NCBI GenBank assembly: GCA_903904835.1
Contig: CAIVEI010000146.1
Coordinates: 62,001 to 126,000 of the forward strand
Length of the DNA: 64,000 nt
Direction of reading: 5' to 3'
DNA from: an uncultured Schlesneria sp.
GTDB taxonomy: Bacteria; Planctomycetota; Planctomycetia; Planctomycetales; Planctomycetaceae
Notes under the pieces: generated by a model
What the model was told of the DNA's origin: nothing
The model's database searches: none
What the model saw: the letters and a program-made list of their open reading frames with translations, nothing else
Part shown: piece by piece, positions 1 through 64,000 of the stretch
Numbering within the stretch: position 1 is the stretch's first letter
Layout of the letters: every line of letters starts with the position of its first letter
Program-made: the position numbers and the translations under genes

Positions 1-711
1 TATCAACCCTCCTCCGATTCCAAAGCGATCACTGGTCTGAAATATCCCAGTCGATTACTGAAACAAGTGCTGGTCGGTCATGGTTTACGATTCGGCGGTC
101 GTGTCCTTGTCGCAGGTTGCACGGACGGCGAACTGGTTCCATTCCTTGATGGGCTCGCATACCACGTGGATGCGATCGACGATTCCTCGGATGTCATCGA
201 CGACGTGCGACAGAGATTTCCTCAATTCAAATTTCAATTGACGCGACTTGATGAATCGTTTCCGGTTGCCAACGAGGAATTCGATCTGGTCGTCGTCCAG
301 GACTTATCCGTTTATCGCAATAATTTACTCGATCTGCGGACTCGAACAGCAACAGCGAATCTTCTTTCCTGCTTAAAACCAGGTGGGGATCTGGTCTTCG
401 TCCGAAAAGAACCTGCTTCTCACGGCACTGATTCAGAACACGGTCCAGAATGCTGGAAGCGGCATCTCGCCTGTTTTCCAGGTCAGTTCGAATCAGTGAC
501 ATACTGTGAATCGTTGCTCGAACGCTCCAATTGGGACTGGCTTTTTGGTGCACGGGAACATGGCAATTATTTTACCGTGACCCTGCAATCTCCTCCGGAA
601 AAGCTGCACCGAAATTTCTGGCGCGACTTCGGCAGACGGGGTCTCATGACCGGACAAGGCCTCTGTTGCCAGTTGAAAACGGTCACAGAAGGCATTCGTC
701 GCGCAGCGTGA
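1..711 (+). CDS. Class I SAM-dependent methyltransferase, 5' end outside window
   Basis: The reading frame has no stop between base 1 and the TAG-free region up to the TGA at 709-711, so the gene very likely starts upstream; a GTG at 67 is the first start-like codon inside the window but would cut the N-terminus close to the SAM-binding strand. The fold is recognisable from the glycine-rich motif I (VLVAGCTDGELVPFL), an acidic end of strand 2 (VDAIDDSSD), the DLVVVQDL strand-4 segment and LKPGGDLVFVR before strand 5, the typical order in Rossmann methyltransferases of the Methyltransf_11/25 type. The substrate cannot be told. The next gene is almost 400 bases away across a palindromic repeat, so no operon partner is visible downstream. 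Confidence 0.7.
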   Translation, partial: YQPSSDSKAITGLKYPSRLLKQVLVGHGLRFGGRVLVAGCTDGELVPFLDGLAYHVDAIDDSSDVIDDVRQRFPQFKFQLTRLDESFPVANEEFDLVVVQDLSVYRNNLLDLRTRTATANLLSCLKPGGDLVFVRKEPASHGTDSEHGPECWKRHLACFPGQFESVTYCESLLERSNWDWLFGAREHGNYFTVTLQSPPEKLHRNFWRDFGRRGLMTGQGLCCQLKTVTEGIRRAA

Positions 712-814
712 CTTGCGTCTTGAAACGGCCAACTGCTAGCCTGAATAAGGACGAGAAGTTGGGACGTTCGGGTTGCTGGAGACGAAGTGATTTTGGAAAA
801 GAAATCCGCGAAAA

Positions 815-916
815 GGGTGGCACGGTTTTACCGTCTTCGGTAAGGCCGTGCTCTTCGGACACGTTATCGAACCATGAAGTCACGGCCTTGTCGAAGACTC
901 CAAAACCGTGCCACCC
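815..916. repeat. Palindromic intergenic element, family A copy 1
   Basis: Perfect 15-bp terminal inverted repeats (GGGTGGCACGGTTTT at 815-829 and its complement at 902-916) enclose further matching arms: GTCTTCG/CGAAGAC and AAGGCCGTG/CACGGCCTT. The whole 102 bases can fold as one long hairpin. It lies in the 393-base gap between the methyltransferase and the adenosyltransferase genes; nothing else was seen in that gap. Related copies lie near 17564, 25672, 27736, 38781 and 60290. Confidence 0.85.
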
Positions 917-1104
917 CAAGTTTCGACCTCGATTCCGGTCGTCAGCGCAACAGTATTGACCTACACCGGTTCATCGATCTTGTCGGCACGAATTGGTGAA
1001 GTCTTGTGGGCAGAGCCTGCGGCTGAACTATGATAAAACAGCCTTCGTTGAAAAAGTTTCGAGGGCAAAGTTCGTAACCGATTCTCATTTAATGAAGCCT
1101 GTAC

Positions 1105-1686
1105 ATGGTTTATCTCAACTGCATCTACACCAAAACAGGTGATTCCGGTGAAACTTCCCTTGGAGACGGTCGGCGAGTTCCCAAAACGGATCAGCGAATC
1201 GTGGCTTACGGCACGGTCGATGAATTGAATTCGGTGCTCGGATGCGTGCTCGCCGTTGGGCCATCAGCGGAAATTGTTCGCATGTTGACATTGATTCAGA
1301 ATGATCTTTTCGACGTTGGAGCCGACCTTTGTGTTCCGGAAACCGATGAACCACCCGCCTATACCCCATTACGAATGACCGTCGAGCAAGTGACACAACT
1401 CGAACGCTGGATTGATTCTGCCACCGAAAGACTGCAACCATTAACGAGTTTTATCCTTCCGGCAGGCTCCGTCGCCTCGGCAAATCTGCACGTGGCTCGA
1501 ACGGTTTGTCGTCGAGCTGAAATCGAAGTGCTTCGACTGACGCAAGTTGAACGAGTCAATCCGCAGGTCCAAATCTATCTCAATCGTCTTTCTGACCTGC
1601 TTTTTGTGGTTGCCCGGTTGGCCAACGACGACGGAAAAAGTGACGTTCTCTGGGTTCCAGGGGCAAATCGAAACGCGGATCAGTAG
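1105..1686 (+). CDS. PduO-type cob(I)alamin adenosyltransferase
   Basis: This 193-aa protein transfers the 5'-deoxyadenosyl group of ATP to cob(I)alamin or cob(I)yrinic acid diamide, giving the adenosylcobalamin used by radical mutases and related enzymes. The family is recognised by the N-terminal ATP-binding motif YTKTGDSGETSLGDGRRV (about residues 8-25), the DELNSVLG helix, the cluster CRRAEIEVLRL (about residues 134-144) and the LNRLSDLLFVVARLAN helix near the C-terminus. Length fits the trimeric PduO/MMAB family. ATG 1105 is used because the catalytic motif begins only seven residues later; there is no strong ribosome-binding site. No cobalamin riboswitch was recognised upstream and no other B12 gene is near. 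Confidence 0.9.
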   Translation: MVYLNCIYTKTGDSGETSLGDGRRVPKTDQRIVAYGTVDELNSVLGCVLAVGPSAEIVRMLTLIQNDLFDVGADLCVPETDEPPAYTPLRMTVEQVTQLERWIDSATERLQPLTSFILPAGSVASANLHVARTVCRRAEIEVLRLTQVERVNPQVQIYLNRLSDLLFVVARLANDDGKSDVLWVPGANRNADQ

Positions 1687-1770
1687 AAAACCCCATTGAC
1701 CCGCACTGGTCAGGCCCGAAGAATCCAAATCTGATTGCGCCGAAAAACTTCTCGATGCCGAATGTGACAG

Positions 1771-2253
1771 ATGGGTTCTCAAATGCCTTCTCCGAATGAT
1801 CAAGAGTCCGATCCAACCCTGGAACAGGATGACCGATTCCCATCCGGACCGTGGGAAGGATATTTTCTGCAGCCCGGATTGTCCGGTCGTCAGACGATGG
1901 AACTCTTTCTAACCTTCCGCGAAGGGAAGATGCGCGGTGAGGGTCGAGACATCGTGGGCGAATTCTTGATCAGCGGCAGTTACGAACGAGATTCTGGCAA
2001 TTGCTGGTGGTCTAAACGATATCTCGGAAGACACGACGTGGCGTACCAGGGTTATAACGAAGGCCGAGGAATCTGGGGCGTCTGGGAGATCAACCCGAGT
2101 TTCAAAGGGGGATTCCATATTTGGCCGCTTGGACACGGAAGCGGTGAAAGCCAGGAAGTTTCGGAAGAGGCTGACATCCCCGCTCTGGTTGGCGTGGGCG
2201 CTGATTCTTTCGGTTCGGAAACACTCGACGATTCCGATCCGTTTTCTAATTAA
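1771..2253 (+). CDS. Conserved hypothetical protein, probable small beta-barrel
   Basis: I do not recognise a named family in this 160-aa protein. It is rich in aromatic residues and glycine in alternating short strands (for example SGRQTMELFLTFREGKMRGEG, then a CWWSKRYLGRHDVAYQGYNE segment and GRGIWGVWEI), a pattern that suggests an antiparallel beta-barrel or sheet. The C-terminal 35 residues are acidic and probably disordered. There is no signal peptide or membrane segment. ATG 1771 and ATG 1783 are both possible starts; neither has a clear ribosome-binding site. It follows the adenosyltransferase by 84 bases and precedes yqgE, all on the plus strand, so co-transcription is possible. Confidence 0.65.
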   Translation: MGSQMPSPNDQESDPTLEQDDRFPSGPWEGYFLQPGLSGRQTMELFLTFREGKMRGEGRDIVGEFLISGSYERDSGNCWWSKRYLGRHDVAYQGYNEGRGIWGVWEINPSFKGGFHIWPLGHGSGESQEVSEEADIPALVGVGADSFGSETLDDSDPFSN

Positions 2254-2403
2254 AAGTCGCACGAAATTTATCTGACTCAAAGTAGCCAGTTCAGGCGAAC
2301 TGGTTTCGCTTGCGGCAGGGCATCGATAGAATCACCTGACGACAGAACTTCGTTGCTGTCGATTTAGGTTCCTTTCAGTCAATGCAATTCCGACGGTGCC
2401 AAC

Positions 2404-2973
2404 ATGACCGAATCGTTACGAGGTCGGTTTCTGATCGCAGCCAAACGGGTGCGAGACGATAATTTTTATAAGACAGTTGTTTTACTGCTCGAGCACGGCG
2501 AACAGGGTGCGATGGGACTTGTCATCAATCGCCCCTCGTCGATTAAGGTCGCACATGCCCTGGCTGGCCACTTTGATCTGCCCGAGACTGATGACGTCGT
2601 CTTTTGCGGTGGACCTGTCGAGCCATCAGCACTGGTGATCTTGCATGATGATTCGGCCTTTCAGGACGATAGTCCGTCGGTTTTGCCCGGATTATTCGTC
2701 GGTGGAAGCCCGGACGCGTTCGAGCAGGTGATCGGAGAAGCGGCTGCCAGTGACAGCCTTAAACATTCGTTCCGTGTCTTTTCAGGATACGCCGGTTGGG
2801 GAGCCGGACAATTGGAAGGTGAGATCGCCCGAGGCGACTGGCTGAGCCATCCGGCTTGTCGCGATATGGTGTTTCACGAAGACCCTTACGCAATCTATGA
2901 AACGATCTTGCAGAAGTTCTACTCAGCAAATCATATCCTGCCACATCGGGTTAAGGATGCCACAGCAAACTGA
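2404..2973 (+). CDS. YqgE/AlgH family protein (DUF179)
   Basis: The 189-aa product shows the family hallmarks in order: an N-terminal RGRFLIAAKRVRDDNFYKTV strand-helix, LLLEHGEQGAMGLVINRPS (about residues 29-47), the CGGPV motif near residue 68, and YAGWGAGQLEGEIARGDWL near residues 129-147. The family is widespread and of uncertain biochemical role; AlgH was linked to alginate regulation in Pseudomonas. Length is normal. The 18-base gap to the downstream FAD/Fe-S dehydrogenase suggests a shared transcript, though no functional link is evident. Confidence 0.9.
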   Translation: MTESLRGRFLIAAKRVRDDNFYKTVVLLLEHGEQGAMGLVINRPSSIKVAHALAGHFDLPETDDVVFCGGPVEPSALVILHDDSAFQDDSPSVLPGLFVGGSPDAFEQVIGEAAASDSLKHSFRVFSGYAGWGAGQLEGEIARGDWLSHPACRDMVFHEDPYAIYETILQKFYSANHILPHRVKDATAN

Positions 2974-2991
2974 ACTCTAAAAAACTGAACC

Positions 2992-5922
2992 GTGGACTTT
3001 CGTCAATCGCGACTCATTGAAGACATGGCGGGAATCTTCCGAGGGGAGATTCTTTGTAACCCGCTTGCGCGAGCACTTTACGCATCTGACGGCAGCCTGC
3101 ATCAGATCACTCCTCTGGGCGTGGCTCACCCCCGCGATCGAGACGATGTCGTGACCCTCGTCCGTTATGCAGCCGAAAATCACCTTCCGCTGGTACCTCG
3201 TGGGGCAGGAACCAGCGTCGCGGGCGAAGCTCTCGGGCCAGGAATCGTGATCGACTTTTCCCGTCATATGCATCAGGTCGAGGAAATCGGGACGCAGACT
3301 GTTCGAGTTCAACCCGGTGTTGTGCATAGCCGGCTGAATCACCTGCTGCGAGAGTCGGGCCGTTATTTTGCTCCCGATCCGTCGAACACGGCGACGACCA
3401 CGGTTGGAAGCATGCTCGCTCTTGATGCCGCTGGTTCACATTCGATTCGAGTCGGTACGACACGAGACAACGTCGTCAGCATCGAACTTGTCATGGCTAA
3501 CGGCATCAGCTTCGAAGTAGCAACCGAAAAGGCGTTCCAATCAATCTACAGTGGGGGCGTCGAAGTCAGCAAACAGACGTTGGTGGATCGTCTCGCGATA
3601 TTGCTTCACCGAAATGCTGATCTCATTCACGAAAAACAACCGGCCCGTCAAATACGTAACCGAGCGGGGTATATGCTGCGGGATGTGCTTACGGATCGCG
3701 AAGTCTCGCTCCCTCGCCTGCTGGTTGGTTCAGAAGGGACACTCGGCCTTTTTACGGCGGCGACACTAAAAACATCCGCATTACCTGCTCACCGTTCTGC
3801 TCTGATGATCGTGTTCCAATCGATTGAGTCGGCAATTCAGGCAGTGCAGACAACGGCGGCACACCATCCGAGTGCCTGTGACCTGGTTGATCGCCGATTG
3901 TTAACGCTCGCTCGCGATCTCGACCCCCGTTTCAGGGTCTTGATTCCGGCCGCTGCGGAAGCAGCGTTGATCGTCGAACTGACGGGATTCAGTCAGGCGG
4001 AAACAACGCGAAGTGTCCATGACCTGCTGCAAGCACTCAAAGAATTGCCGGACGCCGGTCACTCGGTGTACGAAGCGACGACCTTCGACGAAGTCGAATT
4101 TCTGTGGTCTTTGCCAAATCGCGTGATCCCACTTTTGAACCGGGTACGTGGCGAAACATCGCCGGTTCCCATTGTGGAAGACATCGCGGTCCCCCCTGAA
4201 ATGTTGCTTGAATTCGTCTCCAAAGCACGACGTATCTGGCAAAAACATGAGGTGACGGCATCACTTTACGCCCACGCGGCGGTCGGCCAACTCCATATGC
4301 GCCCGTTCTTGCCGTCGCCATTCGACCCTTCCCTGTTGGAGGAACTGGCGCGAGATCTGTATCACGCGGCAATTTCCGTCGGTGGTTCGATCAGTGGCGA
4401 ACACGGTCTAGGTCTCTCGCGAACTGCCTTTCTTCAGTCGCAATATGGTGAACTGTATCGAGTCTTCCAAGAGGTCAAGACTCTGTTCGATCCCCATCAT
4501 CTGCTGAATCCCAACAAAGTTCTCAGCCATGATCCTCACCTGACGGTTAGTCATCTGCGTCCGCAATCTGACGCGCTGGAACCACTGGTGGAATTACAGC
4601 TCAATTGGTCTCCGGGTGAATTTTCTGCCACCGCGATGGCCTGTCACGGTTGCGGAGCCTGCCGGACTCAGGAATCCGATTCGCGAATGTGTCCGTTCTT
4701 TCGGTCAGACCCCGCCGAAGAGCGGTCCCCGCGAGCCAAGGCCAATGCCGTTCGAGCGATCGTCGATGGAAGGCTGCCGCAACACGAATTGGCGTCGGTC
4801 GAAATGCAGAAGTTGTCAAAACTCTGTTTTAACTGCAAACAATGTCAGCTCGAATGCCCAACCGAAGTCGATGTCCCTCACCTGATGCTCGAAGCCAAAG
4901 CACAGTACGTGGCAGCCAACGGACCGAAGACTCCCGAATGGTTTCTCTCGCGAGTCCATGCCTGGAGCGATGCGCTCTGTCGACTGTCGTGGCTCGTCAA
5001 TCCGCTGCTAAACGCCAGAAGTTTCCGCTGGATCATGGAGCGAACCGTCGGCGTTTCCTGCCGTCGCAAACTTCCTCCATTCAGTCGACGGACCTTTCTG
5101 CATAATGCTCCGCGGAAATGGTTATCACCACCCGTCTCGCTAAAAGATCCTGTTCCAGTCATCTATTTTGTGGACCATTATGCCAATGCGCACGACCCCG
5201 AACTGGCATTCGCATTTGGCCGAATCATCGAGCATCAGGGCCTGAAACTGCACATTCCTCCAACGCAAATGAGATCAGGCATGGCCATGATCTCGACCGG
5301 CGATCTGGAAGCGGCCCGTCCGTTGGCGATGACGAATGTTCGCATTTTGGCAGAATTCGCCCGTGAAGGTTGTCCGATCGTCTGTACCGAACCTGCCGCC
5401 GCAGTCTGCCTGAAGTTTGAATACCCCCGATTCCTGGACCATCCCGATGTTCAACTGGTTGCCGATCACGTTGTGGAAGCGGGAGAATTTCTCACCGGGC
5501 TGCAATCACGAAATGAACTGCGAACGGATTTCGAGGAATTGCCGCATGTCGCAGCCTATCATACGCCATGTCATTTGCGTGCCTTGGGCCGGACCACGCC
5601 GCTACTTGAACTCTGTCGTTTAATTCCGCAGCTAAAGACATCAAGTACCGACCACGGATGTTCGGGCCTCGCAGGAACGTTCGGCCTCACGAAAGCACAC
5701 TTCGACGAATCATTGGCCATTGGTCGCAAGTTGATCGAACAGATGCGTTCCGACCAGATTGAATTCGGCATCACCGAATGCAGTAGTTGCAAACTTCAGA
5801 TGGAACAACAGTCGACAACCCCGACGTTACACCCATTGAAGGTTCTGGCGCTGGCCTATGGACTGATGCCAGAAATTCGCCGTCGGCTCAGACCAAATTA
5901 CAAAAAACGACTGACATCCTGA
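2992..5922 (+). CDS. FAD-linked oxidase fused to Fe-S domain (GlcD-GlcF / YdiJ-like dehydrogenase)
   Basis: A 976-aa single-chain enzyme of the D-2-hydroxyacid dehydrogenase group. Residues about 1-500 form FAD_binding_4 plus FAD-oxidase_C: the FAD loop VPRGAGTSVAGEALG lies near residue 70 and GEHGLGLSR near 469. Residues about 545-635 carry ferredoxin-like cysteines, CHGCGACR and CFNCKQCQLECP. The C-terminal third resembles GlcF heterodisulphide-reductase-type modules, with HTPCHLRALG near 856, HGCSGLAGTFG near 888 and ECSSCKLQME near 930. E. coli YdiJ, a D-2-hydroxyglutarate dehydrogenase, has this layout; glycolate or D-lactate are other possible substrates. It starts with GTG at 2992, 18 bases after yqgE. 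It converges with obgE, 20 bases away, with no obvious terminator between. Confidence 0.88.
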   Translation: MDFRQSRLIEDMAGIFRGEILCNPLARALYASDGSLHQITPLGVAHPRDRDDVVTLVRYAAENHLPLVPRGAGTSVAGEALGPGIVIDFSRHMHQVEEIGTQTVRVQPGVVHSRLNHLLRESGRYFAPDPSNTATTTVGSMLALDAAGSHSIRVGTTRDNVVSIELVMANGISFEVATEKAFQSIYSGGVEVSKQTLVDRLAILLHRNADLIHEKQPARQIRNRAGYMLRDVLTDREVSLPRLLVGSEGTLGLFTAATLKTSALPAHRSALMIVFQSIESAIQAVQTTAAHHPSACDLVDRRLLTLARDLDPRFRVLIPAAAEAALIVELTGFSQAETTRSVHDLLQALKELPDAGHSVYEATTFDEVEFLWSLPNRVIPLLNRVRGETSPVPIVEDIAVPPEMLLEFVSKARRIWQKHEVTASLYAHAAVGQLHMRPFLPSPFDPSLLEELARDLYHAAISVGGSISGEHGLGLSRTAFLQSQYGELYRVFQEVKTLFDPHHLLNPNKVLSHDPHLTVSHLRPQSDALEPLVELQLNWSPGEFSATAMACHGCGACRTQESDSRMCPFFRSDPAEERSPRAKANAVRAIVDGRLPQHELASVEMQKLSKLCFNCKQCQLECPTEVDVPHLMLEAKAQYVAANGPKTPEWFLSRVHAWSDALCRLSWLVNPLLNARSFRWIMERTVGVSCRRKLPPFSRRTFLHNAPRKWLSPPVSLKDPVPVIYFVDHYANAHDPELAFAFGRIIEHQGLKLHIPPTQMRSGMAMISTGDLEAARPLAMTNVRILAEFAREGCPIVCTEPAAAVCLKFEYPRFLDHPDVQLVADHVVEAGEFLTGLQSRNELRTDFEELPHVAAYHTPCHLRALGRTTPLLELCRLIPQLKTSSTDHGCSGLAGTFGLTKAHFDESLAIGRKLIEQMRSDQIEFGITECSSCKLQMEQQSTTPTLHPLKVLALAYGLMPEIRRRLRPNYKKRLTS

Positions 5923-5942
5923 TTCGATCAGATGCAGCCGAT

Positions 5943-6959
5943 TTACTTGTGAAACACCGAATCGGGGTGCTGAAGTTCGTCCAGCATCCGAATCGTCTGT
6001 TGCAATAATTGAGGCAGACCTTTGCCCGCCACGGACGAGATCCTCAGGACCGGACGACCAATCCGTTCTTCCAGCAGTTCCGCTGCGGCATCCGCGTCTT
6101 CTAGTTCACATTTTGTGATGCAGACGATTTCCGGACGTTTGGCCAGTTCTTCGTCGTACAGCCGCAATTCTTCGCGGATGTTCAAGTAGTTTTCGATTGG
6201 ATCAGTTTGATCATCAGGCGCCGGTTCCACCAGGTGGATGAACATTTTTGTTCGTTCCACATGCTTCAGGAACTCATGCCCCAGACCGACCCCTGCGTGA
6301 GCACCTTCGATCAAACCAGGAATATCCGCCATCACAAACTGACGTTCCTGCCCGACACGGACGATGCCGAGATTCGGGTATTTCGTCGTGAAGGGATAAT
6401 TGGCAATTTCAGGGGTCGCACGGGAAAGCCGACTTAATAGCGTCGATTTTCCGGCATTCGGCTTGCCGATCAAACCGACGTCAGCAATCACCTTAAGTTC
6501 CAGGACCACGTCGCGGCGTTCACCTGGTTCACCCGGTCCGAATTCACGAGGGGCACGATTCGTGGAGGACATGAACCGCGTGTTCCCTTTGCCCCCTTCG
6601 CCCGCCTTGGCAATGATCACTCGTTCGCCATGTTCGACCAGATCTTTCAGGACAAAGTCACGGGCTAAATCACGCAGGATCGTACCGGGAGGAACCCGAA
6701 TCACGGTGTCCTCGCCGTTTTTTCCCGTTTTCAAAGTCGGTTGGCCAGGCTCACCATTCTGGGCGTTCCAGTGACGAACACCGACCAGATGGACCAGGCT
6801 GCTGACGTTTTCGTCTGCTTCGATCACCACATGACCGCCGCGACCGCCGTCACCACCGTCCGGACCACCGCGCGGAATATGAGCCTCACGCCGAAAGCTG
6901 CACGCCCCCGGACCGCCATCCCCCGCCTTACAAAAAATACTGACTTGATCTACGAACAT
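5943..6959 (-). CDS. obgE: GTPase Obg/CgtA
   Basis: Ribosome-associated GTPase acting in 50S subunit assembly and stress signalling. The 338-aa protein has the glycine-rich Obg fold at residues 1-158 (AGDGGPGACSFRREAHIPRG, DGGDGGRGGHV) followed by the G domain: G1 GKPNAGKS near 166, the TTKYPNLGIV switch region and G3 DIPGLIEGAHAGVGLGHEFL. The expected NKxD G4 motif reads TKCE (ITKCELED), a departure from the consensus at two positions. There is no C-terminal OCT domain, as in many short Obg proteins. ATG 6959 begins the canonical MFVDQVSIF start. No rplU/rpmA genes precede it in this window, unlike the common rplU-rpmA-obgE order. Confidence 0.95.
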   Translation of the reverse strand: MFVDQVSIFCKAGDGGPGACSFRREAHIPRGGPDGGDGGRGGHVVIEADENVSSLVHLVGVRHWNAQNGEPGQPTLKTGKNGEDTVIRVPPGTILRDLARDFVLKDLVEHGERVIIAKAGEGGKGNTRFMSSTNRAPREFGPGEPGERRDVVLELKVIADVGLIGKPNAGKSTLLSRLSRATPEIANYPFTTKYPNLGIVRVGQERQFVMADIPGLIEGAHAGVGLGHEFLKHVERTKMFIHLVEPAPDDQTDPIENYLNIREELRLYDEELAKRPEIVCITKCELEDADAAAELLEERIGRPVLRISSVAGKGLPQLLQQTIRMLDELQHPDSVFHK

Positions 6960-7284
6960 TTGAGGCAGTATAGCGAATAAATCCCAAATGAAGTAGCGAC
7001 CCTCGGCACCGCCCCGGCACAGGTGATTAACGCGCGTCGGGAGATGGGTTCAGAATAGGACAAACTTTCGCGCGTTGACTAATTATCTGTACATATGGTT
7101 CCCACGGTGTTTGGTGTCGATGAAGAGCATTGTCCGTGACCGCGTTTTGCGATGACACCTGTTTTCAATTCTAAAAATGCTTCCCGGCGTCCATCGGAAT
7201 GGGGTTTCATCAAAAACACACAATTCGTTCGTCTAATATTCTTATTGGCTCGTATTGTACGCTACGACGGATAGACGTGGTGTG

Positions 7285-7315
7285 GCTCGACAATCGTGGT
7301 TGTCGGGCTTTTTTT
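7285..7315 (+). terminator. Terminator-like hairpin in the leader of the esterase gene
   Basis: A 9-bp stem (GCTCGACAA at 7285-7293, TTGTCGGGC at 7300-7308, one G-U pair) with a six-base loop is followed by seven T residues. It stands 24 bases before the ATG at 7340, inside the 380-base gap downstream of the start of obgE. It could stop transcription arriving from upstream or act as an attenuator for the esterase gene. Nothing else was recognised in this gap. Confidence 0.55.
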
Positions 7316-7339
7316 GGCGAATTACAGGAAAATTGTGGC

Positions 7340-8536
7340 ATGGCTTTAACTCGATCAACACTCAGTCTGCTCGCAAGTTTTTTCTTGTTCGCAATTGCCG
7401 AGTCATGCTGCTTAGCCCAGGACATTGCCTTGATCGGTCGAACCTCCATCTCGGCCACGGCGACCGATTTATCGGGGGAAACTGACAAGCAAGAAAACGG
7501 TACTCCGCAAAATCGACTCGGCGGACATGGTTCAGCGATTGCGTGGCTGGGAACCGGGAATAAATATGTCATGCTGCCTGATCGTGGCCCGGATGATGGA
7601 GCGACCTCATATCGCTGCCGCATTCAAATTGTCGAAATCGTGGTTGATCCCCGTTCGGCAAATACGGTCACCACGAAATTGCTGGAAACACACCACTTGA
7701 CCACGCCGACGGGAGAAAACTTTCTTGGACGGCAGACTCAATTCGATAAAGATCATCCTGAACGAAGTTTGCGACTCGATCCGGAAGGGATTCGCGCCAC
7801 GAAGAATGGAACGTTTCTGATCGCCGAAGAATACGGTCCGACGGTCCGAGAGTTCGATTCGAAAGGAAAGCAACTGCGAGTGATGACCACGCCTGCTCGA
7901 TATCTGATTAAATCACCTGCCGGCACGCCTGAAGAAGAATTGCCTCCTAATAACACGTCCGGTCGGCAGAATAATCGCGGCTGGGAAGGGGCGGCTCTCA
8001 GTGACGACGGACAGAAACTTTACACCATCGCTCAAAGTCCGCTGATCCAGGATGGAGGTCTCGACGAAAACAATAAGCGAGTCGGGATCAACGTCCGAAT
8101 TTGGGAACATGACCTGAAGACCGGGGGATCGCGTGAATTTCTTTATCAACTGGATGATAAGTCGCTCGGCTGCAGCGACATCGAGTGGATGTCTCCGAAC
8201 CGACTCCTCGTGATTGAACGGGACGGCAAGCCTGGTAACGAAACGAAGGCAAAACTGCTTTATGAGATTGATCTGTCGGGTGCTACCGACATCAGCTCGA
8301 TTGAACGCCTTCCAGTGAAGGGAGTTCCTGAAGGAGTTCGTCCGGTGGCCAAGAAGCTGTTCATTGACCTGTTGGCACCGAAGTATGGCCTCGCTGGTGA
8401 CAAGTTTCCAGAAAAAATCGAAGGGATCGCCTTCGGTCCCAAATTGGCGGACGGTTCCCGAGTCCTCATCGTAGCTAGCGATAACGACTTTAGAGGTGAT
8501 CAGGATACAGAAATATACGCATTCAGCGTGAAATAA
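7340..8536 (+). CDS. Secreted phytase-like esterase (esterase-like activity of phytase family)
   Basis: A 398-aa exported protein of the Phytase-like (PF13449) type, a beta-propeller-like family whose members are annotated as esterase-like; true substrates are unknown. The longer upstream frame begins at 7199, but ATG 7340 is preferred because it opens a classic signal peptide (MALTRSTLSLLASFFLFAIAESCCLAQ) and is preceded by AGGAA. Family features include RLDPEGIRATKNGTFLIAEE (about residues 145-164 of the mature region) and a C-terminal PEKIEGIAFGPKLADGSRVL segment followed by ASDNDF, matching the family's acidic closing motif. It stands alone between obgE and a lipoprotein/DUF1559 pair. Confidence 0.82.
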   Translation: MALTRSTLSLLASFFLFAIAESCCLAQDIALIGRTSISATATDLSGETDKQENGTPQNRLGGHGSAIAWLGTGNKYVMLPDRGPDDGATSYRCRIQIVEIVVDPRSANTVTTKLLETHHLTTPTGENFLGRQTQFDKDHPERSLRLDPEGIRATKNGTFLIAEEYGPTVREFDSKGKQLRVMTTPARYLIKSPAGTPEEELPPNNTSGRQNNRGWEGAALSDDGQKLYTIAQSPLIQDGGLDENNKRVGINVRIWEHDLKTGGSREFLYQLDDKSLGCSDIEWMSPNRLLVIERDGKPGNETKAKLLYEIDLSGATDISSIERLPVKGVPEGVRPVAKKLFIDLLAPKYGLAGDKFPEKIEGIAFGPKLADGSRVLIVASDNDFRGDQDTEIYAFSVK

Positions 8537-8638
8537 CTGAAAACTTGTTCCTTTGCTAACAAACGGCGTCGCTAAAGGTTTCGGCCAATGCCTTGAGTTA
8601 ATCGTTTATTAACAATTCATTCATCTGCTATTCTCATT

Positions 8639-8668
8639 TTGACCCTATCTTGAGACTCCTAAAATTAT
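8639..8668 (+). promoter_or_regulatory. Candidate sigma70-type promoter
   Basis: TTGACC at 8639-8644 is followed, after 15 to 18 bases, by the A/T-rich stretch TAAAATTAT (8660-8668), which offers two possible -10 boxes. It lies about 35 bases before the lipoprotein start codon in an intergenic region and would drive the lipoprotein and DUF1559 genes. This is a pattern match only. Confidence 0.35.
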
Positions 8669-8699
8669 AGGCCGTGTCGGTTTTTAGAGGACCTTTAGA

Positions 8700-9149
8700 A
8701 TGTTCGGGCGGTTGGCTCGACCGCTTGTGGTAGCGGTCTTTTTATCAATACTGATTGGTGGCTGTTCTCGGCGAACGCCCACAGGTATGCACCCTGTCCG
8801 TGGAACCGTCGTCATAGATGGCCAGCCAGGTCAGTACGCTCGAGTCAGTTTGACGCCAGTCGATAAAAATGACGGTCGGCTCCCTTCGGGCGGAATGGTA
8901 AACGAAGACGGCGAGTTCCGCCTGACGACGTTGAAACAATTTGATGGAGCAGAACCTGGAGAGTATTGGGTTTCGATTTCTTTGTGCAAGCCAATCGATC
9001 CCAATCGCAGCGAAGTGGAATATGGACCTGAGCTGCTTCCCAAAAAATACCAGAATCCCGCCGAATCGGGATTGAAAGAACTTCGAGTGACCATCGAAGA
9101 AGGTGATAACGAACTGCCCCCTTTTGAGATAAGCACAAAAAATAAGTAG
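8700..9149 (+). CDS. Carboxypeptidase-regulatory-like lipoprotein
   Basis: A 149-aa probable lipoprotein: a short basic start, a hydrophobic stretch and the lipobox IGGC put the lipidated cysteine at residue 22. The mature part is a single small beta-sandwich of the transthyretin/carboxypeptidase-regulatory-like kind (HPVRGTVVIDGQPGQYARVSLTPV, then GEFRLTTLKQFDGAEPGEYWVSI). In planctomycetes such lipoproteins frequently sit beside DUF1559 genes, as here, where the pilin-like gene follows 73 bases later. A GAGG ribosome-binding site lies nine bases before the ATG. Function is unknown; a cell-surface structural role together with the DUF1559 protein is an inference from synteny. Confidence 0.78.
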   Translation: MFGRLARPLVVAVFLSILIGGCSRRTPTGMHPVRGTVVIDGQPGQYARVSLTPVDKNDGRLPSGGMVNEDGEFRLTTLKQFDGAEPGEYWVSISLCKPIDPNRSEVEYGPELLPKKYQNPAESGLKELRVTIEEGDNELPPFEISTKNK

Positions 9150-9222
9150 GTGCGACTGTGCGTTCTCTTCCCACCTTGTGCGAGTTTTTCCTTGTCCGTT
9201 TGTTTTCAGGAGATTTTGAGTG

Positions 9223-10278
9223 ATGCTTCGAAGTAAGAAACCTTTGACCCGTGGATTTACCCTGATTGAATTGCTGGTGGTCATTGCCATCATCGCCGTT
9301 CTGATCGCTCTGCTTTTGCCTGCCGTACAACAGGCCCGTGAAGCAGCCCGCCGCACACAATGCAAGAACAACCTCAAGCAAGTGGGTTTGGCGCTGATGA
9401 ACTACGAAAGCACGACCGGTGTTTTCCCCTATGAAAAGTGCACGACCGGTGTGAATCAGAACTGGATTCAAATGGTTCTTCCTTACATGGATCAGGCACC
9501 AATTTACAACCAGTTCAACTTCAACAAGAGCTGGGCAGATCCTTCGCAATTTGCGCTGACCACGGTCAATATCCCCATGTTGGTCTGTCCAAGTGCTCCG
9601 AGTCAATCTGCACGTACAAATCCCGCCGGGATCGCCGGTCTTTTGTCACCAGACGGTATCAACACTCCGCCTGCTGCCGGTTTCGGACTGTGTGACTACA
9701 TGGCTTTAAGCGGTGTCCGTTTCAGCCTTTATTACCAAGGTGGCTTTGCTTCCCCACCCGCTGCAGTTCTTTCTGTACCTGACGACAATCGATGGGCCTG
9801 TGCGATGCATTCGACGCTGGCCACATACATCCGTGACATCACTGACGGCACCTCCAACACAATGATGGTCTGCGAAACCGCTGGTCGTCCTGGCCTGTTC
9901 CGAGGCAAGAACCATGTTCTTGTGCAGGGATTGACCTCCGCGACCTTTGCTCCGAAAGATGGTTGGGGCTGGGCCGACACAGGAAACTCCGGTGCTATCG
10001 ACGGTGCCACTGCCGATGGAACGATCATTAATTCGGCCAACAAGCCAAGCCCGAAGAATCAAGGGCTTCTGCCAACCTGCACGGCAGCAGTGTGCCCCCC
10101 CGGCGCTAACGTATTCTTGAACGCTGTCAACGACAGTGAAATGTACTCATGGCATACCGGTGGAAACCAGGTTCTGTTTGCCGACGGTTCGGTCCACTTC
10201 ATCAGCGAAAACATTAGCCTTCAGACGCTCGGTGCTTTGCTGACCCGTCAAGGTGGCGATGTTCCAGGCGACTATTAA
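9223..10278 (+). CDS. DUF1559 prepilin-like protein
   Basis: A 351-aa protein with a type IV pilin-like N-terminus: basic leader, then the processing site [20 protein letters not shown] followed by [24 protein letters not shown], which together define the planctomycete-expanded DUF1559 family. The C-terminus has the family's H-X9-DG box ([14 protein letters not shown]). Conventional pilin processing would cleave after G and methylate F. The role of these abundant proteins is not established; a surface or pseudopilin function is inferred. An AGGAG sequence ends ten bases before this ATG and seven bases before a GTG at 9220, so either may be the start. A strong terminator follows at 10325. Confidence 0.92.
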
Positions 10279-10324
10279 TTCTTCTTGATCCGCAGAACGG
10301 ATCTTGTGATTGGTGAATTTTCAG

Positions 10325-10358
10325 GCGAGCGAGGTCATGTGGCCTTGCTCGCTTTTTT
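10325..10358 (+). terminator. Rho-independent terminator after DUF1559
   Basis: The stem GCGAGC(GA)GG with CC(TT)GCTCGC, closed by an eight-base loop and followed by six T residues, lies 46 bases after the DUF1559 stop codon. It is a well-formed intrinsic terminator on the plus strand. Confidence 0.85.
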
Positions 10359-10375
10359 CGTTGGGTTTCGAAGAG

Positions 10376-10472
10376 GGGGTCGGGTGTTCAAATTACAAAA
10401 TTGGCCGGTCAATCGATTCACATTTTGGACATCGCTATATCGGCCAATTTTGAAATTCGAACGCCGGACCCC
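10376..10472. repeat. Long imperfect inverted repeat between convergent genes
   Basis: Two 32-base arms (10376-10407 and 10441-10472) are complementary at 28 positions and end in the shared core CAAAATTGGCCG; a 33-base loop separates them. The element stops six bases before the stop codon of the convergent phosphohexomutase-like gene. It is not the same sequence as the GTGGCAC family. It may serve as a terminator for the minus-strand gene or be a small mobile palindrome. Confidence 0.75.
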
Positions 10473-10478
10473 AATTCT

Positions 10479-11876
10479 TTAAGCTTGCCTCTCAGCGTCA
10501 TCGCTGATTCGAGCTACCACGTCCGTAAACGGGGCATCGCTTAAGCTCAACGCCTGAAGAATGTTCGCCAATACGTGAATTGCATCGCAGGCAATTTCAT
10601 TCTGGCGAAACCAGACCCGCCCATCGCTCGACAAGGCCAGAATGGCATCGCTTTCGACGAGTAACCGAATCAAAGTTGCTGTTGATTCGCCCCCGTCGAT
10701 CGCCGTCGCATCTCGACCTGATAGCCATTGTGTGACGTCACCCATCAGTGAACTTGCGACGACAAATCGAGCTTGATGATTCTCGCGTTGAGCGATCTCG
10801 ATCAACAGTCGAGCGACTTCTTTTGAACTGACCAGACGCCCGGAATCGGTCACAAACGCGACGTGCTGACCATCTTCATCGATTACCAGTCCAAGATGGT
10901 GTCGACCATCGACCACAGATTTGGCGACACGATGGAGATCAACGTCACGCGGGTCAAACAGGTTGCGTTTTCGGGTTGGAAGTGCGACGTGCGTCAGTTC
11001 GCATGGAAGCCTGGCAAAAAGCCGATCAAGGATACGTGGTAACAGTCGAGTCGATGAACCACAGACGACACGTAGCGGTCTGAGTGCGTGAAAATGGATG
11101 GAAAGACTTGCCTCATAGTTGGCCAGTTCTTGAACCGGCAGATGGCTGCCAATCTTACGAGTTTGTCGACCGACTCCGGCCTGGACATCCCGTTCCATTT
11201 TTGTCAGAGCCTCAAATGAATACGGCCTGGCCTCGCGATCGAGTAAGTCAAAACCTGTCCATGAGGGGTCACAGCCTGCGCCGGTGACAAAGAGGCCTGC
11301 ACTGGCACCACGCGCCTGCAATTGGAATCCAATGACTGGCAATGAGGTTTGACCAAGATCCACGACGGGACATCCCATCCGGCGAAGACCAAGTACGATT
11401 CCGGTGACGATGTCGGGCGACGAAGGACGTTCATCAAAGCCCACAACCACTACCGGCCCGCTCGCAGCGATTCTTTCCTGGCTGCTGGCAGACTCTGTCA
11501 CAATCTGGGCATCATCCGTTGCTTCCCGACGAGCGATCATCGGCTGAAGTTCCCATAACGATGCGGCGAATGCCTCGCCCCAAAGCAAGGCTCGGTTTCG
11601 ATCCAATTCGTTCAGATAAACTCCCCGGACCGCCTCGTCAGTCAGCAGTGACGTTCGAGTCTTTCGATGTTCGACTTCCGGTGGTGGTCCGTTTGTTCGG
11701 GGTGGGACATGTCCCGCGTCAAATCGATGCTCGCAGTCCCGGCACTTGGAATAAAAGGCCGCCATCCGCGCCAGATGAATGCTGCGTGGAATCGAATACA
11801 ACTCGCCAGGACAAGTGTATGACGTGCGAACTGCTGTCGTCGCAATCTGCTGGCGAGGTTCGTCCGCGTCACTCAT
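10479..11876 (-). CDS. Degenerate phosphohexomutase (phosphomannomutase-like)
   Basis: A 465-aa protein related to alpha-D-phosphohexomutases. The first domain is visible as VVVVGFDERPSSPDIVTGIV with LGLRRMGCPVVDLGQTSLPV (about residues 146-185), the usual substrate-entry fold. However, the phosphoserine loop, normally TASHNP, reads VTGAGCDPSWTGFDL here, so the catalytic serine is missing. Later domains remain alignable in style (AIDGGESTATLIRLLVESDAILALSSDGRVWF). Residues 40-60 hold a small CxxCxH-like motif (KCRDCEHRFDAG) that might bind metal. It is probably a non-catalytic homologue, perhaps a sugar-phosphate sensor; that role is a guess. ATG 11876 is the start. Confidence 0.65.
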   Translation of the reverse strand: MSDADEPRQQIATTAVRTSYTCPGELYSIPRSIHLARMAAFYSKCRDCEHRFDAGHVPPRTNGPPPEVEHRKTRTSLLTDEAVRGVYLNELDRNRALLWGEAFAASLWELQPMIARREATDDAQIVTESASSQERIAASGPVVVVGFDERPSSPDIVTGIVLGLRRMGCPVVDLGQTSLPVIGFQLQARGASAGLFVTGAGCDPSWTGFDLLDREARPYSFEALTKMERDVQAGVGRQTRKIGSHLPVQELANYEASLSIHFHALRPLRVVCGSSTRLLPRILDRLFARLPCELTHVALPTRKRNLFDPRDVDLHRVAKSVVDGRHHLGLVIDEDGQHVAFVTDSGRLVSSKEVARLLIEIAQRENHQARFVVASSLMGDVTQWLSGRDATAIDGGESTATLIRLLVESDAILALSSDGRVWFRQNEIACDAIHVLANILQALSLSDAPFTDVVARISDDAERQA

Positions 11877-11918
11877 TGTTTTCCATCCATAGTGCTGACC
11901 TCAAATGTTTCGCGGTCT

Positions 11919-12192
11919 GGGTGCCACTGGTTTGCGTCTTCGCTCGCCAGTGCTCTCGGCTTCGCGGAGCAGGATCGTTCTCCGGCCTGAAAGGCCATAA
12001 CAAATCAGCCCAGGGCAGAGCGAAGCGCCGCCCTGGGTCTGCATGCGTTGAAATCGTCAGCCCTGTTAAGGGCGACACAAACGGCATCAATAGAGATTGT
12101 GCAGCCCTTAACAGGGCGGACGTAATCAATCCTGCAGACCCAGGGCGGCGCTTAGCGGCTGTCGTCGCAGCGCTCTGCCTTGGGCTGATTTG
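11919..12192. repeat. Compound palindromic element with 192-base cruciform
   Basis: The core, 12001-12192, is three nested inverted repeats: CAAATCAGCCCAGGGCAGAG at its left end matches the right end at 21 of 22 positions; a 20-base inner arm (12024-12043) is exactly complementary to 12133-12153; and GCCCTGTTAAGGGC (near 12061) is exactly complementary to GCCCTTAACAGGGC (near 12103). Just upstream lie a GGCCT-gaa-AGGCC mini-hairpin (11984-11996) and a GTGCCACTGG/CCAGTGC hairpin (11920-11953). This fills most of the 475-base gap between the phosphohexomutase-like gene and the coiled-coil gene; the plus-strand frame across it is a by-product of the repeat. Confidence 0.85.
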
Positions 12193-12351
12193 TCCTGCGC
12201 TTAACAGGTCAGAATACCCCTCGCACCTGAATCGAACGCCATCGTTTCCACGCGACAAACTTGAAACCTCCAATCTCGTCATCTCGCCTGAATTTCGATC
12301 AGTTCATCAGGCTGGGGCGAGGCTCCCGTCAGGTTACGAGCAATCCCCTTG

Positions 12352-12981
12352 TTATGGAATCTCGGAACTGGCATCGGTCTGAGAAACAACAGAATGTACT
12401 GCATCGACTGGAACCACATTGGTTGGCGCGGTAATCGTCAAATCTTCCTTTTCCGGAGATGAAGACACGACCGATGGCGAGTTGACCGTCACCAGATTCG
12501 GCTCCGCGTATCTTTCGATGGCATCGATCATACGTCCCAATTGGGCGATCATCAGCGGGACGTCATTTTCCAAAGTCCGCATGAAATTGCTGGTTCGAGA
12601 TCGGTATTCGTTTGCTTCTTTTCCGGATTGAACCATCCATTTTCGGACAGCCTGCTGTTTCTCACGGACGTATTCCATCCGCATTTTCGCTCGTTCAAAA
12701 GCCTTCTTTTCTTCGATGCAATCGGATCGGCGACCGGCGACTGTACGCAGCTTACACGTTTCCAGGGCGACACGGGTCGAGGCGACCAGATCATACGCGC
12801 GACGTTCCTGATCCTGCCAATAGTTCGGGCGATCAAGCTCAAGCCACGCAACAGTCCGATCAATTTTCTGCCTCAAGTCACCCATGGCGTTGGTGGCCCG
12901 TTCTTGAAACCTGATCAGCGCGTTTCGAACGTCTTTGATGGCATCAACAGATTGAACATTGGCACTCATCGGACCGGACAT
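12352..12981 (-). CDS. Hypothetical coiled-coil protein next to a WXG100-like gene
   Basis: A 209-aa protein with no signal peptide. Residues about 10-150 are predicted by eye to be long amphipathic helices (RFQERATNAMGDLRQKIDRT, DRPNYWQDQERRAYDLVAST, FERAKMRMEYVREKQQAVRKW), while the last 45 residues are Ser/Thr/Val-rich and probably disordered. The RPNYWQDQERRAYD segment resembles the WxxQ-type turn of WXG100-like helical hairpins. It starts 21 bases after the WXG100-like gene ends, with a GGAG ribosome-binding site, so the two are most likely one operon and may form a complex. No secretion ATPase (EccC/YukB) is present in the window, so export is unproven. Confidence 0.65.
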   Translation of the reverse strand: MSGPMSANVQSVDAIKDVRNALIRFQERATNAMGDLRQKIDRTVAWLELDRPNYWQDQERRAYDLVASTRVALETCKLRTVAGRRSDCIEEKKAFERAKMRMEYVREKQQAVRKWMVQSGKEANEYRSRTSNFMRTLENDVPLMIAQLGRMIDAIERYAEPNLVTVNSPSVVSSSPEKEDLTITAPTNVVPVDAVHSVVSQTDASSEIP

Positions 12982-13002
12982 GACAGGTCTCCGGAAATCG
13001 AA

Positions 13003-13275
13003 TTATTTCTGCGAGAGATATTCTTCAATCCGCTCAGCCTTTCGCATCAGATACGGCACGTGCGTTTCGTTCGCTTCGATGAACCGGGCCAGAAGCTTCA
13101 AGTGCTGTGTAAATTCTTCGGCAAACTTGAGGTGTTCCTGATCTCGCCAGGTCTGGCTGAGAGAGTTCATTTGTCCGTTCACGGCCGTTAGACGGCTTTG
13201 TAACTCGGTCGTAAACTCTCGTAAGAGAGACGCGAATCTTCGCAATTCGACGGGATCAACAACAGCTTGAGACAT
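13003..13275 (-). CDS. WXG100-like family protein
   Basis: A 90-aa all-helical protein with the arrangement of WXG100/ESAT-6 proteins: a first helix (PVELRRFASLLREFTTELQS), a second helix start, a central turn NSLSQTWRDQEHLKFAEEF with the key tryptophan, and a final long helix ending in KAERIEEYLSQK. In planctomycetes such proteins are common without a canonical type VII machine. ATG 13275 is chosen over the upstream TTG 13293 because a GGGAG site lies nine bases before it. The downstream coiled-coil gene is 21 bases away. Whether it is a secreted effector partner, or an internal scaffold, cannot be told. Confidence 0.75.
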   Translation of the reverse strand: MSQAVVDPVELRRFASLLREFTTELQSRLTAVNGQMNSLSQTWRDQEHLKFAEEFTQHLKLLARFIEANETHVPYLMRKAERIEEYLSQK

Positions 13276-13395
13276 GAAGTGCACTCCCGACAATCGGTCA
13301 AATTAAAAAGATTGGACTGCTTCCCGACCAACGTATTCTATCCCGTTGGCCAGACAAGGACGAGTGGAAAAGACTTGTGCCACTGCTTGACCTGA

Positions 13396-14517
13396 CTATT
13401 CCCCCGTCACACGTCCCACGCCGAATTGGTCACCGGTTCGGACGACTTTATTGGTGTCACGTTGAACCTGGATTTCGACCATTTTTTCGCTCTGTAGCGC
13501 CGTACCGGTTTCATCAGTCAGTCCCACAATGATCTTCCGACTGGCAACGTCGATAATGTCACCCGTCGAGGGATACGCCAGCTTGCCATCCAGACTGAAC
13601 GTGATCCAACCCGGTTCATCCCTGACTTTAATGCTTGCAATAAGCTTCGGGGGCATGACGGTCGCGTCGTACACGTGCATTTGCTGGTTAAACGCATCAC
13701 AGACCCATAACTGCTTTTCGTCAGGTGTCAGCCCAATTCCGTGACTTGGGCAGCCATGTCGCTTCACTGCACCGGTCTTAAAGCCAGCAACTTCGACGCG
13801 ATGCAACATTTTACCTGTCTTCAGATCGCCGACTTCAAACCCCAGCAGTTCATTCACGCAAACAAAACAAAGACTCTGTCGCCCGTTAACTGTAAAGGGA
13901 CGAACACTGGCCGAGAACGGTCCGACCTTCTTCTCAATTGTATGTGATGACGTATCAGCAACGGTCAAGAAAGGTGACTTCAGTCCGGCGAGATAGGCAT
14001 GTTTTCCGTCGAGACCATACACGGTGTTGTGCGCACCTGATTTCGGTTCGACCCGGGCGATGATATCTCCCGTTGCTCCATCAACGACATACCAGAGGTC
14101 ACCTTCGAAAGAAGGGACATACAATACTTTGCCGTCGGGCGCGATCGCCATGCGGTCGCATCCCTTTTCGAAGGACTTTTCCCAGACCAGCTTTTCCGTT
14201 GTCAGATCGATTGCTTGAAGTGTCTTAATCGTTGAAACATAAATTCGGTTCGTGATTGCGCAAGCACAAATACCTTTCACATTCAGCGGCTTACCGGTCT
14301 CGTCGAGTCCCGCCGTGGGAATTCGCTTGACGAATTTGTGGCCGTCGTCGATGTCGAACACGACCAGGCCATGCCCACCGTATTCGAGATAATTGCGGAT
14401 TCCGGGCGTTGCGACATACAGCAGGCGGCGAATCGATGCGTCCTCGGCCAACGCCGCAGCGCTGGTGATCCAAACAAGTGACAGACCAAGTACTCGGATC
14501 AGGTTTTGCTTCCGCAT
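13396..14517 (-). CDS. Secreted YncE-type beta-propeller protein
   Basis: A 373-aa protein with a clear signal peptide (RKQNLIRVLGLSLVWITSAAALAE) and about seven propeller blades of the YVTN/YncE type: repeated units such as NRIYVSTIKTLQAIDLTTEKLV, GKVLYVPSFEGDLWYVVDGATG and EKQLWVCDAFNQQMHVYDATV. It has no appended enzymatic domain, unlike the propeller/phosphoesterases elsewhere in the window. An AGGA site lies eight bases before ATG 14517. It begins 15 bases after the DUF1559 stop codon on the same strand, so the two are very probably co-transcribed and may act together at the cell surface. Confidence 0.8.
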   Translation of the reverse strand: MRKQNLIRVLGLSLVWITSAAALAEDASIRRLLYVATPGIRNYLEYGGHGLVVFDIDDGHKFVKRIPTAGLDETGKPLNVKGICACAITNRIYVSTIKTLQAIDLTTEKLVWEKSFEKGCDRMAIAPDGKVLYVPSFEGDLWYVVDGATGDIIARVEPKSGAHNTVYGLDGKHAYLAGLKSPFLTVADTSSHTIEKKVGPFSASVRPFTVNGRQSLCFVCVNELLGFEVGDLKTGKMLHRVEVAGFKTGAVKRHGCPSHGIGLTPDEKQLWVCDAFNQQMHVYDATVMPPKLIASIKVRDEPGWITFSLDGKLAYPSTGDIIDVASRKIIVGLTDETGTALQSEKMVEIQVQRDTNKVVRTGDQFGVGRVTGE

Positions 14518-14532
14518 CTGATATCCTTCGCT

Positions 14533-15435
14533 TCAGAATTCGCCCACAATGTCTCCAGCGCCACGTGTCGCCAGATGTTGATAAACACCCAGATCGATGT
14601 TGGTGCTGACAAACCGAACTGCGCCGTCACCCATCACGAAGTGAGCTCCCCCAACATGATAGCTGCTGAAGTCATCAATGTGGTTGGCAGGCGCATTCGG
14701 AGTATGGTCGGTTGTCCCGAGAATTCTGACAATCGCGTCCGCCCCATTAGCGGCAATACCAGCCCACGTTGAAGTCCAATTAAAACCAGAATCGCGCCGC
14801 GTCTTATGTTCGCCGACCGTGATTGTGTTACTTAAACCATCAGAAAAATCACGGAACAAGACGCTATTGTTCTGGAAGAAGGCACCTTCTCCCAGACAGG
14901 GGATGTTGGGCGAACCAACGCAGTTGTCGATATCACTGACACCGAAAACTCCGACGTAATTCGCCACCGCCAGATCGACAAGATTCGTTCCCGAGGTGGT
15001 TTGGATTGTCCACGTTGTGCCCGGTGCGACATCGGAAGGACAACGAAACGCAGCGATCGAAGTGACTCGCTGCGTCGCATTCGCCGGTGAATCCATTCGG
15101 GTACTGAAGTTGATCTGATTATAGAGCGGTCCCTGATCGATTTGAGGAAGAATCCGCGAACACCAGCCCCAGGCATTCATGCCGTAAATGTCTGGGGTAC
15201 CATTGGTTATGCCGACCCATCCGGGCGGTAACGAATTGAACGTGTCATGGTAGTTGTGCAATGCCACCCCCAATTGCTTGAGGTTGTTTTTGCATTGCGT
15301 CCGCCGCGCAGCTTCTCGCGCCTGCTGGACCGCCGGAAGCAATAACGCGATCAAGACAGCGATGATCGCAATCACGACCAGCAACTCGATCAACGTGAAA
15401 CCACGTCGGGACCGAGACAAACGATGAAATGCCAT
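14533..15435 (-). CDS. DUF1559 prepilin-like protein
   Basis: The 300-aa product has the pilin-like start [20 protein letters not shown], the [21 protein letters not shown] signature and the C-terminal H-X9-DG box ([19 protein letters not shown]). The frame is open farther upstream, but ATG 15435 gives a normal short basic leader ([12 protein letters not shown]) and has GAGGT eight bases before it; ATG 15450 is an alternative. The protein shares its first 40 mature residues almost exactly with the other DUF1559 protein of the window (9223-10278) and diverges afterwards, as usual in this expanded family. The propeller gene follows in the same operon. Confidence 0.9.
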
Positions 15436-15703
15436 TACCCGATACCTCATCCAACAAATCCGTTTTCCGCCCCGAGTGTACGAACCACGTTCTACGCTCG
15501 CAATGCTAATGCATACGTTATGCAAAAATGATCTGTTGGAGAGTTTTCAGGATTTGTCCGTAATTTCGTCCTGGTGGTTTAAGCAAGTTGGGTTGCAGGC
15601 GAAAATCTCGCAAGGCTGCTATCGTGGACGATTTTCTCCAGGGATGACTATCATTGGCTGACACTTTCAAGAACCGCGTCCTCATGGAAAGAATACCGCA
15701 ACG

Positions 15704-16570
15704 ATGAACCTGCCAGACAGCGTTTCTCAGGCGGACGTTCACGCCAGTTCCGATGTCGTCATCGTTGACGCGAATCACTACTCGAGCTGGTTCGATTCAC
15801 GGGAAGTGTGGCGTTACCGTGAACTGGTCTGGATTTTCGCCGAACGTGACATCAAGGTTCGCTATCGGCAAACCGCTGTGGGAATTGCCTGGACAGTGCT
15901 CCAACCGTTGACCCAGATGATTGCGTTCAACGGCTTGTTTCAAATGCTGAACAGCAAACCGGTTGCTGGAGATGTTCCGTATCAGGTGACAAGTTTTTGC
16001 GGATTGATTTTGTACCAGTTGTTTTCTGGAATACTTTCCACTGCGACGGCCAGCCTCGTGGATAATCGCCAGATTGTGACAAAAGTCTATTTTCCACGAG
16101 TCGTGCTTCCGTTGTCGGCCTGCCTGCGACCACTGCTCGATTTTGGTATCGGACTGGTTGTCCTTGTCCTTCTGATGTTGTGGTATCAGGTTCCCCCAAC
16201 TGCCGCGGTGCTATTGTCACCGATTTTCGTCATCTTTACCGTGCTTTCCGGGTTGGCATTCGGTCTATGGCTGTCAGCATTGAATGCACACTATCGCGAT
16301 TTCGGATACGTCGTACCGTTCATGTTACAACTGGGAATGGTTGTCTGTCCTGTCCTTTACGAATCAAGCAAGGTTCCAGCCCCTTGGAATTGGGTGTACC
16401 ACCTGAATCCGATGGCGGCTGCACTCGACGGATTCCGCTGGACGGTGCTGGGTGCCGGCATTCCTCAGTGGGACGGATTTTTCATTTCATTTGTTTCGTT
16501 AATCGTTTTGCTCGTATCAGGTGGCTGGTACTTTCGGCGTGTGGAGCGATTTCTGGCGGACAACATCTGA
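15704..16570 (+). CDS. ABC-2 type polysaccharide-export permease (Wzm-like)
   Basis: A 288-aa integral membrane protein of the TagG/Wzm/KpsM family. It begins with a cytoplasmic amphipathic helix ending in the family box FAERDIKVRYRQTAVGIAW (about residues 44-62), followed by six hydrophobic spans and the conserved PVLYESSKVP and YHLNPMAAALDGFRW loops near the end. Such permeases export O-antigen, teichoic acid or capsule chains together with a Wzt/TagH ATPase. No ATPase gene is adjacent: the next gene downstream is on the other strand and the only ABC ATPase in the window (30517) is of the LolD/MacB type. The partner may lie elsewhere on the chromosome. Confidence 0.88.
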   Translation: MNLPDSVSQADVHASSDVVIVDANHYSSWFDSREVWRYRELVWIFAERDIKVRYRQTAVGIAWTVLQPLTQMIAFNGLFQMLNSKPVAGDVPYQVTSFCGLILYQLFSGILSTATASLVDNRQIVTKVYFPRVVLPLSACLRPLLDFGIGLVVLVLLMLWYQVPPTAAVLLSPIFVIFTVLSGLAFGLWLSALNAHYRDFGYVVPFMLQLGMVVCPVLYESSKVPAPWNWVYHLNPMAAALDGFRWTVLGAGIPQWDGFFISFVSLIVLLVSGGWYFRRVERFLADNI

Positions 16571-16590
16571 ACTGACGCCAACAAAGAAAG

Positions 16591-16629
16591 AAAAAACCGC
16601 CGCTGACTCAGGGCGAGCCACCGGCGGTT
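16591..16629 (-). terminator. Rho-independent terminator for the minus-strand gene
   Basis: An eight-base-pair stem, AACCGCCG at 16595-16602 with CGGCGGTT at 16622-16629, is followed on the minus strand by a run of six T residues. It lies about 65 bases past the stop codon of the carboxypeptidase-regulatory-like gene. Confidence 0.8.
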
Positions 16630-16694
16630 CGAATCGTCTGGGGGGGAGACGATTGGGGGGATCCAGAATATTCTTTGAATTCAGAAATCACTCG

Positions 16695-17255
16695 TCATGG
16701 CGAGTGAGGAATCTTGGCGACTTCGTCTTTGAGATTACCAACCTGGCCGAGAAGAATTGCACTCAGGACAACCGAGGTGATCACACCTGCGGTCAAAAGG
16801 ATCAGTGTTGGATCAACTGAACCGAATTGTCCGCGAGCACCATTTTCGCCCATGACCAGCAGAGCGTGTTCTTTGGCAGTTGGCGGAGCGGTCTTTTCGG
16901 ACCAGACGCGGAACACGCCATCGGTGTTTCCGGAACTGACCTGATACAGGCCACCCTTGAGATTTTTAAAGGAGTAAAGCCCTTCGTCGTTCGTGACAGT
17001 TTGAGCGATTTCTTTGTTGTTCTGCTTCAGAACGACTTTCGCTCCGTCCAGAACCCGACCAGTGTGATCGCACACGCGGCCACTCATTGTTCCGCCAGCG
17101 GTCAGGACGAGATCAGGGACACGATTCACCTGACTGGTCTTGGCGATGGGGGCTTTCGATTGCGGCGTGTCAGCCAGCAAACGGGCCTGGGGTACCATCA
17201 TTCCGATTGTGGCAAGGCTAACCGCCATGCCCTTAACAAAGCGAATTCCGAACAT
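16695..17255 (-). CDS. Exported carboxypeptidase-regulatory-like protein with C-terminal membrane segment
   Basis: A 186-aa protein with an N-terminal signal (GIRFVKGMAVSLATIGMMVP), one transthyretin-like domain (GTMSGRVCDHTGRVLDGAKV to SFKNLKGGLYQVSSG, about residues 50-115) and a C-terminal hydrophobic span (PTLILLTAGVITSVVLSAIL) ahead of a short tail. The start is ATG 17255, not the longer upstream frame, because AAGGAGG stands just before it. Topology suggests a periplasmic domain held by one membrane helix. No enzymatic motif is visible; a binding or structural role is likely for this fold. Confidence 0.75.
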   Translation of the reverse strand: MFGIRFVKGMAVSLATIGMMVPQARLLADTPQSKAPIAKTSQVNRVPDLVLTAGGTMSGRVCDHTGRVLDGAKVVLKQNNKEIAQTVTNDEGLYSFKNLKGGLYQVSSGNTDGVFRVWSEKTAPPTAKEHALLVMGENGARGQFGSVDPTLILLTAGVITSVVLSAILLGQVGNLKDEVAKIPHSP

Positions 17256-17563
17256 GCGTTCCTCCTTGAAATCTGTAGCGACGAGTCGAAAGACACTGTT
17301 CCGAATGCAGGCGTCGCCGCTCGGGAACAGACATGACATTGGGGAAATTGTTTTGCAGATGTGTGATTCAGATGTGCGTCGGACAGGACGGGGCGGAGTA
17401 TAGCCACTGACTGAAGTCGGTCAATTGGAATTGTGTGCCTTTACACGTCGATCACCATTTTTTTGATTTTTCGACCTTCTTTGAGTCGAAAACCGGCGAA
17501 ATCTGCCTTTCGCTTTGATTGAACGGGGGACGAAATGCTTTTTTAGCAGAAAGCCCAGATCAT

Positions 17564-17664
17564 GTGGGCCACGGTTTTACCCTCCTCGTTTAAGCCGTGC
17601 TCTTCGGACACGTCATCGAATCGTGAAGACACTGCTTAACCGAGAACGGTCAAGCGTGGTACCC
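17564..17664. repeat. Palindromic intergenic element, family A copy 2
   Basis: This stretch shares the family A core (CCACGGTTTTACC, then AAGCCGTGCTCTTCGGACAC and TCGAA) with the copy at 815, and carries the GCTTAACCGagaaCGGTCAAGC mini-hairpin that is also found in the copy at 27736. Terminal arms are less well preserved than in other copies. It occupies the 462-base gap between the two minus-strand genes on either side, close to the 3' end of the alcohol dehydrogenase; the rest of the gap shows nothing recognisable. Confidence 0.7.
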
Positions 17665-17717
17665 CCTGTTTCGGTTGCTATTCCTTCTGCTTGTAAGGCA
17701 AAATTGTCGTTGAACCA

Positions 17718-18917
17718 TCAGCGATTGCCCGTGAGATGATGTGGATCGTCCGTTGAATACACACCAATCCGGATTGCGTCAGGGTGACTGCCTCGACGGA
17801 ACGCATCAGCGATTGAAGCGAGCGGAATCCATTCTGAAACAAGTCGGGCGAACGGATATTGAGTGTGAGCAGATGACAGAAAATTCACCGCATCCAGCAA
17901 GTGGCGGGGTGCGTAGTTATGAATCCCCCGAATTGTGAGATGTCGCCGCACGACCTGTTCCAGGGCAATCGGCATCGAAGGGCCAGGGAACACCGAACCC
18001 ACCAAGACAAGTGTCCCTCCTGTACGAATCAAGGGCCAGGTGATTTCAAACGCAGCCGGGCTGCCTGAAAGCTCGATAACCACATCGAAGCCAAGGGTCC
18101 CCACTTCTTCGATTGCTACTGCGGCGAGTTCGTCCGGGGGACATGTCCTAGTCGCACCAAATTCCATGGCGAGTTTCCTTCGCGCGGAAACGGGGTCCAC
18201 GGAAACGACTTTTGCAGCACCTTGAACGCGAGACATCGCACAGGCGGTGAGACCCAACATACCCGCACCACTCAAACAAACGGTTCGGCCCGTGAGGTCG
18301 CCAGCGGCTTCCAACGCCGCCGCGATCGTGGCTGTTGCACAGCTTGCCGGACAGGCAACGGCTAAGGGAAGTTCGTCGGGCAATCGAACGATCGAAGTCC
18401 CTGGTACAAGAAGGCAATAATTGGCTAAACCCCCTGATAATTCCCGACCAGGACGAAATGGCTCATGCCCGTATTTGACTCCATTCAAGCATTTCTGAGG
18501 CAAGCCTCGCTGACATAAATCACAGACGCCACAGTTCGCCATAATGGCCCAGGTCACTCGGTCACCACGCTGTAATTCCCGACCGTCCAGATCATAACTG
18601 GCGTTACGACCCCCAATGTCGACGATTTCTCCCACAATCTCATGACCTAGAATCGTCGGAACTGGAACGGTTCGACGTCCGTGAAAGCTATGCAGATCGC
18701 TTCCGCAAATCGTGCAGCCTGATACGCGAACAAGGACCTCGGATTCGCCTGGCTTAGGGATTGATAATTGACGCAACGTCATCTCGCCCGCGACCCCCGC
18801 AAAAACAGCCGCCTCAGCAAGCATGCCCGGTCGGTTCGCGCGGTTTGACGGGTTAAAAGCGGAAACATCGTTCGCCTCAGGCTTGCTGGCGTTTGCAGAG
18901 GAAGTATTCGGCGTCAT
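17718..18917 (-). CDS. Zinc alcohol dehydrogenase, phosphonate-associated (HpnZ-like)
   Basis: A 399-aa medium-chain dehydrogenase. Catalytic zinc residues are seen in CTICGSDLHSFHG and GHEIVGEI, the structural zinc site is CGVCDLCQRGLPQKC, and the NAD(P) loop is CLSGAGMLGLTACAMSRVQGA. The family TIGR03366, found in phosphonate-degradation operons, fits both sequence style and neighbourhood. It could act on the acetaldehyde released by PhnX or on a phosphonate aldehyde or alcohol; the exact substrate is not known. Its ATG at 18917 overlaps the TGA of the DUF5690 transporter gene (ATGA), so the two are translationally coupled. The frame extends further upstream to 18992, but the coupled ATG is preferred. 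Confidence 0.8.
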   Translation of the reverse strand: MTPNTSSANASKPEANDVSAFNPSNRANRPGMLAEAAVFAGVAGEMTLRQLSIPKPGESEVLVRVSGCTICGSDLHSFHGRRTVPVPTILGHEIVGEIVDIGGRNASYDLDGRELQRGDRVTWAIMANCGVCDLCQRGLPQKCLNGVKYGHEPFRPGRELSGGLANYCLLVPGTSIVRLPDELPLAVACPASCATATIAAALEAAGDLTGRTVCLSGAGMLGLTACAMSRVQGAAKVVSVDPVSARRKLAMEFGATRTCPPDELAAVAIEEVGTLGFDVVIELSGSPAAFEITWPLIRTGGTLVLVGSVFPGPSMPIALEQVVRRHLTIRGIHNYAPRHLLDAVNFLSSAHTQYPFARLVSEWIPLASIADAFRRGSHPDAIRIGVYSTDDPHHLTGNR

Positions 18918-20212
18918 GACGTTTTCTTCGCAATCGAGAAATAGATCCAGCTCGTCGCAAGACAAGCGATAGAAATCACAATCGTCAGCCAACTAAGCAA
19001 CGTCAACAGACCAAGCACGCCAGTTGCCGAGGGATGAAAATTGCGCACGACCATAACCACGACGTATCCCAGGTATCCTACCGAATCGGCGACATACATC
19101 AGGAACCCCACGTTCCCTCGTTCGCCGGTCATCGCCAACATCCGTTCCAGTAAAGTCGTATGTACGGCGACATAAGGGAGGTAAAGTCCCAATCCGATCA
19201 GCACCATGAAACGGAAACCGCCGTCGTCCGAAGTCGTACGTGTTAACAATGCCGCCGTCATCAGCACAAATCCCAAGCCACACGTTGCGAGGGATGAAAG
19301 GAATGCCTGGCGGTTGTTGATAATCAGTACGGCCGCGCCATTCACGAACAGCACACAGAACGCAATGATCGTTTCGGAACGGGTGAAGATCGACGACGCA
19401 GTCGCGTTTCCCAGTTCTTTCCAGATTTCCGGCGCGAAATCGGCGCGAATACTTCTCACAATCGTGACCAGAAGGTACATCAGCACGATCGGCATTAATC
19501 CAATTCCATAACGTCGGACGAACGCCAGTCGCTCGGATCTGTCCATCGTGTCTCGTTTGCAACGGGCGGCTACGTCAAAATCGGTTGGCGGAGGAGTTCT
19601 TGCCAGAATCGCCACGCAGACGCCAAAGGGAATCAGAAAGATCAAACCGGCGACGGAGGGCATCCAATCTTCGGTAACGCCCTGGAAAAGTAACCAGGTT
19701 CCCACCGATTTCGTCATGCCGTCAGCCACAATAAAACTCGCACAAAGCCCCGCCGTCAGCAATTCCGTCAGCCTTCTCCCTTCCAGATAACCTTGTACCA
19801 AGCCGAAGACCATTCCTAACGGTAAGCCATTTAGAAACAGGCAGACCGCATTCCAAGGTCGTGGAGCCAGTCCGAATAAGACGAGTGCCCCTTCAGCCGC
19901 GAAAATCAGCCATAGTAAGGTTATTGCTCGTCTGTGCGGCGGCATTTCCGCAATGATTTTAATACCGATAAATTTTGACAGCATATAGCCTGCCACTTGA
20001 GCCATCACCAGTACGATCTTAAAGCTCAGCCCCCAGACATCCGCGTCGTGGAAACGAGCGGCCGTGAACGGCTTGCGAAAGAAGTACATGCAGAAGTAAC
20101 AGCCAAAAGCTGCCGTAACCGTCCAGAATGCAAATGCGAAATCGCTGAATCGATTGGGGTCGTTGACATCGCTGATTCGAGTTTCCATGTCAGATTCGTT
20201 GACTAATTTCAT
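18914..20212 (-). CDS. DUF5690 major-facilitator-like transporter, candidate phosphonate importer
   Basis: A membrane protein of about 432 aa with some 12 hydrophobic spans. The first span carries CYFCMYFFRKPFTAARF, like the xFRxPF segment of organophosphate antiporters of the GlpT/UhpT branch; the overall family is DUF5690. Its 3' end overlaps the start of the alcohol dehydrogenase gene by ATGA, and it is divergent from the HD/oxidase/phnX genes. Uptake of 2-aminoethylphosphonate or a related compound is inferred from this context only. The start is uncertain: ATG 20212 and ATG 20188 both lack a strong ribosome-binding site, and the longer open frame to 20443 would overlap the divergent gene and is rejected. 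Confidence 0.75.
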   Translation of the reverse strand: MKLVNESDMETRISDVNDPNRFSDFAFAFWTVTAAFGCYFCMYFFRKPFTAARFHDADVWGLSFKIVLVMAQVAGYMLSKFIGIKIIAEMPPHRRAITLLWLIFAAEGALVLFGLAPRPWNAVCLFLNGLPLGMVFGLVQGYLEGRRLTELLTAGLCASFIVADGMTKSVGTWLLFQGVTEDWMPSVAGLIFLIPFGVCVAILARTPPPTDFDVAARCKRDTMDRSERLAFVRRYGIGLMPIVLMYLLVTIVRSIRADFAPEIWKELGNATASSIFTRSETIIAFCVLFVNGAAVLIINNRQAFLSSLATCGLGFVLMTAALLTRTTSDDGGFRFMVLIGLGLYLPYVAVHTTLLERMLAMTGERGNVGFLMYVADSVGYLGYVVVMVVRNFHPSATGVLGLLTLLSWLTIVISIACLATSWIYFSIAKKTS

Positions 20213-20258
20213 CAAAAACTCGCGGAAAATTGACTCGACGACCGCACATTTTGTGATC

Positions 20259-20286
20259 TGTAGTGTACTACAATCCCGTCTATACT
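20259..20286. promoter_or_regulatory. Palindromic operator candidate and -10 box in divergent phosphonate promoter
   Basis: The 120-base divergent space holds TGTAGT-GT-ACTACA (20259-20272), a perfect six-base inverted repeat of the type bound by GntR-like repressors. It is followed at 20281-20286 by TATACT, a good -10 box for the plus-strand genes, which places the palindrome on the -35 position. No regulator gene of that family is in the window. Confidence 0.5.
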
Positions 20287-20332
20287 GGATCGACATTGTC
20301 GAATGATGAAGGACCGATGAGGATTTCAAGAA

Positions 20333-20932
20333 ATGCTTGAGACAGACGGCAAACACTGCGCGACAACGATCACGGTGATACAACTGTTTCAAAATCGTGG
20401 CGGTTCTCAATATGGTCGCGAAGCTGTTACGCAGCAGGAACACGCTTTGCAGGCCGCCTTTTTTGCAGAGACCGCAGGCGTCAGTTCCTCGTTAATCGCC
20501 GCAGCGTTGTTACATGACGTCGGCCACTTGCTTCACCATCTCGATGATGACGCGCCTGAACGTGGGATCGATGATCAACACGAAACGCTTGCCGCCCAGT
20601 GGCTGGAGCGTCGATTCGGACCGGAAGTCGTCGAACCTGTCAGGCTACACGTCGCTGCGAAGCGTTTTCTGTGTGCCACGGAACCGGATTATATGGAACA
20701 ACTTAGTCCGGCATCCCTCGTCAGCTTACGATTGCAAGGGGGGACAATGTCTGACGATGAAGTCAAATTATTTCGATCACATCCGTTCCGTGAAGCAGCA
20801 GTCGCACTCCGCCGTTGGGATGATTTCGCGAAACAACCGCAATTGGTGACCCCGCCGATCGAACATTACGCCAGGCACCTTGACCGCGTAGCCAAGTCAG
20901 ATTTCGAGGAGGGTTTCGAGTGCCTGGCTTGA
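20333..20932 (+). CDS. PhnZ-like HD-domain phosphonate oxygenase
   Basis: A 199-aa HD-fold protein matching the phosphonate-operon HD family (TIGR03276) that includes PhnZ, a mixed-valence di-iron oxygenase cleaving 2-amino-1-hydroxyethylphosphonate to glycine and phosphate. The metal ligands are all present: His37, His61-Asp62 (ALLHDVGH), His83, His106 and Asp164; Tyr27, Glu30 and Lys110 sit where PhnZ has substrate and gating residues, with a constant offset of about three from what I remember of PhnZ numbering. GAGGA lies ten bases before the ATG. The FAD oxidase gene starts inside the end of this gene. The usual hydroxylase PhnY is absent from the window. Confidence 0.85.
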
Positions 20933-22050
20933 ACATCGGAGTTGTCGGGGCGGGTATCGTTGGATTGGCTCACGCCTGGTCGGCGGCTGAACGAGGTCAC
21001 CAGGTGACTGTATTCGAACGGTTGCCAATGGCTAGCGGTGCATCGATCCGAAATTTCGGCATGGTCTGGCCGATCGGGCAACCCTCCGGTTCAGCCCATC
21101 GGACCGCACTTCTCGGCCGTGAACGCTGGTTGAAAGTTGCCGGTCAGGCGAAGATCTGGGCGTCTCCTTGTGGTTCCATCCATCTGGCTCACCGTCCCGA
21201 CGAATGGGATGTGTTGCAAGAGTTTCATGCAGTCGCATCAGAGATCGGTGTCGACTGTACATTGCTTGAGCCTGCTCAGGTTTTCGAAAAAACGAGTGCT
21301 GCAAATCCTGCGAGATTGCTTGGCGGACTGTTCAGCCCGACTGAACTTTGCGTGAATCCACCAGCGGCCATTCGCGCTCTTCCCGGTTGGCTGTCGTCGA
21401 AGTTCGACGTGCGATTCGAATTTCAGACGACGATTATTGGAACCGAAGGGAACTCGGTCCAAAGCGCAACCGGTCGCCGCTGGAACTTTGATCGCATCAT
21501 CGTTTGTGGCGGAGCCGATTTTGAAACTCTGTTTCCCGATCTATTTGCCAACGTGGGACTGAAACGATGTAAGTTGCAAATGATGAAAACGGTGCCGCAA
21601 CCGAACGGTTGGCGGATCGGCCCTCATCTGGCCAGCGGATTGACGATCCGTCACTATCGCAATTTCGAGATCTGTCCGAGTCTTCCCGTACTGAAACAGC
21701 GTGTTGCCACCGAATCTCCGGAACTCGATCAATTTGGAATTCATGTCATGGCCTCGCAAAATGACGAGGGTTGTGTGATTCTTGGCGACTCGCATGAATA
21801 CGACGAACAGATCGAGCCGTTCGACAAACAACGGATCGACGAACTAATGCTTCGCGAACTGCGGTCAATTATTCAACTTCCCGACTGGACGATCCAGGAG
21901 CGTTGGCATGGGATCTATGCCAAACATCCGTCGGAACCAATTTTCGCCGCTGAACCGCTGCCAAACGTGTTTGTTCGAACTTGTACAGGAGGCTCTGGCA
22001 TGACAATGTCTTTCGGACTCGCAGAACAAGATTGGGAGCAATGGACATGA
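20920..22050 (+). CDS. FAD-dependent amine oxidase of phosphonate operons (HpnW/PbfD-like)
   Basis: A 376-aa DAO-fold flavoprotein. The dinucleotide site is [21 protein letters not shown] with VFER closing strand 2, then [18 protein letters not shown], the signature of TIGR03364, a family restricted to phosphonate operons. From memory, a member named PbfD oxidises 2-aminoethylphosphonate and its N-methyl form to phosphonoacetaldehyde, the substrate of the next gene. The GTG start at 20920 overlaps the end of the HD gene and has GAGGAGGG just upstream; the stop codon TGA overlaps the ATG of phnX (ATGA). This tight coupling argues that both proteins are made together and act in sequence. Confidence 0.85.
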
Positions 22051-22826
22051 TCGAACTGAAACATCCGATCGAAGCGATCATCTTCGATTGGGCTGGAACC
22101 ACTGTCGATTACGGAAGTCGCGCACCAACCAATGTATTCATCGAGGTCTTTCGAAGAAACGGCGTCGAGATCACGGTCGCCGAAGCACGCGGCCCGATGG
22201 GACGATCAAAGCGGGATCACATTGTGGCAATCGCAACACTTCCGCGAGTGGCCGCTCTTTGGTTCGAACGTTATGGACGCGCTCCGTCCGACATTGATAT
22301 CGACCAGATGTATTACGACTTCCTGCCGCAGCAAAAAGAAGCTCTGCTCACCGGCACGGATATGATTCCAGGTGTTCCGGAAGCAATCGCGAGACTACGT
22401 AGCAGGGGGATAAAAATCGGCTCGTCGACCGGTTACGCTCGAGAACTGATGAACATCGTCGTTCCGATTGCAGCGAGTGCCGGTTATTCTCCAGACGTGG
22501 TGGTTTGCGCTGACGACGTCCCTTCAGGCCGACCCGCTCCCTGGATGAACTTCCTTGCGGCTCAGCAACTCGGTGTCTATCCGATGGATCGAATTCTCGT
22601 CGTCGATGACACACCAATCGGGATCGAAGCGGGACTCAATGCGGGTGCGATTACGATCGGCGTTACCAAGACCGGCAACTCGCTCGGCCTATCGGAATCC
22701 GAGGTCTCACAGTTGTCGCAACCAGATCTTCAAAGCCGACTCAGCAAGATCGAAAGCGATTTTCGTGCAATCGGCGCCCATTTCACGATTCCGTCGGTTG
22801 CCGATCTACCAGACTTATTGCTCTGA
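22047..22826 (+). CDS. phnX: Phosphonoacetaldehyde hydrolase
   Basis: A 259-aa HAD-superfamily enzyme that cleaves the C-P bond of phosphonoacetaldehyde to acetaldehyde and phosphate. The nucleophile aspartate is in [17 protein letters not shown] near residue 12; the Schiff-base lysine is in [11 protein letters not shown] near residue 53; motif II is SSTGYAREL, and the acidic motif is [14 protein letters not shown] with [18 protein letters not shown] before it. Length is typical. ATG 22047 overlaps the preceding stop codon and has GGGAG eight bases upstream; the ATG at 22041 is too close to that site. No phnW transaminase gene is linked, in contrast to the common phnWX pair. Confidence 0.93.
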
Positions 22827-22887
22827 TTACACTGACAAATGTTGACTGCTCGAATTTCCCCGCCGGCATATTGAGGCTTGGTTGAAA

Positions 22888-25614
22888 ATGGCGCTTCACC
22901 GAAACGTTGCACTGCTCGTGGTCTTCGCCGTCAGTCTTGGGTCGCTCGGATTCGGCCAGGACGAACCGGTTATCGAAAGCTCAACAGACCCCGTTGGCCG
23001 GTCGCGCGACGAAGTCATTGTCACTCCTGTGAACCAATTGCTCACTCCTTATGGCAAGCAGGTTGAACTCGCCGGACTTCGGCCGCAAGCTTTAGCGTTG
23101 TCTCCCGATGGTCGATTACTTGTCGCTTCGGGAAAAACGAGTGAATTGATCGTGATTGATCTAGTGGCGAGCGAAGTTCGGCAGAGAGTCCTCTTTCCAG
23201 ACGATTCACAGTTAACACCAGCTTCGGGTGTCGCGATCTTAAATCTTTTGGACCGTCGGGCCCCGGATCGCCGTGGTCAGGTCAGCTTTACCGGATTGAT
23301 CTTCTCGCCGGATGGCAAGCAGATCTATCTCAGCAACGTTAACGGTACGATCAAGGTTTTTGAGGTTAAAGACGACGGGAAGGTTTATGCATCGCATGTG
23401 TTTTTACTGCCGCAGGCGAAGGCGCCTCGTCGACCTGCCGAAATCCCCAGCGGGTTGGCAGTCAAATCGGATGGCTCGCGGCTTTACGTTTGTGGAAATC
23501 TATCCAACCGTCTTCTCGAACTTGATACGGCGACCGGCACGACGCTGCGAAGTTTTGATGTCGGTGCGGCTCCCTATGATGTTGTCCTCGTTGGCAACAA
23601 CGCTTACGTGAGCAATTGGGCGGGACGACGGCCAGACGAACAAAGCGTTCGCGGGCCGGCTGGCCGTGGTACAGAAGTTCGTGTCGACCCGATTCGACAC
23701 ATCGCCAGCGAAGGATCGGTCAGCATCGTCAATCTCGAAGACGAATCAAAGACGGTCGAATTGATCGTTGGATTACATGCTTGCGGACTGGCCTCTTCAC
23801 CCGACGGACAGTATGTCGTTTGCACGAACGCAGGCAGCGATCACTTAAGCGTCATCGACGTTGCTGCACAAAAAGTGGTTGAAACCATCTGGGCGAAAAC
23901 CAAGCCCTCCGATTTGTTCGGTGCTTCCCCCAATGCGATCGCCTTTCATCCGTCCGGAAAGAAGCTGTTTGTTGCCAACGGAACGCAGAACTCCATTGCG
24001 GTATTTGATTTCGACCCCAAAGAAAAGGGCGATTCTCGGCTCACCGGGTTGGTCCCTGCTGGCTGGTTTCCCGGTGCCGTTGTGTTCGATCCACATCGAA
24101 ATGCCATCTATTGTGCCAACATTAAAGGGTTGCCTCAGGCACCGAAAAAGAAGCCGAACGGAGACGAGGGTTACAACTCACATCACTACCACGGTTCGGT
24201 GTCGCTGATGCCCATTCCCAACGACGACCAGCTTCCCCTGCTTTCGGAACGAGCAGCGAAAAACATACGACGAGGGGCAATCGCTCAAGCGGCACTGCCG
24301 GCACGCACTGGCCAACCTGCACGAGCGATCCCTCAGCGGATCGGCGAGCCGAGTTTGATCAAACACGTCGTCTACGTCATTAAAGAAAACCGTACTTACG
24401 ACCAGGTGTTTGGAGCTCTGAAACAAGGTAACGGTCGCCCGGACCTGTGTATCTTTGGTGATGCGGTAACGCCCAATCAACATAAAATGGTGCAGGAATT
24501 CGTCTTGCTCGACAACACCTATTGCTCAGGTATCTTGAGTGCCGACGGACATCAATGGAGTACGACGGCATTTGCAACCGATTACCTCGAGAAAAGCTTT
24601 GCCGGCTTTCCTCGCAGTTATCCCGACGGAATGGAAGTGAACGACGAGTCTGACGCGATCGCTTATTCGCCCGCAGGCTTTCTCTGGGACAACGCGATCG
24701 CTCACAACGTGTCGATCCGAAACTACGGTGAGTTCATGGCGCCCGTGGTCCGTTGGAGAGATCCGCAGAAAAAAGGGAACCCGAACTTTCTAGCCTGTTA
24801 TCGCACCTGGAAAGATGACTCGAAGGAAGTGATCTTCGAGAGTACCCCCACGATCGAATCGATCAAATCGTTTTCTCCCACGGATTACGTTGGCTGGGCA
24901 ATGGCGGTACCGGACCAGTTTCGAGCCGACTTTATTCTGAAAGAACTCAAACAATTCGAAGTGGACGGAAAATTTCCCAGCCTCGTCATCATTTGTCTCC
25001 CGAACGACCATACAAGTGGTACCAGTCCCGGCTCGCCGACCCCCGCGTCGCAGATGGCAGACAACGATCTGGCGTTTGGCAGAATCGTGCAGGGGCTCAG
25101 TCAATCACCATTCTGGAAAGAGATGGCCATTTTCGGGATCGAGGACGACCCCCAAGACGGTTGGGATCACGTTAGTGGCTACCGTACAACAGCTTATTGC
25201 ATAAGCCCTTATGCTAAACGAGGCCAGGTCGTCAGCACCCAGTACAACACGACAAGCATCCTTCGCACGGTCGAACAGATTCTTGGTTTGCCCCCGATGA
25301 ATCAATTCGATGCCAGTGCAACTCCGATGTTCGACTGCATGACGGACACTCCCAACTTTACGCTATTTGAATCGGTGCCGAATAAGATCCCTCTCGATCA
25401 GATGAATCCCGATCCCAACGCGATCCGTGATCCGATCCTGCGCGACGACGCGATTCGTTCGGCGAGTCTCAATTTCCGCGAAGTCGACAAAGCTCCAGAA
25501 GACGTCCTGAACCGAATTTTATGGAGATCGCAAAAAGGGAGCGAAATTCCCTATCCGGAATGGGCGATTTCCTTGGCCGAAGATCACGACGATGATGAGC
25601 ACGAGGAAGATTGA
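22888..25614 (+). CDS. Secreted YncE-type propeller fused to phosphoesterase domain
   Basis: A protein of about 908 aa: signal peptide (residues 1-23, LLVVFAVSLGSLGFGQ), a seven-bladed YVTN propeller (about 40-440) and a C-terminal phosphoesterase of the PF04185/alkaline-phosphatase superfold starting at HVVYVIKENRTYDQVFG (about 492), with the metal/nucleophile region in DNTYCSGILSADGHQW, CLPNDHTSG, and IEDDPQDGWDHV. The tail is strongly acidic (EDHDDDEHEED). It starts 61 bases after phnX; ATG 22888 or the in-frame TTG 22882 could be the start. It may feed phosphate or phosphonate head groups to the operon, but a paralogue at 51284 has no such neighbours, so the link is uncertain. Confidence 0.82.
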   Translation: MALHRNVALLVVFAVSLGSLGFGQDEPVIESSTDPVGRSRDEVIVTPVNQLLTPYGKQVELAGLRPQALALSPDGRLLVASGKTSELIVIDLVASEVRQRVLFPDDSQLTPASGVAILNLLDRRAPDRRGQVSFTGLIFSPDGKQIYLSNVNGTIKVFEVKDDGKVYASHVFLLPQAKAPRRPAEIPSGLAVKSDGSRLYVCGNLSNRLLELDTATGTTLRSFDVGAAPYDVVLVGNNAYVSNWAGRRPDEQSVRGPAGRGTEVRVDPIRHIASEGSVSIVNLEDESKTVELIVGLHACGLASSPDGQYVVCTNAGSDHLSVIDVAAQKVVETIWAKTKPSDLFGASPNAIAFHPSGKKLFVANGTQNSIAVFDFDPKEKGDSRLTGLVPAGWFPGAVVFDPHRNAIYCANIKGLPQAPKKKPNGDEGYNSHHYHGSVSLMPIPNDDQLPLLSERAAKNIRRGAIAQAALPARTGQPARAIPQRIGEPSLIKHVVYVIKENRTYDQVFGALKQGNGRPDLCIFGDAVTPNQHKMVQEFVLLDNTYCSGILSADGHQWSTTAFATDYLEKSFAGFPRSYPDGMEVNDESDAIAYSPAGFLWDNAIAHNVSIRNYGEFMAPVVRWRDPQKKGNPNFLACYRTWKDDSKEVIFESTPTIESIKSFSPTDYVGWAMAVPDQFRADFILKELKQFEVDGKFPSLVIICLPNDHTSGTSPGSPTPASQMADNDLAFGRIVQGLSQSPFWKEMAIFGIEDDPQDGWDHVSGYRTTAYCISPYAKRGQVVSTQYNTTSILRTVEQILGLPPMNQFDASATPMFDCMTDTPNFTLFESVPNKIPLDQMNPDPNAIRDPILRDDAIRSASLNFREVDKAPEDVLNRILWRSQKGSEIPYPEWAISLAEDHDDDEHEED

Positions 25615-25671
25615 TCGGCCTCGGTTTCCGGTTCGATGCGGGCAATTCAGTTTTTCAAGACAACTAAAGCC

Positions 25672-25757
25672 GGGTGCCACGATCATGGAGTCTTCGACAT
25701 GGTCGTGCAAAATCGAATTCGCACGGCTTTGTTGAAGACTCCAAAACTGTGGCACCC
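25672..25757. repeat. Palindromic intergenic element, family A copy 3
   Basis: Terminal arms GGGTGCCAC (25672-25680) and GTGGCACCC (25749-25757) are exact complements. Inside them GGAGTCTTCGAC pairs with GTTGAAGACTCC and CGTGC with GCACG, giving one 86-base hairpin. It fills part of the 331-base gap between the propeller/phosphoesterase and aspS; the rest of the gap holds no recognised signal apart from the aspS ribosome-binding site. Confidence 0.85.
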
Positions 25758-25945
25758 CAGTTTGAAACACGAATCCGCCCTGACGGTTCGATACGGCCTG
25801 CTTCCCCACGGATCAGTGTGAACCTATAATCATCGTTTCGCGTCATTTCATGCGACGTGTTGAATTGACTTCCGTGGGCAGGCGAAACGGGTTCAACCTA
25901 AAAACGCTGCGGCGGCTTTCATAGTATTTGCAAGGATCGATTTTC

Positions 25946-27712
25946 GTGCTTCGGACTCATACCTGCGGTGAATTGCGGACGGCTCACGTTGGACAATCAG
26001 TCACGTTGTGTGGCTGGGTCGACACGTATCGTGACTTTGGCGGACTTGTTTTTATCGACCTGCGTGACCGTTATGGGATTACGCAAGTCGTATTCAGCCC
26101 GTCGTATGCGGAAATGCACGCCGTCGCTCGGTCGCTTCGCAACGAAGACGTCATTCGAGTTACGGGAGAAGTGGTTGCTCGTCCCGCCGATATGACGAAC
26201 CCCAAGTTGGCGACCGGCGAAATTGACGTCAAAGGGCGGCAAATGGAAGTGCTCAACAAGAGCAAGACTCCGCCATTCTTCCCGACTCAGGCCGATCTCC
26301 CCAACGAGGAATTGCGGTTGAAATACCGGTTCGTCGACCTTCGACGTCCGGCCGTACAACAGGCATTGATCCTGCGTCATCAGCTCTCAAAAGCGACTCG
26401 CGATTATTTCGACGAAAACCAGTTTTTGGAGATCGAAACACCGATGCTGGGACGAAGCACGCCCGAGGGGGCGCGTGACTACCTGGTACCCAGCCGCGTG
26501 CATGAGGGTTGCTTTTATGCTCTTCCACAGTCTCCACAGATCTATAAACAGATTTTGATGGTCGCAGGCTTTGATCGATATTTTCAACTGGCCAAATGCT
26601 TTCGTGACGAAGATTTGCGAGCCGACCGTCAACCCGAGTTCACTCAGATCGACGTCGAAATGGCCTTCGTTCAGCAAGAAGACATTCTTCAAACGATCGA
26701 CGGCTTGATGGCGCGGCTCGTCAAAACATTGCGGGGAACAGAATTGAAACTGCCGCTCCTGCGGCTGACTCACCGCGAAGTCATGGAACGATTCGGCAGT
26801 GACAAACCGGATCTGCGGTTTGGCCTGGAATTGACCGACCTGGCTGACATCGCTAGCAAGTGTGATTTCGGCGTGTTCAAATCGACAATCGAAGCGGGCG
26901 GACGCGTTCGTGGTATTCGAGTTCCCAATGCGGCCGAGAAATATAGCCGAAAGCAAATCGATGAATTGACGGAATTCGTCAAGCAATACGGAGCAAAAGG
27001 TTTGGCGTTCTTCCGCGTGAAAGACGGCGAACTTGATTCTCCGATCGCGAAATTCTTCAGTAGTGAACATCAGAAGGCGATCATCGCCAAATTGCAGGCT
27101 GAGCCGGGAGACCTGCTCTTCTGCGTCGCAGATACATTCAAGGTCAGCTCGGCAGCGCTGAATGCGTTGCGACTTCGATTAGGCCGCGAGTTGAACCTGT
27201 ACGATCCACAAGAGCTGAAGATCGCGTGGGTTCTCGATTTCCCCATGTTCCAGTGGAATGACGAAGAAAAACGCTGGGACGCGGAACATCATCCGTTCTG
27301 TCAACCGGTCGATGAGGACATTCCGCTGCTAGATACCGATCCAGGAAAAGTCAGGGCTCAATCCTATGACCTGGTCTGCAACGGTTACGAAGCGGCGAGC
27401 GGCAGCGTCCGAATCCACGACTCGACCGTCCAGCAGAAGATCTTCAACCTGCTCGGAATTTCGAACGAAGAAGCGGAAGCGAGATTCGGCTTCCTGCTCG
27501 AAGCACTTCGCTACGGGGCACCGCCTCACGCAGGTGTCGCGCTCGGACTGGATCGCTGGGTCATGCTCTTCCTGGCATCTGACAACATCCGCGATGTGAT
27601 TGCGTTCCCCAAGACGCAAAAGGCGAGCGATATGCTGACAGGCGCACCTGCCGAAGTGGATCTGCGGCAATTGCGAGACCTGCACATCAAGGTCGATGTG
27701 CCGAAGAAGTAG
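25946..27712 (+). CDS. aspS: Aspartyl-tRNA synthetase
   Basis: The class II synthetase that charges tRNA-Asp. The 588-aa length and order are those of bacterial AspRS: anticodon-binding OB fold (residues 1-105, [25 protein letters not shown]), catalytic core with motif 2 [19 protein letters not shown] (about 215-233), the bacterial GAD insertion (about 285-415) and motif 3 [13 protein letters not shown] (about 528-540). The frame opens at a TTG (25928), but GTG 25946 is preferred: it gives the family's usual LRTHTCGEL start and has AAGGA nine bases before it. Whether it also charges tRNA-Asn cannot be judged; no gatCAB genes are in the window. Confidence 0.95.
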
Positions 27713-27735
27713 TGCGGCGGTTTCGGACGGTCACT

Positions 27736-27844
27736 CTTTGTGCCACTGCTTCGGAGTCTTCGCAGAAGCAGTCTCTTCTCGATTTCTCTGCATGAGGTCC
27801 GAAGAGTACTGCTTGACCGAGAACGGTCAAGCAGTGGCACAAAG
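27736..27844. repeat. Palindromic intergenic element, family A copy 4
   Basis: Perfect 16-bp terminal inverted repeats (CTTTGTGCCACTGCTT at 27736-27751 and its complement at 27829-27844) bracket an interior with GAGTCTTCGCAG, GTCCGAAGAG and the mini-hairpin GCTTGACCGagaaCGGTCAAGC. The element fills the space between the convergent aspS and ThuA genes and ends one base before the ThuA stop codon, so it may act as a two-way terminator. Confidence 0.85.
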
Positions 27845-27845
27845 T

Positions 27846-28766
27846 CTACTTCACGTCGTCGATCGATAGTGTTGCCGTGGCTGTTGGAAACTTTGCGGGC
27901 ACTGGCAGGGTGACTTTATCGGTTGCGACCCATTCGGTTCCGCGCACAAGAATTGTCTGAAAGCCTACACATTTCATTGAGTAATCCCCGTGACCGAACA
28001 CGGTTGTAAAGACTTTTCCCTTCCCGTACGGGATCCACCAGACCATCGGTTCATGCTCGTCAGTTCCACCGGTCGATTTCGCAGAAAACGCTGTGGCGAG
28101 GATATTCATGTTCGCTGCGGGTCCGCGCTGTCCGTGGTAAAGTTCGTCCTTGACATGCATCCATTCGCCAGGAATCCCTGACATCACCGGATGCTGGCGA
28201 TCCCGAATGACGACGGCAAAGTCGTGTTGCGATCCGTGGCCCGCTCCCGGTCCTTGATTCTTTTCTTTCAGGATGACTTTTCCATCTTTATCGGTTGTCA
28301 CGCGAGCCCCGTAATCTGCGCCTCGCCATCCAAGTCCAATCATCTTGTTATATTCAGCCCATTCGGGGAAGGCGTTATTTGCCGCGTGGACAATCACCAG
28401 CCCGCCTCCACCTGAAACGTATTCTTCCAGCGATTTCTGCACAGGCTCAGGCCACGACTGACCGTTGTAGTTACTCAGAACAACGTCATAATCGGCGAAT
28501 CTGGGCCGAAAACCGTTCCAGTCTTCGGCGGGCTTGCCGTTTTCCGGGGTCGTGATGACATTGACCTTGAAGCGATTTGTTGTGGCCAGACACGCTTTTA
28601 AAACGGGGGTCGTCTTTCGCCAGTCGTGATTGTTCTGACCGTCAATAATCAGAACCCGGATTTGATCAGCGGCCTGCATGCAAGTGCCAGAAGCCAAGAG
28701 GCTGACAATCCCCAGAATTCCGGCCAATACCGTTCCAAAAAATCCGCGCAGTTCAGTGCTGTTCAT
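27846..28766 (-). CDS. Secreted ThuA-domain protein
   Basis: A 306-aa protein with an N-terminal signal (FFGTVLAGILGIVSLLASG, mature after about residue 32) and a glutamine-amidotransferase-like ThuA domain: IRVLIIDGQNNHDWRKTTPV, DYDVVLSNYNGQSWP, GGGLVIVHAANNAFPEW, and a closing GKGKVFTTVFGHGDYSM with the histidine typical of the family. ThuA was first named in trehalose utilisation; exported versions are abundant in planctomycetes and are thought to act in carbohydrate use. The substrate cannot be inferred. The gene ends at the palindromic element that separates it from aspS. Confidence 0.88.
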   Translation of the reverse strand: MNSTELRGFFGTVLAGILGIVSLLASGTCMQAADQIRVLIIDGQNNHDWRKTTPVLKACLATTNRFKVNVITTPENGKPAEDWNGFRPRFADYDVVLSNYNGQSWPEPVQKSLEEYVSGGGGLVIVHAANNAFPEWAEYNKMIGLGWRGADYGARVTTDKDGKVILKEKNQGPGAGHGSQHDFAVVIRDRQHPVMSGIPGEWMHVKDELYHGQRGPAANMNILATAFSAKSTGGTDEHEPMVWWIPYGKGKVFTTVFGHGDYSMKCVGFQTILVRGTEWVATDKVTLPVPAKFPTATATLSIDDVK

Positions 28767-29093
28767 GGTTAAATAGATTCCTGTCAGGTTGTAATTCAGT
28801 CACGAGTGTTACGACCGTTATAGCAGGCAACTGAGGAACTCGCACAGTTCACGGACTATTCGATACCCGATGCGAACTCTGCGAAACAATTTCGAGAACC
28901 AGCAATTTTTGCGATCTGCTGTTCTTTTTTAATGAGCTGAGATGACGATGAGGAGTGCTGTCGCAAGTCATTGTTTGGCAGTCATCAAGCATCGAATCAG
29001 ATAAAGCTCGAACTGGCGGCGAGTTCACTCGTGAAGCAGCGACAACTGAGATTGCGAAGCGTCAGGAACCGGAGAGACCACAACTTGGAGATT

Positions 29094-29141
29094 CGTTCGT
29101 AGCGTGAGAACGACGCGACGAACGCCCGATAAGGAGACACG
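29094..29141 (+). promoter_or_regulatory. csrA leader hairpin and GGA sites
   Basis: An 11-bp stem with one mismatch (CGTTCGTAGCG at 29094-29104, CGCGACGAACG at 29114-29124) ends just before the ribosome-binding site AAGGAGA. GGA triplets occur upstream of it (near 29065, 29071, 29087) and in the ribosome-binding site itself. CsrA binds GGA in or beside hairpin loops, so self-repression is a reasonable inference. The rest of the 378-base gap after ThuA shows no gene. Confidence 0.45.
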
Positions 29142-29144
29142 CAA

Positions 29145-29339
29145 ATGCTCGTTCTTTCACGTCAGCGCGATGAAAGCATTTTCATCGGCGATAATATCAA
29201 GATTACCGTCGTCGATATTCGTGGTGATAAAGTCCGATTGGGAATCGAAGCCCCGACGGACATCCCCGTTCATCGCCAGGAAGTTTACGAGGCGATTCAA
29301 CGCGAGAATCAGCGAAAATCGGAAGAAGCGACGAAATAA
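29145..29339 (+). CDS. csrA: Carbon storage regulator CsrA
   Basis: The 64-aa RNA-binding protein starts with the invariant [18 protein letters not shown] and has the [22 protein letters not shown] block with the RNA-contacting Arg near residue 44. It represses or stabilises mRNAs by binding GGA motifs as a homodimer. AAGGAG stands nine bases before the ATG. No flagellar genes or fliW are nearby; the gene is monocistronic, closed by a strong terminator. Confidence 0.97.
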
Positions 29340-29344
29340 TAAAA

Positions 29345-29376
29345 AAACAAGCCGAACTGAAAAGTTCGGCTTGTTT
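29345..29376. terminator. Bidirectional terminator between csrA and lipoprotein gene
   Basis: A perfect 14-bp stem (AAACAAGCCGAACT and its complement) is closed by a GAAA tetraloop. It is flanked by A residues on the left and T-rich sequence on the right, so it can end transcription of csrA on the plus strand and of the convergent lipoprotein gene on the minus strand. Confidence 0.93.
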
Positions 29377-29432
29377 CACTTCATCAGTCAACTAAGTGAG
29401 TTTCCAGCAAAACTAACGGTCATTCAATCCGT

Positions 29433-29702
29433 TCAATTCTTCGGCGCATCGCCAGTCTCTGGAAGATCGGTTTTCGGAGTTTCGTCGCCAGTTTTAGGGG
29501 CCTCTTCTGCAGGCTTTGCTGGTGTTTCTACAGCACCTTTTTTCGGTGCGGCAGGAATCTCGGCACCACCACCAGTCGTCGAACCGGCTCCGGACGACTT
29601 GCCTGGAGTCTTGGTTACAGGCTTTGGAGCGTCACAGCCTACGAATATGGCTGACAGACCGAATGCCACCAGGAGCGAACAAATCACGGGAATCTTACGC
29701 AT
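29433..29702 (-). CDS. Small proline/threonine-rich lipoprotein
   Basis: An 89-aa probable lipoprotein. ATG 29702 is preferred over the longer frame because it opens a signal sequence with a lipobox (SLLVAFGLSAIFVGC, lipidated cysteine near residue 22) and has GGAA ten bases before it. The mature part is low-complexity: glycine-rich at first, then repeated APKKGAVETPAKPAEEAPKT-like units rich in Pro, Thr, Glu and Lys, with no globular domain. It may be a wall or surface spacer. It faces csrA across the bidirectional terminator. Confidence 0.65.
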   Translation of the reverse strand: MRKIPVICSLLVAFGLSAIFVGCDAPKPVTKTPGKSSGAGSTTGGGAEIPAAPKKGAVETPAKPAEEAPKTGDETPKTDLPETGDAPKN

Positions 29703-29935
29703 TGAGCTTTTCCAACAATAGTTTCCATCGTCCGCCCAGGTTTCATTCCAGGCAGATGTGGATGGTTGTCTTCCGACATCTTGACGGCGCCGCTGACCCT
29801 TACGGCGGTTTTGGCCCCCAGTGGCCAATAACTTCACATCCATTACAATATCTGTCGCCTCGCTTTGCAACCGTGGCTCGGATCTAACCCCGGCGAATTG
29901 GCCTTTTCTCCATCAAGCAAAGTCGAGCCTGCCGA

Positions 29936-30508
29936 ATGCGCAATCTCAATCTCCCCAATGCGATCACGTTATCGCGATTGATTTTATCGTTTTTGCTGTT
30001 CGCACTGATCGAATCGGGGGTTGCCTGGCTTTGGGCTGCTGGTTTGTTTGTCTTTGCAGTGGCGACTGATGTTCTGGATGGTTACATCGCCCGAAAGTAC
30101 AACCTGATCACGCAACTCGGACGTATCCTCGATCCCTTTGTCGACAAGTTCATCACGGGGGGAACGTTCCTGTTTCTGTTGCCGCATTCGGCATCCGGTG
30201 TCATTCCCTGGATGGTCGTCATCGTGCTGGGGCGAGAAATGCTGGTGACAAGTTTGCGGGGATTTCTTGAACAGCAAGGAGCCGATTTTTCCGCGTCAGC
30301 ATCAGGTAAACTCAAGATGTTTCTGCAATGCGCTGCGGCAACCGCCAGCCTGCTATCTCTTGATCCAGCTTTTACTGGTTTATCAATCGCCGGCGTCGGT
30401 TTTCTTCAGATTCGCGACGCCCTGCTGTGGGGAATGGTCGCCGTAACTGTTTGGAGCGGCTACGATTACGTTCTTCGCGCAATCGAATTGCTTCGTAAGA
30501 CAGGTTGA
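29936..30508 (+). CDS. pgsA: CDP-diacylglycerol-glycerol-3-phosphate phosphatidyltransferase
   Basis: A 190-aa membrane enzyme that forms phosphatidylglycerophosphate, the first step towards phosphatidylglycerol. The CDP-alcohol phosphotransferase motif D-G-x2-A-R-x8-G-x3-D-x3-D is intact (DGYIARKYNLITQLGRILDP then FVDK, about residues 47-70), and LNLPNAITLSRL at the start is the usual N-terminal helix. About five to six hydrophobic spans follow. The ribosome-binding site is weak. It ends eight bases from the convergent ABC ATPase gene. Confidence 0.9.
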   Translation: MRNLNLPNAITLSRLILSFLLFALIESGVAWLWAAGLFVFAVATDVLDGYIARKYNLITQLGRILDPFVDKFITGGTFLFLLPHSASGVIPWMVVIVLGREMLVTSLRGFLEQQGADFSASASGKLKMFLQCAAATASLLSLDPAFTGLSIAGVGFLQIRDALLWGMVAVTVWSGYDYVLRAIELLRKTG

Positions 30509-30516
30509 CGGAGTCT

Positions 30517-31230
30517 TTATTTCAAATCTTTATCATCAGAGAAGAAGCCTTCGCTGGCAATCAAGCCGTCTTTCATGACGATCTGACGTTTCGCACGCCG
30601 GGCCACCGAGTTTTCATGTGTGACCATAATGATCGTCCGACCTTCCTTGTTCAGGCCGGTCAGTAGTTCCATGATTTCTTTTTCGGTCGTCGAATCAAGG
30701 TTACCCGTCGGTTCGTCCGCAAGAATGATTTCAGGATCGTTAACGAGTGCCCGGGCGATTGCCACGCGTTGCTGTTGACCACCGGAAAGTTGAAACGGGC
30801 GATGATCGAGTCGTTCCCCAAGCCCCACTTTTGAGGCAAGGTCAATTGTCCGGTTCATCTCTGCCGGACCGATGACCCTTCGATCGGATCGATAGTGGAA
30901 TGGAACCTGAATATTTTCCAGCACCGTATACTGCGCAATCAGGTTATATGACTGAAAAATAAAGCCGATTAATCGATTACGAATCTCGGATAACTGATCG
31001 TCGTTCAGGGTACTGACGTCGTAATTCGAAAGGATGTATTTTCCGCTTGTGGGTCGATCGAGTGCCCCGAGCAAGTTCAACATCGTACTTTTGCCGCTAC
31101 CCGACGAACCCATGATGGCAACGAAATCCCCCTCAGGGAACTCGGCAGAGACGCCTCGAAGCGCTCGAACCACGTTCTCACCCAGGAAATAGGTCTTGGT
31201 CAGATCGACAAGCTGCGCGGCCAATTTCAT
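30517..31230 (-). CDS. ABC transporter ATPase of LolD/MacB type
   Basis: A 237-aa ATP-binding subunit. Walker A is GSSGSGKST (about residues 41-49), the Q loop is FIFQSYNLIAQYTVLENI, the signature LSGGQQQRVAIARAL (about 143-157), and Walker B ILADEPTGNLDS. The NLIAQYTVLENI segment is typical of MacB/LolD ATPases that work with FtsX-like permeases. It is the last gene of the block MarR, TolC-like, MacA-like, ATPase on the minus strand, separated from the adaptor gene by 200 bases with a repeat. No FtsX/MacB permease is present in the window, so the membrane partner must be elsewhere or missing. Confidence 0.9.
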   Translation of the reverse strand: MKLAAQLVDLTKTYFLGENVVRALRGVSAEFPEGDFVAIMGSSGSGKSTMLNLLGALDRPTSGKYILSNYDVSTLNDDQLSEIRNRLIGFIFQSYNLIAQYTVLENIQVPFHYRSDRRVIGPAEMNRTIDLASKVGLGERLDHRPFQLSGGQQQRVAIARALVNDPEIILADEPTGNLDSTTEKEIMELLTGLNKEGRTIIMVTHENSVARRAKRQIVMKDGLIASEGFFSDDKDLK

Positions 31231-31280
31231 AAGATAAGTGCCGATTCAAAGGGGAAAGCACTCTTAAATCAGAGAACCAA

Positions 31281-31399
31281 CCCCACCCCCCCTGCGGGGG
31301 TGGTAAACGGGCCTTTGCCCTGGTGCCTGAAGTAAGCGCTCACGATCGACGAAACTGATGCAAAAAGCCTGCTAACCAGCCCCGAAAGGGGGGGCGTTG
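31281..31399. repeat. Intergenic hairpins between efflux genes
   Basis: Two GC-rich hairpins lie in the 200-base gap between the MacA-like and ATPase genes: CCACCCCC-cctgc-GGGGGTGG around 31283-31303 and CCCC-gaaa-GGGG around 31381-31392. They differ from the other repeat families of the window. They could lower expression of the ATPase relative to the upstream genes. Confidence 0.5.
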
Positions 31400-31430
31400 C
31401 TTTAACACGTTGATGGCCGATGAAACACGG

Positions 31431-33533
31431 TCAATTCCCACCCGCTTCAGACGGACGAGGCCTTCCGCCCCCTCCGCCACCACCACGAAACTTGGCAATG
31501 GCTCCGAGGTACTCGTCTTTTGTCACGCTGCCGTCGGAATCCGCGTCGAAGTTGTCAAAGTTGTCCGCCATCCGGCCCGTCGCTTCGTCTTTAGTCACTT
31601 TGCCATCTTGATCTTTATCCATGTCATTGAATCTGGCCATCGGATCAAAACCGGCACCACCTCCACTACCCAGTGGACGGCCTCCCCCGTCAGATGGAAC
31701 TCCTTGCGGGCGACCTTCACCCCCTCCAGGTCCCGCTGCTGGTCGCTCAGAGCCGCCAGCCGCTGCCGGCGAACGTTCGGGTCTGTTACCGGCTGGACCC
31801 GCAGCCGTTGCCCCTTCACCGGGCTTTTTCGGTGGTGCAGCCGGACTGCCACCCTCTGCGGGCTTGGCAGGAGCAATGATCTCAGGGGCCTTATTCGATT
31901 CTTTCGATTGTTCTTTCGCTTGTTCCGTTTCCAGTTCAGTAATTTCTTTCTTGAAGTGCGAATGAGGATTCATCACGACCCCATCCCCTTCGACAAGTCC
32001 ATCAATAACTTCAATGAAGTTGGAGTTTGTCTTTCCAACCTTGATCGGTCGCAAATCAACTTTCTTACCGGTCACAACGAAGACGAATTGCTTTGCCCCG
32101 ATTGTGATGTTGGCTTGCACAGGAATCTGCAAGACATCTTCACGACGTTCGACTAGAACTTCTGTCGTCGCCGTCAGGCCGGGACGAAGTTTGTTCACTT
32201 TTTCGGTTTCGTCTGTGATTCGGACGACCGCCTCGTATTCCTTGGTTGTGCTGCCGAATCCCCCGGTCGAACTGGGAACGGATGCGACCATATCCACTTC
32301 GCCGTGAAATACTTCTTCGGGGTAGGCATCGATCTTGACGATCACGGGCATCTTCTGGCGAACCATACTGATGCGTGATTCGTGAATTCGTGCATTCACC
32401 TTCATCTGATCGAGGTCTGGCAGATTAATAATCGCCTGACGCTCGCGGACACCCACTCCGACGTCGATCATCACGTTTTCCGTCGAGCGGCCGTCACGAA
32501 CGTTGGCGTAAACAACCTGGCCATCTTGCGATGCGCAGATCTTGCAAGCTTTGATTTGTGCCGTGAGACGTTCGTACTTTTTGGACTCGACCTCATAAGT
32601 TAATTCGCGTGCCCGAAGTTCGGCTTTCTTCTGGGCGAGCGCTGCACGAGTCTTACTTTCTGTTCGCTGAATTTCCCGAGCGAACTCTTTTACATTCGCT
32701 TCAAGCTCTGCAAGATTTCGACCTTCAGAGAAATCAACGAGCACTCGCCTTTCACCGACGACCTGTTTGACGGCAATTTTTGCTGTCTCAACCGCGATCC
32801 GTTCCGATTCCAGGTCGTTCTGGGTCCGATAACCCTTTTTGGCCAGTCGCTGAGCGTATTCAAAACTCTCTTGAGCTCGCGACAGGTTTTCTTCCGCCAG
32901 CTTGATCTTGCCGTCAAGATCGTTTTTCTGTTGAACCAGGTCCCCTTCAGTAAACTTCTTCAGATCAATCTCGGCTAACCTTAATTTCAATTTGGCCGCT
33001 TCGAGATCACTCTCGTTCTGGGCTTCCTGAATCAACAGGTCTTCCTTACCCTGCTCAAATGCTGCTTTCGCTTTTTCGACAAGGATTTCCTGCTGTGTCT
33101 CCTTGTCGCTGAGTGCCGAGGAATCGAGTTCACAGACCAGATCCCCCTCTTTCACATTCGTCCCTTCGGGGACGATCATGATAATCGTCGTCGAACCTTC
33201 GACCTTACTTGTCAGAACGGCGTTCTTCATACTGTCGAGAGTTCCCTTCTCGACGACCGTAATCTGAAACGTCCCCTTCTTCGCGGTCTCGATCACCAGA
33301 CCCTCCGTCTGATCCGGAGTCCGCGTCATCGACGCCGCGATCTGTGACCAGGCGAATTTCATCTGGGGCCAGCCGAGCACGCCCGCGACCGCCAGTCCCG
33401 CGAGCAGCAGCCCGCGATTCCAGTTCCGGTTTGGTTTCGCCAGCTGGCGCGAATGCTCCGATCCGAACGATTCCGGGGTGAATGCTCCGTTTGGAGCGAG
33501 ATTTTGCTTCTGCGGGTTCTGGTGGGATGTCAT
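31431..33533 (-). CDS. MacA-like efflux adaptor with C-terminal EF-hands
   Basis: A 700-aa periplasmic adaptor. One N-terminal anchor helix (GLLLAGLAVAGVLGWPQ, about residues 42-58) is followed by a lipoyl/barrel-sandwich half, a long coiled-coil hairpin (about 130-300, AKAAFEQGKEDLLIQEAQNE to KKAELRARELTYEVESKKYE), the second lipoyl half (ACKICASQDGQVVYANV) and a beta-barrel domain (VLVERREDVLQIPVQANITI). After about residue 560 comes a Pro/Gly/Ala-rich linker and two EF-hand loops, DKDQDGKVTKDE and DADSDGSVTKDE, then a glycine tail. The EF-hand addition is unusual for this family. ATG 33533 or 33545 starts the gene; either overlaps the TolC-like gene in another frame by more than 300 bases. 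Confidence 0.85.
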   Translation of the reverse strand: MTSHQNPQKQNLAPNGAFTPESFGSEHSRQLAKPNRNWNRGLLLAGLAVAGVLGWPQMKFAWSQIAASMTRTPDQTEGLVIETAKKGTFQITVVEKGTLDSMKNAVLTSKVEGSTTIIMIVPEGTNVKEGDLVCELDSSALSDKETQQEILVEKAKAAFEQGKEDLLIQEAQNESDLEAAKLKLRLAEIDLKKFTEGDLVQQKNDLDGKIKLAEENLSRAQESFEYAQRLAKKGYRTQNDLESERIAVETAKIAVKQVVGERRVLVDFSEGRNLAELEANVKEFAREIQRTESKTRAALAQKKAELRARELTYEVESKKYERLTAQIKACKICASQDGQVVYANVRDGRSTENVMIDVGVGVRERQAIINLPDLDQMKVNARIHESRISMVRQKMPVIVKIDAYPEEVFHGEVDMVASVPSSTGGFGSTTKEYEAVVRITDETEKVNKLRPGLTATTEVLVERREDVLQIPVQANITIGAKQFVFVVTGKKVDLRPIKVGKTNSNFIEVIDGLVEGDGVVMNPHSHFKKEITELETEQAKEQSKESNKAPEIIAPAKPAEGGSPAAPPKKPGEGATAAGPAGNRPERSPAAAGGSERPAAGPGGGEGRPQGVPSDGGGRPLGSGGGAGFDPMARFNDMDKDQDGKVTKDEATGRMADNFDNFDADSDGSVTKDEYLGAIAKFRGGGGGGGRPRPSEAGGN

Positions 33534-36363
33534 TGGCAGGTCCATTCTGGTAGGACGACGAATCGTTGCCGCCGAGGTTCTGGTACAAAGGATCAATCCA
33601 GATTCCTCGCTCGTCAATCTGCATGATATCCATATCGCGGTAAATGTTAATCCTATTTCGCTCGTAGGAGACCCAATAATTGATCAAATTGTTTTGTGCA
33701 GTCAAGAGCGAACCCAACGCGTTGATCAGGTTAAGACCTTCCTGCTGACCCAGGTTTGTCGTCCCCGCCTGACCGGCAACCTGTAGTTTCGGATTAAGAT
33801 TGTTAGCCACGTTAATATCATATTGAAGCGCTGCTTGGCGCAGAAATTTCCGTGTAAGCTCAAAATTCTGTTGATTCAACCTTAATTGCCGCCAACTGGT
33901 CCGAATATCGTATTTCACCTGATCTTCAAGCAGCATGTACGCACGACGTGCCTGCTGATAGCTGACGATCGCCGTTCGGTAGGCATTTCGGACTTGTACC
34001 TGATCGAGTGGTGCGGTCATCTGTAACCCGACTTGGAAAGTGCTGCTCGCTTTGTTGAAGTCGAGCGGGTGGCTCCCGCCGGGGATCGTATTCAGACTTC
34101 CCTGGCCAACGACGTTGACAATCGCTTCCAGACGATTCGCAGCAACTTCCATGTTACGCCGTAAATCCATCACCTTGGCTTTGGCGTTCATCAGGTCCAG
34201 ACGATGTTCCAGCGCCTGTTCGACCGCTTCTTCCAGCGTCATGTCGAATTTCTGCAGCGTAATCAGTTCCGATCGAAGACCGGTCTGGATCACTCGCATG
34301 TTCTGTATGACTAATAACAGTTCTTCGCGATTGTCCTTGATGGCACCCAGAATGGCACTACGCTCGTTCTGTGTCAGTTGGGGCTTTTTCAATAATTCGA
34401 CCCATTCATCGACCTGGCGAGCAACCTCGTCAAAACTGTTTTCAACATTGGCGAAAATCAGGCGATCACGTTGGAAGGCCGATTCCACCACTTCCTTAGA
34501 CTCGTCCCATAACAACATTGACAACCTGTTCGGCATATTCGCTTCAACGCGACGAAAGTCATCTTTCAAGACTTCGATCCCGTCCGTGCGCAATCCGTCA
34601 ACCATCTTGGCAAACCGATCAACGAGAAATCTCAGCTCTTCAATTTTTGGAGCCGCATCGTCGGGGCGAGAAATCGCCTTGACCATATTGAGGGCTCCCT
34701 TTTCCGCCGCGATCAGTTTCGGGTCCGTCAATTCAAACGGCTTCAGCATCGTCCGATCGATGGTAATTTGCATATCAATCGGAAGGCCAAGAAAGAACTT
34801 GAATTGGTCGATTTCATCGTCGTAAGCCAGCTTCAATCGTCGTTCGTTCAATTCTTGAGTCGTCAATGCCGTTGAAACCTGCAAATAATTCAGTGTCGTG
34901 ACACCGACTCGCAATTGTTCGAATAATTCGACGATGGCTGTCTGATAATCGGGGTTGTCATTGACCGCGAGCAGTTGCTCCCGTTCACGGTCGGACATCG
35001 GTTCAGGATCCTTCCAGCGCAGTCGCCGTCCTTGCGGCGAATAGTCGATTTTATTTGCGACACCTGCAGGAAACTTAATGTCGTCCGGGACGGAACCTTG
35101 CGGCAGTCGACGATAGGGAGTCTGAGCGACAAGCTCTTCCAGCCGGGCGGCCTGAACGCGATATAACTCCACGTTTTCGTGCTGATTTAAAACCTGCTGC
35201 AACTGGTACAACAGACCGTAATATCCCGCCGGGGCCGGCCCGTTTGCCGCCGTTGACCCCACTGTGCTACCTGCCGCGATCGAAACGTTAGCATTGGTAC
35301 TGATCACCGCAGGATTTGTAACCGATGCACCGGAGCCTGCCGTAATTGCCTGGGGTGAACTGACAGAGCCACCCCCGGTATTAACGACTGTATCGGCAAA
35401 GAACAGCTTGCGATAACGTGCCAGCGTTCGGACGTCGTACAGGACCTTACGTTCGCTGAAGGTCAGGTTTTCCAGGAAAAACTTCCTGCCGGCACCAGAG
35501 AGTAATGGCTGGACCAGCGAGTACGACAACAGCGATTGGGACGTTGTTTGCTGCGAACCGCCTGAAAACAGCCATAAGGTGTTATTGGCGATCCCGACAA
35601 TCCATTGACCGCCAGTCGGCAAGATCTGACTCACGCCGGCTGTCGTATTAAAGGCGTAACCGTTGTTCGTTCCTGGAACTGCCGAAGTGTTCAAAATCCC
35701 CGTGGGTACCGTTGTCCCCGGCAGGGATGTCGACGGCGCTGCGGGTGCCCTGCCGAACAGAAACCGGGCTTGGAACTGGAACTGATCGAGTGAGAGTTGT
35801 AGCGCCGACTCGAACAGGCTTTCAATTTGCGTCTGATAATCGCGGCTATGGATACTAGCCAGTTCAATCGTCTGTGCCAAAGTCAGGTTATCGATCGTTC
35901 GGACCATTCGGGACGTATCCCCCGTCGGAAGCGACGCTGGATCGGTTCCATAGGTCAAACCATCAGACATCGTGTAACTGTCATGAAACGTGTCAGGCGC
36001 GAGCCCAAATTGCTCCATCCATTGCGGATTTTCCACGGTCATGTTCTGGCCAAACGTGTGCCAGCTCTTATATCCGCGCATCCCATTCACCGCCTGCATA
36101 TACTGAGCAGCAGACGGGTCATCCGGTGGGAGCGGTGGCTTATCCCGGTCGTCAACGTCATAGAATCGGCTTCGCGGGTCAGGCTCGACCGACGTGCGTG
36201 GTAACACCCAAAGCGGGTTAAATTGCTTCTGACTCAGCAAATTATACCCATCGAAATCAGCCTGGCTTCGCCAGAAACTGCGCGAACAGCCACTGCACAG
36301 CATCCCCGTGCATAAGGCAAAAACCAGCAAAGAACGTCCAGTCGGAACCGAGTCGTTTCTCAT
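33205..36363 (-). CDS. TolC-like outer membrane efflux lipoprotein, 3' end overlapping next gene
   Basis: A 1052-aa outer membrane factor, about twice the size of TolC. The signal has a lipobox (LVFALCTGMLCSGC, cysteine near residue 26). The OEP-type helical repeats are visible in two halves: NLTLAQTIELASIHSRDYQTQ and the later FDMTLEEAVEQALEHRLDLMNAKAKVMDLRR. An insertion holding a Ser/Thr/Ala-rich segment lies around residues 340-395. The last 109 codons, from about 33533, are read out of frame with the MacA-like gene and look like non-natural sequence (Arg/Gly/Asp-rich), so the ancestral stop was probably lost. Its ATG overlaps the MarR stop codon (ATGA). Confidence 0.8.
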   Translation of the reverse strand: MRNDSVPTGRSLLVFALCTGMLCSGCSRSFWRSQADFDGYNLLSQKQFNPLWVLPRTSVEPDPRSRFYDVDDRDKPPLPPDDPSAAQYMQAVNGMRGYKSWHTFGQNMTVENPQWMEQFGLAPDTFHDSYTMSDGLTYGTDPASLPTGDTSRMVRTIDNLTLAQTIELASIHSRDYQTQIESLFESALQLSLDQFQFQARFLFGRAPAAPSTSLPGTTVPTGILNTSAVPGTNNGYAFNTTAGVSQILPTGGQWIVGIANNTLWLFSGGSQQTTSQSLLSYSLVQPLLSGAGRKFFLENLTFSERKVLYDVRTLARYRKLFFADTVVNTGGGSVSSPQAITAGSGASVTNPAVISTNANVSIAAGSTVGSTAANGPAPAGYYGLLYQLQQVLNQHENVELYRVQAARLEELVAQTPYRRLPQGSVPDDIKFPAGVANKIDYSPQGRRLRWKDPEPMSDREREQLLAVNDNPDYQTAIVELFEQLRVGVTTLNYLQVSTALTTQELNERRLKLAYDDEIDQFKFFLGLPIDMQITIDRTMLKPFELTDPKLIAAEKGALNMVKAISRPDDAAPKIEELRFLVDRFAKMVDGLRTDGIEVLKDDFRRVEANMPNRLSMLLWDESKEVVESAFQRDRLIFANVENSFDEVARQVDEWVELLKKPQLTQNERSAILGAIKDNREELLLVIQNMRVIQTGLRSELITLQKFDMTLEEAVEQALEHRLDLMNAKAKVMDLRRNMEVAANRLEAIVNVVGQGSLNTIPGGSHPLDFNKASSTFQVGLQMTAPLDQVQVRNAYRTAIVSYQQARRAYMLLEDQVKYDIRTSWRQLRLNQQNFELTRKFLRQAALQYDINVANNLNPKLQVAGQAGTTNLGQQEGLNLINALGSLLTAQNNLINYWVSYERNRINIYRDMDIMQIDERGIWIDPLYQNLGGNDSSSYQNGPANDIPPEPAEAKSRSKRSIHPGIVRIGAFAPAGETKPELESRAAARGTGGRGRARLAPDEIRLVTDRGVDDADSGSDGGSGDRDREEGDVSDYGRREGNSRQYEERRSDK

Positions 36364-37019
36364 GCCACTTCCTTTTCCGCAGATTCCGTATTTGCATGAA
36401 CGCTGAGTGCCAGAAGCATTTGCTGTAATGCAAATTGAGGCGAGCCAGGACTGTCGATCGGATCTTCGCGATGAAACATCACCGTAGTTGACGGCTGGCC
36501 GTCGCCAGAACCGTGTGCGTTCGCTCTGGTGTCAAACGCGAGATGGCTCGCAGACGTCGATTTCAAAGCCTGGCCGAGTTGATTCAAGAGCGTCATTAAT
36601 TGACTGGAATCGGCGACGGACATCCCTTTGAACAAATGCTCTGTCCATTGCGAACGCCGTTCGTCGACACCATCCAATGTCGAACGACCGCGAGAACTGA
36701 TCAGTAAGACTCGTTTTCTTCGGTCGGCTTCGCTCCGCGATCGATCGACCAATCCGTCACGTTGCATTCGCTCGATTAAGGTGCTGACGTTAGATTCTGA
36801 TTGCCCAAGTCTATCAGCCAGTTCGGCTTGCGAGAATCCATTGTTGCCGGCCATCGCAAGTGTCTGCAGGACCGTATAACGACCATCGTTCAGATCAAAC
36901 TCTGCCAACCATTCGTTGAAGCGCACGCGTGCGATCTGCGAGACCCGCAACACGGTATCCAGTAAGGTGGCAGAATTCATCAGGGAATTCTCGTTCAGCG
37001 CAGGGTCGGCCAAGTCCAT
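36360..37019 (-). CDS. MarR-family transcriptional regulator
   Basis: A 219-aa winged-helix regulator. The HTH is in FSQAELADRLGQSESNVSTL (about residues 62-81), followed by the wing DRSRSEADRRKRVLLISSRG with the DxRxxR/K pattern that contacts DNA. Residues after about 150 form an unusual 70-residue tail. It heads the efflux operon: its TGA overlaps the ATG of the TolC-like gene. Start is ATG 37019, preceded by AGGAGG, rather than TTG 37022. A palindrome just upstream of it is a likely binding site for self-control, with a lipophilic or phenolic ligand releasing it, as is usual in the family. Confidence 0.9.
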   Translation of the reverse strand: MDLADPALNENSLMNSATLLDTVLRVSQIARVRFNEWLAEFDLNDGRYTVLQTLAMAGNNGFSQAELADRLGQSESNVSTLIERMQRDGLVDRSRSEADRRKRVLLISSRGRSTLDGVDERRSQWTEHLFKGMSVADSSQLMTLLNQLGQALKSTSASHLAFDTRANAHGSGDGQPSTTVMFHREDPIDSPGSPQFALQQMLLALSVHANTESAEKEVA

Positions 37020-37044
37020 CAAGTCCTCCTCAAAGTCACGATCA

Positions 37045-37058
37045 TGAGGTCAACCTCA
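37045..37058 (-). promoter_or_regulatory. Palindromic operator candidate for the MarR regulator
   Basis: TGAGGT-CA-ACCTCA is a perfect six-base inverted repeat 26 bases before the MarR start codon. Its position next to the ribosome-binding site and its dyad form fit autoregulation of the efflux operon. The rest of the 457-base gap up to 37476 shows no gene; its last 100 bases belong to the tandem duplication. Confidence 0.5.
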
Positions 37059-37476
37059 ATCGATGGGCATCTCAGTGGAACCAGCATAGGGGTCATCTGG
37101 CCGGCGCATTCCAGGACCCCAATTTCCACGTACTGAGTTGCGGTATCTCAATGATTCGTCCCGAATTCGTTCGCATCTGAAGGATTTTTCGGAATGACCC
37201 GAAGAATTCAGCTAACACTGAATGCCGGCGCGATCGTTAATGTCGTCAGCAGAACAGTAATGGCAGGCAAATCTGTTCGATCAAAGCCAAAACAACGGCG
37301 ATTCGAGAATCGGCAATTTTTGCCGGTCAAACTGCCGATAAAGGGGACACAAATTGATCTTGATCACAATTAACTTGAGATCCGAACGCGGCACGCGTAG
37401 CATTCCTCGGAACAGGCGATAGCATTCGCCTTGGACGAAATGGCTGGCGGCATCTTTATTTGCAGGACAAAATCCC

Positions 37477-37662
37477 ATGAGTGAATTGACGCATCTGGAA
37501 TTGAATGATCGCCAGCGGGAATTACTTCTGCGTGGTTTGCGATATGTTCGTAGCAGCCGCATGCTCGAAATCCGCGAAACGCCAGATAAAGACGCGGAAG
37601 AACGGTCCAATGAATTGACGGAGATTCGACACCTCGTCGCCATGCTCGAGCCAAGTGCCTGA
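37477..37662 (+). CDS. Small conserved protein, tandem copy 1
   Basis: A 61-aa cytoplasmic protein, mainly charged helix (NDRQRELLLRGLRYVRSSRM, then ELTEIRHLVAMLE). No family name is known to me. It has an AGGA ribosome-binding site eleven bases before the ATG. It is about 80% identical to the protein encoded 338 bases downstream, with most codon differences silent, which is good evidence that both are real genes. The leucine spacing suggests a short helical hairpin that might dimerise. Confidence 0.75.
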   Translation: MSELTHLELNDRQRELLLRGLRYVRSSRMLEIRETPDKDAEERSNELTEIRHLVAMLEPSA

Positions 37663-37814
37663 CGCCGGTTCCAGGGAAAAGTCACCTGAACAGATTTGCG
37701 ACAAAATAAACTTGTGATCCGAATACGGCCCCGGTAGCATTCTACATCGCCGAAAACGGCTTTTCGCATTGGACGAAAAGTCCTCGGCCCCTTGGTTTGC
37801 AGGACAAAAAACTC

Positions 37815-38021
37815 ATGAGTGAATTAATACATCTGGAACTGTCGGATCTCCAGCGTGAATTACTTCTGCGCGGTTTGCGATACGTCCGCAGCAGTCGCAT
37901 GCTCGAAATCCGCGACACAGATGACACAAGCGCGGAAGAACGAACCACGGAACTGACCGAAATTCGCCACCTTGTCGCCATGCTCGACCAGAAAGCCGGA
38001 ACCGCAGCAACGGTTGGCTAA
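37815..38021 (+). CDS. Small conserved protein, tandem copy 2
   Basis: A 68-aa paralogue of the preceding gene: SDLQRELLLRGLRYVRSSRM and ELTEIRHLVAMLD are shared, while the middle (DTDDTSAEERTTE) and C-terminal GTAATVG differ. ATG 37815 is used, matching the start of copy 1, with AGGA in the same place; the frame is open 18 bases further upstream. A terminator follows 36 bases after the stop codon, so the two copies probably share one transcript or have a promoter each within the duplicated leader. Confidence 0.75.
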   Translation: MSELIHLELSDLQRELLLRGLRYVRSSRMLEIRDTDDTSAEERTTELTEIRHLVAMLDQKAGTAATVG

Positions 38022-38056
38022 CGGCAGATCGCAGTCCCGGTTGGGTATTTCTTGAC

Positions 38057-38094
38057 AGCCGGTCGGCTTGTGCCGCCCGGCTCGTTTTGTTTTC
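38057..38094 (+). terminator. Rho-independent terminator after tandem genes
   Basis: AGCCGGtcGGC pairs with GCCgcCCGGCT around a TTGT loop and is followed by cgTTTTgTTTT. It lies 36 bases past the stop codon of the second tandem gene. Confidence 0.85.
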
Positions 38095-38256
38095 CTGTTC
38101 TTAAGTGTTCGATATGTTCAGTGACGTTTAAGGGAGTGGCCTCACCCCCGTTTGAGCCAATGCCAGGGATTCAGCCCGTCGTACAGACTATTCGACATCG
38201 ATTGAGCTAGAATACGTGGGAACCGGGCTTCGTCGACGAATTGCGGGAGAATTGAA

Positions 38257-38670
38257 TTGACTGAATTCAGTTATGGCACCTTTGTCACACGTGCGCTACA
38301 ACTTCGTTGCCCTCGTTGCGGGATTGGACCGCTGTTCAAGAATTTTATCACGATGCATGATCAATGCCCTCACTGTTCACTCAAGTACGAACGGGCAACT
38401 GGTTATTTTCTTGGTTCGATCTACTTGAACTATGGATTCATGGCCATCACAACGACAACGGCCTATATGGCATTACATTACGGGGCGGAAATCTCGAACA
38501 CGCGACTCGCCCCTTTTCTGCTGATCTATTGCCTGCTCATGCCGCTGATTCTGTTCCGATATGCACGGTCCTGGTGGCTGGCAATGGACTGTTACTGTGA
38601 TCCGATCGGGTTTGGACGACATGAAATTCCCAATCCGGACGGTTCGTCAACCGACGATCGAATTCCGTAG
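38257..38670 (+). CDS. DUF983 family membrane protein
   Basis: A 137-aa protein with the DUF983 layout: a zinc-ribbon-like pair (RCPRCGIGPLFKNF and CPHCSLKYERATGYFLG, about residues 11-47) followed by two hydrophobic spans. The start is TTG 38257, with GGGAG eight bases before it; no ATG is available before the zinc-binding motif. The function of the family is unknown. Its stop codon TAG falls inside a small palindrome (GTAGCATGGGCTTCAGCCC). Confidence 0.85.
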   Translation: MTEFSYGTFVTRALQLRCPRCGIGPLFKNFITMHDQCPHCSLKYERATGYFLGSIYLNYGFMAITTTTAYMALHYGAEISNTRLAPFLLIYCLLMPLILFRYARSWWLAMDCYCDPIGFGRHEIPNPDGSSTDDRIP

Positions 38671-38692
38671 CATGGGCTTCAGCCCGTGCTAA
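38667..38692. repeat. Short GGGCTTCAGCCC palindrome at DUF983 stop codon
   Basis: AGCATGGGCTTCAGCCCGTGCT is a near-perfect 22-base palindrome whose first bases provide the DUF983 stop codon. It resembles one half of the paired GGCTTCCAGCC hairpins at 49232 and 55615. Confidence 0.65.
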
Positions 38693-38780
38693 ACAACATC
38701 CTGTTTCCGCAGGAATTCCACACGACGATAAAAATTGACTACCTCGTCGGGCTGAGCTGCGACAGTTCTCAAGACAAAGA

Positions 38781-38816
38781 CACGGCCTTGGAGAAGACTC
38801 CAAAACCGTGGCACCC
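38781..38816. repeat. Half copy of palindromic element family A (copy 5)
   Basis: These 36 bases match the right half of copy 1 (881-916) at 33 positions, including CACGGCCTTG, GAAGACTCCAAAACCGTG and the terminal CACCC. The left half is missing, so this is a truncated copy. It lies between the convergent DUF983 gene and the small gene after pgk. Confidence 0.8.
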
Positions 38817-38840
38817 TGGTTCGGTACGATTTGACGTCTC

Positions 38841-39347
38841 TCACGGCGTACCGGGGATCGTCGAAACTAAATCGTTTACGAGCTTCGAGAGTTGTTCGTG
38901 AGTCACTTGCAGCGGCACAGGGATTCGTCCGCCACCGGTGCTGTCGTTGCGAAACCGCCGCAATGAAAACCGACCTGCGCCGTGTGACGAGAGCATCACT
39001 TCGTAGTACTTGGTCGTTCCCGCAGCCGACTTATCCGGTGGCGTAGACCGGATCAAGACTTGTTGACCCTGAGCATCAAATTCCAGGGGCCCAAGATTTT
39101 CCAGCAGATAGGTAACTCGACGGCAAAGATCATTTGCCCACTTCTTAAGCGTATCGAGCGTCGCAGCGCCGAGCGAAGGAACATCCAGACGAAGCTCCTC
39201 GCTCGAAACGCCTAACGATTCGACGGAGATCAAGTCGACCGCCAAAGTGACACCGCTTCCGTCAGAGACGGAAACGGTCTTTGGCGGAACAAAGGTCTGC
39301 CCGACCAGCGGATTGAGCGCCGCTGCCAGATCGAGACTTAATGACAT
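38841..39347 (-). CDS. Hypothetical protein downstream of pgk
   Basis: A 168-aa protein without signal peptide or membrane segment and of no family I recognise. It looks like a compact alpha/beta protein: TLDTLKKWANDLCRRVTYLL helix, then GPLEFDAQGQQVLIRSTPP, TKYYEVMLSSHGAGRFSLRRF strands and a final helix LSKLVNDLVSTI. An AAGGGGA ribosome-binding site lies four bases before ATG 39347. It begins 18 bases after the pgk stop codon, so it is very probably co-transcribed with pgk. Confidence 0.7.
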   Translation of the reverse strand: MSLSLDLAAALNPLVGQTFVPPKTVSVSDGSGVTLAVDLISVESLGVSSEELRLDVPSLGAATLDTLKKWANDLCRRVTYLLENLGPLEFDAQGQQVLIRSTPPDKSAAGTTKYYEVMLSSHGAGRFSLRRFRNDSTGGGRIPVPLQVTHEQLSKLVNDLVSTIPGTP

Positions 39348-39365
39348 TCGATCCCCTTCAATAGT

Positions 39366-40565
39366 CTACTTATCATCCAGCAATTCGACGGCCACGAATT
39401 TCTTGCCTTCAAGCATTTCGAGGCTTGCCCCACCACCGGTGCTGACGTGCGTCACTTTGTCGGCCAGGCCGAATTCCTGAATCGCGGCTGCACTGTCACC
39501 ACCCCCGATGATACTCATTGCGCCGCTGGCGACAATCGCATCTGCGATGGCTCTCGTCCCGGTATCGAATGGCGGCATCTCAAACACACCCATCGGGCCG
39601 TTCCAGATCACTGTTTTGGACGACTTGATGATATCAGCATACTTGGCGATCGTGGCGGGACCGATATCAAAACCTTCCCATCCCCCTTCGTTAGGGATCT
39701 GTCCGACCGGGACAACCTGCTTGTTACATGTCCCTTTGAAATCGTCGCCACAGAAGGTATCCAGCGGCAGCACAAGCTTGTCACCACCCAACGCAATCAA
39801 TTCATTAGCGAGATCGAGCTTGTCCTTTTCGACACGGCTGCGACCCACAGAACCACCCTTGGCTAGCGTAAATGTATGAGCCATCGCGCCACCGATCAAA
39901 ACCTTGTCGCAGATCGAAAGCAGGTTCTTGATGACCATGATCTTGTCCGAGACTTTGGCTCCACCCAGAATCGCTACGAACGGACGAACCGGATTAGCAA
40001 TCGCGTCTGACAGGAACGCGATCTCTTTTTCGACCAGGAATCCGCAGACCTTTGGCTTGCCGACCATCGCGTTTGGCACGGCGACCATCGAACCTTCGGT
40101 CCGGTGACAGGTTCCAAAGGCGTCGTTGCAATAGATGTCACCCATTGCCGCGAGCACGGCGGCGTAATCGGGGTCACCCTTCTTTTCACCCTTGTTGAAC
40201 CGGACATTTTCCAGCAGCAGCACTTCGCCGTTTTTCAGGATTTTTGATTTGGCTTTGCCTTCGTCACCAACCGTGTCGGATACAAAGTGCACAGGGCAAC
40301 CGAGCAATGTCTTCAAGCGGGCTGCGACGGGCTTGAGGCTGAACTTCGCATCCTCGGCAGGATCTTTCCCTTCTGGTCGACCGAGGTGACTCATCAGAAT
40401 CACTCGTCCGCCGCGATCGAGGACCGATTTGATCGATGGAAGAGCTTCGGTAATACGACGATCGTCCGTGATCTGCAATTGGTCATCCAATGGAACGTTA
40501 AAATCGCATCGCATGAGAACTGCTTTGCCTGCGACATCAACGTCAGCAACGGTCTTTTTGGCCAT
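39366..40565 (-). CDS. pgk: Phosphoglycerate kinase
   Basis: The 399-aa glycolytic enzyme that makes ATP from 1,3-bisphosphoglycerate. [10 protein letters not shown] (residues 20-29) and HLGRPEG form the substrate site, GGAKVSDKI (about 202-210) and GPMGVFE (about 325) the hinge and nucleotide sites, and [13 protein letters not shown] near 365 the glycine-rich ATP loop. The frame is open 177 bases further upstream, but ATG 40565 gives the usual [18 protein letters not shown] start. It is divergent from the CYTH gene; a short hypothetical gene follows in the same operon. Confidence 0.96.
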
Positions 40566-40776
40566 AATCGAAAGTGCTTTGTCCTGGGGAATCCTGTCAG
40601 AGGGAGACCTCGTCCACGCGACGAGGTGCCCCAACCTGAATTGCCACCTCATATTAGATTGCCGGACTGGCGAATAAAAGCGCGGAAGCATACGCGGATT
40701 CAAGTATCCTTCATCGATTATAACTGATGTCTGTTTCGACAACCGAAAGATCGAGTAGAATTTGGTAGGAGACCCT

Positions 40777-41346
40777 ATGCCAAAACTCTACGAAGTCGAA
40801 TTGAAATTTCGCATCGACACCCCTCGTCCGGTCGACGTTGAGCTTCAACAAATCGGAGCTGTTGAAGTGGACGTCGTTTCTCACGTCGATCGTTACTTCA
40901 ATCACCCGTCACGAGATTTTCGTTCGACAGACGAAGCGTTTCGGATTCGATCGATCGGCAAAGACAATTGCGTGACCTATAAAGGAGCCGTTCAAGGGGC
41001 TGTAGCCAAAACACGGCACGAGATCGAAGTCGAATTTGCGGAGGGAGTGGAAGCGGCTCAACAGCTCTTTGACATGGTTCAGTTGCTTGGCTTTCGGTTT
41101 GTGCGCGAGGTACGTAAATCGCGTCGATCCTACACTCTTTCGAGGAATCGGTTTGACTTTGTGCTCGCTGTGGACGACGTGCCCGGACTGGGACGTTTTC
41201 TGGAAATCGAACTGCTCGCCGAAAATGATCAACGAGAAGCGGCAGAAGCGGCAGTCTGGGAACTGGCTCATTCCCTGAATCTGACTGTTGCCGAACCGAG
41301 ATCTTATCTGGATCTGCTACTGGAATCAGACGGTCCACTGAAGTAG
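40777..41346 (+). CDS. CYTH-domain protein (class IV adenylate cyclase CyaB-like)
   Basis: A 189-aa CYTH-fold protein. The N-terminal E-L-K-F-R signature (YEVELKFRI, the ExExK-type strand), the [16 protein letters not shown] segment and HEIEVEF supply the tunnel residues that bind triphosphates and divalent metals. CyaB-type members make cyclic AMP, but many bacterial CYTH proteins hydrolyse inorganic triphosphate or thiamine triphosphate, so cyclase activity is not certain. The start is ATG 40777, preceded by TAGGAGA. YggS follows 65 bases later. Confidence 0.88.
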
Positions 41347-41411
41347 TTTGAAAAACGTGACACTTTGGTTGCATTAGCGCTTTAATCGTTCCAACGAACC
41401 AGATCTCCTTC

Positions 41412-42122
41412 ATGACAAGCGAAATCCGAAAACAACTCGAAGAAAACCTCAGCTCCATTCGCGAGCGAATCGCGCAAGCGTGTCAGGTTTCGGGCCGTCC
41501 TGTGAGCGAAGTGACGCTGATCGCCGTGACAAAATACGCCGAACTCGACTGGGTTCGCGAACTGATCGACCTCGGTATCAGGGATCTCGGCGAAGCTCGG
41601 CCACAGCAGTTGGTTACACGAGCACGGGAACTATCAGAGGATATTTGCTGGCATTTGATCGGTCATCTGCAACGGAACAAAGCCGAAGATATCCTGCCGT
41701 TTACACGAATGATTCATTCCGTCGATTCGGTACGATTGTTCGAACACCTTGCAAAGTGTGCTGTCAAACGACAGTCCAAGCCGAGGATCCTGCTGGAAGT
41801 CAACGTTTCTGGCGAACAAAGCAAAGACGGATTTGACCCGACGGAATTGCTGGCCGCGTGGCCCAAGATCCAAACGTGTGACTCGCTGGAAATCTCAGGG
41901 CTGATGACGATGGCACCGCTGGGAGACAATGCCGAGGTTGCAAGACCCGTATTTCGCCGACTTCGCGAGCTTCGTGATCGACTGCGAGCTGAATCAGATG
42001 GCCGTTGGCAATTGCCAGAACTTTCCATGGGAATGAGTGGCGACTTCGAGATCGGCATCGAGGAAGGGGCAACACTGATTCGTCTCGGAAGCTGTCTATT
42101 CGAGGGATTGTCTGCCGAATAG
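41412..42122 (+). CDS. YggS family pyridoxal-phosphate homeostasis protein
   Basis: A 236-aa single-domain alanine-racemase-like barrel. The PLP lysine is in LIAVTKYAELDW (about residue 38). The usual GENRVQE box reads GEARPQQL, a small deviation, followed by CWHLIGHLQRNKAEDILPF and SGLMTMAPLGDN; the phosphate loop is SMGMSGDFEIGIEEGATLIRLG. Family members carry PLP and balance B6 vitamers rather than catalyse a racemase reaction. Length is standard. It is convergent with the LRR gene. Confidence 0.93.
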   Translation: MTSEIRKQLEENLSSIRERIAQACQVSGRPVSEVTLIAVTKYAELDWVRELIDLGIRDLGEARPQQLVTRARELSEDICWHLIGHLQRNKAEDILPFTRMIHSVDSVRLFEHLAKCAVKRQSKPRILLEVNVSGEQSKDGFDPTELLAAWPKIQTCDSLEISGLMTMAPLGDNAEVARPVFRRLRELRDRLRAESDGRWQLPELSMGMSGDFEIGIEEGATLIRLGSCLFEGLSAE

Positions 42123-42159
42123 TGCTTTAAAGTTCGGCATTTGTGCCACAGCAGCAGAT

Positions 42160-43995
42160 TCATCTGATCGTAAGACCGGGAAGAAAGACCTGCAGTTTCT
42201 TCATGCCTTCGATGGTTGTGTTTGTCCCTCTGATGATGAGATTTTTCAGTTTTCTTAAGGCGCCGAGTTCGATTAATCCGGCGTCTGTGATCCGAGTTCC
42301 AGACAGGCTCAGAAAATCCAGGTTCTTGAACCTGGCGAGTTCTCGTGCTCCAACATCTGTGATCCCGGTCGAAGGCAAATCGAGTAATCGGAGTTTTGTA
42401 AGTGCCAGGATTTCCTTGAGTCCTTTGTCAGTGATCTGCGTTGTTCCAAGAAAAAGATTTTTGAGATTCGTAAGTCCTGAGAGGGCTTGCAACCCTGCAT
42501 CAGTGATCGATGTTAATGAAAGACCGAGTGATTCCAGATTTTTCAATTTGCCAACGTGCCGCATCGCCACATCGGAGATTTTCGTTCCGGTCAGATTGAG
42601 ATCGGTGAGATTTTTCAATTCTTCGATGTCAACTTCGGAAACCTTGGTGAGCGAAAGATCCAGTGTTTTCAAGTTAACGCTGGTTCGGAACGCATTTAGA
42701 CCGACATCGGAAATTGGTGTCTCACGCAAATTCAGTGACACTAATTGCTTGAGATTCGAAAGATGATTCAGCCCCTCGTCCGAGATTTTTGTCAGTTCGA
42801 GATCGAGAGACGTCAAATTCGTCAATCCACTTAGTGATTTTAATCCATCATCAGTGACTCCAGTTTTTCTGAGTGAGAGAAACTTGAGTTGCTTCAGTTC
42901 CTTGATTTCGGCGATCCCTTCATCCGTCGTGGGCGTCATTGTGAGATCGAGTTTCGTCAGGTTTTTTAGTTGTCGTATTCCATTCAATCCATCCACTGAA
43001 ACTTTTGTGACAGCGAGTTCAAGTGACGTCAGATTCGAGCAAACGCTCAGTGACTTGACCCCCTTATCTCCAATCTGTGTTTGGGTCAGGTCGAGCTCCT
43101 TCAGACCCGCAAGACTGCTGATGGCGCCTGCCCCGTCATCACTGATCTCGGTTTGACGAAGTCGAAGCGTCGCAAGGAATTGAAGTTTGGCAAGTTCCAC
43201 CAAGTTGGCATTTGTCACTTTGGTGAAATGGAGATCGAGGGATGTGAGATTCCTGAATGCGGAAACGGTTTGAATTCCGTCCCCGGTCAGATTCATGCAT
43301 CCGCCAAGATTGAGTTCCTTCAGATTGTTTAGCCCGTCCAGTTCATTCATTCCTGAATCGGTGATTCCACTTGCGGAAAGATTCAGCGAGGACAGTTTGC
43401 TCAGATTCTTCAGTTGGGCAAGCTGGTTCACACCAATTCCTTCGAACGAATTGAACGAAAGATCGAGGCTCACGAGGCTTTGAAGTCTGCTAAGCTCTTC
43501 GACACCGTCATTGGTGAGACGCGTTCTGATTAGACTAATCGTGGCGAGATTTTCGAGCTCCGATAAATGCTGAAAACCGACACCCGTAATTGGGGTGAAA
43601 TTCAGACTGAGGTTCGCAAGATTCTTGAGACCGCCAAGTTCCTTCAACCCGACATCACTCACTTGAGTGCCATTGAGTTGAAGTATTTCCAGGCTTGTCA
43701 GCTCTTTGATCTCTTTCAGCCCCACATCACTAATCTGAGTGTCTGAGAGATCAAGTGAGGTAAGGTGGCGAAACGACTTCAAAAGAGGCATGAAATTATC
43801 GCTCAGACGCGTCGATCCGCGTAGGTCGATGCCGATCACAGGGTGATTTGCCAAAGCGTCATCTCGAGTGATAATTCCACCCAGCAATTCGATCTTCCCA
43901 ATTGCCGGTTCTTCAGAAGGCTCACCGATAGTAATGAGAGAGCCATTCATGAGACCGACAAGTGCGAAAAACAGCCCACGATTAAAACTGAGCAT
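42160..43995 (-). CDS. Exported leucine-rich repeat protein
   Basis: A 611-aa protein with an N-terminal signal-like segment (RGLFFALVGLMNGSL) and then about 22 leucine-rich repeats of 23-24 residues, of the form LxxLxxLxLxxTxIxDxGLxxL, for example LTSLDLSDTQISDVGLKEIK and LDLPSTGITDVGARELA. The Asp/Gly-Leu spacing is that of the cysteine-containing-like bacterial LRRs abundant in planctomycetes. It forms a single solenoid with no other domain and probably binds protein or glycan. ATG 43995 is chosen because AAGGA lies seven bases before it. Its upstream region is the left copy of a direct repeat. Confidence 0.85.
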   Translation of the reverse strand: MLSFNRGLFFALVGLMNGSLITIGEPSEEPAIGKIELLGGIITRDDALANHPVIGIDLRGSTRLSDNFMPLLKSFRHLTSLDLSDTQISDVGLKEIKELTSLEILQLNGTQVSDVGLKELGGLKNLANLSLNFTPITGVGFQHLSELENLATISLIRTRLTNDGVEELSRLQSLVSLDLSFNSFEGIGVNQLAQLKNLSKLSSLNLSASGITDSGMNELDGLNNLKELNLGGCMNLTGDGIQTVSAFRNLTSLDLHFTKVTNANLVELAKLQFLATLRLRQTEISDDGAGAISSLAGLKELDLTQTQIGDKGVKSLSVCSNLTSLELAVTKVSVDGLNGIRQLKNLTKLDLTMTPTTDEGIAEIKELKQLKFLSLRKTGVTDDGLKSLSGLTNLTSLDLELTKISDEGLNHLSNLKQLVSLNLRETPISDVGLNAFRTSVNLKTLDLSLTKVSEVDIEELKNLTDLNLTGTKISDVAMRHVGKLKNLESLGLSLTSITDAGLQALSGLTNLKNLFLGTTQITDKGLKEILALTKLRLLDLPSTGITDVGARELARFKNLDFLSLSGTRITDAGLIELGALRKLKNLIIRGTNTTIEGMKKLQVFLPGLTIR

Positions 43996-44033
43996 TTTTG
44001 GTCCTTTAAAGGGCCCATACGGACAAAGCACGT

Positions 44034-44180
44034 TCGTCGTTCCGCTGACTTCGATTGCTGAGTTGACTTCAATAACGCCATCCTGACCATTTCACCAGAA
44101 ACAAGTCAGAATAAAAATCTCAGTGCTTTCGAATGTCTTTGCGTTGTCGAACGTGGTTTGCCCTTAGTTATGTTTCTGGG
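44034..44180. repeat. Direct repeat F, left copy
   Basis: The first 29 bases (44034-44062, TCGTCGTTCCGCTGACTTCG and nine more) are identical to 45591-45619. Weaker similarity goes on through CCATTTCACCA and AAATCTCAGTGCxTTCGAAxGTCTTTGC, making about 147 bases in all. This copy lies just upstream of the LRR gene, with the Rpn gene between it and the other copy. Confidence 0.8.
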
Positions 44181-44270
44181 AAGTCGGGCAGATTCCTAGT
44201 ATTGTCAGTCGCTACCTGTGGGGCAGGATAGAGCTTGAACGGAATGATCTCTCTGCCAGGAATTGAAAAC

Positions 44271-45209
44271 ATGCCGATTGGAATTAGTCCGCTCGTCGAT
44301 TTTGCGTTCAAACTCATGCTGGCCAGTCGAGGCCACGAGCGGGTGACGATCCACTTTCTGAATGCAATTCTCGGCGACCAGGTGAAAATCGTGAGCATCG
44401 AAATTGAGAATCCCTACGTCGGACCCAAGTTTGAAGGGGACAAATGGGTTGTCCTCGACATCCTGGCCACGGATGACCGGGGTCGGAAATTCAACATCGA
44501 AATGCAGACCTCAATTCCCCCTGGTTTACGTCAGCGACTCGCATTTTACGACGCCCGACTCTACGTCGAACAAATGCGTCAAGGAGATCAGTATCACGAA
44601 CTCCGTCCGGCCATCGTGATTTGTGTGTTGGACAAACCACTCCTGAACGACGGCGACAACCTGCATACCGATTTTCGGCTGCGAGATGAACACGGTCGAG
44701 TTTTTACGGATGATTTGCAGATTCACGTCTTGGAATTGACGAAGCTGACAGTGACACGCGAGAATCTGCAATCGGCGACGCCTGCGGAACGATGGGCGTA
44801 TTTTCTGTTGAACGCCGAAAACCTGACTGTGGCTGAGGTTCGGGAACTGTTTCCTGAGCCGGAATTCGGGGAAGCGGCAGGAGTTTTGGAAATGATCAAA
44901 GACAATCCCGACCAAATGAGCGATTACATTTCCCGACTGAAATACAAATTGGATGAAGGCTGGAGGATTGAAAGCACGCGCGCTGAAGCGCTGAGGGAAG
45001 GCCGTGAGGAAGGCCGTCAGGAGGGTCGTGAGGAGGGTCTGAAAGAAGGGGAATTGAAAGGGGAACTGATCGGCCAGATCGTCATTCTTCAAGAGCTTCT
45101 CGGATTGACCGAGCCGGGTCGCGACGATCTGTCGAAGTATGACGCAATTGAGCTGAAAGACCTGTGCTCACAACTCCGCCATCAATTGCGTACCCGACAG
45201 TCTAGTTGA
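44271..45209 (+). CDS. Rpn family recombination-promoting nuclease / PD-(D/E)XK transposase-like protein
   Basis: A 312-aa protein of the Rpn/PF12784 type, PD-(D/E)XK nucleases that nick DNA and promote RecA-independent recombination and are spread horizontally. N-terminal GISPLVDFAFKLMLASRGHE is the family start; catalytic residues are Asp in VVLDILATDDRG and Glu-x-Gln in KFNIEMQTS (about residues 62-80), followed by RLAFYDARLYVEQMRQGDQYHELRP. The C-terminus carries a charged EGREEGRQEGREEGLKEGEL helix, also typical. AGGA nine bases before ATG 44271 supports this start over upstream ones. It lies inside a segment bounded by direct repeats, fitting its mobile character. Confidence 0.9.
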   Translation: MPIGISPLVDFAFKLMLASRGHERVTIHFLNAILGDQVKIVSIEIENPYVGPKFEGDKWVVLDILATDDRGRKFNIEMQTSIPPGLRQRLAFYDARLYVEQMRQGDQYHELRPAIVICVLDKPLLNDGDNLHTDFRLRDEHGRVFTDDLQIHVLELTKLTVTRENLQSATPAERWAYFLLNAENLTVAEVRELFPEPEFGEAAGVLEMIKDNPDQMSDYISRLKYKLDEGWRIESTRAEALREGREEGRQEGREEGLKEGELKGELIGQIVILQELLGLTEPGRDDLSKYDAIELKDLCSQLRHQLRTRQSS

Positions 45210-45268
45210 TTAGGACCTCGATCCTGGGGGGGTTATCCAATCGGGCACGAAAGATTTCGTTGTTCTGC

Positions 45269-45598
45269 TCAGGAAATTTCAATTGTTCGACAAACTCGGT
45301 ATCCGATGTTTTCGGCACTGTCGCCGGCTGGTTGGCACCCGCGAAATGCCGAATTCAAACCTCGTGTGACTCGCTCCAGATCATCACTTTCCAAATCAAC
45401 CGGGTCGGTCGCGACTTTTCCGACGTACTTGCCATACGAGTTATAATTCACCGCATCAAATACCCATTCCTCAAGATGTGCCGATAAGTCGTACAAACCA
45501 AAATGATTCGGACCGTCCGTGCCAACCGGATTTGGAACGGAACACGCTTCACGCCTCGGCCCTTCGAGGACATTTCCAAAATAGTACAGGGTCGTCGT
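45269..45598 (-). pseudogene. Truncated, frameshifted FGE/sulfatase-modifying-factor fragment
   Basis: Reading the minus strand from 45598 gives TLYYFGNVLEGPRREAC; after a one-base shift near 45550 it continues SVPNPVGTDGPNHFGLYDLS, then AHLEEWVFDAVNY and, near the end, NSAFRGCQPAGDSAENIGYRV before a TGA at 45269. This is the C-terminal part of a formylglycine-generating-enzyme (FGE-sulfatase, SUMF1) domain, with the usual NxxGLYDLSxNxxEW and FRxxxxxxxxxxNIGFRV motifs. The N-terminal two thirds are absent; the fragment begins exactly at direct repeat F. It lies in the 618-base gap between the Rpn and Uma2 genes and is clearly non-functional. Confidence 0.8.
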
Positions 45599-45745
45599 TC
45601 CGCTGACTTCGATTGCTGAGCCGACTTCGTGACCTCAGACAAAACACCGCTTTAGCCATTTCACCAAATACCTGTTGGAATGGAAATCTCAGTGCATTCG
45701 AAAGTCTTTGCATTACGGAATTCGAGTGTCCCGAGTTATTTCGTT
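45591..45745. repeat. Direct repeat F, right copy
   Basis: This copy begins with the 29 bases shared exactly with 44034-44062 and then keeps shorter blocks (CCATTTCACCA, AAATCTCAGTGC, TTCGAA, GTCTTTGC) in the same order. It abuts the broken FGE gene at a junction where seven bases (TCGTCGT) could belong to either side. Confidence 0.8.
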
Positions 45746-45827
45746 GAATCGTTGTTGACGGTCGTTCCAACGTGTTAATATCGAAATTTGTTCCCGATTT
45801 GGGACCGGATCAATGAGGTGAAATGGC

Positions 45828-46481
45828 ATGAGTGCGACAGTCGACAACACGACGGATTCTCACCGCCGATCAGTACGCGGTGAACCGGCCTGGGAGATTG
45901 CGACGCTCTATCCGATCCAGGGAACCTGGACCGAAGCGGCGTATCTGGCACTGCCGACGAACCACATGCTGGAACTGAATGACGGTTGCCTGGAGATTCT
46001 TCCCCCGCCAACCTACTTCCACGAATTGATCGTCGAGTTTCTGTATGACCTGCTTCGATCGTTTGTGCGGGAACGCAGCTTGGGGAAGGTGATGCGCGCA
46101 CCGCTTCCCATTCGGCTTTGGGCGGGACAAATGCGCGAACCAGACGTCTTGTTTCTGCGACCTGACCGAATGCAACAGTTGGCAAAAGCGGGTAACCGAG
46201 CCCAGCCCGATGGCGCCGATCTGGTGATGGAAGTCGTTAGTCCAGGTCCGCAAAATCGCGAACGAGATCTGGATGTGAAGCGACTGGAATATGCACGTGC
46301 GGGGATTGCCGAATACTGGATTATCGATCCTGAACTTCAAACGATCACCGTGTTGGATTTGGCTGGGGATGCCTACCGGGTTTCGGGTGAATTCAAAACG
46401 GATCAAACGGCAACTTCAATCTTGCTTACCGGATTTTCTGTTTCCGTTGAAGCAGCTTTCGCGGCAGGTGAAGTCGAGTAA
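45828..46481 (+). CDS. Uma2 family endonuclease-like protein (DUF820), copy 1
   Basis: A 217-aa PD-(D/E)XK protein of the Uma2/DUF820 family. The catalytic core shows EPDVLFLRPDR (Asp), DLVMEVVSPGPQNRERDLDVKRLEY (Glu and Lys) and the closing AGIAEYWIIDPELQTI strand. The family is expanded in cyanobacteria and planctomycetes and its role is unknown. GAGGTG lies seven bases before the ATG. A second, divergent member follows 92 bases later. Confidence 0.88.
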   Translation: MSATVDNTTDSHRRSVRGEPAWEIATLYPIQGTWTEAAYLALPTNHMLELNDGCLEILPPPTYFHELIVEFLYDLLRSFVRERSLGKVMRAPLPIRLWAGQMREPDVLFLRPDRMQQLAKAGNRAQPDGADLVMEVVSPGPQNRERDLDVKRLEYARAGIAEYWIIDPELQTITVLDLAGDAYRVSGEFKTDQTATSILLTGFSVSVEAAFAAGEVE

Positions 46482-46573
46482 CTACAAATCAATGACGGCG
46501 TCCTTCGAGACAAAAGGCAGGTCCCCCGAATTGCAGTTGTCCCTGACCGCTGACAATCGATATCCTGTTGGTT

Positions 46574-47227
46574 ATGAGCACGCTTGACCTGACACCACTT
46601 CGAAACTCGCCTCGGCTGCCCGAAATTGTGGCGGAATTGACCGACCTTTTGCAGGTCGAGTCGATCGCTCGCGAACGCTTTTATGACGAAATGTCCGACG
46701 ACCAGAAAGTGGAATTTATCGACGGTGAAATCATCATGCATTCGCCAGCTCGCAATCGGCATCTGTTGGCGACAATTCATCTGGCGACATTACTCAACAC
46801 ATTCGTCAGAAAGCATGGACTTGGCGAAGTAAGATTCGAAAAATGCCTGTGCGTATTTCCCCGCAACGATTACGAACCGGATGTCGTCTTCTTCTGCCGC
46901 GAAAAGGCAGCGACATTTCAGCCCGAAACGATGAAGTTCCCGGTCCCCGATCTTGTGGTTGAAGTCTTGTCGGATTCAACCGAAGCCCGCGATCGCGGGA
47001 TCAAATTCGAAGACTATGAGGCACACGGCGTTCGTGAATACTGGTTGGTGGACACTGAAGCGGAAACCATCGAGCAGTACCACGTTGTGAACAAGTCATT
47101 TCAATTGCTGCTCAAATCAGGCTCCGGTGAAATCGCCAGCCGAGTCGTCGAGGGCTTTCGAATTCCCATCCGATCAATCTTCGACGCGGCAGAGAACCTC
47201 ACGACGCTGAAACGACTTCTCGACTGA
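46574..47227 (+). CDS. Uma2 family endonuclease-like protein (DUF820), copy 2
   Basis: A 217-aa member of the same family. VEFIDGEIIMHSPARNRH is the entry segment, EPDVVFF provides the aspartate, DLVVEVLSDSTEARDRGIKFEDYE the Glu and Lys positions, and HGVREYWLVDTEAETIEQY the closing strand. Sequence identity to copy 1 is low apart from these blocks, so the pair is not a recent duplication. ATG 46574 is used; a TTG at 46568 is in frame. Together with Rpn it makes three PD-(D/E)XK genes within 3 kb. Confidence 0.88.
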   Translation: MSTLDLTPLRNSPRLPEIVAELTDLLQVESIARERFYDEMSDDQKVEFIDGEIIMHSPARNRHLLATIHLATLLNTFVRKHGLGEVRFEKCLCVFPRNDYEPDVVFFCREKAATFQPETMKFPVPDLVVEVLSDSTEARDRGIKFEDYEAHGVREYWLVDTEAETIEQYHVVNKSFQLLLKSGSGEIASRVVEGFRIPIRSIFDAAENLTTLKRLLD

Positions 47228-47291
47228 CGCGACATTCATTGGGATCAGCGGTCAGGACGCGAGTCCGTTTGCGTTCTCTGCTTGATTGCAG

Positions 47292-48455
47292 TCAGTTATT
47301 CACGACCAGAATGCCGGGAATGTTGATGCTCACGCCCTTGACGCTAATTGGGACCGTCGGCCATTCACCTGGTGGCGTAAGAACTTCTGTACCATCTTTA
47401 GTGACGATCACGGTGTCGCCCATCACTACGGGACCGACAGAGGGGTGCCAGAAGATCGGGACGCCTGGGGAGAGACGGAATTCGCTGTTTGGCATTAAGG
47501 GGACCGAACCGAATTCGTATTCGACGACATCGGCCTGATCGGCTCGTTGCCATTCGGAACCGGCACCTGTCTTTTCATAGATCCGGCGGACTCGATTCCA
47601 GACTTCGAACAGTTCCCATTCTGGTTGCGAGAAGAACATGCCCGTCGCTGCCACGAGCGCCGCTTGTTCGAAGGCAACCAACAAATCGTTGGGGGGGTCT
47701 CCGATCGAAACCGTTCTTGCGGCGCCGACGTACAATCCGTGATAACGTCCGACAACCGAAATCGTACAGTAGCGCTGCACGGTCGATTGATCGTGGTTCC
47801 AATATCGAAACCGTCGGCCTCGCCCGTCACCGAGAATTTGAATCCGCTCGGGAATCACTCCCCGTTTCAGCAGTCGGTGCGACAACTCGCCAGCAACTTC
47901 CGCCTCGGTTCGACCACGTGTGAATGCTCGTGCGGTTGCTTCAATTCCGTGTGTCAGTAACCGACCTGCTTCCCGTATGTGTTCGATGTCATAGTCATTC
48001 AGCGGCAGTCGCATTCCCAGTAAGCGCAGGCTGACATCGTCCGTGCCGTTGACCCCTGTGTCGCTGGCCACGCGACGGCCACGGCACAGGTCGGCGACCA
48101 TGACAGCACGAGGTTCAAACCAGGGACGTTCTTTCAACTGAAATCCCAGTCCTGCGACATCCGATTCAAAAAACTGAGCCGTGTCGGCGTTACTGCAGGC
48201 AATCAGACGGGCATCCGGGGTCACAAACACACAACCCGAATTCCCGGTCATTCCTCCACGCTGGTTAAATCCGCCACCCGTTAACCAGGCGAAGTTGGCT
48301 GGCTGTTGGAGTAACAACGCTGCGTAATTTTCTTGTTCGAGAAACTCGCGAATTAACGAATGCCGACGATCAATCTCGGTCATGCGGACCATATCAAGCG
48401 TGGCAAATTCGCCTGATGAGAGTGGATCGGACAGGTCAACAGTAGAAAAGCCCAT
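47292..48455 (-). CDS. M24-family pseudo-peptidase (Xaa-Pro aminopeptidase-like)
   Basis: A 387-aa protein with the two-domain creatinase/aminopeptidase-P outline: N-terminal domain EFLEQENYAALLLQQPANFAW to RRVASDTGVNG and a pita-bread domain from about residue 150 (HIREAGRLLTHGIEATARAF). The metal-binding pattern DxGxxxxGYxxDxxRT is replaced by SVVGRYHGLYVGAARTVSIG, so both expected aspartates are missing. It is therefore probably not a metallopeptidase and may bind peptide or another ligand. ATG 48455 is a reasonable start; the frame is open to 48542. Confidence 0.75.
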   Translation of the reverse strand: MGFSTVDLSDPLSSGEFATLDMVRMTEIDRRHSLIREFLEQENYAALLLQQPANFAWLTGGGFNQRGGMTGNSGCVFVTPDARLIACSNADTAQFFESDVAGLGFQLKERPWFEPRAVMVADLCRGRRVASDTGVNGTDDVSLRLLGMRLPLNDYDIEHIREAGRLLTHGIEATARAFTRGRTEAEVAGELSHRLLKRGVIPERIQILGDGRGRRFRYWNHDQSTVQRYCTISVVGRYHGLYVGAARTVSIGDPPNDLLVAFEQAALVAATGMFFSQPEWELFEVWNRVRRIYEKTGAGSEWQRADQADVVEYEFGSVPLMPNSEFRLSPGVPIFWHPSVGPVVMGDTVIVTKDGTEVLTPPGEWPTVPISVKGVSINIPGILVVNN

Positions 48456-48717
48456 GCGGGATCTCGCATTTGGTACGAAGTGATTCCACCAACTTTCCAA
48501 GCAGAACGACTTGGACGGAAGATTGGATTCAGGATCGAGCACAGTCGATGGTCTCGAACTTCAACACTTGTATCATACCATTGAAACGGGCTGAGTTGGC
48601 TACTGTTGGCACCATCAAAAGACATTCTGTCGACAATCAGCGAAGCAAGAGATATCGGGTATTATCGTTAAAATCGCCCCGTGACCTGAACAAACAGACT
48701 TGAGGTTTCAATCAAAA

Positions 48718-49218
48718 ATGGCTCGTAATGAAGCTGACCGTGAAGACTTGATGGAAGAAGCGGTTTCCCTCGTCAGACGAATTGAATTCCAATCGGACTT
48801 GTTTTCAGAGCCCCTCATGGCAGGATTCAATTCGCACGGTTGGCTGTTCGTCTACCTGGGGAACGATCTGATGTATCGATTTGACGAGCAGGGTCGATTA
48901 CGCCGATCGTTTGTCGATGGTCGGTTATACCGGACACAAGGGGAAACTCTGGCAGTGATGATTCGAGAACGAGTTTTCAAATCGGGCGAACCGATTGAAT
49001 CAAACCTCGTGAGACAAGATTTGTCGGGCGAGCAACTAGAAACCTTTCGTCTGCGAATGCACTCCAACCTGATACTGGTGATCGAATGTCTTCGCACGGG
49101 TGTCGTCACACGTCAGCATCCTGCCGAAATGCCCGGAATCGCTGGCGAAGTTGAAGCCCGAATCCAACAGGTCCTCAATTCGCACGAATTTCTCGCCCCA
49201 GCGATTGTGCGAAGATAG
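48718..49218 (+). CDS. Hypothetical protein upstream of moaA
   Basis: A 166-aa soluble protein of no family known to me. It starts with an acidic helix (DREDLMEEAVSLVRRIEFQS), followed by a strand-rich part (MAGFNSHGWLFVYLGNDLMYRFDEQGRLRR) and a C-terminal helix. Aromatic-rich strands with the FDEQGRLRRSFVDGRLYR pattern recall YD-like or small beta-sheet domains. ATG 48718 is used; a TTG at 48700 is possible. It precedes moaA by 170 bases with a palindromic repeat between, so no operon is implied. Confidence 0.65.
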   Translation: MARNEADREDLMEEAVSLVRRIEFQSDLFSEPLMAGFNSHGWLFVYLGNDLMYRFDEQGRLRRSFVDGRLYRTQGETLAVMIRERVFKSGEPIESNLVRQDLSGEQLETFRLRMHSNLILVIECLRTGVVTRQHPAEMPGIAGEVEARIQQVLNSHEFLAPAIVRR

Positions 49219-49231
49219 TCGGTCGCCTGCC

Positions 49232-49291
49232 GTATCTGCGGCTTCCAGCCGCAGATGAAAAATATCGGCGGAGGCTGGAAGCCTCCGCTAC
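49232..49291. repeat. Paired GGCTTCCAGCC hairpin element, family B copy 1
   Basis: CTGCGGCTTCCAGCCGCAG is a perfect hairpin; GATGAAAAATATC follows, then GGAGGCTGGAAGCCTCC as a second hairpin and CGCTAC. The two hairpins are also complementary to each other. A second copy of the same layout lies at 55615. Frames across it yield the GGFQPP-like peptides often annotated in planctomycetes. Confidence 0.8.
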
Positions 49292-49388
49292 AAAAGCTGA
49301 CAACCTCGCCGCGAAGTCGGTACACTCAACGGTTCGACAAAAACCTCGCCCTCCCGACAGGTCGTTGGCAAAGCCGCTTGGACATTGA

Positions 49389-50399
49389 ATGCTACCACAA
49401 TTACCACTCATCGATTCCTTTGGAAGGTTGCACAACAACCTGCGGATCAGTGTCACTGATCGCTGCAACATCCGTTGTTTCTACTGCATGCCCGCAGAAG
49501 ACGTGCAGTTCATGGAAAAATCCGAACTGCTGACTTTTGAAGAAATCGAGCGATTTGTCCGTGTGGCCGTGCCGATGGGGATCGACAAGCTGCGGCTGAC
49601 GGGCGGCGAACCACTGGTCCGCCGCGAGTTGAATACGCTGGTCGCCAAACTCGCGTCGATTCCCGGCGTGAAAGACATCGGCCTGACGACGAATGGAATT
49701 ATGCTCGCCGACCAGGCTCAGGGCCTGTACGACGCAGGTTTGCGTCGGATCAACGTCAGCCTGGATGCGCTAACCCCCGAGAAATTCAAAAAGTTCACTC
49801 GTCGAGACGGTTTCGAACAGGTGATCGCCGGGATTCATGCGGCGCAACGAGCCGGTTTTGATCCCGTGAAAATCAACGCTGTGTCCGTTCGCGGAATGAC
49901 GGAGGATGAAATCGTCCCGTTCGGTCATTTCGCACGCGAAACGGGTGTCGAAGTCCGATTCATCGAATACATGCCACTCGACGCCGACAATGCGTGGGAA
50001 CGTGGCAAGGTGTTGTTCGCCCACGAGATCATCGAAGCTCTTTCATCGTCGATCATGCCACTGAGACCGATCGAACAGGAAACAGCCGGCGGACACGGCG
50101 GACCAGCGACCGAATTTGAATTCGACGACGGAGTCGGCCGGATCGGATTCATCGCCTCAGTCAGCCAGCCCTTTTGTATGAGCTGCAATCGAATCCGAAT
50201 CACCGCCGACGGAAAACTTCGCAACTGTCTTTTCAGCCTGGAAGAGACCGACATCCGCAGCCTGCTGCGTGGTGATGCACCCGACGATCAAATCGCGAGC
50301 GCGATTCGGTCCAGCGTCGCAGCAAAAAAGGAAGGCCACGAAATCAACACAGCCCGCTTCATCCAACCTGAACGACCGATGTATTCGATCGGGGGATGA
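49389..50399 (+). CDS. moaA: GTP 3',8-cyclase MoaA
   Basis: The radical-SAM enzyme that starts molybdenum-cofactor synthesis from GTP. The first cluster motif is CNIRCFYC (residues 25-32, C-x3-C-x2-C), followed by GIDKLRLTGGEPLVRREL and TTNGIMLADQAQGLYDAGL; the C-terminal cluster motif is CMSCNRIRITADGKLRNCLF (about 262-281), and the chain ends in GG as in functional MoaA proteins. Length is standard. ATG 49389 gives the canonical LIDSFGRLHNNLRISVTDR start. No other moa gene is in the window. The 885 bases after it have no recognisable gene. Confidence 0.95.
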   Translation: MLPQLPLIDSFGRLHNNLRISVTDRCNIRCFYCMPAEDVQFMEKSELLTFEEIERFVRVAVPMGIDKLRLTGGEPLVRRELNTLVAKLASIPGVKDIGLTTNGIMLADQAQGLYDAGLRRINVSLDALTPEKFKKFTRRDGFEQVIAGIHAAQRAGFDPVKINAVSVRGMTEDEIVPFGHFARETGVEVRFIEYMPLDADNAWERGKVLFAHEIIEALSSSIMPLRPIEQETAGGHGGPATEFEFDDGVGRIGFIASVSQPFCMSCNRIRITADGKLRNCLFSLEETDIRSLLRGDAPDDQIASAIRSSVAAKKEGHEINTARFIQPERPMYSIGG

Positions 50400-51283
50400 A
50401 GAAGTTGTACGTCGTCAACGATGAATTGACGGGTTTCGTTTTGTTGCGTCCGAGATTGCACATTGAGGGGAGTGGACTTTTCTGGCGAGAGTCAATTTAT
50501 GCGGCTATTAAACATATCAACAATCGCAAAATCACCACCGCCATTCGTTAATACCGTTCCCCTTGTACCGACACGTTTTGCTAATGTCGCAAGCCAGTAA
50601 TCAAAAACGAAGCCGTTGTCACATCCACCACCTTCGGTTTAGTCACCGCCGCAAAAAGACTGCTCAGTCTGCCGTCTATTAAAGAGTTCGTTTCCCCTTT
50701 CGATCGGTGATGACACCTCCGAGAACGAAGAACGTACGATTGCACCGTAAACGTAGTAACTCTCGTATGCCAGTTCTCGTCCCGATCGATGAAGTTGATC
50801 AATCCCTTTTTTCTTTGTCCTGATCTACTTTCTACTCACTTTAGATCAACTTTCTAGCCGCTTCGGCTTGCCCCGTCGCGCGTGTCAGCCAGGGAATCGG
50901 ATTTATGAACGTTGGCGAAGTCGGTTGAAGTCATTCGAAATCGCGCGAACTCGGGTGAACTTTTCGAACGAATTTCGTTTCGATGAGAAGAATAGGACTT
51001 AATTAGACATATGTGACACATAGGACCTATGAGTGAGTTTTCTGGCTGTCGTTTTTGCCGGGGACGGGACATGCCTGGGACGGAGCATCGCTTTCCCTGC
51101 TGACGAAGTTGCTCAAAACTCGCAAAGACGCTTTAAGGAAAAACAAAAAGTTCTGCGCAATATCCTGCGACCACAATAAAAACGCCCACATACTTTTTTC
51201 ACGAGACACCCGTTGTTTCTTAACAATGCCTGAGTAGGGTTGCACAATTCGAACGACTATTCTAGCGGAATGGGGTGTGGTCT
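50400..51283. other. Non-coding stretch of 884 bases without recognised features
   Basis: All frames here are short and none resembles a known family. The sequence is richer in A/T than the genes on both sides, especially at 50780-50860 and 51130-51210. No good hairpin terminator, tRNA or palindromic element was found. It may hold the promoter of the propeller/phosphoesterase gene, a small RNA, or remains of a decayed gene. Confidence 0.5.
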
Positions 51284-53878
51284 ATGCGCGTCTGGAATTC
51301 GCTATCTTGCAGTTTCTTGATTGTCTTCGGCTTCGGGATAGGGATGGCCCAGTCTCAAGACAAACCCGTTTCAAAGCACGACGCGGCGGATGAGAAGGTG
51401 ACTGTGCTGGCAAACGGCTGGAAGGTGACACCCGCTGGCGAACAGATCATTCTGGCTGATTTGACTTTAAACATCGTAGCTTCGCCCGACAGCCGTTACG
51501 CATTTGTGACTTCGAACGGTTATAATACGCACGACCTGACTGTCGTGGATTTGGTTGATCGCAAGATCGTGGCTGCGGAAACGGTGCGGCAAAGTTGGTT
51601 CGGACTGGCTGCTGATTTCAAAACCGGGCGGCTCTGGTGGTCGGGTGGTGGAAACGGCAAGCTTCACAAGTTGATTTGGTCGAACGGAAAATTCCAATCA
51701 ACCGAACTGGCTGATCGACCGCTCGCGCGGGGAACACCGACGAACGAACGTGCTCAGACTCCTCCTCCGTTTGTGACCGGACTCTACCATGATGCTGGTC
51801 AAGATTCGCTGTACACTTTAGCGATTCTTCCTCGCGGTGTTACCAGGACGTTTAAAACGGATGATGTCTCGATCGACATCAAAGGCTCAGGCTACATAAC
51901 TCGATCTGCAAATGGTGCCGACGATGAATTGTCTGCTCCTTGTGGCAAACGACCATACGATGTGGTGCTCGCCCGAAATGGGTTGCTCTATGTGAGTGAC
52001 TGGAGCGATCGTTCCGTGCTGATTGTCGATCCCAAGACGCTACGCACCGTCGCCCGAATTTCCGTCGGCGAACATCCGAATCAACTCGCACTTCATCCCA
52101 CCGATGATCGATTGTTTGTCACATGTGCGTCGAGCAATGGTGTGTGGGTCATCGATACTTCGCGAGGAACGGTGCAGGAGACGATCTTTACAGCACTGTT
52201 TCCCAAGTCACCCGAGGGGAGCACGCCAGATGCACTTTGTATTTCACCCGATGGGGAAACGCTTTACGTTGCTAATGCGGATAACAATTGTGTGGCCGTG
52301 ATCGACATCGAAACTCCTCGTCGAAGTGAAGTCGAAGGCTTCATTCCTACCGGTTGGTATCCCACATCGATCGCCATGACGCCCGATGGAAAGCAGTTGC
52401 TTGTGGGTGTCGGGAAAGGAAATGTCACGAAATCCAATCGACCGGATCAGGTTGCGTTGGACGCTGTTCTGGCCGAGCCTGCAAAGGAAGGTGGCTATCG
52501 ACCGATACCGCGTGCTCACGTGGGAACGACCTTGTCGGGGGCACTTTCGATCGTCAAAGTTCCCGATGAGGAACAACTCGCAAAATATACCAGTCAGGTC
52601 TATCGCAATTGCCCATATTCCGACGAACTGCTGACCTCGGCGATTGCACCGCCGGGCAATCGCAAGACGGCGATCCCGGTCAAAGTCGGTGATCCGTCCC
52701 CGATCAAACATGTCATCTATATCATTAAAGAGAATCGAACGTACGATCAGGTTTTCGGCGACATTCCGCGAGGGAACGGCGATCCGAGCCTTGTCATGTT
52801 CGGTGAAGAAGTCACCCCGAATCATCACAAGCTGGCGAACGAGTATGTGCTCCTCGACAACCTGTACTGCAATGGTCAAGTCTCGCGAGATGGTCATCCC
52901 TGGTCCACGATGGCTTATAATACTGACTATATCGCGCGGGACTGGGCACTGACGTATTCCGGACGCCGTGGCATTGAAGACGGTGATGACGATAACGGAG
53001 AACTCTCAAACGCTCCCAGCGGCTATCTCTGGGACGCCTGTCTGCGAAAAGGGATCAGTTTCCGAAACTATCGTGAATACGGGTCTCGTGTCAGTGAACC
53101 AGACGGGACTTCGCGAATTGAGGGGCGCGTACCCGGGCTGATCGGTCATATGTGTCCTGACTACGGCCTCCCGCGCAAGGACGGCAAGAAAGCGCGTGAC
53201 ACCGACAACGTCGAGGTGTTTTTAAAAGAGTGGCGAGAATTCGAAAAGAATGGAACTCTTCCGCAACTGATGATCATGAGCCTCGGTGAGGACCACACGG
53301 AAGGGACTCGTCCGGGCGCACCCACACCGCAAAGTTGTGTGGGAAGCAACGATCTGGCTCTTGGCCGTCTCGTCGAAGCGGTCAGTCAGAGCAAGTCCTG
53401 GGAAAAAACGGCAATCTTCGTGATCGAAGATGATGCCCAGAACGGGACCGATCATGTTGACGCGCACAGAACGATCGGGCTTGTGATCAGTCCTTACGTC
53501 CGCCGAAAGCATCTAGATAGCACTCAGTATTCTACCGCTTCGATGCTAAGAACGATCGAACTGATCCTGGGAATACCACCGCTCAGCCAATATGACGCAG
53601 CTGCGACACCGATGTTTGAATCCTTTACCGATCAGCCTGACCTCACGCCGTATACTCATGAAGCTGCTCGTATTAATCTGGATATGTTGAATACAAATCT
53701 GGCTTACGGAGCCGATCGATCTAGCAAAATGGACTTCAGCGAATACGATCGGATCGACGATTTCGAACTCAACGAAATCCTATGGTGCGCCATCAAGGGA
53801 GTCGATGCACCGATGCCGCCCGCCGTTCGTCGAGCGATCGCCTATCGACGCCTGGAATTGGCGGACGAACAGAAGTAG
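51284..53878 (+). CDS. Secreted YncE-type propeller fused to phosphoesterase domain, paralogue
   Basis: An 864-aa paralogue of the protein at 22888. Signal peptide LSCSFLIVFGFGIGMAQS, propeller at about residues 30-420 (ISVGEHPNQLALHPTDDRLF, GETLYVANADNNCVAVIDIE), then a phosphoesterase domain from HVIYIIKENRTYDQVFG near 475, with NLYCNGQVSRDGHPWS, SLGEDHTEGT and IEDDAQNGTDHV in the metal-site positions. The two proteins share order and motifs throughout but differ in insertions and tails; this one lacks the acidic C-terminus. ATG 51284 is preferred to GTG 51275. It is not linked to phosphonate genes. The product is probably periplasmic or surface-exposed. Confidence 0.82.
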   Translation: MRVWNSLSCSFLIVFGFGIGMAQSQDKPVSKHDAADEKVTVLANGWKVTPAGEQIILADLTLNIVASPDSRYAFVTSNGYNTHDLTVVDLVDRKIVAAETVRQSWFGLAADFKTGRLWWSGGGNGKLHKLIWSNGKFQSTELADRPLARGTPTNERAQTPPPFVTGLYHDAGQDSLYTLAILPRGVTRTFKTDDVSIDIKGSGYITRSANGADDELSAPCGKRPYDVVLARNGLLYVSDWSDRSVLIVDPKTLRTVARISVGEHPNQLALHPTDDRLFVTCASSNGVWVIDTSRGTVQETIFTALFPKSPEGSTPDALCISPDGETLYVANADNNCVAVIDIETPRRSEVEGFIPTGWYPTSIAMTPDGKQLLVGVGKGNVTKSNRPDQVALDAVLAEPAKEGGYRPIPRAHVGTTLSGALSIVKVPDEEQLAKYTSQVYRNCPYSDELLTSAIAPPGNRKTAIPVKVGDPSPIKHVIYIIKENRTYDQVFGDIPRGNGDPSLVMFGEEVTPNHHKLANEYVLLDNLYCNGQVSRDGHPWSTMAYNTDYIARDWALTYSGRRGIEDGDDDNGELSNAPSGYLWDACLRKGISFRNYREYGSRVSEPDGTSRIEGRVPGLIGHMCPDYGLPRKDGKKARDTDNVEVFLKEWREFEKNGTLPQLMIMSLGEDHTEGTRPGAPTPQSCVGSNDLALGRLVEAVSQSKSWEKTAIFVIEDDAQNGTDHVDAHRTIGLVISPYVRRKHLDSTQYSTASMLRTIELILGIPPLSQYDAAATPMFESFTDQPDLTPYTHEAARINLDMLNTNLAYGADRSSKMDFSEYDRIDDFELNEILWCAIKGVDAPMPPAVRRAIAYRRLELADEQK

Positions 53879-53884
53879 TGAATA

Positions 53885-55486
53885 TCAAAACGCCTTGAAC
53901 TGGCGGACGATGACTCGGGCGGAACGGAGGCCGTCGACGGCGGCGCTGACGATGCCGCCGGCGTAACCGGCTCCTTCACCAACGGGATACAGACCCGCGA
54001 TATTCGGACACTGACGTGTCTTCAGGTCGCGGTCGATTCGGATTGGTGAACTGCCGCGCATTTCCGGGCCGACCAGAATTGCGTTCTTGAGGAAGTCGCC
54101 GCGCAGTTTCTTGTCCATGATTGGCAAGCTTTTACGAATTGCCTCCGTTACCACCGCTGGTAAGACAAGATCGAGTTGCGCCGGCTGGACACCACGTTGA
54201 TACGAACAATCGAGTTTTGCTTCCGGGTGGGTTGCCTTTCCTTTCAAGAAATCCCGGGCGGTTTGAATCGGTGAGAGATAGTTCGCTCGTCCCAACCGGT
54301 ATGCGACCGATTCGAAATGTTGCTGCAGGTGCATTCCGGCGAGCGGGTGTGAATTGCCGAATTCGTTCGGTTCGAGCGTCACCATGATGCCGCTGTTCGC
54401 GAACGGAGTATCGTGTCGAGAGTTGCTCATGCCGTTTGAGCAGAACATCTCAGGTTCGCTGATGCTGGGCATGATGATTCCACCCGCACACATACAGAAG
54501 GTGAAGACGTCTTTAGTCCCTCGGGCCTGTAACGTGTAGTCCGCCGCACCGAGGATGGTCTCGTACTCAGGTCGTCCGTACTTGTGGTGGTTGATCTGTG
54601 ATTGCGGTTGCTCGATTCGCAGACCAAGTTGAAAGGCTTTCTGGATCATCGGGACGCCGAGATCGTACAGCATCTGATAGGTGTCACGGGCACTGTGACC
54701 GATACCGAGAATCAGTTGGCTGCAGGTCATATGGCCGGACGATGTATTGATGCCGACGACACGTCCATCACGGATCTCGATCCCTTCGAATCGGCAGCCG
54801 AACTTGTATTCGCCGCCTAAGGCTTCGATCTTTCGACGATAGTTGCGGCAGATCATGGGCAGCTTGTTGCTACCGAGATGCGGTCGATTCTCGTAGACGA
54901 GTGACGGTCGTCCGCCGCAATCGACGAAGCTTCTTAAGACCCAGTCGACGTCGGGTCCTTCAAGACGACAGGTCAGTTTACCATCGCTGAAACAGCCGGC
55001 TCCCCCTTCGCCGAACAGATAGTTATTTTCGCGATCGAATTCACCGCCTCGATCGAACTCGCGAACGGCGGAGACCCGGTCTTTGACCGCTTCGCCTCGT
55101 TCGATGATCAGTGGACGATAGCCCTTAATTGCGAGGTAGTACGCCGCCAGCAGTCCGGCGGGTCCCGAGCCGACAATGATCGGACGTTCGGACAACGGTT
55201 CGTCACCAGGAGTCGCATCGTCGAACTCAGGTGGCTCGAAGGTCTGAATATCGCCGGTTTGTCCGAATGGGACCCTGGATCGACTGATGCAGTCTTCGGT
55301 CAGTTCGATCAGCGTCGTATAGACGAATTGAAGATCCATGGATGAGCGGGCATCGAGGCTTTTTTTGAGAATTCGCCATAGGGCGAGATCGCCGACTGAC
55401 AAACCGAGACGTCTCGCCAGATGCTGTGGGAGATCTGCTTCGGGCGTAGTGACGGGGAGACGGAGGTTTGAAATACGGATCGGCAT
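53885..55486 (-). CDS. COG2509-type FAD-dependent dehydrogenase
   Basis: A 533-aa flavoprotein. Residues 1-90 form a ferredoxin-like N-terminal domain usual in this group (RISNLRLPVTTPEADL to SSMDLQFVYTTLIELTED); the FAD site is PIIVGSGPAGLLAAYYLAIKG with PLIIERGE (about 105-135), and later ATHPEAKLDCSYQRGVQPAQ and GLYPVGEGAGYAGGIVSAAVDG (about 500) close the fold. The enzyme's substrate is unknown. ATG 55486 is chosen to give the family's MPIRISNLRL start. It converges with the phosphoesterase gene, with only six bases between the stop codons. Confidence 0.87.
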   Translation of the reverse strand: MPIRISNLRLPVTTPEADLPQHLARRLGLSVGDLALWRILKKSLDARSSMDLQFVYTTLIELTEDCISRSRVPFGQTGDIQTFEPPEFDDATPGDEPLSERPIIVGSGPAGLLAAYYLAIKGYRPLIIERGEAVKDRVSAVREFDRGGEFDRENNYLFGEGGAGCFSDGKLTCRLEGPDVDWVLRSFVDCGGRPSLVYENRPHLGSNKLPMICRNYRRKIEALGGEYKFGCRFEGIEIRDGRVVGINTSSGHMTCSQLILGIGHSARDTYQMLYDLGVPMIQKAFQLGLRIEQPQSQINHHKYGRPEYETILGAADYTLQARGTKDVFTFCMCAGGIIMPSISEPEMFCSNGMSNSRHDTPFANSGIMVTLEPNEFGNSHPLAGMHLQQHFESVAYRLGRANYLSPIQTARDFLKGKATHPEAKLDCSYQRGVQPAQLDLVLPAVVTEAIRKSLPIMDKKLRGDFLKNAILVGPEMRGSSPIRIDRDLKTRQCPNIAGLYPVGEGAGYAGGIVSAAVDGLRSARVIVRQFKAF

Positions 55487-55614
55487 GCAACTTAACCAAA
55501 CACAGTACGAAAACAGCTTGGTAGCACGGAAGTCTAGCAACGACAAGCGTTCATCGTGGATTCACGCGAGTTCAATGCTAGTTTTTTTCGATGGAATCGG
55601 AATCTTCCTAACCC

Positions 55615-55674
55615 GTAGCAGAGGCTTCCAGCCTCTGATGAAAGATATCCGAAGAGGCTGGAAGCCTCCTCTAC
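55615..55674. repeat. Paired GGCTTCCAGCC hairpin element, family B copy 2
   Basis: GTAGCAGAGGCTTCCAGCCTCTGATGAAAGATATC and GAAGAGGCTGGAAGCCTCCTCTAC form the same two-hairpin layout as at 49232, here with better matching outer ends (GTAG/CTAC), so the whole 60 bases can fold as one stem. It lies in the divergent gap between the COG2509 and BatA/VWA genes. Confidence 0.82.
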
Positions 55675-55762
55675 GAATTTCCGCCAGAGTTGCGTTTCAC
55701 CACTCACTTCCGCCAAGATCGACGATATTCGGTGTTCCAGAATCATTTGAGTCCTTGCCGGC

Positions 55763-58111
55763 ATGTACTTGTTTCGACCTCTTCTTGCGTTTGGATTTGC
55801 AAGTCCCTTGATGTTATGGGGACTGGCTGCGGCCAGCATTCCGATCGTGATTCACCTGTTGCATCGGCGTCGGTTTCAGACGGTTCAATGGGCGGCGATG
55901 CGATTTCTGCTCGCCGCAACCAAGAAACAGTCGCGTCGAATAAAACTTGAGCAGATCCTGCTGCTCATCATCCGAACTTTGATCCTGACGTGCATTGCTC
56001 TCGCACTCTCTCGACCGACGGCGGAAACACTCGGTGAATATTTTCAATCGACAGGTCCAAAACACCGGATCGTCGTTGTCGATTCGACGTTCAGCATGGG
56101 TTATTCAGCGGCAGGTCGTACTCGGTTCGACCGAGCCAAAGACATGGCGAGACAAATTGTGAGTCGTGCGAAACAAGGGGACGCCATCAACCTTGTTCGG
56201 ATCAGTGATTCTGTTCCACATGTCATGGTTCGGCGACCTGCATATCAATCCGCAGCCGTGATCGAAGAGATCGACCAACTGACGTTATTCGATGAACGAG
56301 TCGATGCTTCGATCGTGTTGAAAGAGATCGACGAACTGTTGTCGCTGGCCCCCGATCTGACTCACAAGGAAGTCTATTTTATTACCGACCTGCAGTCCGC
56401 AACTTGGGGACCACCGGACTCCAGCGAGACGCTCAAAGTCCGTGAGGCGATGAAAAAAATTGCTGCACGGGCAAAGATTGTCTGGCTGGACGTCGGCGAG
56501 CCGAATGCGACCAACGTCGCGGTGACTGGACTGAAGACTGACGAATCATTCGCATTGTCTGGTCGTCCCATACGAGTTTCGGCGTCGATCAGGAATTTCA
56601 ATTCAGTTGGATCAACGGGGCAACTGGTTGAACTGACACTCGACGGCCAACTGGCGGATACCAAGCGAGTCGACTTACCCGCTGGCCAGGAAGTGACCGT
56701 TGAGTTTGCTCCAAGCTTCAGTGGTGGTGAGCATCGGTTAAAGGTTCGTCTCTCTCCCGACGCATTGCCCGTAGATGACTCGCGATCACTTGTCATCCCG
56801 GTACGGGACGAACTGCAAGTCTTGCTCGTCAACGGAAAGCCATCAGGTGAACTGATGGGGAATTCGACGGACTTTTTGAAACTGGCGCTTGCTCCCGAGC
56901 TGCCGAATCGAGCGATTGCGAGTTCCATCCAACCGACGGTAATTCGAGAAAGTGAATTACTGGGAACGGATCTCAGCCGGTTTGATTGCGTCTTCATTTG
57001 TAATGTTGCGATGTTCACCGAACGCGAAGCGGAAGTCTTGCGCAGGTATCTCGATGCGGGTGGTGGTGTCGTCTTTTGTCTGGGCGATCAGGTTCGGGCG
57101 GACAATTACAACCAGGTGTTGCATCGCGATAAGCAACCGATCCTGCCAGCAAAACTCGGGGAACGTATCGGTGACACAAAAAAGAAGGATGTCGCGTTTG
57201 AATTCAATGCCGGAGAGTTCAACCACCCGATTGTCAGTCCGTTTCAAGGAAATACAGGTGCGGGTCTCGAATTGACGAAGACGTTCGTCTACATCAAGGC
57301 AGTTGTTGACGAAGACCGTTCGGCAAAGGTTGCGCTCCGCTTCAGCTCTGGCGACCCTGCCATTATCGATGCACCGTCAGGCCGAGGCCGGGTGATCCTG
57401 TTCACGACATCGGTGGATCGGGAATGGAGCACCTGGGCTGTCTGGGGCCATAGCCTGATTCCCTTGATTCACGAAACGGTGAATTACGCGGTTTCCGATC
57501 GTTGGAAAGATCGGGAAGTGCTCGTCGGCCAGCCACTACAATGTCATATTGGTCTGCGAGCGACTGATACGTCGGCGATTCATCAGCTTCCTGATGGCGA
57601 TTCAAAACCCCTTCAGCCTTCAGAAGACGGTCGCATTCTGACCACCGAACCGACAACGACCAGCGGGTTTCACAAAATCGTGTTGGGGCCACCGGCTAAT
57701 CGGGCCGACTGGTACGCCGTCAACATCGATCCGGTCGAGAGTGATCTGACCTCACTTCGGGTCGAGGATCTCAGGACGGAAATGATGCCGGGTATCGATT
57801 TTTCATACTTGACCGAGTGGGAAGAATCGTCGTCCGATGCTGGTGAAAAAGTGCGAGCGATTTCGACTGGGACGGGATTTTCCCGAGCCCTGCTGATCAC
57901 CGCATTAGCTTTGCTGCTTGTCGAGCAGATGATGGCATGGAATTTTCTCGCCGGGGTCAGTTTATTGCTGGCGATGCTCTTAAGCACGCTGACGTGGAAC
58001 GTGTGGCATTGGAACTCGTTGGCTGGTGCGATGATCGCCTTCCTGATTTCGATGTGTGTATTGGCGCTGGCAATGAAATATCGAAACAGATTCGGTTCAG
58101 TTAACGGGTAA
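55763..58111 (+). CDS. BatA/VWA domain membrane protein
   Basis: A 782-aa membrane-anchored protein. Residues 1-80 are the BatA N-terminal region: one helix (PLMLWGLAAASIPIVIHLLH), the RRRFQTVQWAAMRFL loop and a second helix (ILLLIIRTLILTCIALALSRP). A von Willebrand A domain follows, with a variant MIDAS (VVVDSTFSMG). Then come a CARDB-like beta domain (about 260-350), a glutamine-amidotransferase-like Rossmann part (RRYLDAGGGVVFCLGDQV) and three C-terminal hydrophobic helices. In planctomycetes this gene usually accompanies MoxR ATPase and DUF58 genes; neither is in the window. RlmB begins nine bases after the stop codon. Confidence 0.82.
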   Translation: MYLFRPLLAFGFASPLMLWGLAAASIPIVIHLLHRRRFQTVQWAAMRFLLAATKKQSRRIKLEQILLLIIRTLILTCIALALSRPTAETLGEYFQSTGPKHRIVVVDSTFSMGYSAAGRTRFDRAKDMARQIVSRAKQGDAINLVRISDSVPHVMVRRPAYQSAAVIEEIDQLTLFDERVDASIVLKEIDELLSLAPDLTHKEVYFITDLQSATWGPPDSSETLKVREAMKKIAARAKIVWLDVGEPNATNVAVTGLKTDESFALSGRPIRVSASIRNFNSVGSTGQLVELTLDGQLADTKRVDLPAGQEVTVEFAPSFSGGEHRLKVRLSPDALPVDDSRSLVIPVRDELQVLLVNGKPSGELMGNSTDFLKLALAPELPNRAIASSIQPTVIRESELLGTDLSRFDCVFICNVAMFTEREAEVLRRYLDAGGGVVFCLGDQVRADNYNQVLHRDKQPILPAKLGERIGDTKKKDVAFEFNAGEFNHPIVSPFQGNTGAGLELTKTFVYIKAVVDEDRSAKVALRFSSGDPAIIDAPSGRGRVILFTTSVDREWSTWAVWGHSLIPLIHETVNYAVSDRWKDREVLVGQPLQCHIGLRATDTSAIHQLPDGDSKPLQPSEDGRILTTEPTTTSGFHKIVLGPPANRADWYAVNIDPVESDLTSLRVEDLRTEMMPGIDFSYLTEWEESSSDAGEKVRAISTGTGFSRALLITALALLLVEQMMAWNFLAGVSLLLAMLLSTLTWNVWHWNSLAGAMIAFLISMCVLALAMKYRNRFGSVNG

Positions 58112-58119
58112 CGAAACTG

Positions 58120-58884
58120 ATGAGTTCCTTCCGTCGACCGCTGCTCACGAATCACAATCGCTGCTGGATCTGGGGCCGTAACGTCGTTTTAGAAACGTTA
58201 CGCGCGAATCGATGGCCAGTGATCGAATTACTTCACAGCGATCGATGTGAACCATTCGCTCGGGACGAGGCTGTGGCACTCGCTAAAGATCGAGGTCTGA
58301 ATGTCGTTTCCGTTCGTGATGCGGAGATCACGAAGAACTGTCGATCCGAAGATCATCAGGGTCTCGCCGCACGCATGCCACCGTTTCCTTATTGGGACGT
58401 CGCAACACTCTTGAATGAATTGCCTCCAAACCCGGTTTTAGTCCTGCTCGACCGTATCCAGGATTCTCATAATTTCGGGGCTATCGTCCGCTCGGCGGAG
58501 GTGCTTGGGATCGATGGCGTGATCGTTGGAACTCACGAACAAGCGTCGGTGAACAGCCATGTTGCACGCAGTTCCGTCGGAGCGGTGAATTATGTTCCGA
58601 TCGCTGAGTCGAACGATCTTGAAGTGACTGTCCGGGATTTGCTCGAGCGACGTTTCCAGATCGTGGGTGCATCGGACCACGCCAAACAACCGATCTTTGA
58701 AACCGATTTCCGAAAGGCGACGCTGTTGTTGATCGGAAATGAAGGACGGGGAATCCAACCGGCACTTCAGACGCTTTGCACTCAATTTGTCCAGATTCCG
58801 ATGTTGGGGCGTGTCAATTCATTGAATGCCGCCGTATCGGCTGGGATTCTGTTTTACGAAGTCCTCCGGCAACGAAGGGCATGA
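58120..58884 (+). CDS. rlmB: 23S rRNA (guanosine-2'-O-)-methyltransferase RlmB-like
   Basis: A 254-aa SPOUT methyltransferase. Residues 1-80 are the SpoU substrate-binding domain (WIWGRNVVLETLRANRWPVIELL); the catalytic part has motif 1 VLLDRIQDSHNFGAIVRSAE (about 107-126), motif 2 LLIGNEGRGIQPAL and motif 3 PMLGRVNSLNAAVSAGILFYE, the trefoil-knot SAM site. RlmB modifies G2251 of 23S rRNA; tRNA Gm18 activity cannot be excluded. Its start is nine bases after the VWA gene, suggesting one transcript. Confidence 0.9.
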   Translation: MSSFRRPLLTNHNRCWIWGRNVVLETLRANRWPVIELLHSDRCEPFARDEAVALAKDRGLNVVSVRDAEITKNCRSEDHQGLAARMPPFPYWDVATLLNELPPNPVLVLLDRIQDSHNFGAIVRSAEVLGIDGVIVGTHEQASVNSHVARSSVGAVNYVPIAESNDLEVTVRDLLERRFQIVGASDHAKQPIFETDFRKATLLLIGNEGRGIQPALQTLCTQFVQIPMLGRVNSLNAAVSAGILFYEVLRQRRA

Positions 58885-58953
58885 AGGTCGACGGTGTAAT
58901 TTGATTTATTCCAGCTTAAGGGGCGGACGCCGCACCGTCAGCGAGCATGAACT

Positions 58954-59451
58954 ATGGGTGACTTTTTCCACGGATGGCGACGAAAGACGGGATGCGTAAT
59001 GCTCGTAATCGCGTGCATGGCGACTTTGGCGTGGGTGAGAAGCCTCGTTGTAGCTGACCACTTTCGGTGTACGATGAATACGAAACATATGCGATTTGTC
59101 TTAGCCACATGTCCGCATTACTCGGTTTGGATGATCGTGGATGACCGTGACCAGAGCCCGCAGACTCCGTTTGTATGGTGGAACAGTTCGTTTGATTTTC
59201 CAAACATTTTCGAGCAGGGTCAGGATTTTGATTTTTGGTGGCCCTGGTTCGGCTTCGGTATCGGAGTTTCAACAATCCCCGAGTCGTCAGCGGGCGGAAG
59301 GTTTCGGGGCGTAACGCGTATTTGGGCAATTCCCTATTGGGTCATTGTTTGTCCGGCCACGTTGCTTTCCGCCTGTCTGTTGCTCAGCAACGCTCAAAAA
59401 AACAAAACCAACCGTTACGGCTCAAACTTCGATGTGACTCTGCGACGATAA
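58954..59451 (+). CDS. Hypothetical membrane protein between two SPOUT methyltransferases
   Basis: A 165-aa protein of no family known to me. It has an N-terminal hydrophobic helix (CVMLVIACMATLAWVRSLV), a soluble part of about 75 residues rich in Trp and Phe (VVADHFRCTMNTKHM, then DFWWPWFGFGIGV), and a C-terminal helix pair IPYWVIVCPATLLSACLLL. This two-helix layout with an aromatic middle is seen in small planctomycete membrane proteins that end in an IPYWxxxxP-type motif. It lies 69 bases after rlmB on the same strand. Confidence 0.65.
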   Translation: MGDFFHGWRRKTGCVMLVIACMATLAWVRSLVVADHFRCTMNTKHMRFVLATCPHYSVWMIVDDRDQSPQTPFVWWNSSFDFPNIFEQGQDFDFWWPWFGFGIGVSTIPESSAGGRFRGVTRIWAIPYWVIVCPATLLSACLLLSNAQKNKTNRYGSNFDVTLRR

Positions 59452-59506
59452 ACAAGCCTGCTTATTAATTACTATTGCGTGCCAACCTTTTTGACTGAGA
59501 TTCTGT

Positions 59507-60241
59507 ATGTCGTTGATTTTGAAGAACCCTCACAGCGTGCTTGCCGCCTTGCAGACTCGGCCTGAAGACGTGATCGATGTTCGGTTGCCTGCGGGAAAGC
59601 CATCGCCTGCGTGGGGGGATGTGATTGAACTTGCCAAGCAACTTGAGATTCCGATTCGAACGACGTTCGCAGAAGAGACGCGACGACCTGCAGCTGATCA
59701 GAAGTCTGAACGGACAGGTGCAGCTCAGGCAACTGTTCGCGAGCGAAACGGGCTGCTGATTGAAGAGCTATTTGCTAATGCGGAATCGAGCCCAGGTCTT
59801 TGGCTGGCGCTGGATTGTTTGCAAGACCCGCATAACGTCGGAGCGATCTTTCGAACAGCGTCATTCTTCGGAATCAAGGGGATCGTGATGACGCGGGATC
59901 GGTCCGCTCCGCTGACCGCAACGGTGTATGACGTGGCGGCAGGGGGTCTGGAATACGTTCCGTTTGGAGAACCGACGAATCTGGCCCGCGCGATGAACGT
60001 GGCCAAGACCGCCGGGATCTGGCTGCTTGGTTCATCCGAGCATGCCGAACAGGACGTGTCGGAAATCCCGCGTGACCGTCCGTGGATGTTGATTCTCGGT
60101 AACGAAGAACTTGGGCTTCGTCGATTGTCGCTCGATAAGTGTGACCAGATCTGCAAGCTCACGTCGAAGGGGACGGTTCCGTCGCTTAACGTGTCTGTGG
60201 CCGCGGGAGTACTGATGGCGGAATTAACGCGCAAGGCTTGA
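59507..60241 (+). CDS. TrmH family RNA methyltransferase
   Basis: A 244-aa SPOUT methyltransferase, second in this region. Residues 1-90 are a diverged SpoU substrate domain (LKNPHSVLAALQTRPEDVID) and the catalytic motifs are complete: LALDCLQDPHNVGAIFRTAS (motif 1), LILGNEELGLRRLS (motif 2) and LTSKGTVPSLNVSVAAGVLM (motif 3). It is only distantly like rlmB and is probably specific for another 2'-O-methyl site in rRNA or tRNA. It converges with the CPBP protease across a palindromic element. Confidence 0.88.
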   Translation: MSLILKNPHSVLAALQTRPEDVIDVRLPAGKPSPAWGDVIELAKQLEIPIRTTFAEETRRPAADQKSERTGAAQATVRERNGLLIEELFANAESSPGLWLALDCLQDPHNVGAIFRTASFFGIKGIVMTRDRSAPLTATVYDVAAGGLEYVPFGEPTNLARAMNVAKTAGIWLLGSSEHAEQDVSEIPRDRPWMLILGNEELGLRRLSLDKCDQICKLTSKGTVPSLNVSVAAGVLMAELTRKA

Positions 60242-60289
60242 CCAGATGAACTTGAGAGGGTTCGAATGCTTTTGCGGCAAAAAAGAAGG

Positions 60290-60377
60290 GTGCCACGGGA
60301 TTATCGTCTTCGGTTAGCCCGTGCTCTTCGACAATTCCGAAGACACTGCGTCCAAGAAGACTTCGATGCAGTGGCAC
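60290..60377. repeat. Palindromic intergenic element, family A copy 6
   Basis: Terminal GTGCCAC (60290-60296) and GTGGCAC (60371-60377) are complementary, and the interior carries the family words TCGTCTTCGGTTAGCCCGTG, CTCTTCGACA and CGAAGACACTGCG. It lies between the convergent TrmH and CPBP genes. Confidence 0.82.
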
Positions 60378-60408
60378 AAACTCCAGACGATGGCGGCATA
60401 AGCAGTAA

Positions 60409-61239
60409 TCAGATTTCGCTCACCAGTATGACGCCGACGAAGACGTCGTAGGCGGCATGGGCACCAACGGTAATCCCGAAGCCCCGCAAGAAATAGAGTG
60501 CGGCGAAGAACATTCCGGCCAATGTTCTGAACGCAAATCCGAACCACAGCTCCCGGTTTGATTGGACGCGAGTGACTGCTTCAGAAATGATCGCCAACGC
60601 CTGACCGTCGGCAGTCGGTCCAAGATAGTGAGCCAACGAAAAGATGAAACTGGTTGTGATCACCGTACCAACGATCGCCCAGCCTTTCGGCACCATCGCC
60701 GCTCGAAAGAGGGCATACGTCACCGGCAGCAGGCAAAGTCGAAACAGAAACTCTTCGTAGATTCCGGCTCCCATGAAGGTGACTAGCCGGATTAAGAATC
60801 CGTGTTGCGATGGCTGATCCACCTGCAAGTGAATCAGCGGCGCATGTCGAAAACCGTAATCTGTCAGTTGACCAAGCATGATCAACAGAAACGCATAGAG
60901 CAGACTTTCGGCAGCCATACCGCCGAGAGTATCCCAGGCCATGTTCCATGGCTGACGGGTCGTCATGTGCCAGGCCATTAAGGTCCCGATCAGCAGCACT
61001 GGCAACAACCAGACGATCTCAATCCCCGCTTGATGCAACCAGTACCTGATCCAGGCATCGGCACCGTTACGGATCGACTCGCCACGCGCGCTGCCGGCGA
61101 AACCGACACCGAACTCATAGGCAATGAGCAGCGGCAGCAGGAAAACGAGATTGCAAAACGGACGGCGAGTTTCCAGCCAGTATTCCGCTGGCGGTCCGTC
61201 GTTCATCAAATGCAATTCGGGCGAATCGGCCAACAGCAT
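60409..61239 (-). CDS. CPBP family intramembrane metalloprotease
   Basis: A 276-aa protein with about seven hydrophobic helices. The Abi/CPBP motifs are present in order: GAGIYEEFLFRLCLLP (EExxxR motif, about residues 167-182), FSLAHYLG (His motif) and TVGAHAAYDVFVG. Such proteases include Rce1-like prenyl-protein proteases and bacteriocin-immunity proteins; the substrate is unknown here. ATG 61239 has a GGA-containing leader and is followed directly by the LLADSPELHLM start; the frame is open to 61278. The 391 bases between this gene and cysE show no recognised element. Confidence 0.87.
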   Translation of the reverse strand: MLLADSPELHLMNDGPPAEYWLETRRPFCNLVFLLPLLIAYEFGVGFAGSARGESIRNGADAWIRYWLHQAGIEIVWLLPVLLIGTLMAWHMTTRQPWNMAWDTLGGMAAESLLYAFLLIMLGQLTDYGFRHAPLIHLQVDQPSQHGFLIRLVTFMGAGIYEEFLFRLCLLPVTYALFRAAMVPKGWAIVGTVITTSFIFSLAHYLGPTADGQALAIISEAVTRVQSNRELWFGFAFRTLAGMFFAALYFLRGFGITVGAHAAYDVFVGVILVSEI

Positions 61240-61630
61240 AGAGAAATTCCAACAGACGCAGTGCGTCGTATCAGACAACTCCTACCGTCATCGTCGGATT
61301 CGAATCGGTGGGTTCAGAAATGACCGGGTCGCCCGCAAAGTCTGACTGGCTTGGACTTGATATGATTCATAAGAGAGGCAGACTTTGACGATTGTTCGGG
61401 CATTGGCGACTTGGTGAAGGCGTTGTTTCGTGAGGAATGTAGGATTAAGTCAACCGATATCGAATACTCCGCCGATTCCAGACAATGATTGATTCAACGA
61501 AATGAGATCCCCTACAATCAAGCGTTTCCCCAATCGTGCGTCCCCGCGTCTCTGACGACGCTGAATCCGCAGGGGTTAAGATCAGACTTTTTTAAAGTTC
61601 GCTAGTTTTCGCCGAAAGAAGGATTGGCTT

Positions 61631-62563
61631 ATGGCCACTGATATTCGTCTCAAGGAACGTCTTCCTGAATTGACCGACCGTATCGTCGACACGTATCAGG
61701 AAATTGAGACGATCAATCACCTGGGTCACTGTCCTCTGCCAAGCGTTGAGATCGTTATTGAGATTGCAGAGGATTTGAAAGAAATTATCTATCCCGGCTA
61801 CCGCAAGCGGCAGAATCTGCATCTCGGCAATGTGACTTATCACGTTGGCGACCTGGTCGACAGTTTGCACGACCGGCTTACACAACAGATTGCTCGTGCC
61901 TTGCGTCACGATTTCCGCAGGAAACATCATCTGAGCTGTGGTGATCTTCAGCCCGACTTTGAGACTTTAGGGCAGGAGAAGGCCATTGAGTTTCTTTCGA
62001 CGCTTCCCGCGATTCGTCGCGTGTTGGCAACGGACGTGCAGGCGGCGTACGACGGCGACCCGGCTGCCGGCGGACTGGACGAAATCATATTCTGCTATCC
62101 CGGACTGGAAGCGGTCACGGTTTATCGATTGGCACACGAACTGTTCCGGTTGCAAGTTCCGCTGATTCCGAGAATGCTTTCGGAATGGGCTCATGGTCGT
62201 ACAGGAATCGACATCCATCCGGGTGCCGAGATCGGGCCATCGTTTTTCATTGACCACGGAACGGGTGTGGTGATTGGGGCGACGTGCGAGATTGCCAGTC
62301 ACGTCAAACTCTATCAAGGGGTGACGCTCGGGGCACTTAGTTTTGCACGGGACGAACAGGGCAACCTGATTCGTAACTCCAAACGACATCCTACAATTGA
62401 GGACCATGTGGTCGTCTATGCGAATGCGACGGTCCTTGGCGGAACAACGACGATAGGTCGTAATTCCGTCATCGGAGCCGGCGCGTCCGTTTACGAAAGT
62501 ATCCCAGCCAACACGGTTGTGACGCTGGAAAAACCAATGCTGCGAATGCGGCATGCTTCGTGA
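61631..62563 (+). CDS. cysE: Serine O-acetyltransferase
   Basis: A 310-aa enzyme that makes O-acetylserine for cysteine synthesis. The N-terminal 170 residues form the helical SAT domain ([20 protein letters not shown], then [20 protein letters not shown]), and the C-terminal left-handed beta-helix is built of hexapeptide repeats: [20 protein letters not shown] with the catalytic Asp/His, then [20 protein letters not shown] and [20 protein letters not shown]. The long N-terminal extension and layout match the EpsC/type II SATs. AAGGA lies eight bases before the ATG. It converges with the DUF1553 gene. Confidence 0.92.
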
Positions 62564-62565
62564 TG

Positions 62566-64000
62566 TCAGTGCTGGAACAGGAACTCTTTCGAGTTCAAGA
62601 TTGCCCAGCCGACGTCTTCAAACGCTTGTCGACGGTCCTGCTGTGCCGCGATATGTTGTTTCGAGGCGTTCATTTCCTCTGGGGATGGAGTTCTTGCCAG
62701 GGCGGCCAGATAAAGAGCCGTGATGATTTCTTCTTCTGGCTTGTTCTCTTTCAACATCGTCGCAATCCGACCGTTGTCGGCCCGCAGCTTGTTATGAACC
62801 ACAGGTCCGTTAATCATCTGCAATGCCTGAGAAAGATTCGATTCGCTTGAACGTTCACACTGGCAGGCCATTTCACGTTGCGGCTGACCGAAGACTTTCA
62901 GAAAATAGTGATCGGTCGGTGGATCGGCCAGTTCACACGCTCGGGTTCCCAGTGGCATGCCAGGGAATTGTTCTGGCACATTTGTCACGGCGCAGATTCC
63001 GTCCAGCAACTGCTCGGCACTCAAAAGCCGTGTGTTTGCGTGCGAGCAGTAAATCTCGTCATCCTTGTTGAACGGATTCTTGCGCGAGCTGAGCTGATAC
63101 GTACGGCTGTTACAGATCGTGCGGATCGCCCAGCGCTGGCTGAAGTTGTTTGCGGCGAACTGGCGGGCCAGTTCGTCGAGCAGCTTTGCATTCGATGGAG
63201 GGTTTGAGTCGCGGAAGTCGTCGATCGGATCGACGATACCACGACCAAGCAGATGTCCCCAGATGCGATTCGAAACGCTCTTGGCGAAGAAGGGGTTATC
63301 AGGAGACGTCAGCCATTGAGCGAAGACAACCCGTCGATCCTGATCGGCAGGAACGTCAACGTCCCCTTTCAGCAGCAGGTGAACCTTCATCTGTTTATTG
63401 GTACGCGGCTGTGTCACTTCACCGCCGCCCTGTGAGAAGATCACTTCTTCTTCGGCATCGACCGAGTTTTTGCGACCAACTCGCACGAATGCCGCTGCGA
63501 TACCGTAGTAGTTGTCCTGCGTCCATCGCTCAAACGGATGGTTGTGGCACTTGGCACACTGGATGCGAACACCCAGGAATAACTGAGCCGTTGTTTCCGT
63601 GGCATCCTGTGGGTCACGACTCGCTCGCCAGAAGTTTGCTGGGGGATTTTCGAAGACGCTACCGTTCGCGGTCAGCAGTTCTGTTGCGAACTGGTCAAGC
63701 GGCTTGTCGTTCCGCATCGACTCGTAAATCCATTGTCGGAACTTATGGACACCAGCCGTCTTTAGCTTCTTGCTGTTCGACCGGAGCACATCGCCCCACT
63801 TCAAAGCCCAGAACGCGGCATACTCGTCACTGTCGAGTAACCGATCAACCAATGCCATTCGTTGCGAGGGGCTACGCTCGGCCAGAAATGCTTTCGCCTC
63901 GTCAGCGGTTGGCAAACGACCTGTCAGATCCAGCGTGACACGTCGCAGAAATTCGTCGTCGGTACAAATGTCAGACGGAAGGATCTGTAGTTGCTTCAAT
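62566..64000 (-). CDS. DUF1549/DUF1553 domain protein, N-terminus outside window
   Basis: The visible 478 codons are the C-terminal part of a planctomycete-specific protein. DUF1549 is seen as DEFLRRVTLDLTGRLPTADE to GDVLRSNSKKLKTAGVHKFR, and includes QCAKCHNHPFERWTQDNYYG, a CxxCH haem-c-like site. DUF1553 follows with RRVVFAQWLTSPDNPFFAKS, SNRIWGHLLGRGIVDPIDDF and LAALARTPSPEEM. Full-length members usually start with a signal peptide and a PSD1 cytochrome c-like domain, cut off here by the window edge. They are often paired with a DUF1501 sulfatase-like gene. The frame has no stop up to 64000, so the start lies beyond. Confidence 0.93.
   Translation of the reverse strand, partial: LKQLQILPSDICTDDEFLRRVTLDLTGRLPTADEAKAFLAERSPSQRMALVDRLLDSDEYAAFWALKWGDVLRSNSKKLKTAGVHKFRQWIYESMRNDKPLDQFATELLTANGSVFENPPANFWRASRDPQDATETTAQLFLGVRIQCAKCHNHPFERWTQDNYYGIAAAFVRVGRKNSVDAEEEVIFSQGGGEVTQPRTNKQMKVHLLLKGDVDVPADQDRRVVFAQWLTSPDNPFFAKSVSNRIWGHLLGRGIVDPIDDFRDSNPPSNAKLLDELARQFAANNFSQRWAIRTICNSRTYQLSSRKNPFNKDDEIYCSHANTRLLSAEQLLDGICAVTNVPEQFPGMPLGTRACELADPPTDHYFLKVFGQPQREMACQCERSSESNLSQALQMINGPVVHNKLRADNGRIATMLKENKPEEEIITALYLAALARTPSPEEMNASKQHIAAQQDRRQAFEDVGWAILNSKEFLFQH

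Follow-up and report, generated by a model that had tools for sequence, protein, structure and literature searches.

A divergent planctomycete locus for phosphonate catabolism with DUF5690 as a putative phosphonate importer

Layout and gene content

The window (the whole 64,000-nucleotide stretch that was analysed, from an uncultured Schlesneria sp.) contains a five-gene phosphonate locus encoding HpnZ, DUF5690, Phn-HD, PbfD and PhnX at positions 17718 to 22826 (Table 1). The initial annotation had described one such locus, joined by ATGA overlaps or a GTG inside the upstream gene, and both statements were borne out. All five genes lie where that annotation placed them and score above the relevant NCBIfam or Pfam cut-offs; read from the sequence, the HpnZ ATG and the DUF5690 stop codon share the ATGA at 18914-18917, and PbfD starts with the GTG at 20920, within the HD gene that ends at 20932. 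PhnX starts at ATG 22041, within PbfD (end 22050); were the second ATG, at 22047, used instead, the overlap would be an ATGA. DUF5690 (ATG 20212, or possibly a later ATG at 20189) and the HD gene (start 20333) are divergent, with a 120-nt gap between them.

Table 1. Features of the phosphonate locus, with profile scores and cut-offs in bits.
Feature	Position	Strand	Assignment
hpnZ	17718..18917	-	Zinc-type alcohol dehydrogenase; TIGR03366 413.1, cut-off 328.1; ATGA overlap with DUF5690
DUF5690 (PF18943)	18914..20212	-	Proposed phosphonate permease, major-facilitator fold; Pfam 443.5, cut-off 25
Divergent intergenic region	20213..20332	.	Presumed to carry the promoters of both gene groups; perfect inverted repeats TGTAGTGTACTACA (20259-20272) and TCGACATTGTCGA (20290-20302)
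Phn-HD	20333..20932	+	PhnZ-like mixed-valent di-iron oxygenase; TIGR03276 221.5, cut-off 214.6
pbfD	20920..22050	+	FAD amine oxidase; TIGR03364 439.6, cut-off 285.1
phnX	22041..22826	+	Phosphonoacetaldehyde hydrolase; TIGR01422 329.7, cut-off 220

We infer that the genes of the locus are co-regulated. A TGTA..TACA-type repeat, sought as a shared operator, was absent from all 29 divergent relatives scanned. A PF04185 beta-propeller phosphoesterase gene downstream of phnX was a candidate sixth member of the locus but was left out, since its kin lie near DUF5690 in only 5 of 80 named loci (one query having been taken from one of those five) and in none of 37 planctomycete loci.

In the 8.18-Mb genome to which the window belongs, DUF5690, PbfD, HD and PhnX each gave a single match, inside the 5.1-kb locus, at thresholds of E ≤1e-10, ≤1e-30, ≤1e-25 and ≤1e-40, respectively. 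The best matches to PhnW (130.1 versus 400.8 bits), PbfA (251.2 versus 525), PhnA (156.5 versus 407.55) and PhnY* (96.7 versus 500, with the methylphosphonate-hydroxylase model NF052437 only) were all below cut-off, and PhnJ and PhnD had no match at E ≤0.001. The description of the locus as lacking PhnW is supported. Of the genes proposed at the outset for a genome-wide search (phnW, phnY, pbfA and phnCDE), the survey covered phnW, phnY (as the NF052437 type), pbfA and phnD. Elsewhere in the genome, 13 OPA-like MFS proteins matched TIGR00881, none over its cut-off (best 134.2 bits).

Enzymes of the locus

Activity in the TIGR03364 family has been published for two members, examples of PbfD1 and PbfD2 (PMC10590968, Zangelmi et al. 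2023). In that work, PbfD enzymes turned N-methyl-AEP into phosphonoacetaldehyde and PbfD2 accepted AEP as well; Planctomycetota are named among the holders. The PbfD of the locus would convert N-methyl-AEP, and probably AEP too, to the same product. The earlier suggestion that the FAD oxidase replaces PhnW is supported, and had in fact appeared in print for PbfD clusters that contain phnX and lack phnW (PMC10590968). PhnX exceeded the TIGR01422 equivalog cut-off and aligned to a solved PhnX with an E-value of 1.4e-70. Counted by hand, its residues D16, M53, K57 and H60 align with B. cereus D12, M49, K53 and H56, which we take to be catalytic.

The HD protein keeps the six metal ligands of PhnZ together with the YxxE loop (Y27, E30, H37, H61, D62, H83, H106 and D163). 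Its best PDB match is TmpB, and it scores below the equivalog cut-offs of both TmpB (179.9 versus 300) and PhnZ1 (167.3 versus 300). PhnY* was likewise below the NF052437 cut-off in 31 of 37 HD-bearing planctomycete genomes. The initial annotation had remarked on the absence of PhnY and supposed that the HD protein might receive its substrate from outside or act on another phosphonate. The absence stands for NF052437-type PhnY*, and the puzzle that it poses is for the most part resolved by published work, in which phnZ homologues are found within phnWX and phnWAY clusters, pbfA never being present in the clusters so described, and are tied to R-HAEP without PhnY* (PMC8154272). We infer that the HD substrate is R-2-amino-1-hydroxyethylphosphonate, with glycine and phosphate as products.

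HpnZ belongs to a family whose model, TIGR03366, is of the hypoth_equivalog type; we know of no demonstrated activity for it. A search of openly licensed PMC papers found none on TIGR03366, DUF5690 or PF18943. A hint of the HpnZ substrate comes from locus content. A phosphonoacetaldehyde consumer is encoded in 45 named loci, of which 12 are without PhnW, PbfD and PbfA, and all 12 carry HpnZ or an Fe-ADH; under independence of ADH and amine-side genes (24 of 33 loci) this has p of about 0.02, relatedness being ignored. In the planctomycete set, four loci (from one genus) fit, and two at contig ends have neither HpnZ nor Fe-ADH. It is from the 12 loci that we take HpnZ to be a possible dehydrogenase of 2-hydroxyethylphosphonate, yielding phosphonoacetaldehyde. 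The identification of HpnZ with PbfF, the NAD-dependent HAEP racemase, was rejected, as PbfF is reported to belong to a different family, pfam02826 (PMC12366243).

DUF5690: gene context, predicted fold and conserved residues

The initial annotation had named a lack of co-occurrence between DUF5690 and phosphonate genes as grounds for refutation; such co-occurrence was observed. Among 392 planctomycete genomes, pairwise co-occurrence of DUF5690, PbfD, HD and PhnX gave Fisher p values of 1.4e-17 to 6.7e-26, uncorrected for relatedness. By tblastn, with bit-score thresholds chosen by the analyst and near-identical loci kept, PbfD, HD, PhnX, PhnA, PhnW or PbfA lies near DUF5690 in 60 of 80 named loci, and a C-P gene or HpnZ in 74 of 80; in four, no phosphonate gene, HpnZ or Fe-ADH was found within the stretch read. 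These loci were selected by best similarity to a planctomycete-built profile, and the set includes at least two duplicates of loci in the planctomycete count (L172 of L066, L141 of L088). For the 42 planctomycete copies (38 read as loci, four from genus g3 placed by coordinates, and two G092 pieces counted as one), the figures are 25 near a C-P gene, six more near HpnZ only, and 11 with no phosphonate gene, HpnZ or Fe-ADH within the stretch read. Genes in fetched loci were called with a simple custom ORF script, and contig ends truncate several of the loci.

Where DUF5690 adjoins HpnZ alone, in six genomes (two of them from one genus), PhnX is encoded elsewhere in all six. All four plasmid copies are accompanied by PhnX, three with PhnW in addition and one with PbfD. 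DUF5690 is the constant element of these loci and its partner enzymes vary: PbfD-PhnX, PhnW-PhnX, PhnA with phosphonoacetaldehyde dehydrogenase, PhnY*-PhnZ1, PbfA-PhnW, or HD alone. Nine DUF5690 genomes of the 392 have no PbfD, HD or PhnX genome-wide; in one of these (G057), PhnW and PbfA adjoin DUF5690. Five g3 genomes have DUF5690 and an adjacent PhnY*-PhnZ1-like pair, and a further g3 genome (G181) has PhnY*-PhnZ1 without DUF5690. At one g3 locus (L105), the PbfD operon is without DUF5690 and a GlpT-like MFS occupies its slot; in G377, where DUF5690 has no match, a GlpT-like MFS lies next to the HD gene.

The DUF5690 protein matches PF18943 over profile positions 1 to 380 of 382. Its AF2 model (pLDDT 91.2) has an MFS fold whose nearest structural matches are members of the OPA family. 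The top Foldseek match was G6PT (E 5.2e-8); G6PT/SLC37A4 provided 13 of the top 15 matches, all 13 being one protein, with query TM-scores of 0.57 to 0.66 among those 15 and 15 to 18% identity to G6PT. GlpT itself was not among the best 50 matches listed. Support from sequence alone is thin: neither of two sequence profiles retrieved a PDB chain at E ≤10, and an NCBIfam search gave no match to OPA models at E ≤0.01. Profile A1 comprised 36 of the 38 planctomycete loci (near-copies L075 and L094 left out); A2, also used for the structure job, comprised the window protein and 76 of the 80 named loci (without L169, which has unknown residues, L108, L111 and L150).

In hhalign, a 5-member OPA profile aligned with DUF5690 at probabilities of 93 to 97 (E 2.9e-7 to 4e-10), whereas 20 column-shuffled OPA profiles reached no more than 0.8 and six other MFS sets no more than 2.7. 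These other sets were each built from two to five proteins of E. coli, in some cases of mixed families, and so differed in kind from the OPA set. Alignments with single OPA sequences and with OPA profiles of two or three members were weak (0.5 to 34), and the 5-member profile alone gave a clear signal. Among single transporters all signals were weak and CynX ranked above UhpC; a GlpT plus UhpT profile (0.5 to 1.7) was no better than the non-OPA sets, and GlpT alone aligned out of register. The mapping of residues is therefore based on the 5-member profile. In that alignment, GlpT Y38, Y42, R45, K46, K80, R269, D274 and E299 meet identical DUF5690 residues, R45 and R269 corresponding to R46 and R253. 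A1 and A2 together contain 112 distinct proteins, among which R46 and R253 are conserved in all 112, K80 in 111, K47 in 109 and D258 in 92. GlpT H165, Y266 and Y270 are not conserved, the position of H165 being F160 (Phe in 101 of 112). The chief substrate residue of GlpT is R45, assisted by K46, R269 and K80 (PMC4598623). A transporter role for DUF5690, left open earlier, is well supported by gene context, predicted fold and conservation of binding residues. The protein resembles a distant relative of known sugar-phosphate transporters, and we read it as a probable, so far undescribed importer of phosphonates.

Proposed route, alternatives and known systems

We consider it likely, with a probability of roughly 0.75, that the locus serves several phosphonates in compact form, independently of C-P lyase, and combines import by DUF5690 with PbfD, HpnZ, PhnX and HD chemistry, that of PbfD, PhnX and PhnZ having been published for relatives. 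DUF5690 would carry phosphonates through the inner membrane by GlpT-like alternating access, with two arginines, R46 of helix 1 and R253 of helix 7, holding the phosphono group. Inside the cell, PbfD would oxidise N-methyl-AEP and AEP, and HpnZ probably 2-hydroxyethylphosphonate, to phosphonoacetaldehyde, which PhnX would split into acetaldehyde and phosphate. On a separate branch, the HD oxygenase would convert imported R-2-amino-1-hydroxyethylphosphonate to glycine and phosphate.

The role of HpnZ is open to another reading. As a zinc alcohol dehydrogenase adjoining an acetaldehyde-producing enzyme, it may handle the acetaldehyde from PhnX, or some other product, rather than feed in 2-hydroxyethylphosphonate. 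The PhnA pathway ends in acetate, not acetaldehyde, and HpnZ is nevertheless present in five of six named PhnA loci; together with the 12 consumer loci, which are suggestive only, this leaves product handling a possible but less favoured role. That the HD protein acts instead on hydroxymethylphosphonate or R-1-hydroxy-2-trimethylaminoethylphosphonate, or depends on an unlinked Fe/2OG hydroxylase, seems unlikely. Its relatives include PhnZ1 and TmpB, GmPhnZ cleaves HMP and R-HAEP alike (PMC10574752), and the sub-threshold PhnY* match in the genome is a weak PhyH-family match, AEP-type PhnY* and TmpA being outside the search. Against this, the protein falls short of the TmpB and PhnZ1 cut-offs, and its E30 aligns with PhnZ E27, which comes close enough to the amino group of the substrate for a hydrogen bond (although TmpB has the loop too). 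Furthermore, no PhnY*-like gene was found in 37 HD-bearing named loci (tblastn with g3 PhnY*, E ≤1e-8), and a scan of 10 ORFs from nine HD loci revealed no PhyH domain.

The direction of transport by DUF5690 also has to be weighed, since in fold and binding residues DUF5690 is nearest to organophosphate:phosphate antiporters. DUF5690 might export phosphate, or a waste product, and so relieve the cell of phosphate freed by PhnX and HD; Pi export has been reported for Stappia on AEP (PMC8316502), and the other OPA-like MFS proteins of the genome could be the importers. We regard this as improbable. PhnD was not found in the genome, no GlpT-like MFS (≥120 bits) occurs in any of the 80 named DUF5690 loci (ABC phosphonate importers being outside that search), and the transporters beside locus-type enzymes in g3 and G377 are GlpT/AepP-like. 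At least two DUF5690 loci also have a separate phosphate transporter gene (L110, a Na/Pi cotransporter, and L215). Exchange of phosphonate for phosphate by DUF5690 would join both roles.

DUF5690 occurs in Planctomycetota, Verrucomicrobiota, Acidobacteriota, Bacteroidota including gut Bacteroidales, and at least one alphaproteobacterium. A wider reading, which we offer tentatively and at somewhat less than even odds, is that these proteins are a new and broadly spread group of phosphonate permeases, a far-diverged OPA branch serving PhnX, PhnA, PbfD and PhnZ-type pathways, and that HpnZ, often found with them, is a 2-hydroxyethylphosphonate dehydrogenase and opens a C-P-lyase-free route for this marine phosphonate. 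Few systems are known for phosphonate entry into cells (PMC10574752). If the reading is true, a single-gene permease family across phyla and C-P pathways would make uptake capacity readable from genomes, and direct tests of phosphonate utilisation in planctomycetes and gut Bacteroidales would become possible. Esters of 2-hydroxyethylphosphonate occur in marine organic matter, and their breakdown by C-P lyase is reported to give ethylene (PMC5649143); oxidation by HpnZ would provide a second fate, without ethylene.

The new part of the locus is DUF5690, the PhnW puzzle and, for the most part, the PhnY puzzle having been answered in print. Like the PbfD2-PhnX pathway, the locus pairs a TIGR03364 oxidase with PhnX and has no PhnW; here a PhnZ-like HD oxygenase, HpnZ and DUF5690 are joined on, and no discussion of these three with PbfD clusters was found in main-text passages of PMC10590968. 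It shares with the phnWX and phnWAY clusters described in PMC8154272 a PhnZ homologue without PhnY* or PbfA, and differs in that PbfD replaces PhnW. The HD enzyme has the metal ligands and YxxE loop of the PhnY*-PhnZ and Gimesia maris PhnY*-PhnZ1 pathways, whereas its own genome has no PhnY* over the NF052437 cut-off. With regard to the OPA family (GlpT/UhpT/SLC37), the predicted DUF5690 fold is nearest SLC37A4 and eight GlpT residues are identical after profile alignment, yet DUF5690 is a separate Pfam family, with low identity to G6PT. A functional parallel is AepP, a GlpT-related MFS protein (27.75% identity to GlpT) and proven AEP permease (PMC8316502, Murphy et al. 2021). Both are major-facilitator permeases, putatively so for DUF5690, related to organophosphate antiporters and adjoining AEP genes; DUF5690 differs from AepP in being missed by NCBIfam OPA models and by HMMER against the PDB, and in having no equivalents of GlpT H165, Y266 and Y270.

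Gene arrangement and genome content

Two minus-strand and three plus-strand genes surround a 120-nt gap with overlaps present, confirming the divergent, overlapping arrangement described in the initial annotation. The arrangement is new, while the enzymes themselves are known. In the whole host genome (8.18 Mb, 99.97% complete; planctomycete to judge by named relatives), DUF5690, PbfD, HD (the PhnZ-like oxygenase) and PhnX each gave a single match at the thresholds used, all within this locus. The annotation had also found phnW and phnY missing from the locus, and the genome-wide search agreed: PhnW, PbfA and PhnA gave no match over their curated cut-offs, nor did PhnY* (model NF052437 only), and PhnJ, PhnD and PEP mutase had zero matches at E ≤ 0.001. 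Since weaker paralogues were returned (PhnW 130 bits, PbfA 251, PhnA 156), this is absence at the curated level.

Features of the locus (window positions)
Feature	Position	Strand	Remark
HpnZ	17718-18917	minus	family score over curated cut-off
DUF5690	18914-20212	minus	family score over curated cut-off
Inverted repeat	20259-20272		perfect; divergent gap
Inverted repeat	20290-20302		perfect; divergent gap
Phn-HD	20333-20932	plus	family score over curated cut-off
PbfD	20920-22050	plus	family score over curated cut-off
PhnX	22041-22826	plus	family score over curated cut-off
Phosphoesterase (PF04185)	22882-25614	plus	beta-propeller; exported-looking

The two inverted repeats are a possible operator, judged from sequence, and were not seen among 29 divergent relatives. 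The phosphoesterase begins 56 nt past phnX and might release phosphonates from esters; its kin occur at 5/80 named loci (the 80 DUF5690 loci most similar to a planctomycete-built profile), 0/37 planctomycete loci and 0/20 control loci.

Proposed roles of the HD protein, PbfD and HpnZ

The HD protein aligned with TmpB (E 3.5e-34) and PhnZ (E 3.4e-28). Its residues Y27, E30, H37, H61, D62, H83, H106 and D163 correspond to PhnZ Y24, E27, H34, H58, D59, H80, H104 and D161, among which we take H34, H80, H104 and D161 to be metal-ligand positions. PMC8177086 describes a loop glutamate of PhnZ and TmpB that comes close enough to the amino group of the substrate to form a hydrogen bond. As the glutamate is kept in HD, an amino-bearing alpha-hydroxyphosphonate such as R-2-amino-1-hydroxyethylphosphonate (R-HAEP) is its likely substrate.

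Two papers provide precedents for the missing enzymes. In the first (Zangelmi et al. 2023, PMC10590968), which names Planctomycetota, PbfC and PbfD convert N-methyl-2-aminoethylphosphonate to phosphonoacetaldehyde, PbfD2 also oxidises 2-aminoethylphosphonate (AEP), and phnX alone is the commonest company of pbfD outside the PbfD1 subgroup. In the second (PMC8154272), phnZ homologues occur in 15/1186 phnWX and 24/75 phnWAY clusters, never alongside pbfA, and are tied to R-HAEP breakdown. The absence of PhnW is thus not novel, and nor is that of PhnY*. The HD gene was present in 37/80 named loci, none of which carried a PhnY*-like or PbfA gene, in agreement with the clusters of PMC8154272. Similarly, of the 37 planctomycete genomes that carry HD at E ≤ 1e-25, 23 of which exceed the TIGR03276 cut-off, 31 had no PhnY* over the NF052437 cut-off.

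A phosphonoacetaldehyde consumer (PhnX, a PhnX-like gene of at least 55 bits, or PhnA) was present at 45 named loci. PhnW, PbfD or PbfA accompanied it at 33, 24 of these also having HpnZ or Fe-ADH, and the remaining 12 all possessed HpnZ or Fe-ADH. Of such loci in the planctomycete set, 11 were amine-side, 4 were alcohol-only (all from a single genus that encodes PbfD at another place in the genome) and 2, each lying at a contig end, had neither kind of gene. HpnZ was found at five of the six named PhnA loci, which argues against an acetaldehyde role. It was found at 0/20 PbfD, HD or PhnX loci picked for having no adjoining DUF5690 (Fe-ADH 1/20), and occurred without DUF5690 in one operon (L105). 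From this pattern of locus content we therefore prefer oxidation of 2-hydroxyethylphosphonate to phosphonoacetaldehyde as the role of HpnZ, a modestly supported assignment. The biosynthetic PhpC carries out the reverse reaction, and PMC9381506 mentions phpC inside some AEP-catabolic operons.

Genomic company of DUF5690

There is a good case that DUF5690 constitutes an undescribed family of putative phosphonate permeases, and this, not the enzyme set, is the interesting result; we found no publication on DUF5690 or PF18943 in the openly licensed PMC literature. Among 392 planctomycete genomes, DUF5690 was present in 39, PhnX in 37 and both in 27 (Fisher p 2.6e-24, kinship ignored). The 42 planctomycete copies had a C-P enzyme nearby in 25 cases (21 of 38 loci read, plus four copies from one genus, g3, placed via coordinates), HpnZ only in 6 and none in 11; all six genomes with HpnZ alone, two being of one genus, encoded PhnX elsewhere. 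The named loci, the best 80 of 595 relatives, share at least two loci with the planctomycete set and by record title span Planctomycetota, Verrucomicrobiota, Acidobacteriota and Bacteroidota. A C-P enzyme (PhnX counted from 100 bits) was present at 60, HpnZ only at 14 and neither at 6, two of which carry Fe-ADH. All four plasmid matches lay within phn operons: DUF5690-PbfD-PhnX in Novosphingobium, DUF5690-phnX-phnW in Bacteroides finegoldii and Parabacteroides distasonis, and PhnX and PhnW near DUF5690 (by tblastn) in Phocaeicola massiliensis. A control genome, Caulobacter vibrioides, also gave a match over cut-off.

The partners of DUF5690 vary: PbfD; PhnW; PhnA with a TIGR03250 aldehyde dehydrogenase; PbfA with PhnW; or PhnY* with PhnZ1. 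HD stood without PbfD, PhnX, PhnA or PhnW in 14/37 HD loci, several being short contigs. A constant DUF5690 amid changing enzymes is the pattern predicted by a shared importer. The slot can be filled otherwise: L105, from g3, reads HpnZ-PhnW-PhnX-HD-MFS-PbfD, with a GlpT/PgtP-like MFS and DUF5690 absent, and PbfD-HD spacing was 1390-1405 bases in 9/9 g3 genomes with this operon type (one read). In another genome (G377), which has no DUF5690 match, the neighbour of the HD gene is a GlpT-like MFS. PMC8316502 gives the GlpT-related AepP as a proven AEP permease. A counter-case is G181, where HD-PhnY* is present and DUF5690 absent.

The 11 planctomycete copies that have no recognised phosphonate gene nearby (L069, L070, L071, L072, L074, L076, L078, L079, L080, L082, L084) sit in one 22-row part of a FastTree of 118 proteins (midpoint root, long branches), together with 11 phosphonate-linked rows; these deep copies may have a different substrate.

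Several further associations were observed. In g3, DUF5690 adjoins PhnY*-PhnZ1 in five genomes (one read, four via coordinates) and is missing from a sixth (L085 of G299 versus L186 of G181). DUF5690-phnX-phnW operons lie on gut Bacteroidales plasmid records (L214, L215 and L216, the last by tblastn only), a possible route of AEP use in the gut. PhoD-like phosphodiesterase genes occur in L087, L091, L092, L094, L117, L155 and L180 (4/37 planctomycete loci, all one genus; 3/80 named; 0/20 control). In Bacteroidota, a TonB receptor (SusC)-like gene lies immediately downstream of DUF5690 in L167, L183 and L184 (Pfam scan for L167 only), and L167 and L184 also have a SusD-like gene, an arrangement suggestive of linked uptake at the outer membrane.

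Fold and residues of DUF5690 compared with organophosphate antiporters

An AF2 model built from 77 sequences (pLDDT 91.2, pTM 0.90) gave 318 Foldseek rows at E ≤ 0.001, of which the best 50 were examined and are presumably all major-facilitator proteins. GlpT was absent from these 50. The organophosphate exchanger G6PT/SLC37A4 was the nearest fold among the listed rows, with 13 of the first 15, all entries of one protein (first row E 5.2e-8, TM 0.64, 18% identity).

We compared DUF5690 with a five-member organophosphate antiporter (OPA) profile of GlpT, UhpT, UhpC and two GlpT-like planctomycete MFS proteins. Probability was 93.2 for the window protein plus 76 of 80 named loci, and 96.7 both for the planctomycete alignment (36 of 38 loci) and for the union of 112 proteins. 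A mixed five-member MFS profile scored 0.2, other MFS sets at most 2.7 and 20 column-shuffled OPA profiles at most 0.8. OPA profiles of two or three members reached only 0.5-30, and single OPA proteins 1.5-34 against the union profile, GlpT alone aligning out of register.

In the five-member alignment, DUF5690 Y39, Y43, R46, K47, K80, R253, D258 and E280 are identical to GlpT Y38, Y42, R45, K46, K80, R269, D274 and E299. Across the 112 proteins, R46 and R253 are invariant (112/112), followed by K80 and Y39 (111 each), Y43 (110), K47 (109), E280 (108) and D258 (92); GlpT H165, Y266 and Y270 are not kept. According to PMC4598623, the chief substrate residue of GlpT is R45; binding involves K46 and R269 in the outward state and K80 in the inward state, and K46 forms a salt bridge with D274.

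Sequence models do not place DUF5690 in the OPA family, and we therefore do not file it as a member; by predicted fold and mapped residues it is nevertheless alike, and would be expected to work like an organophosphate antiporter.
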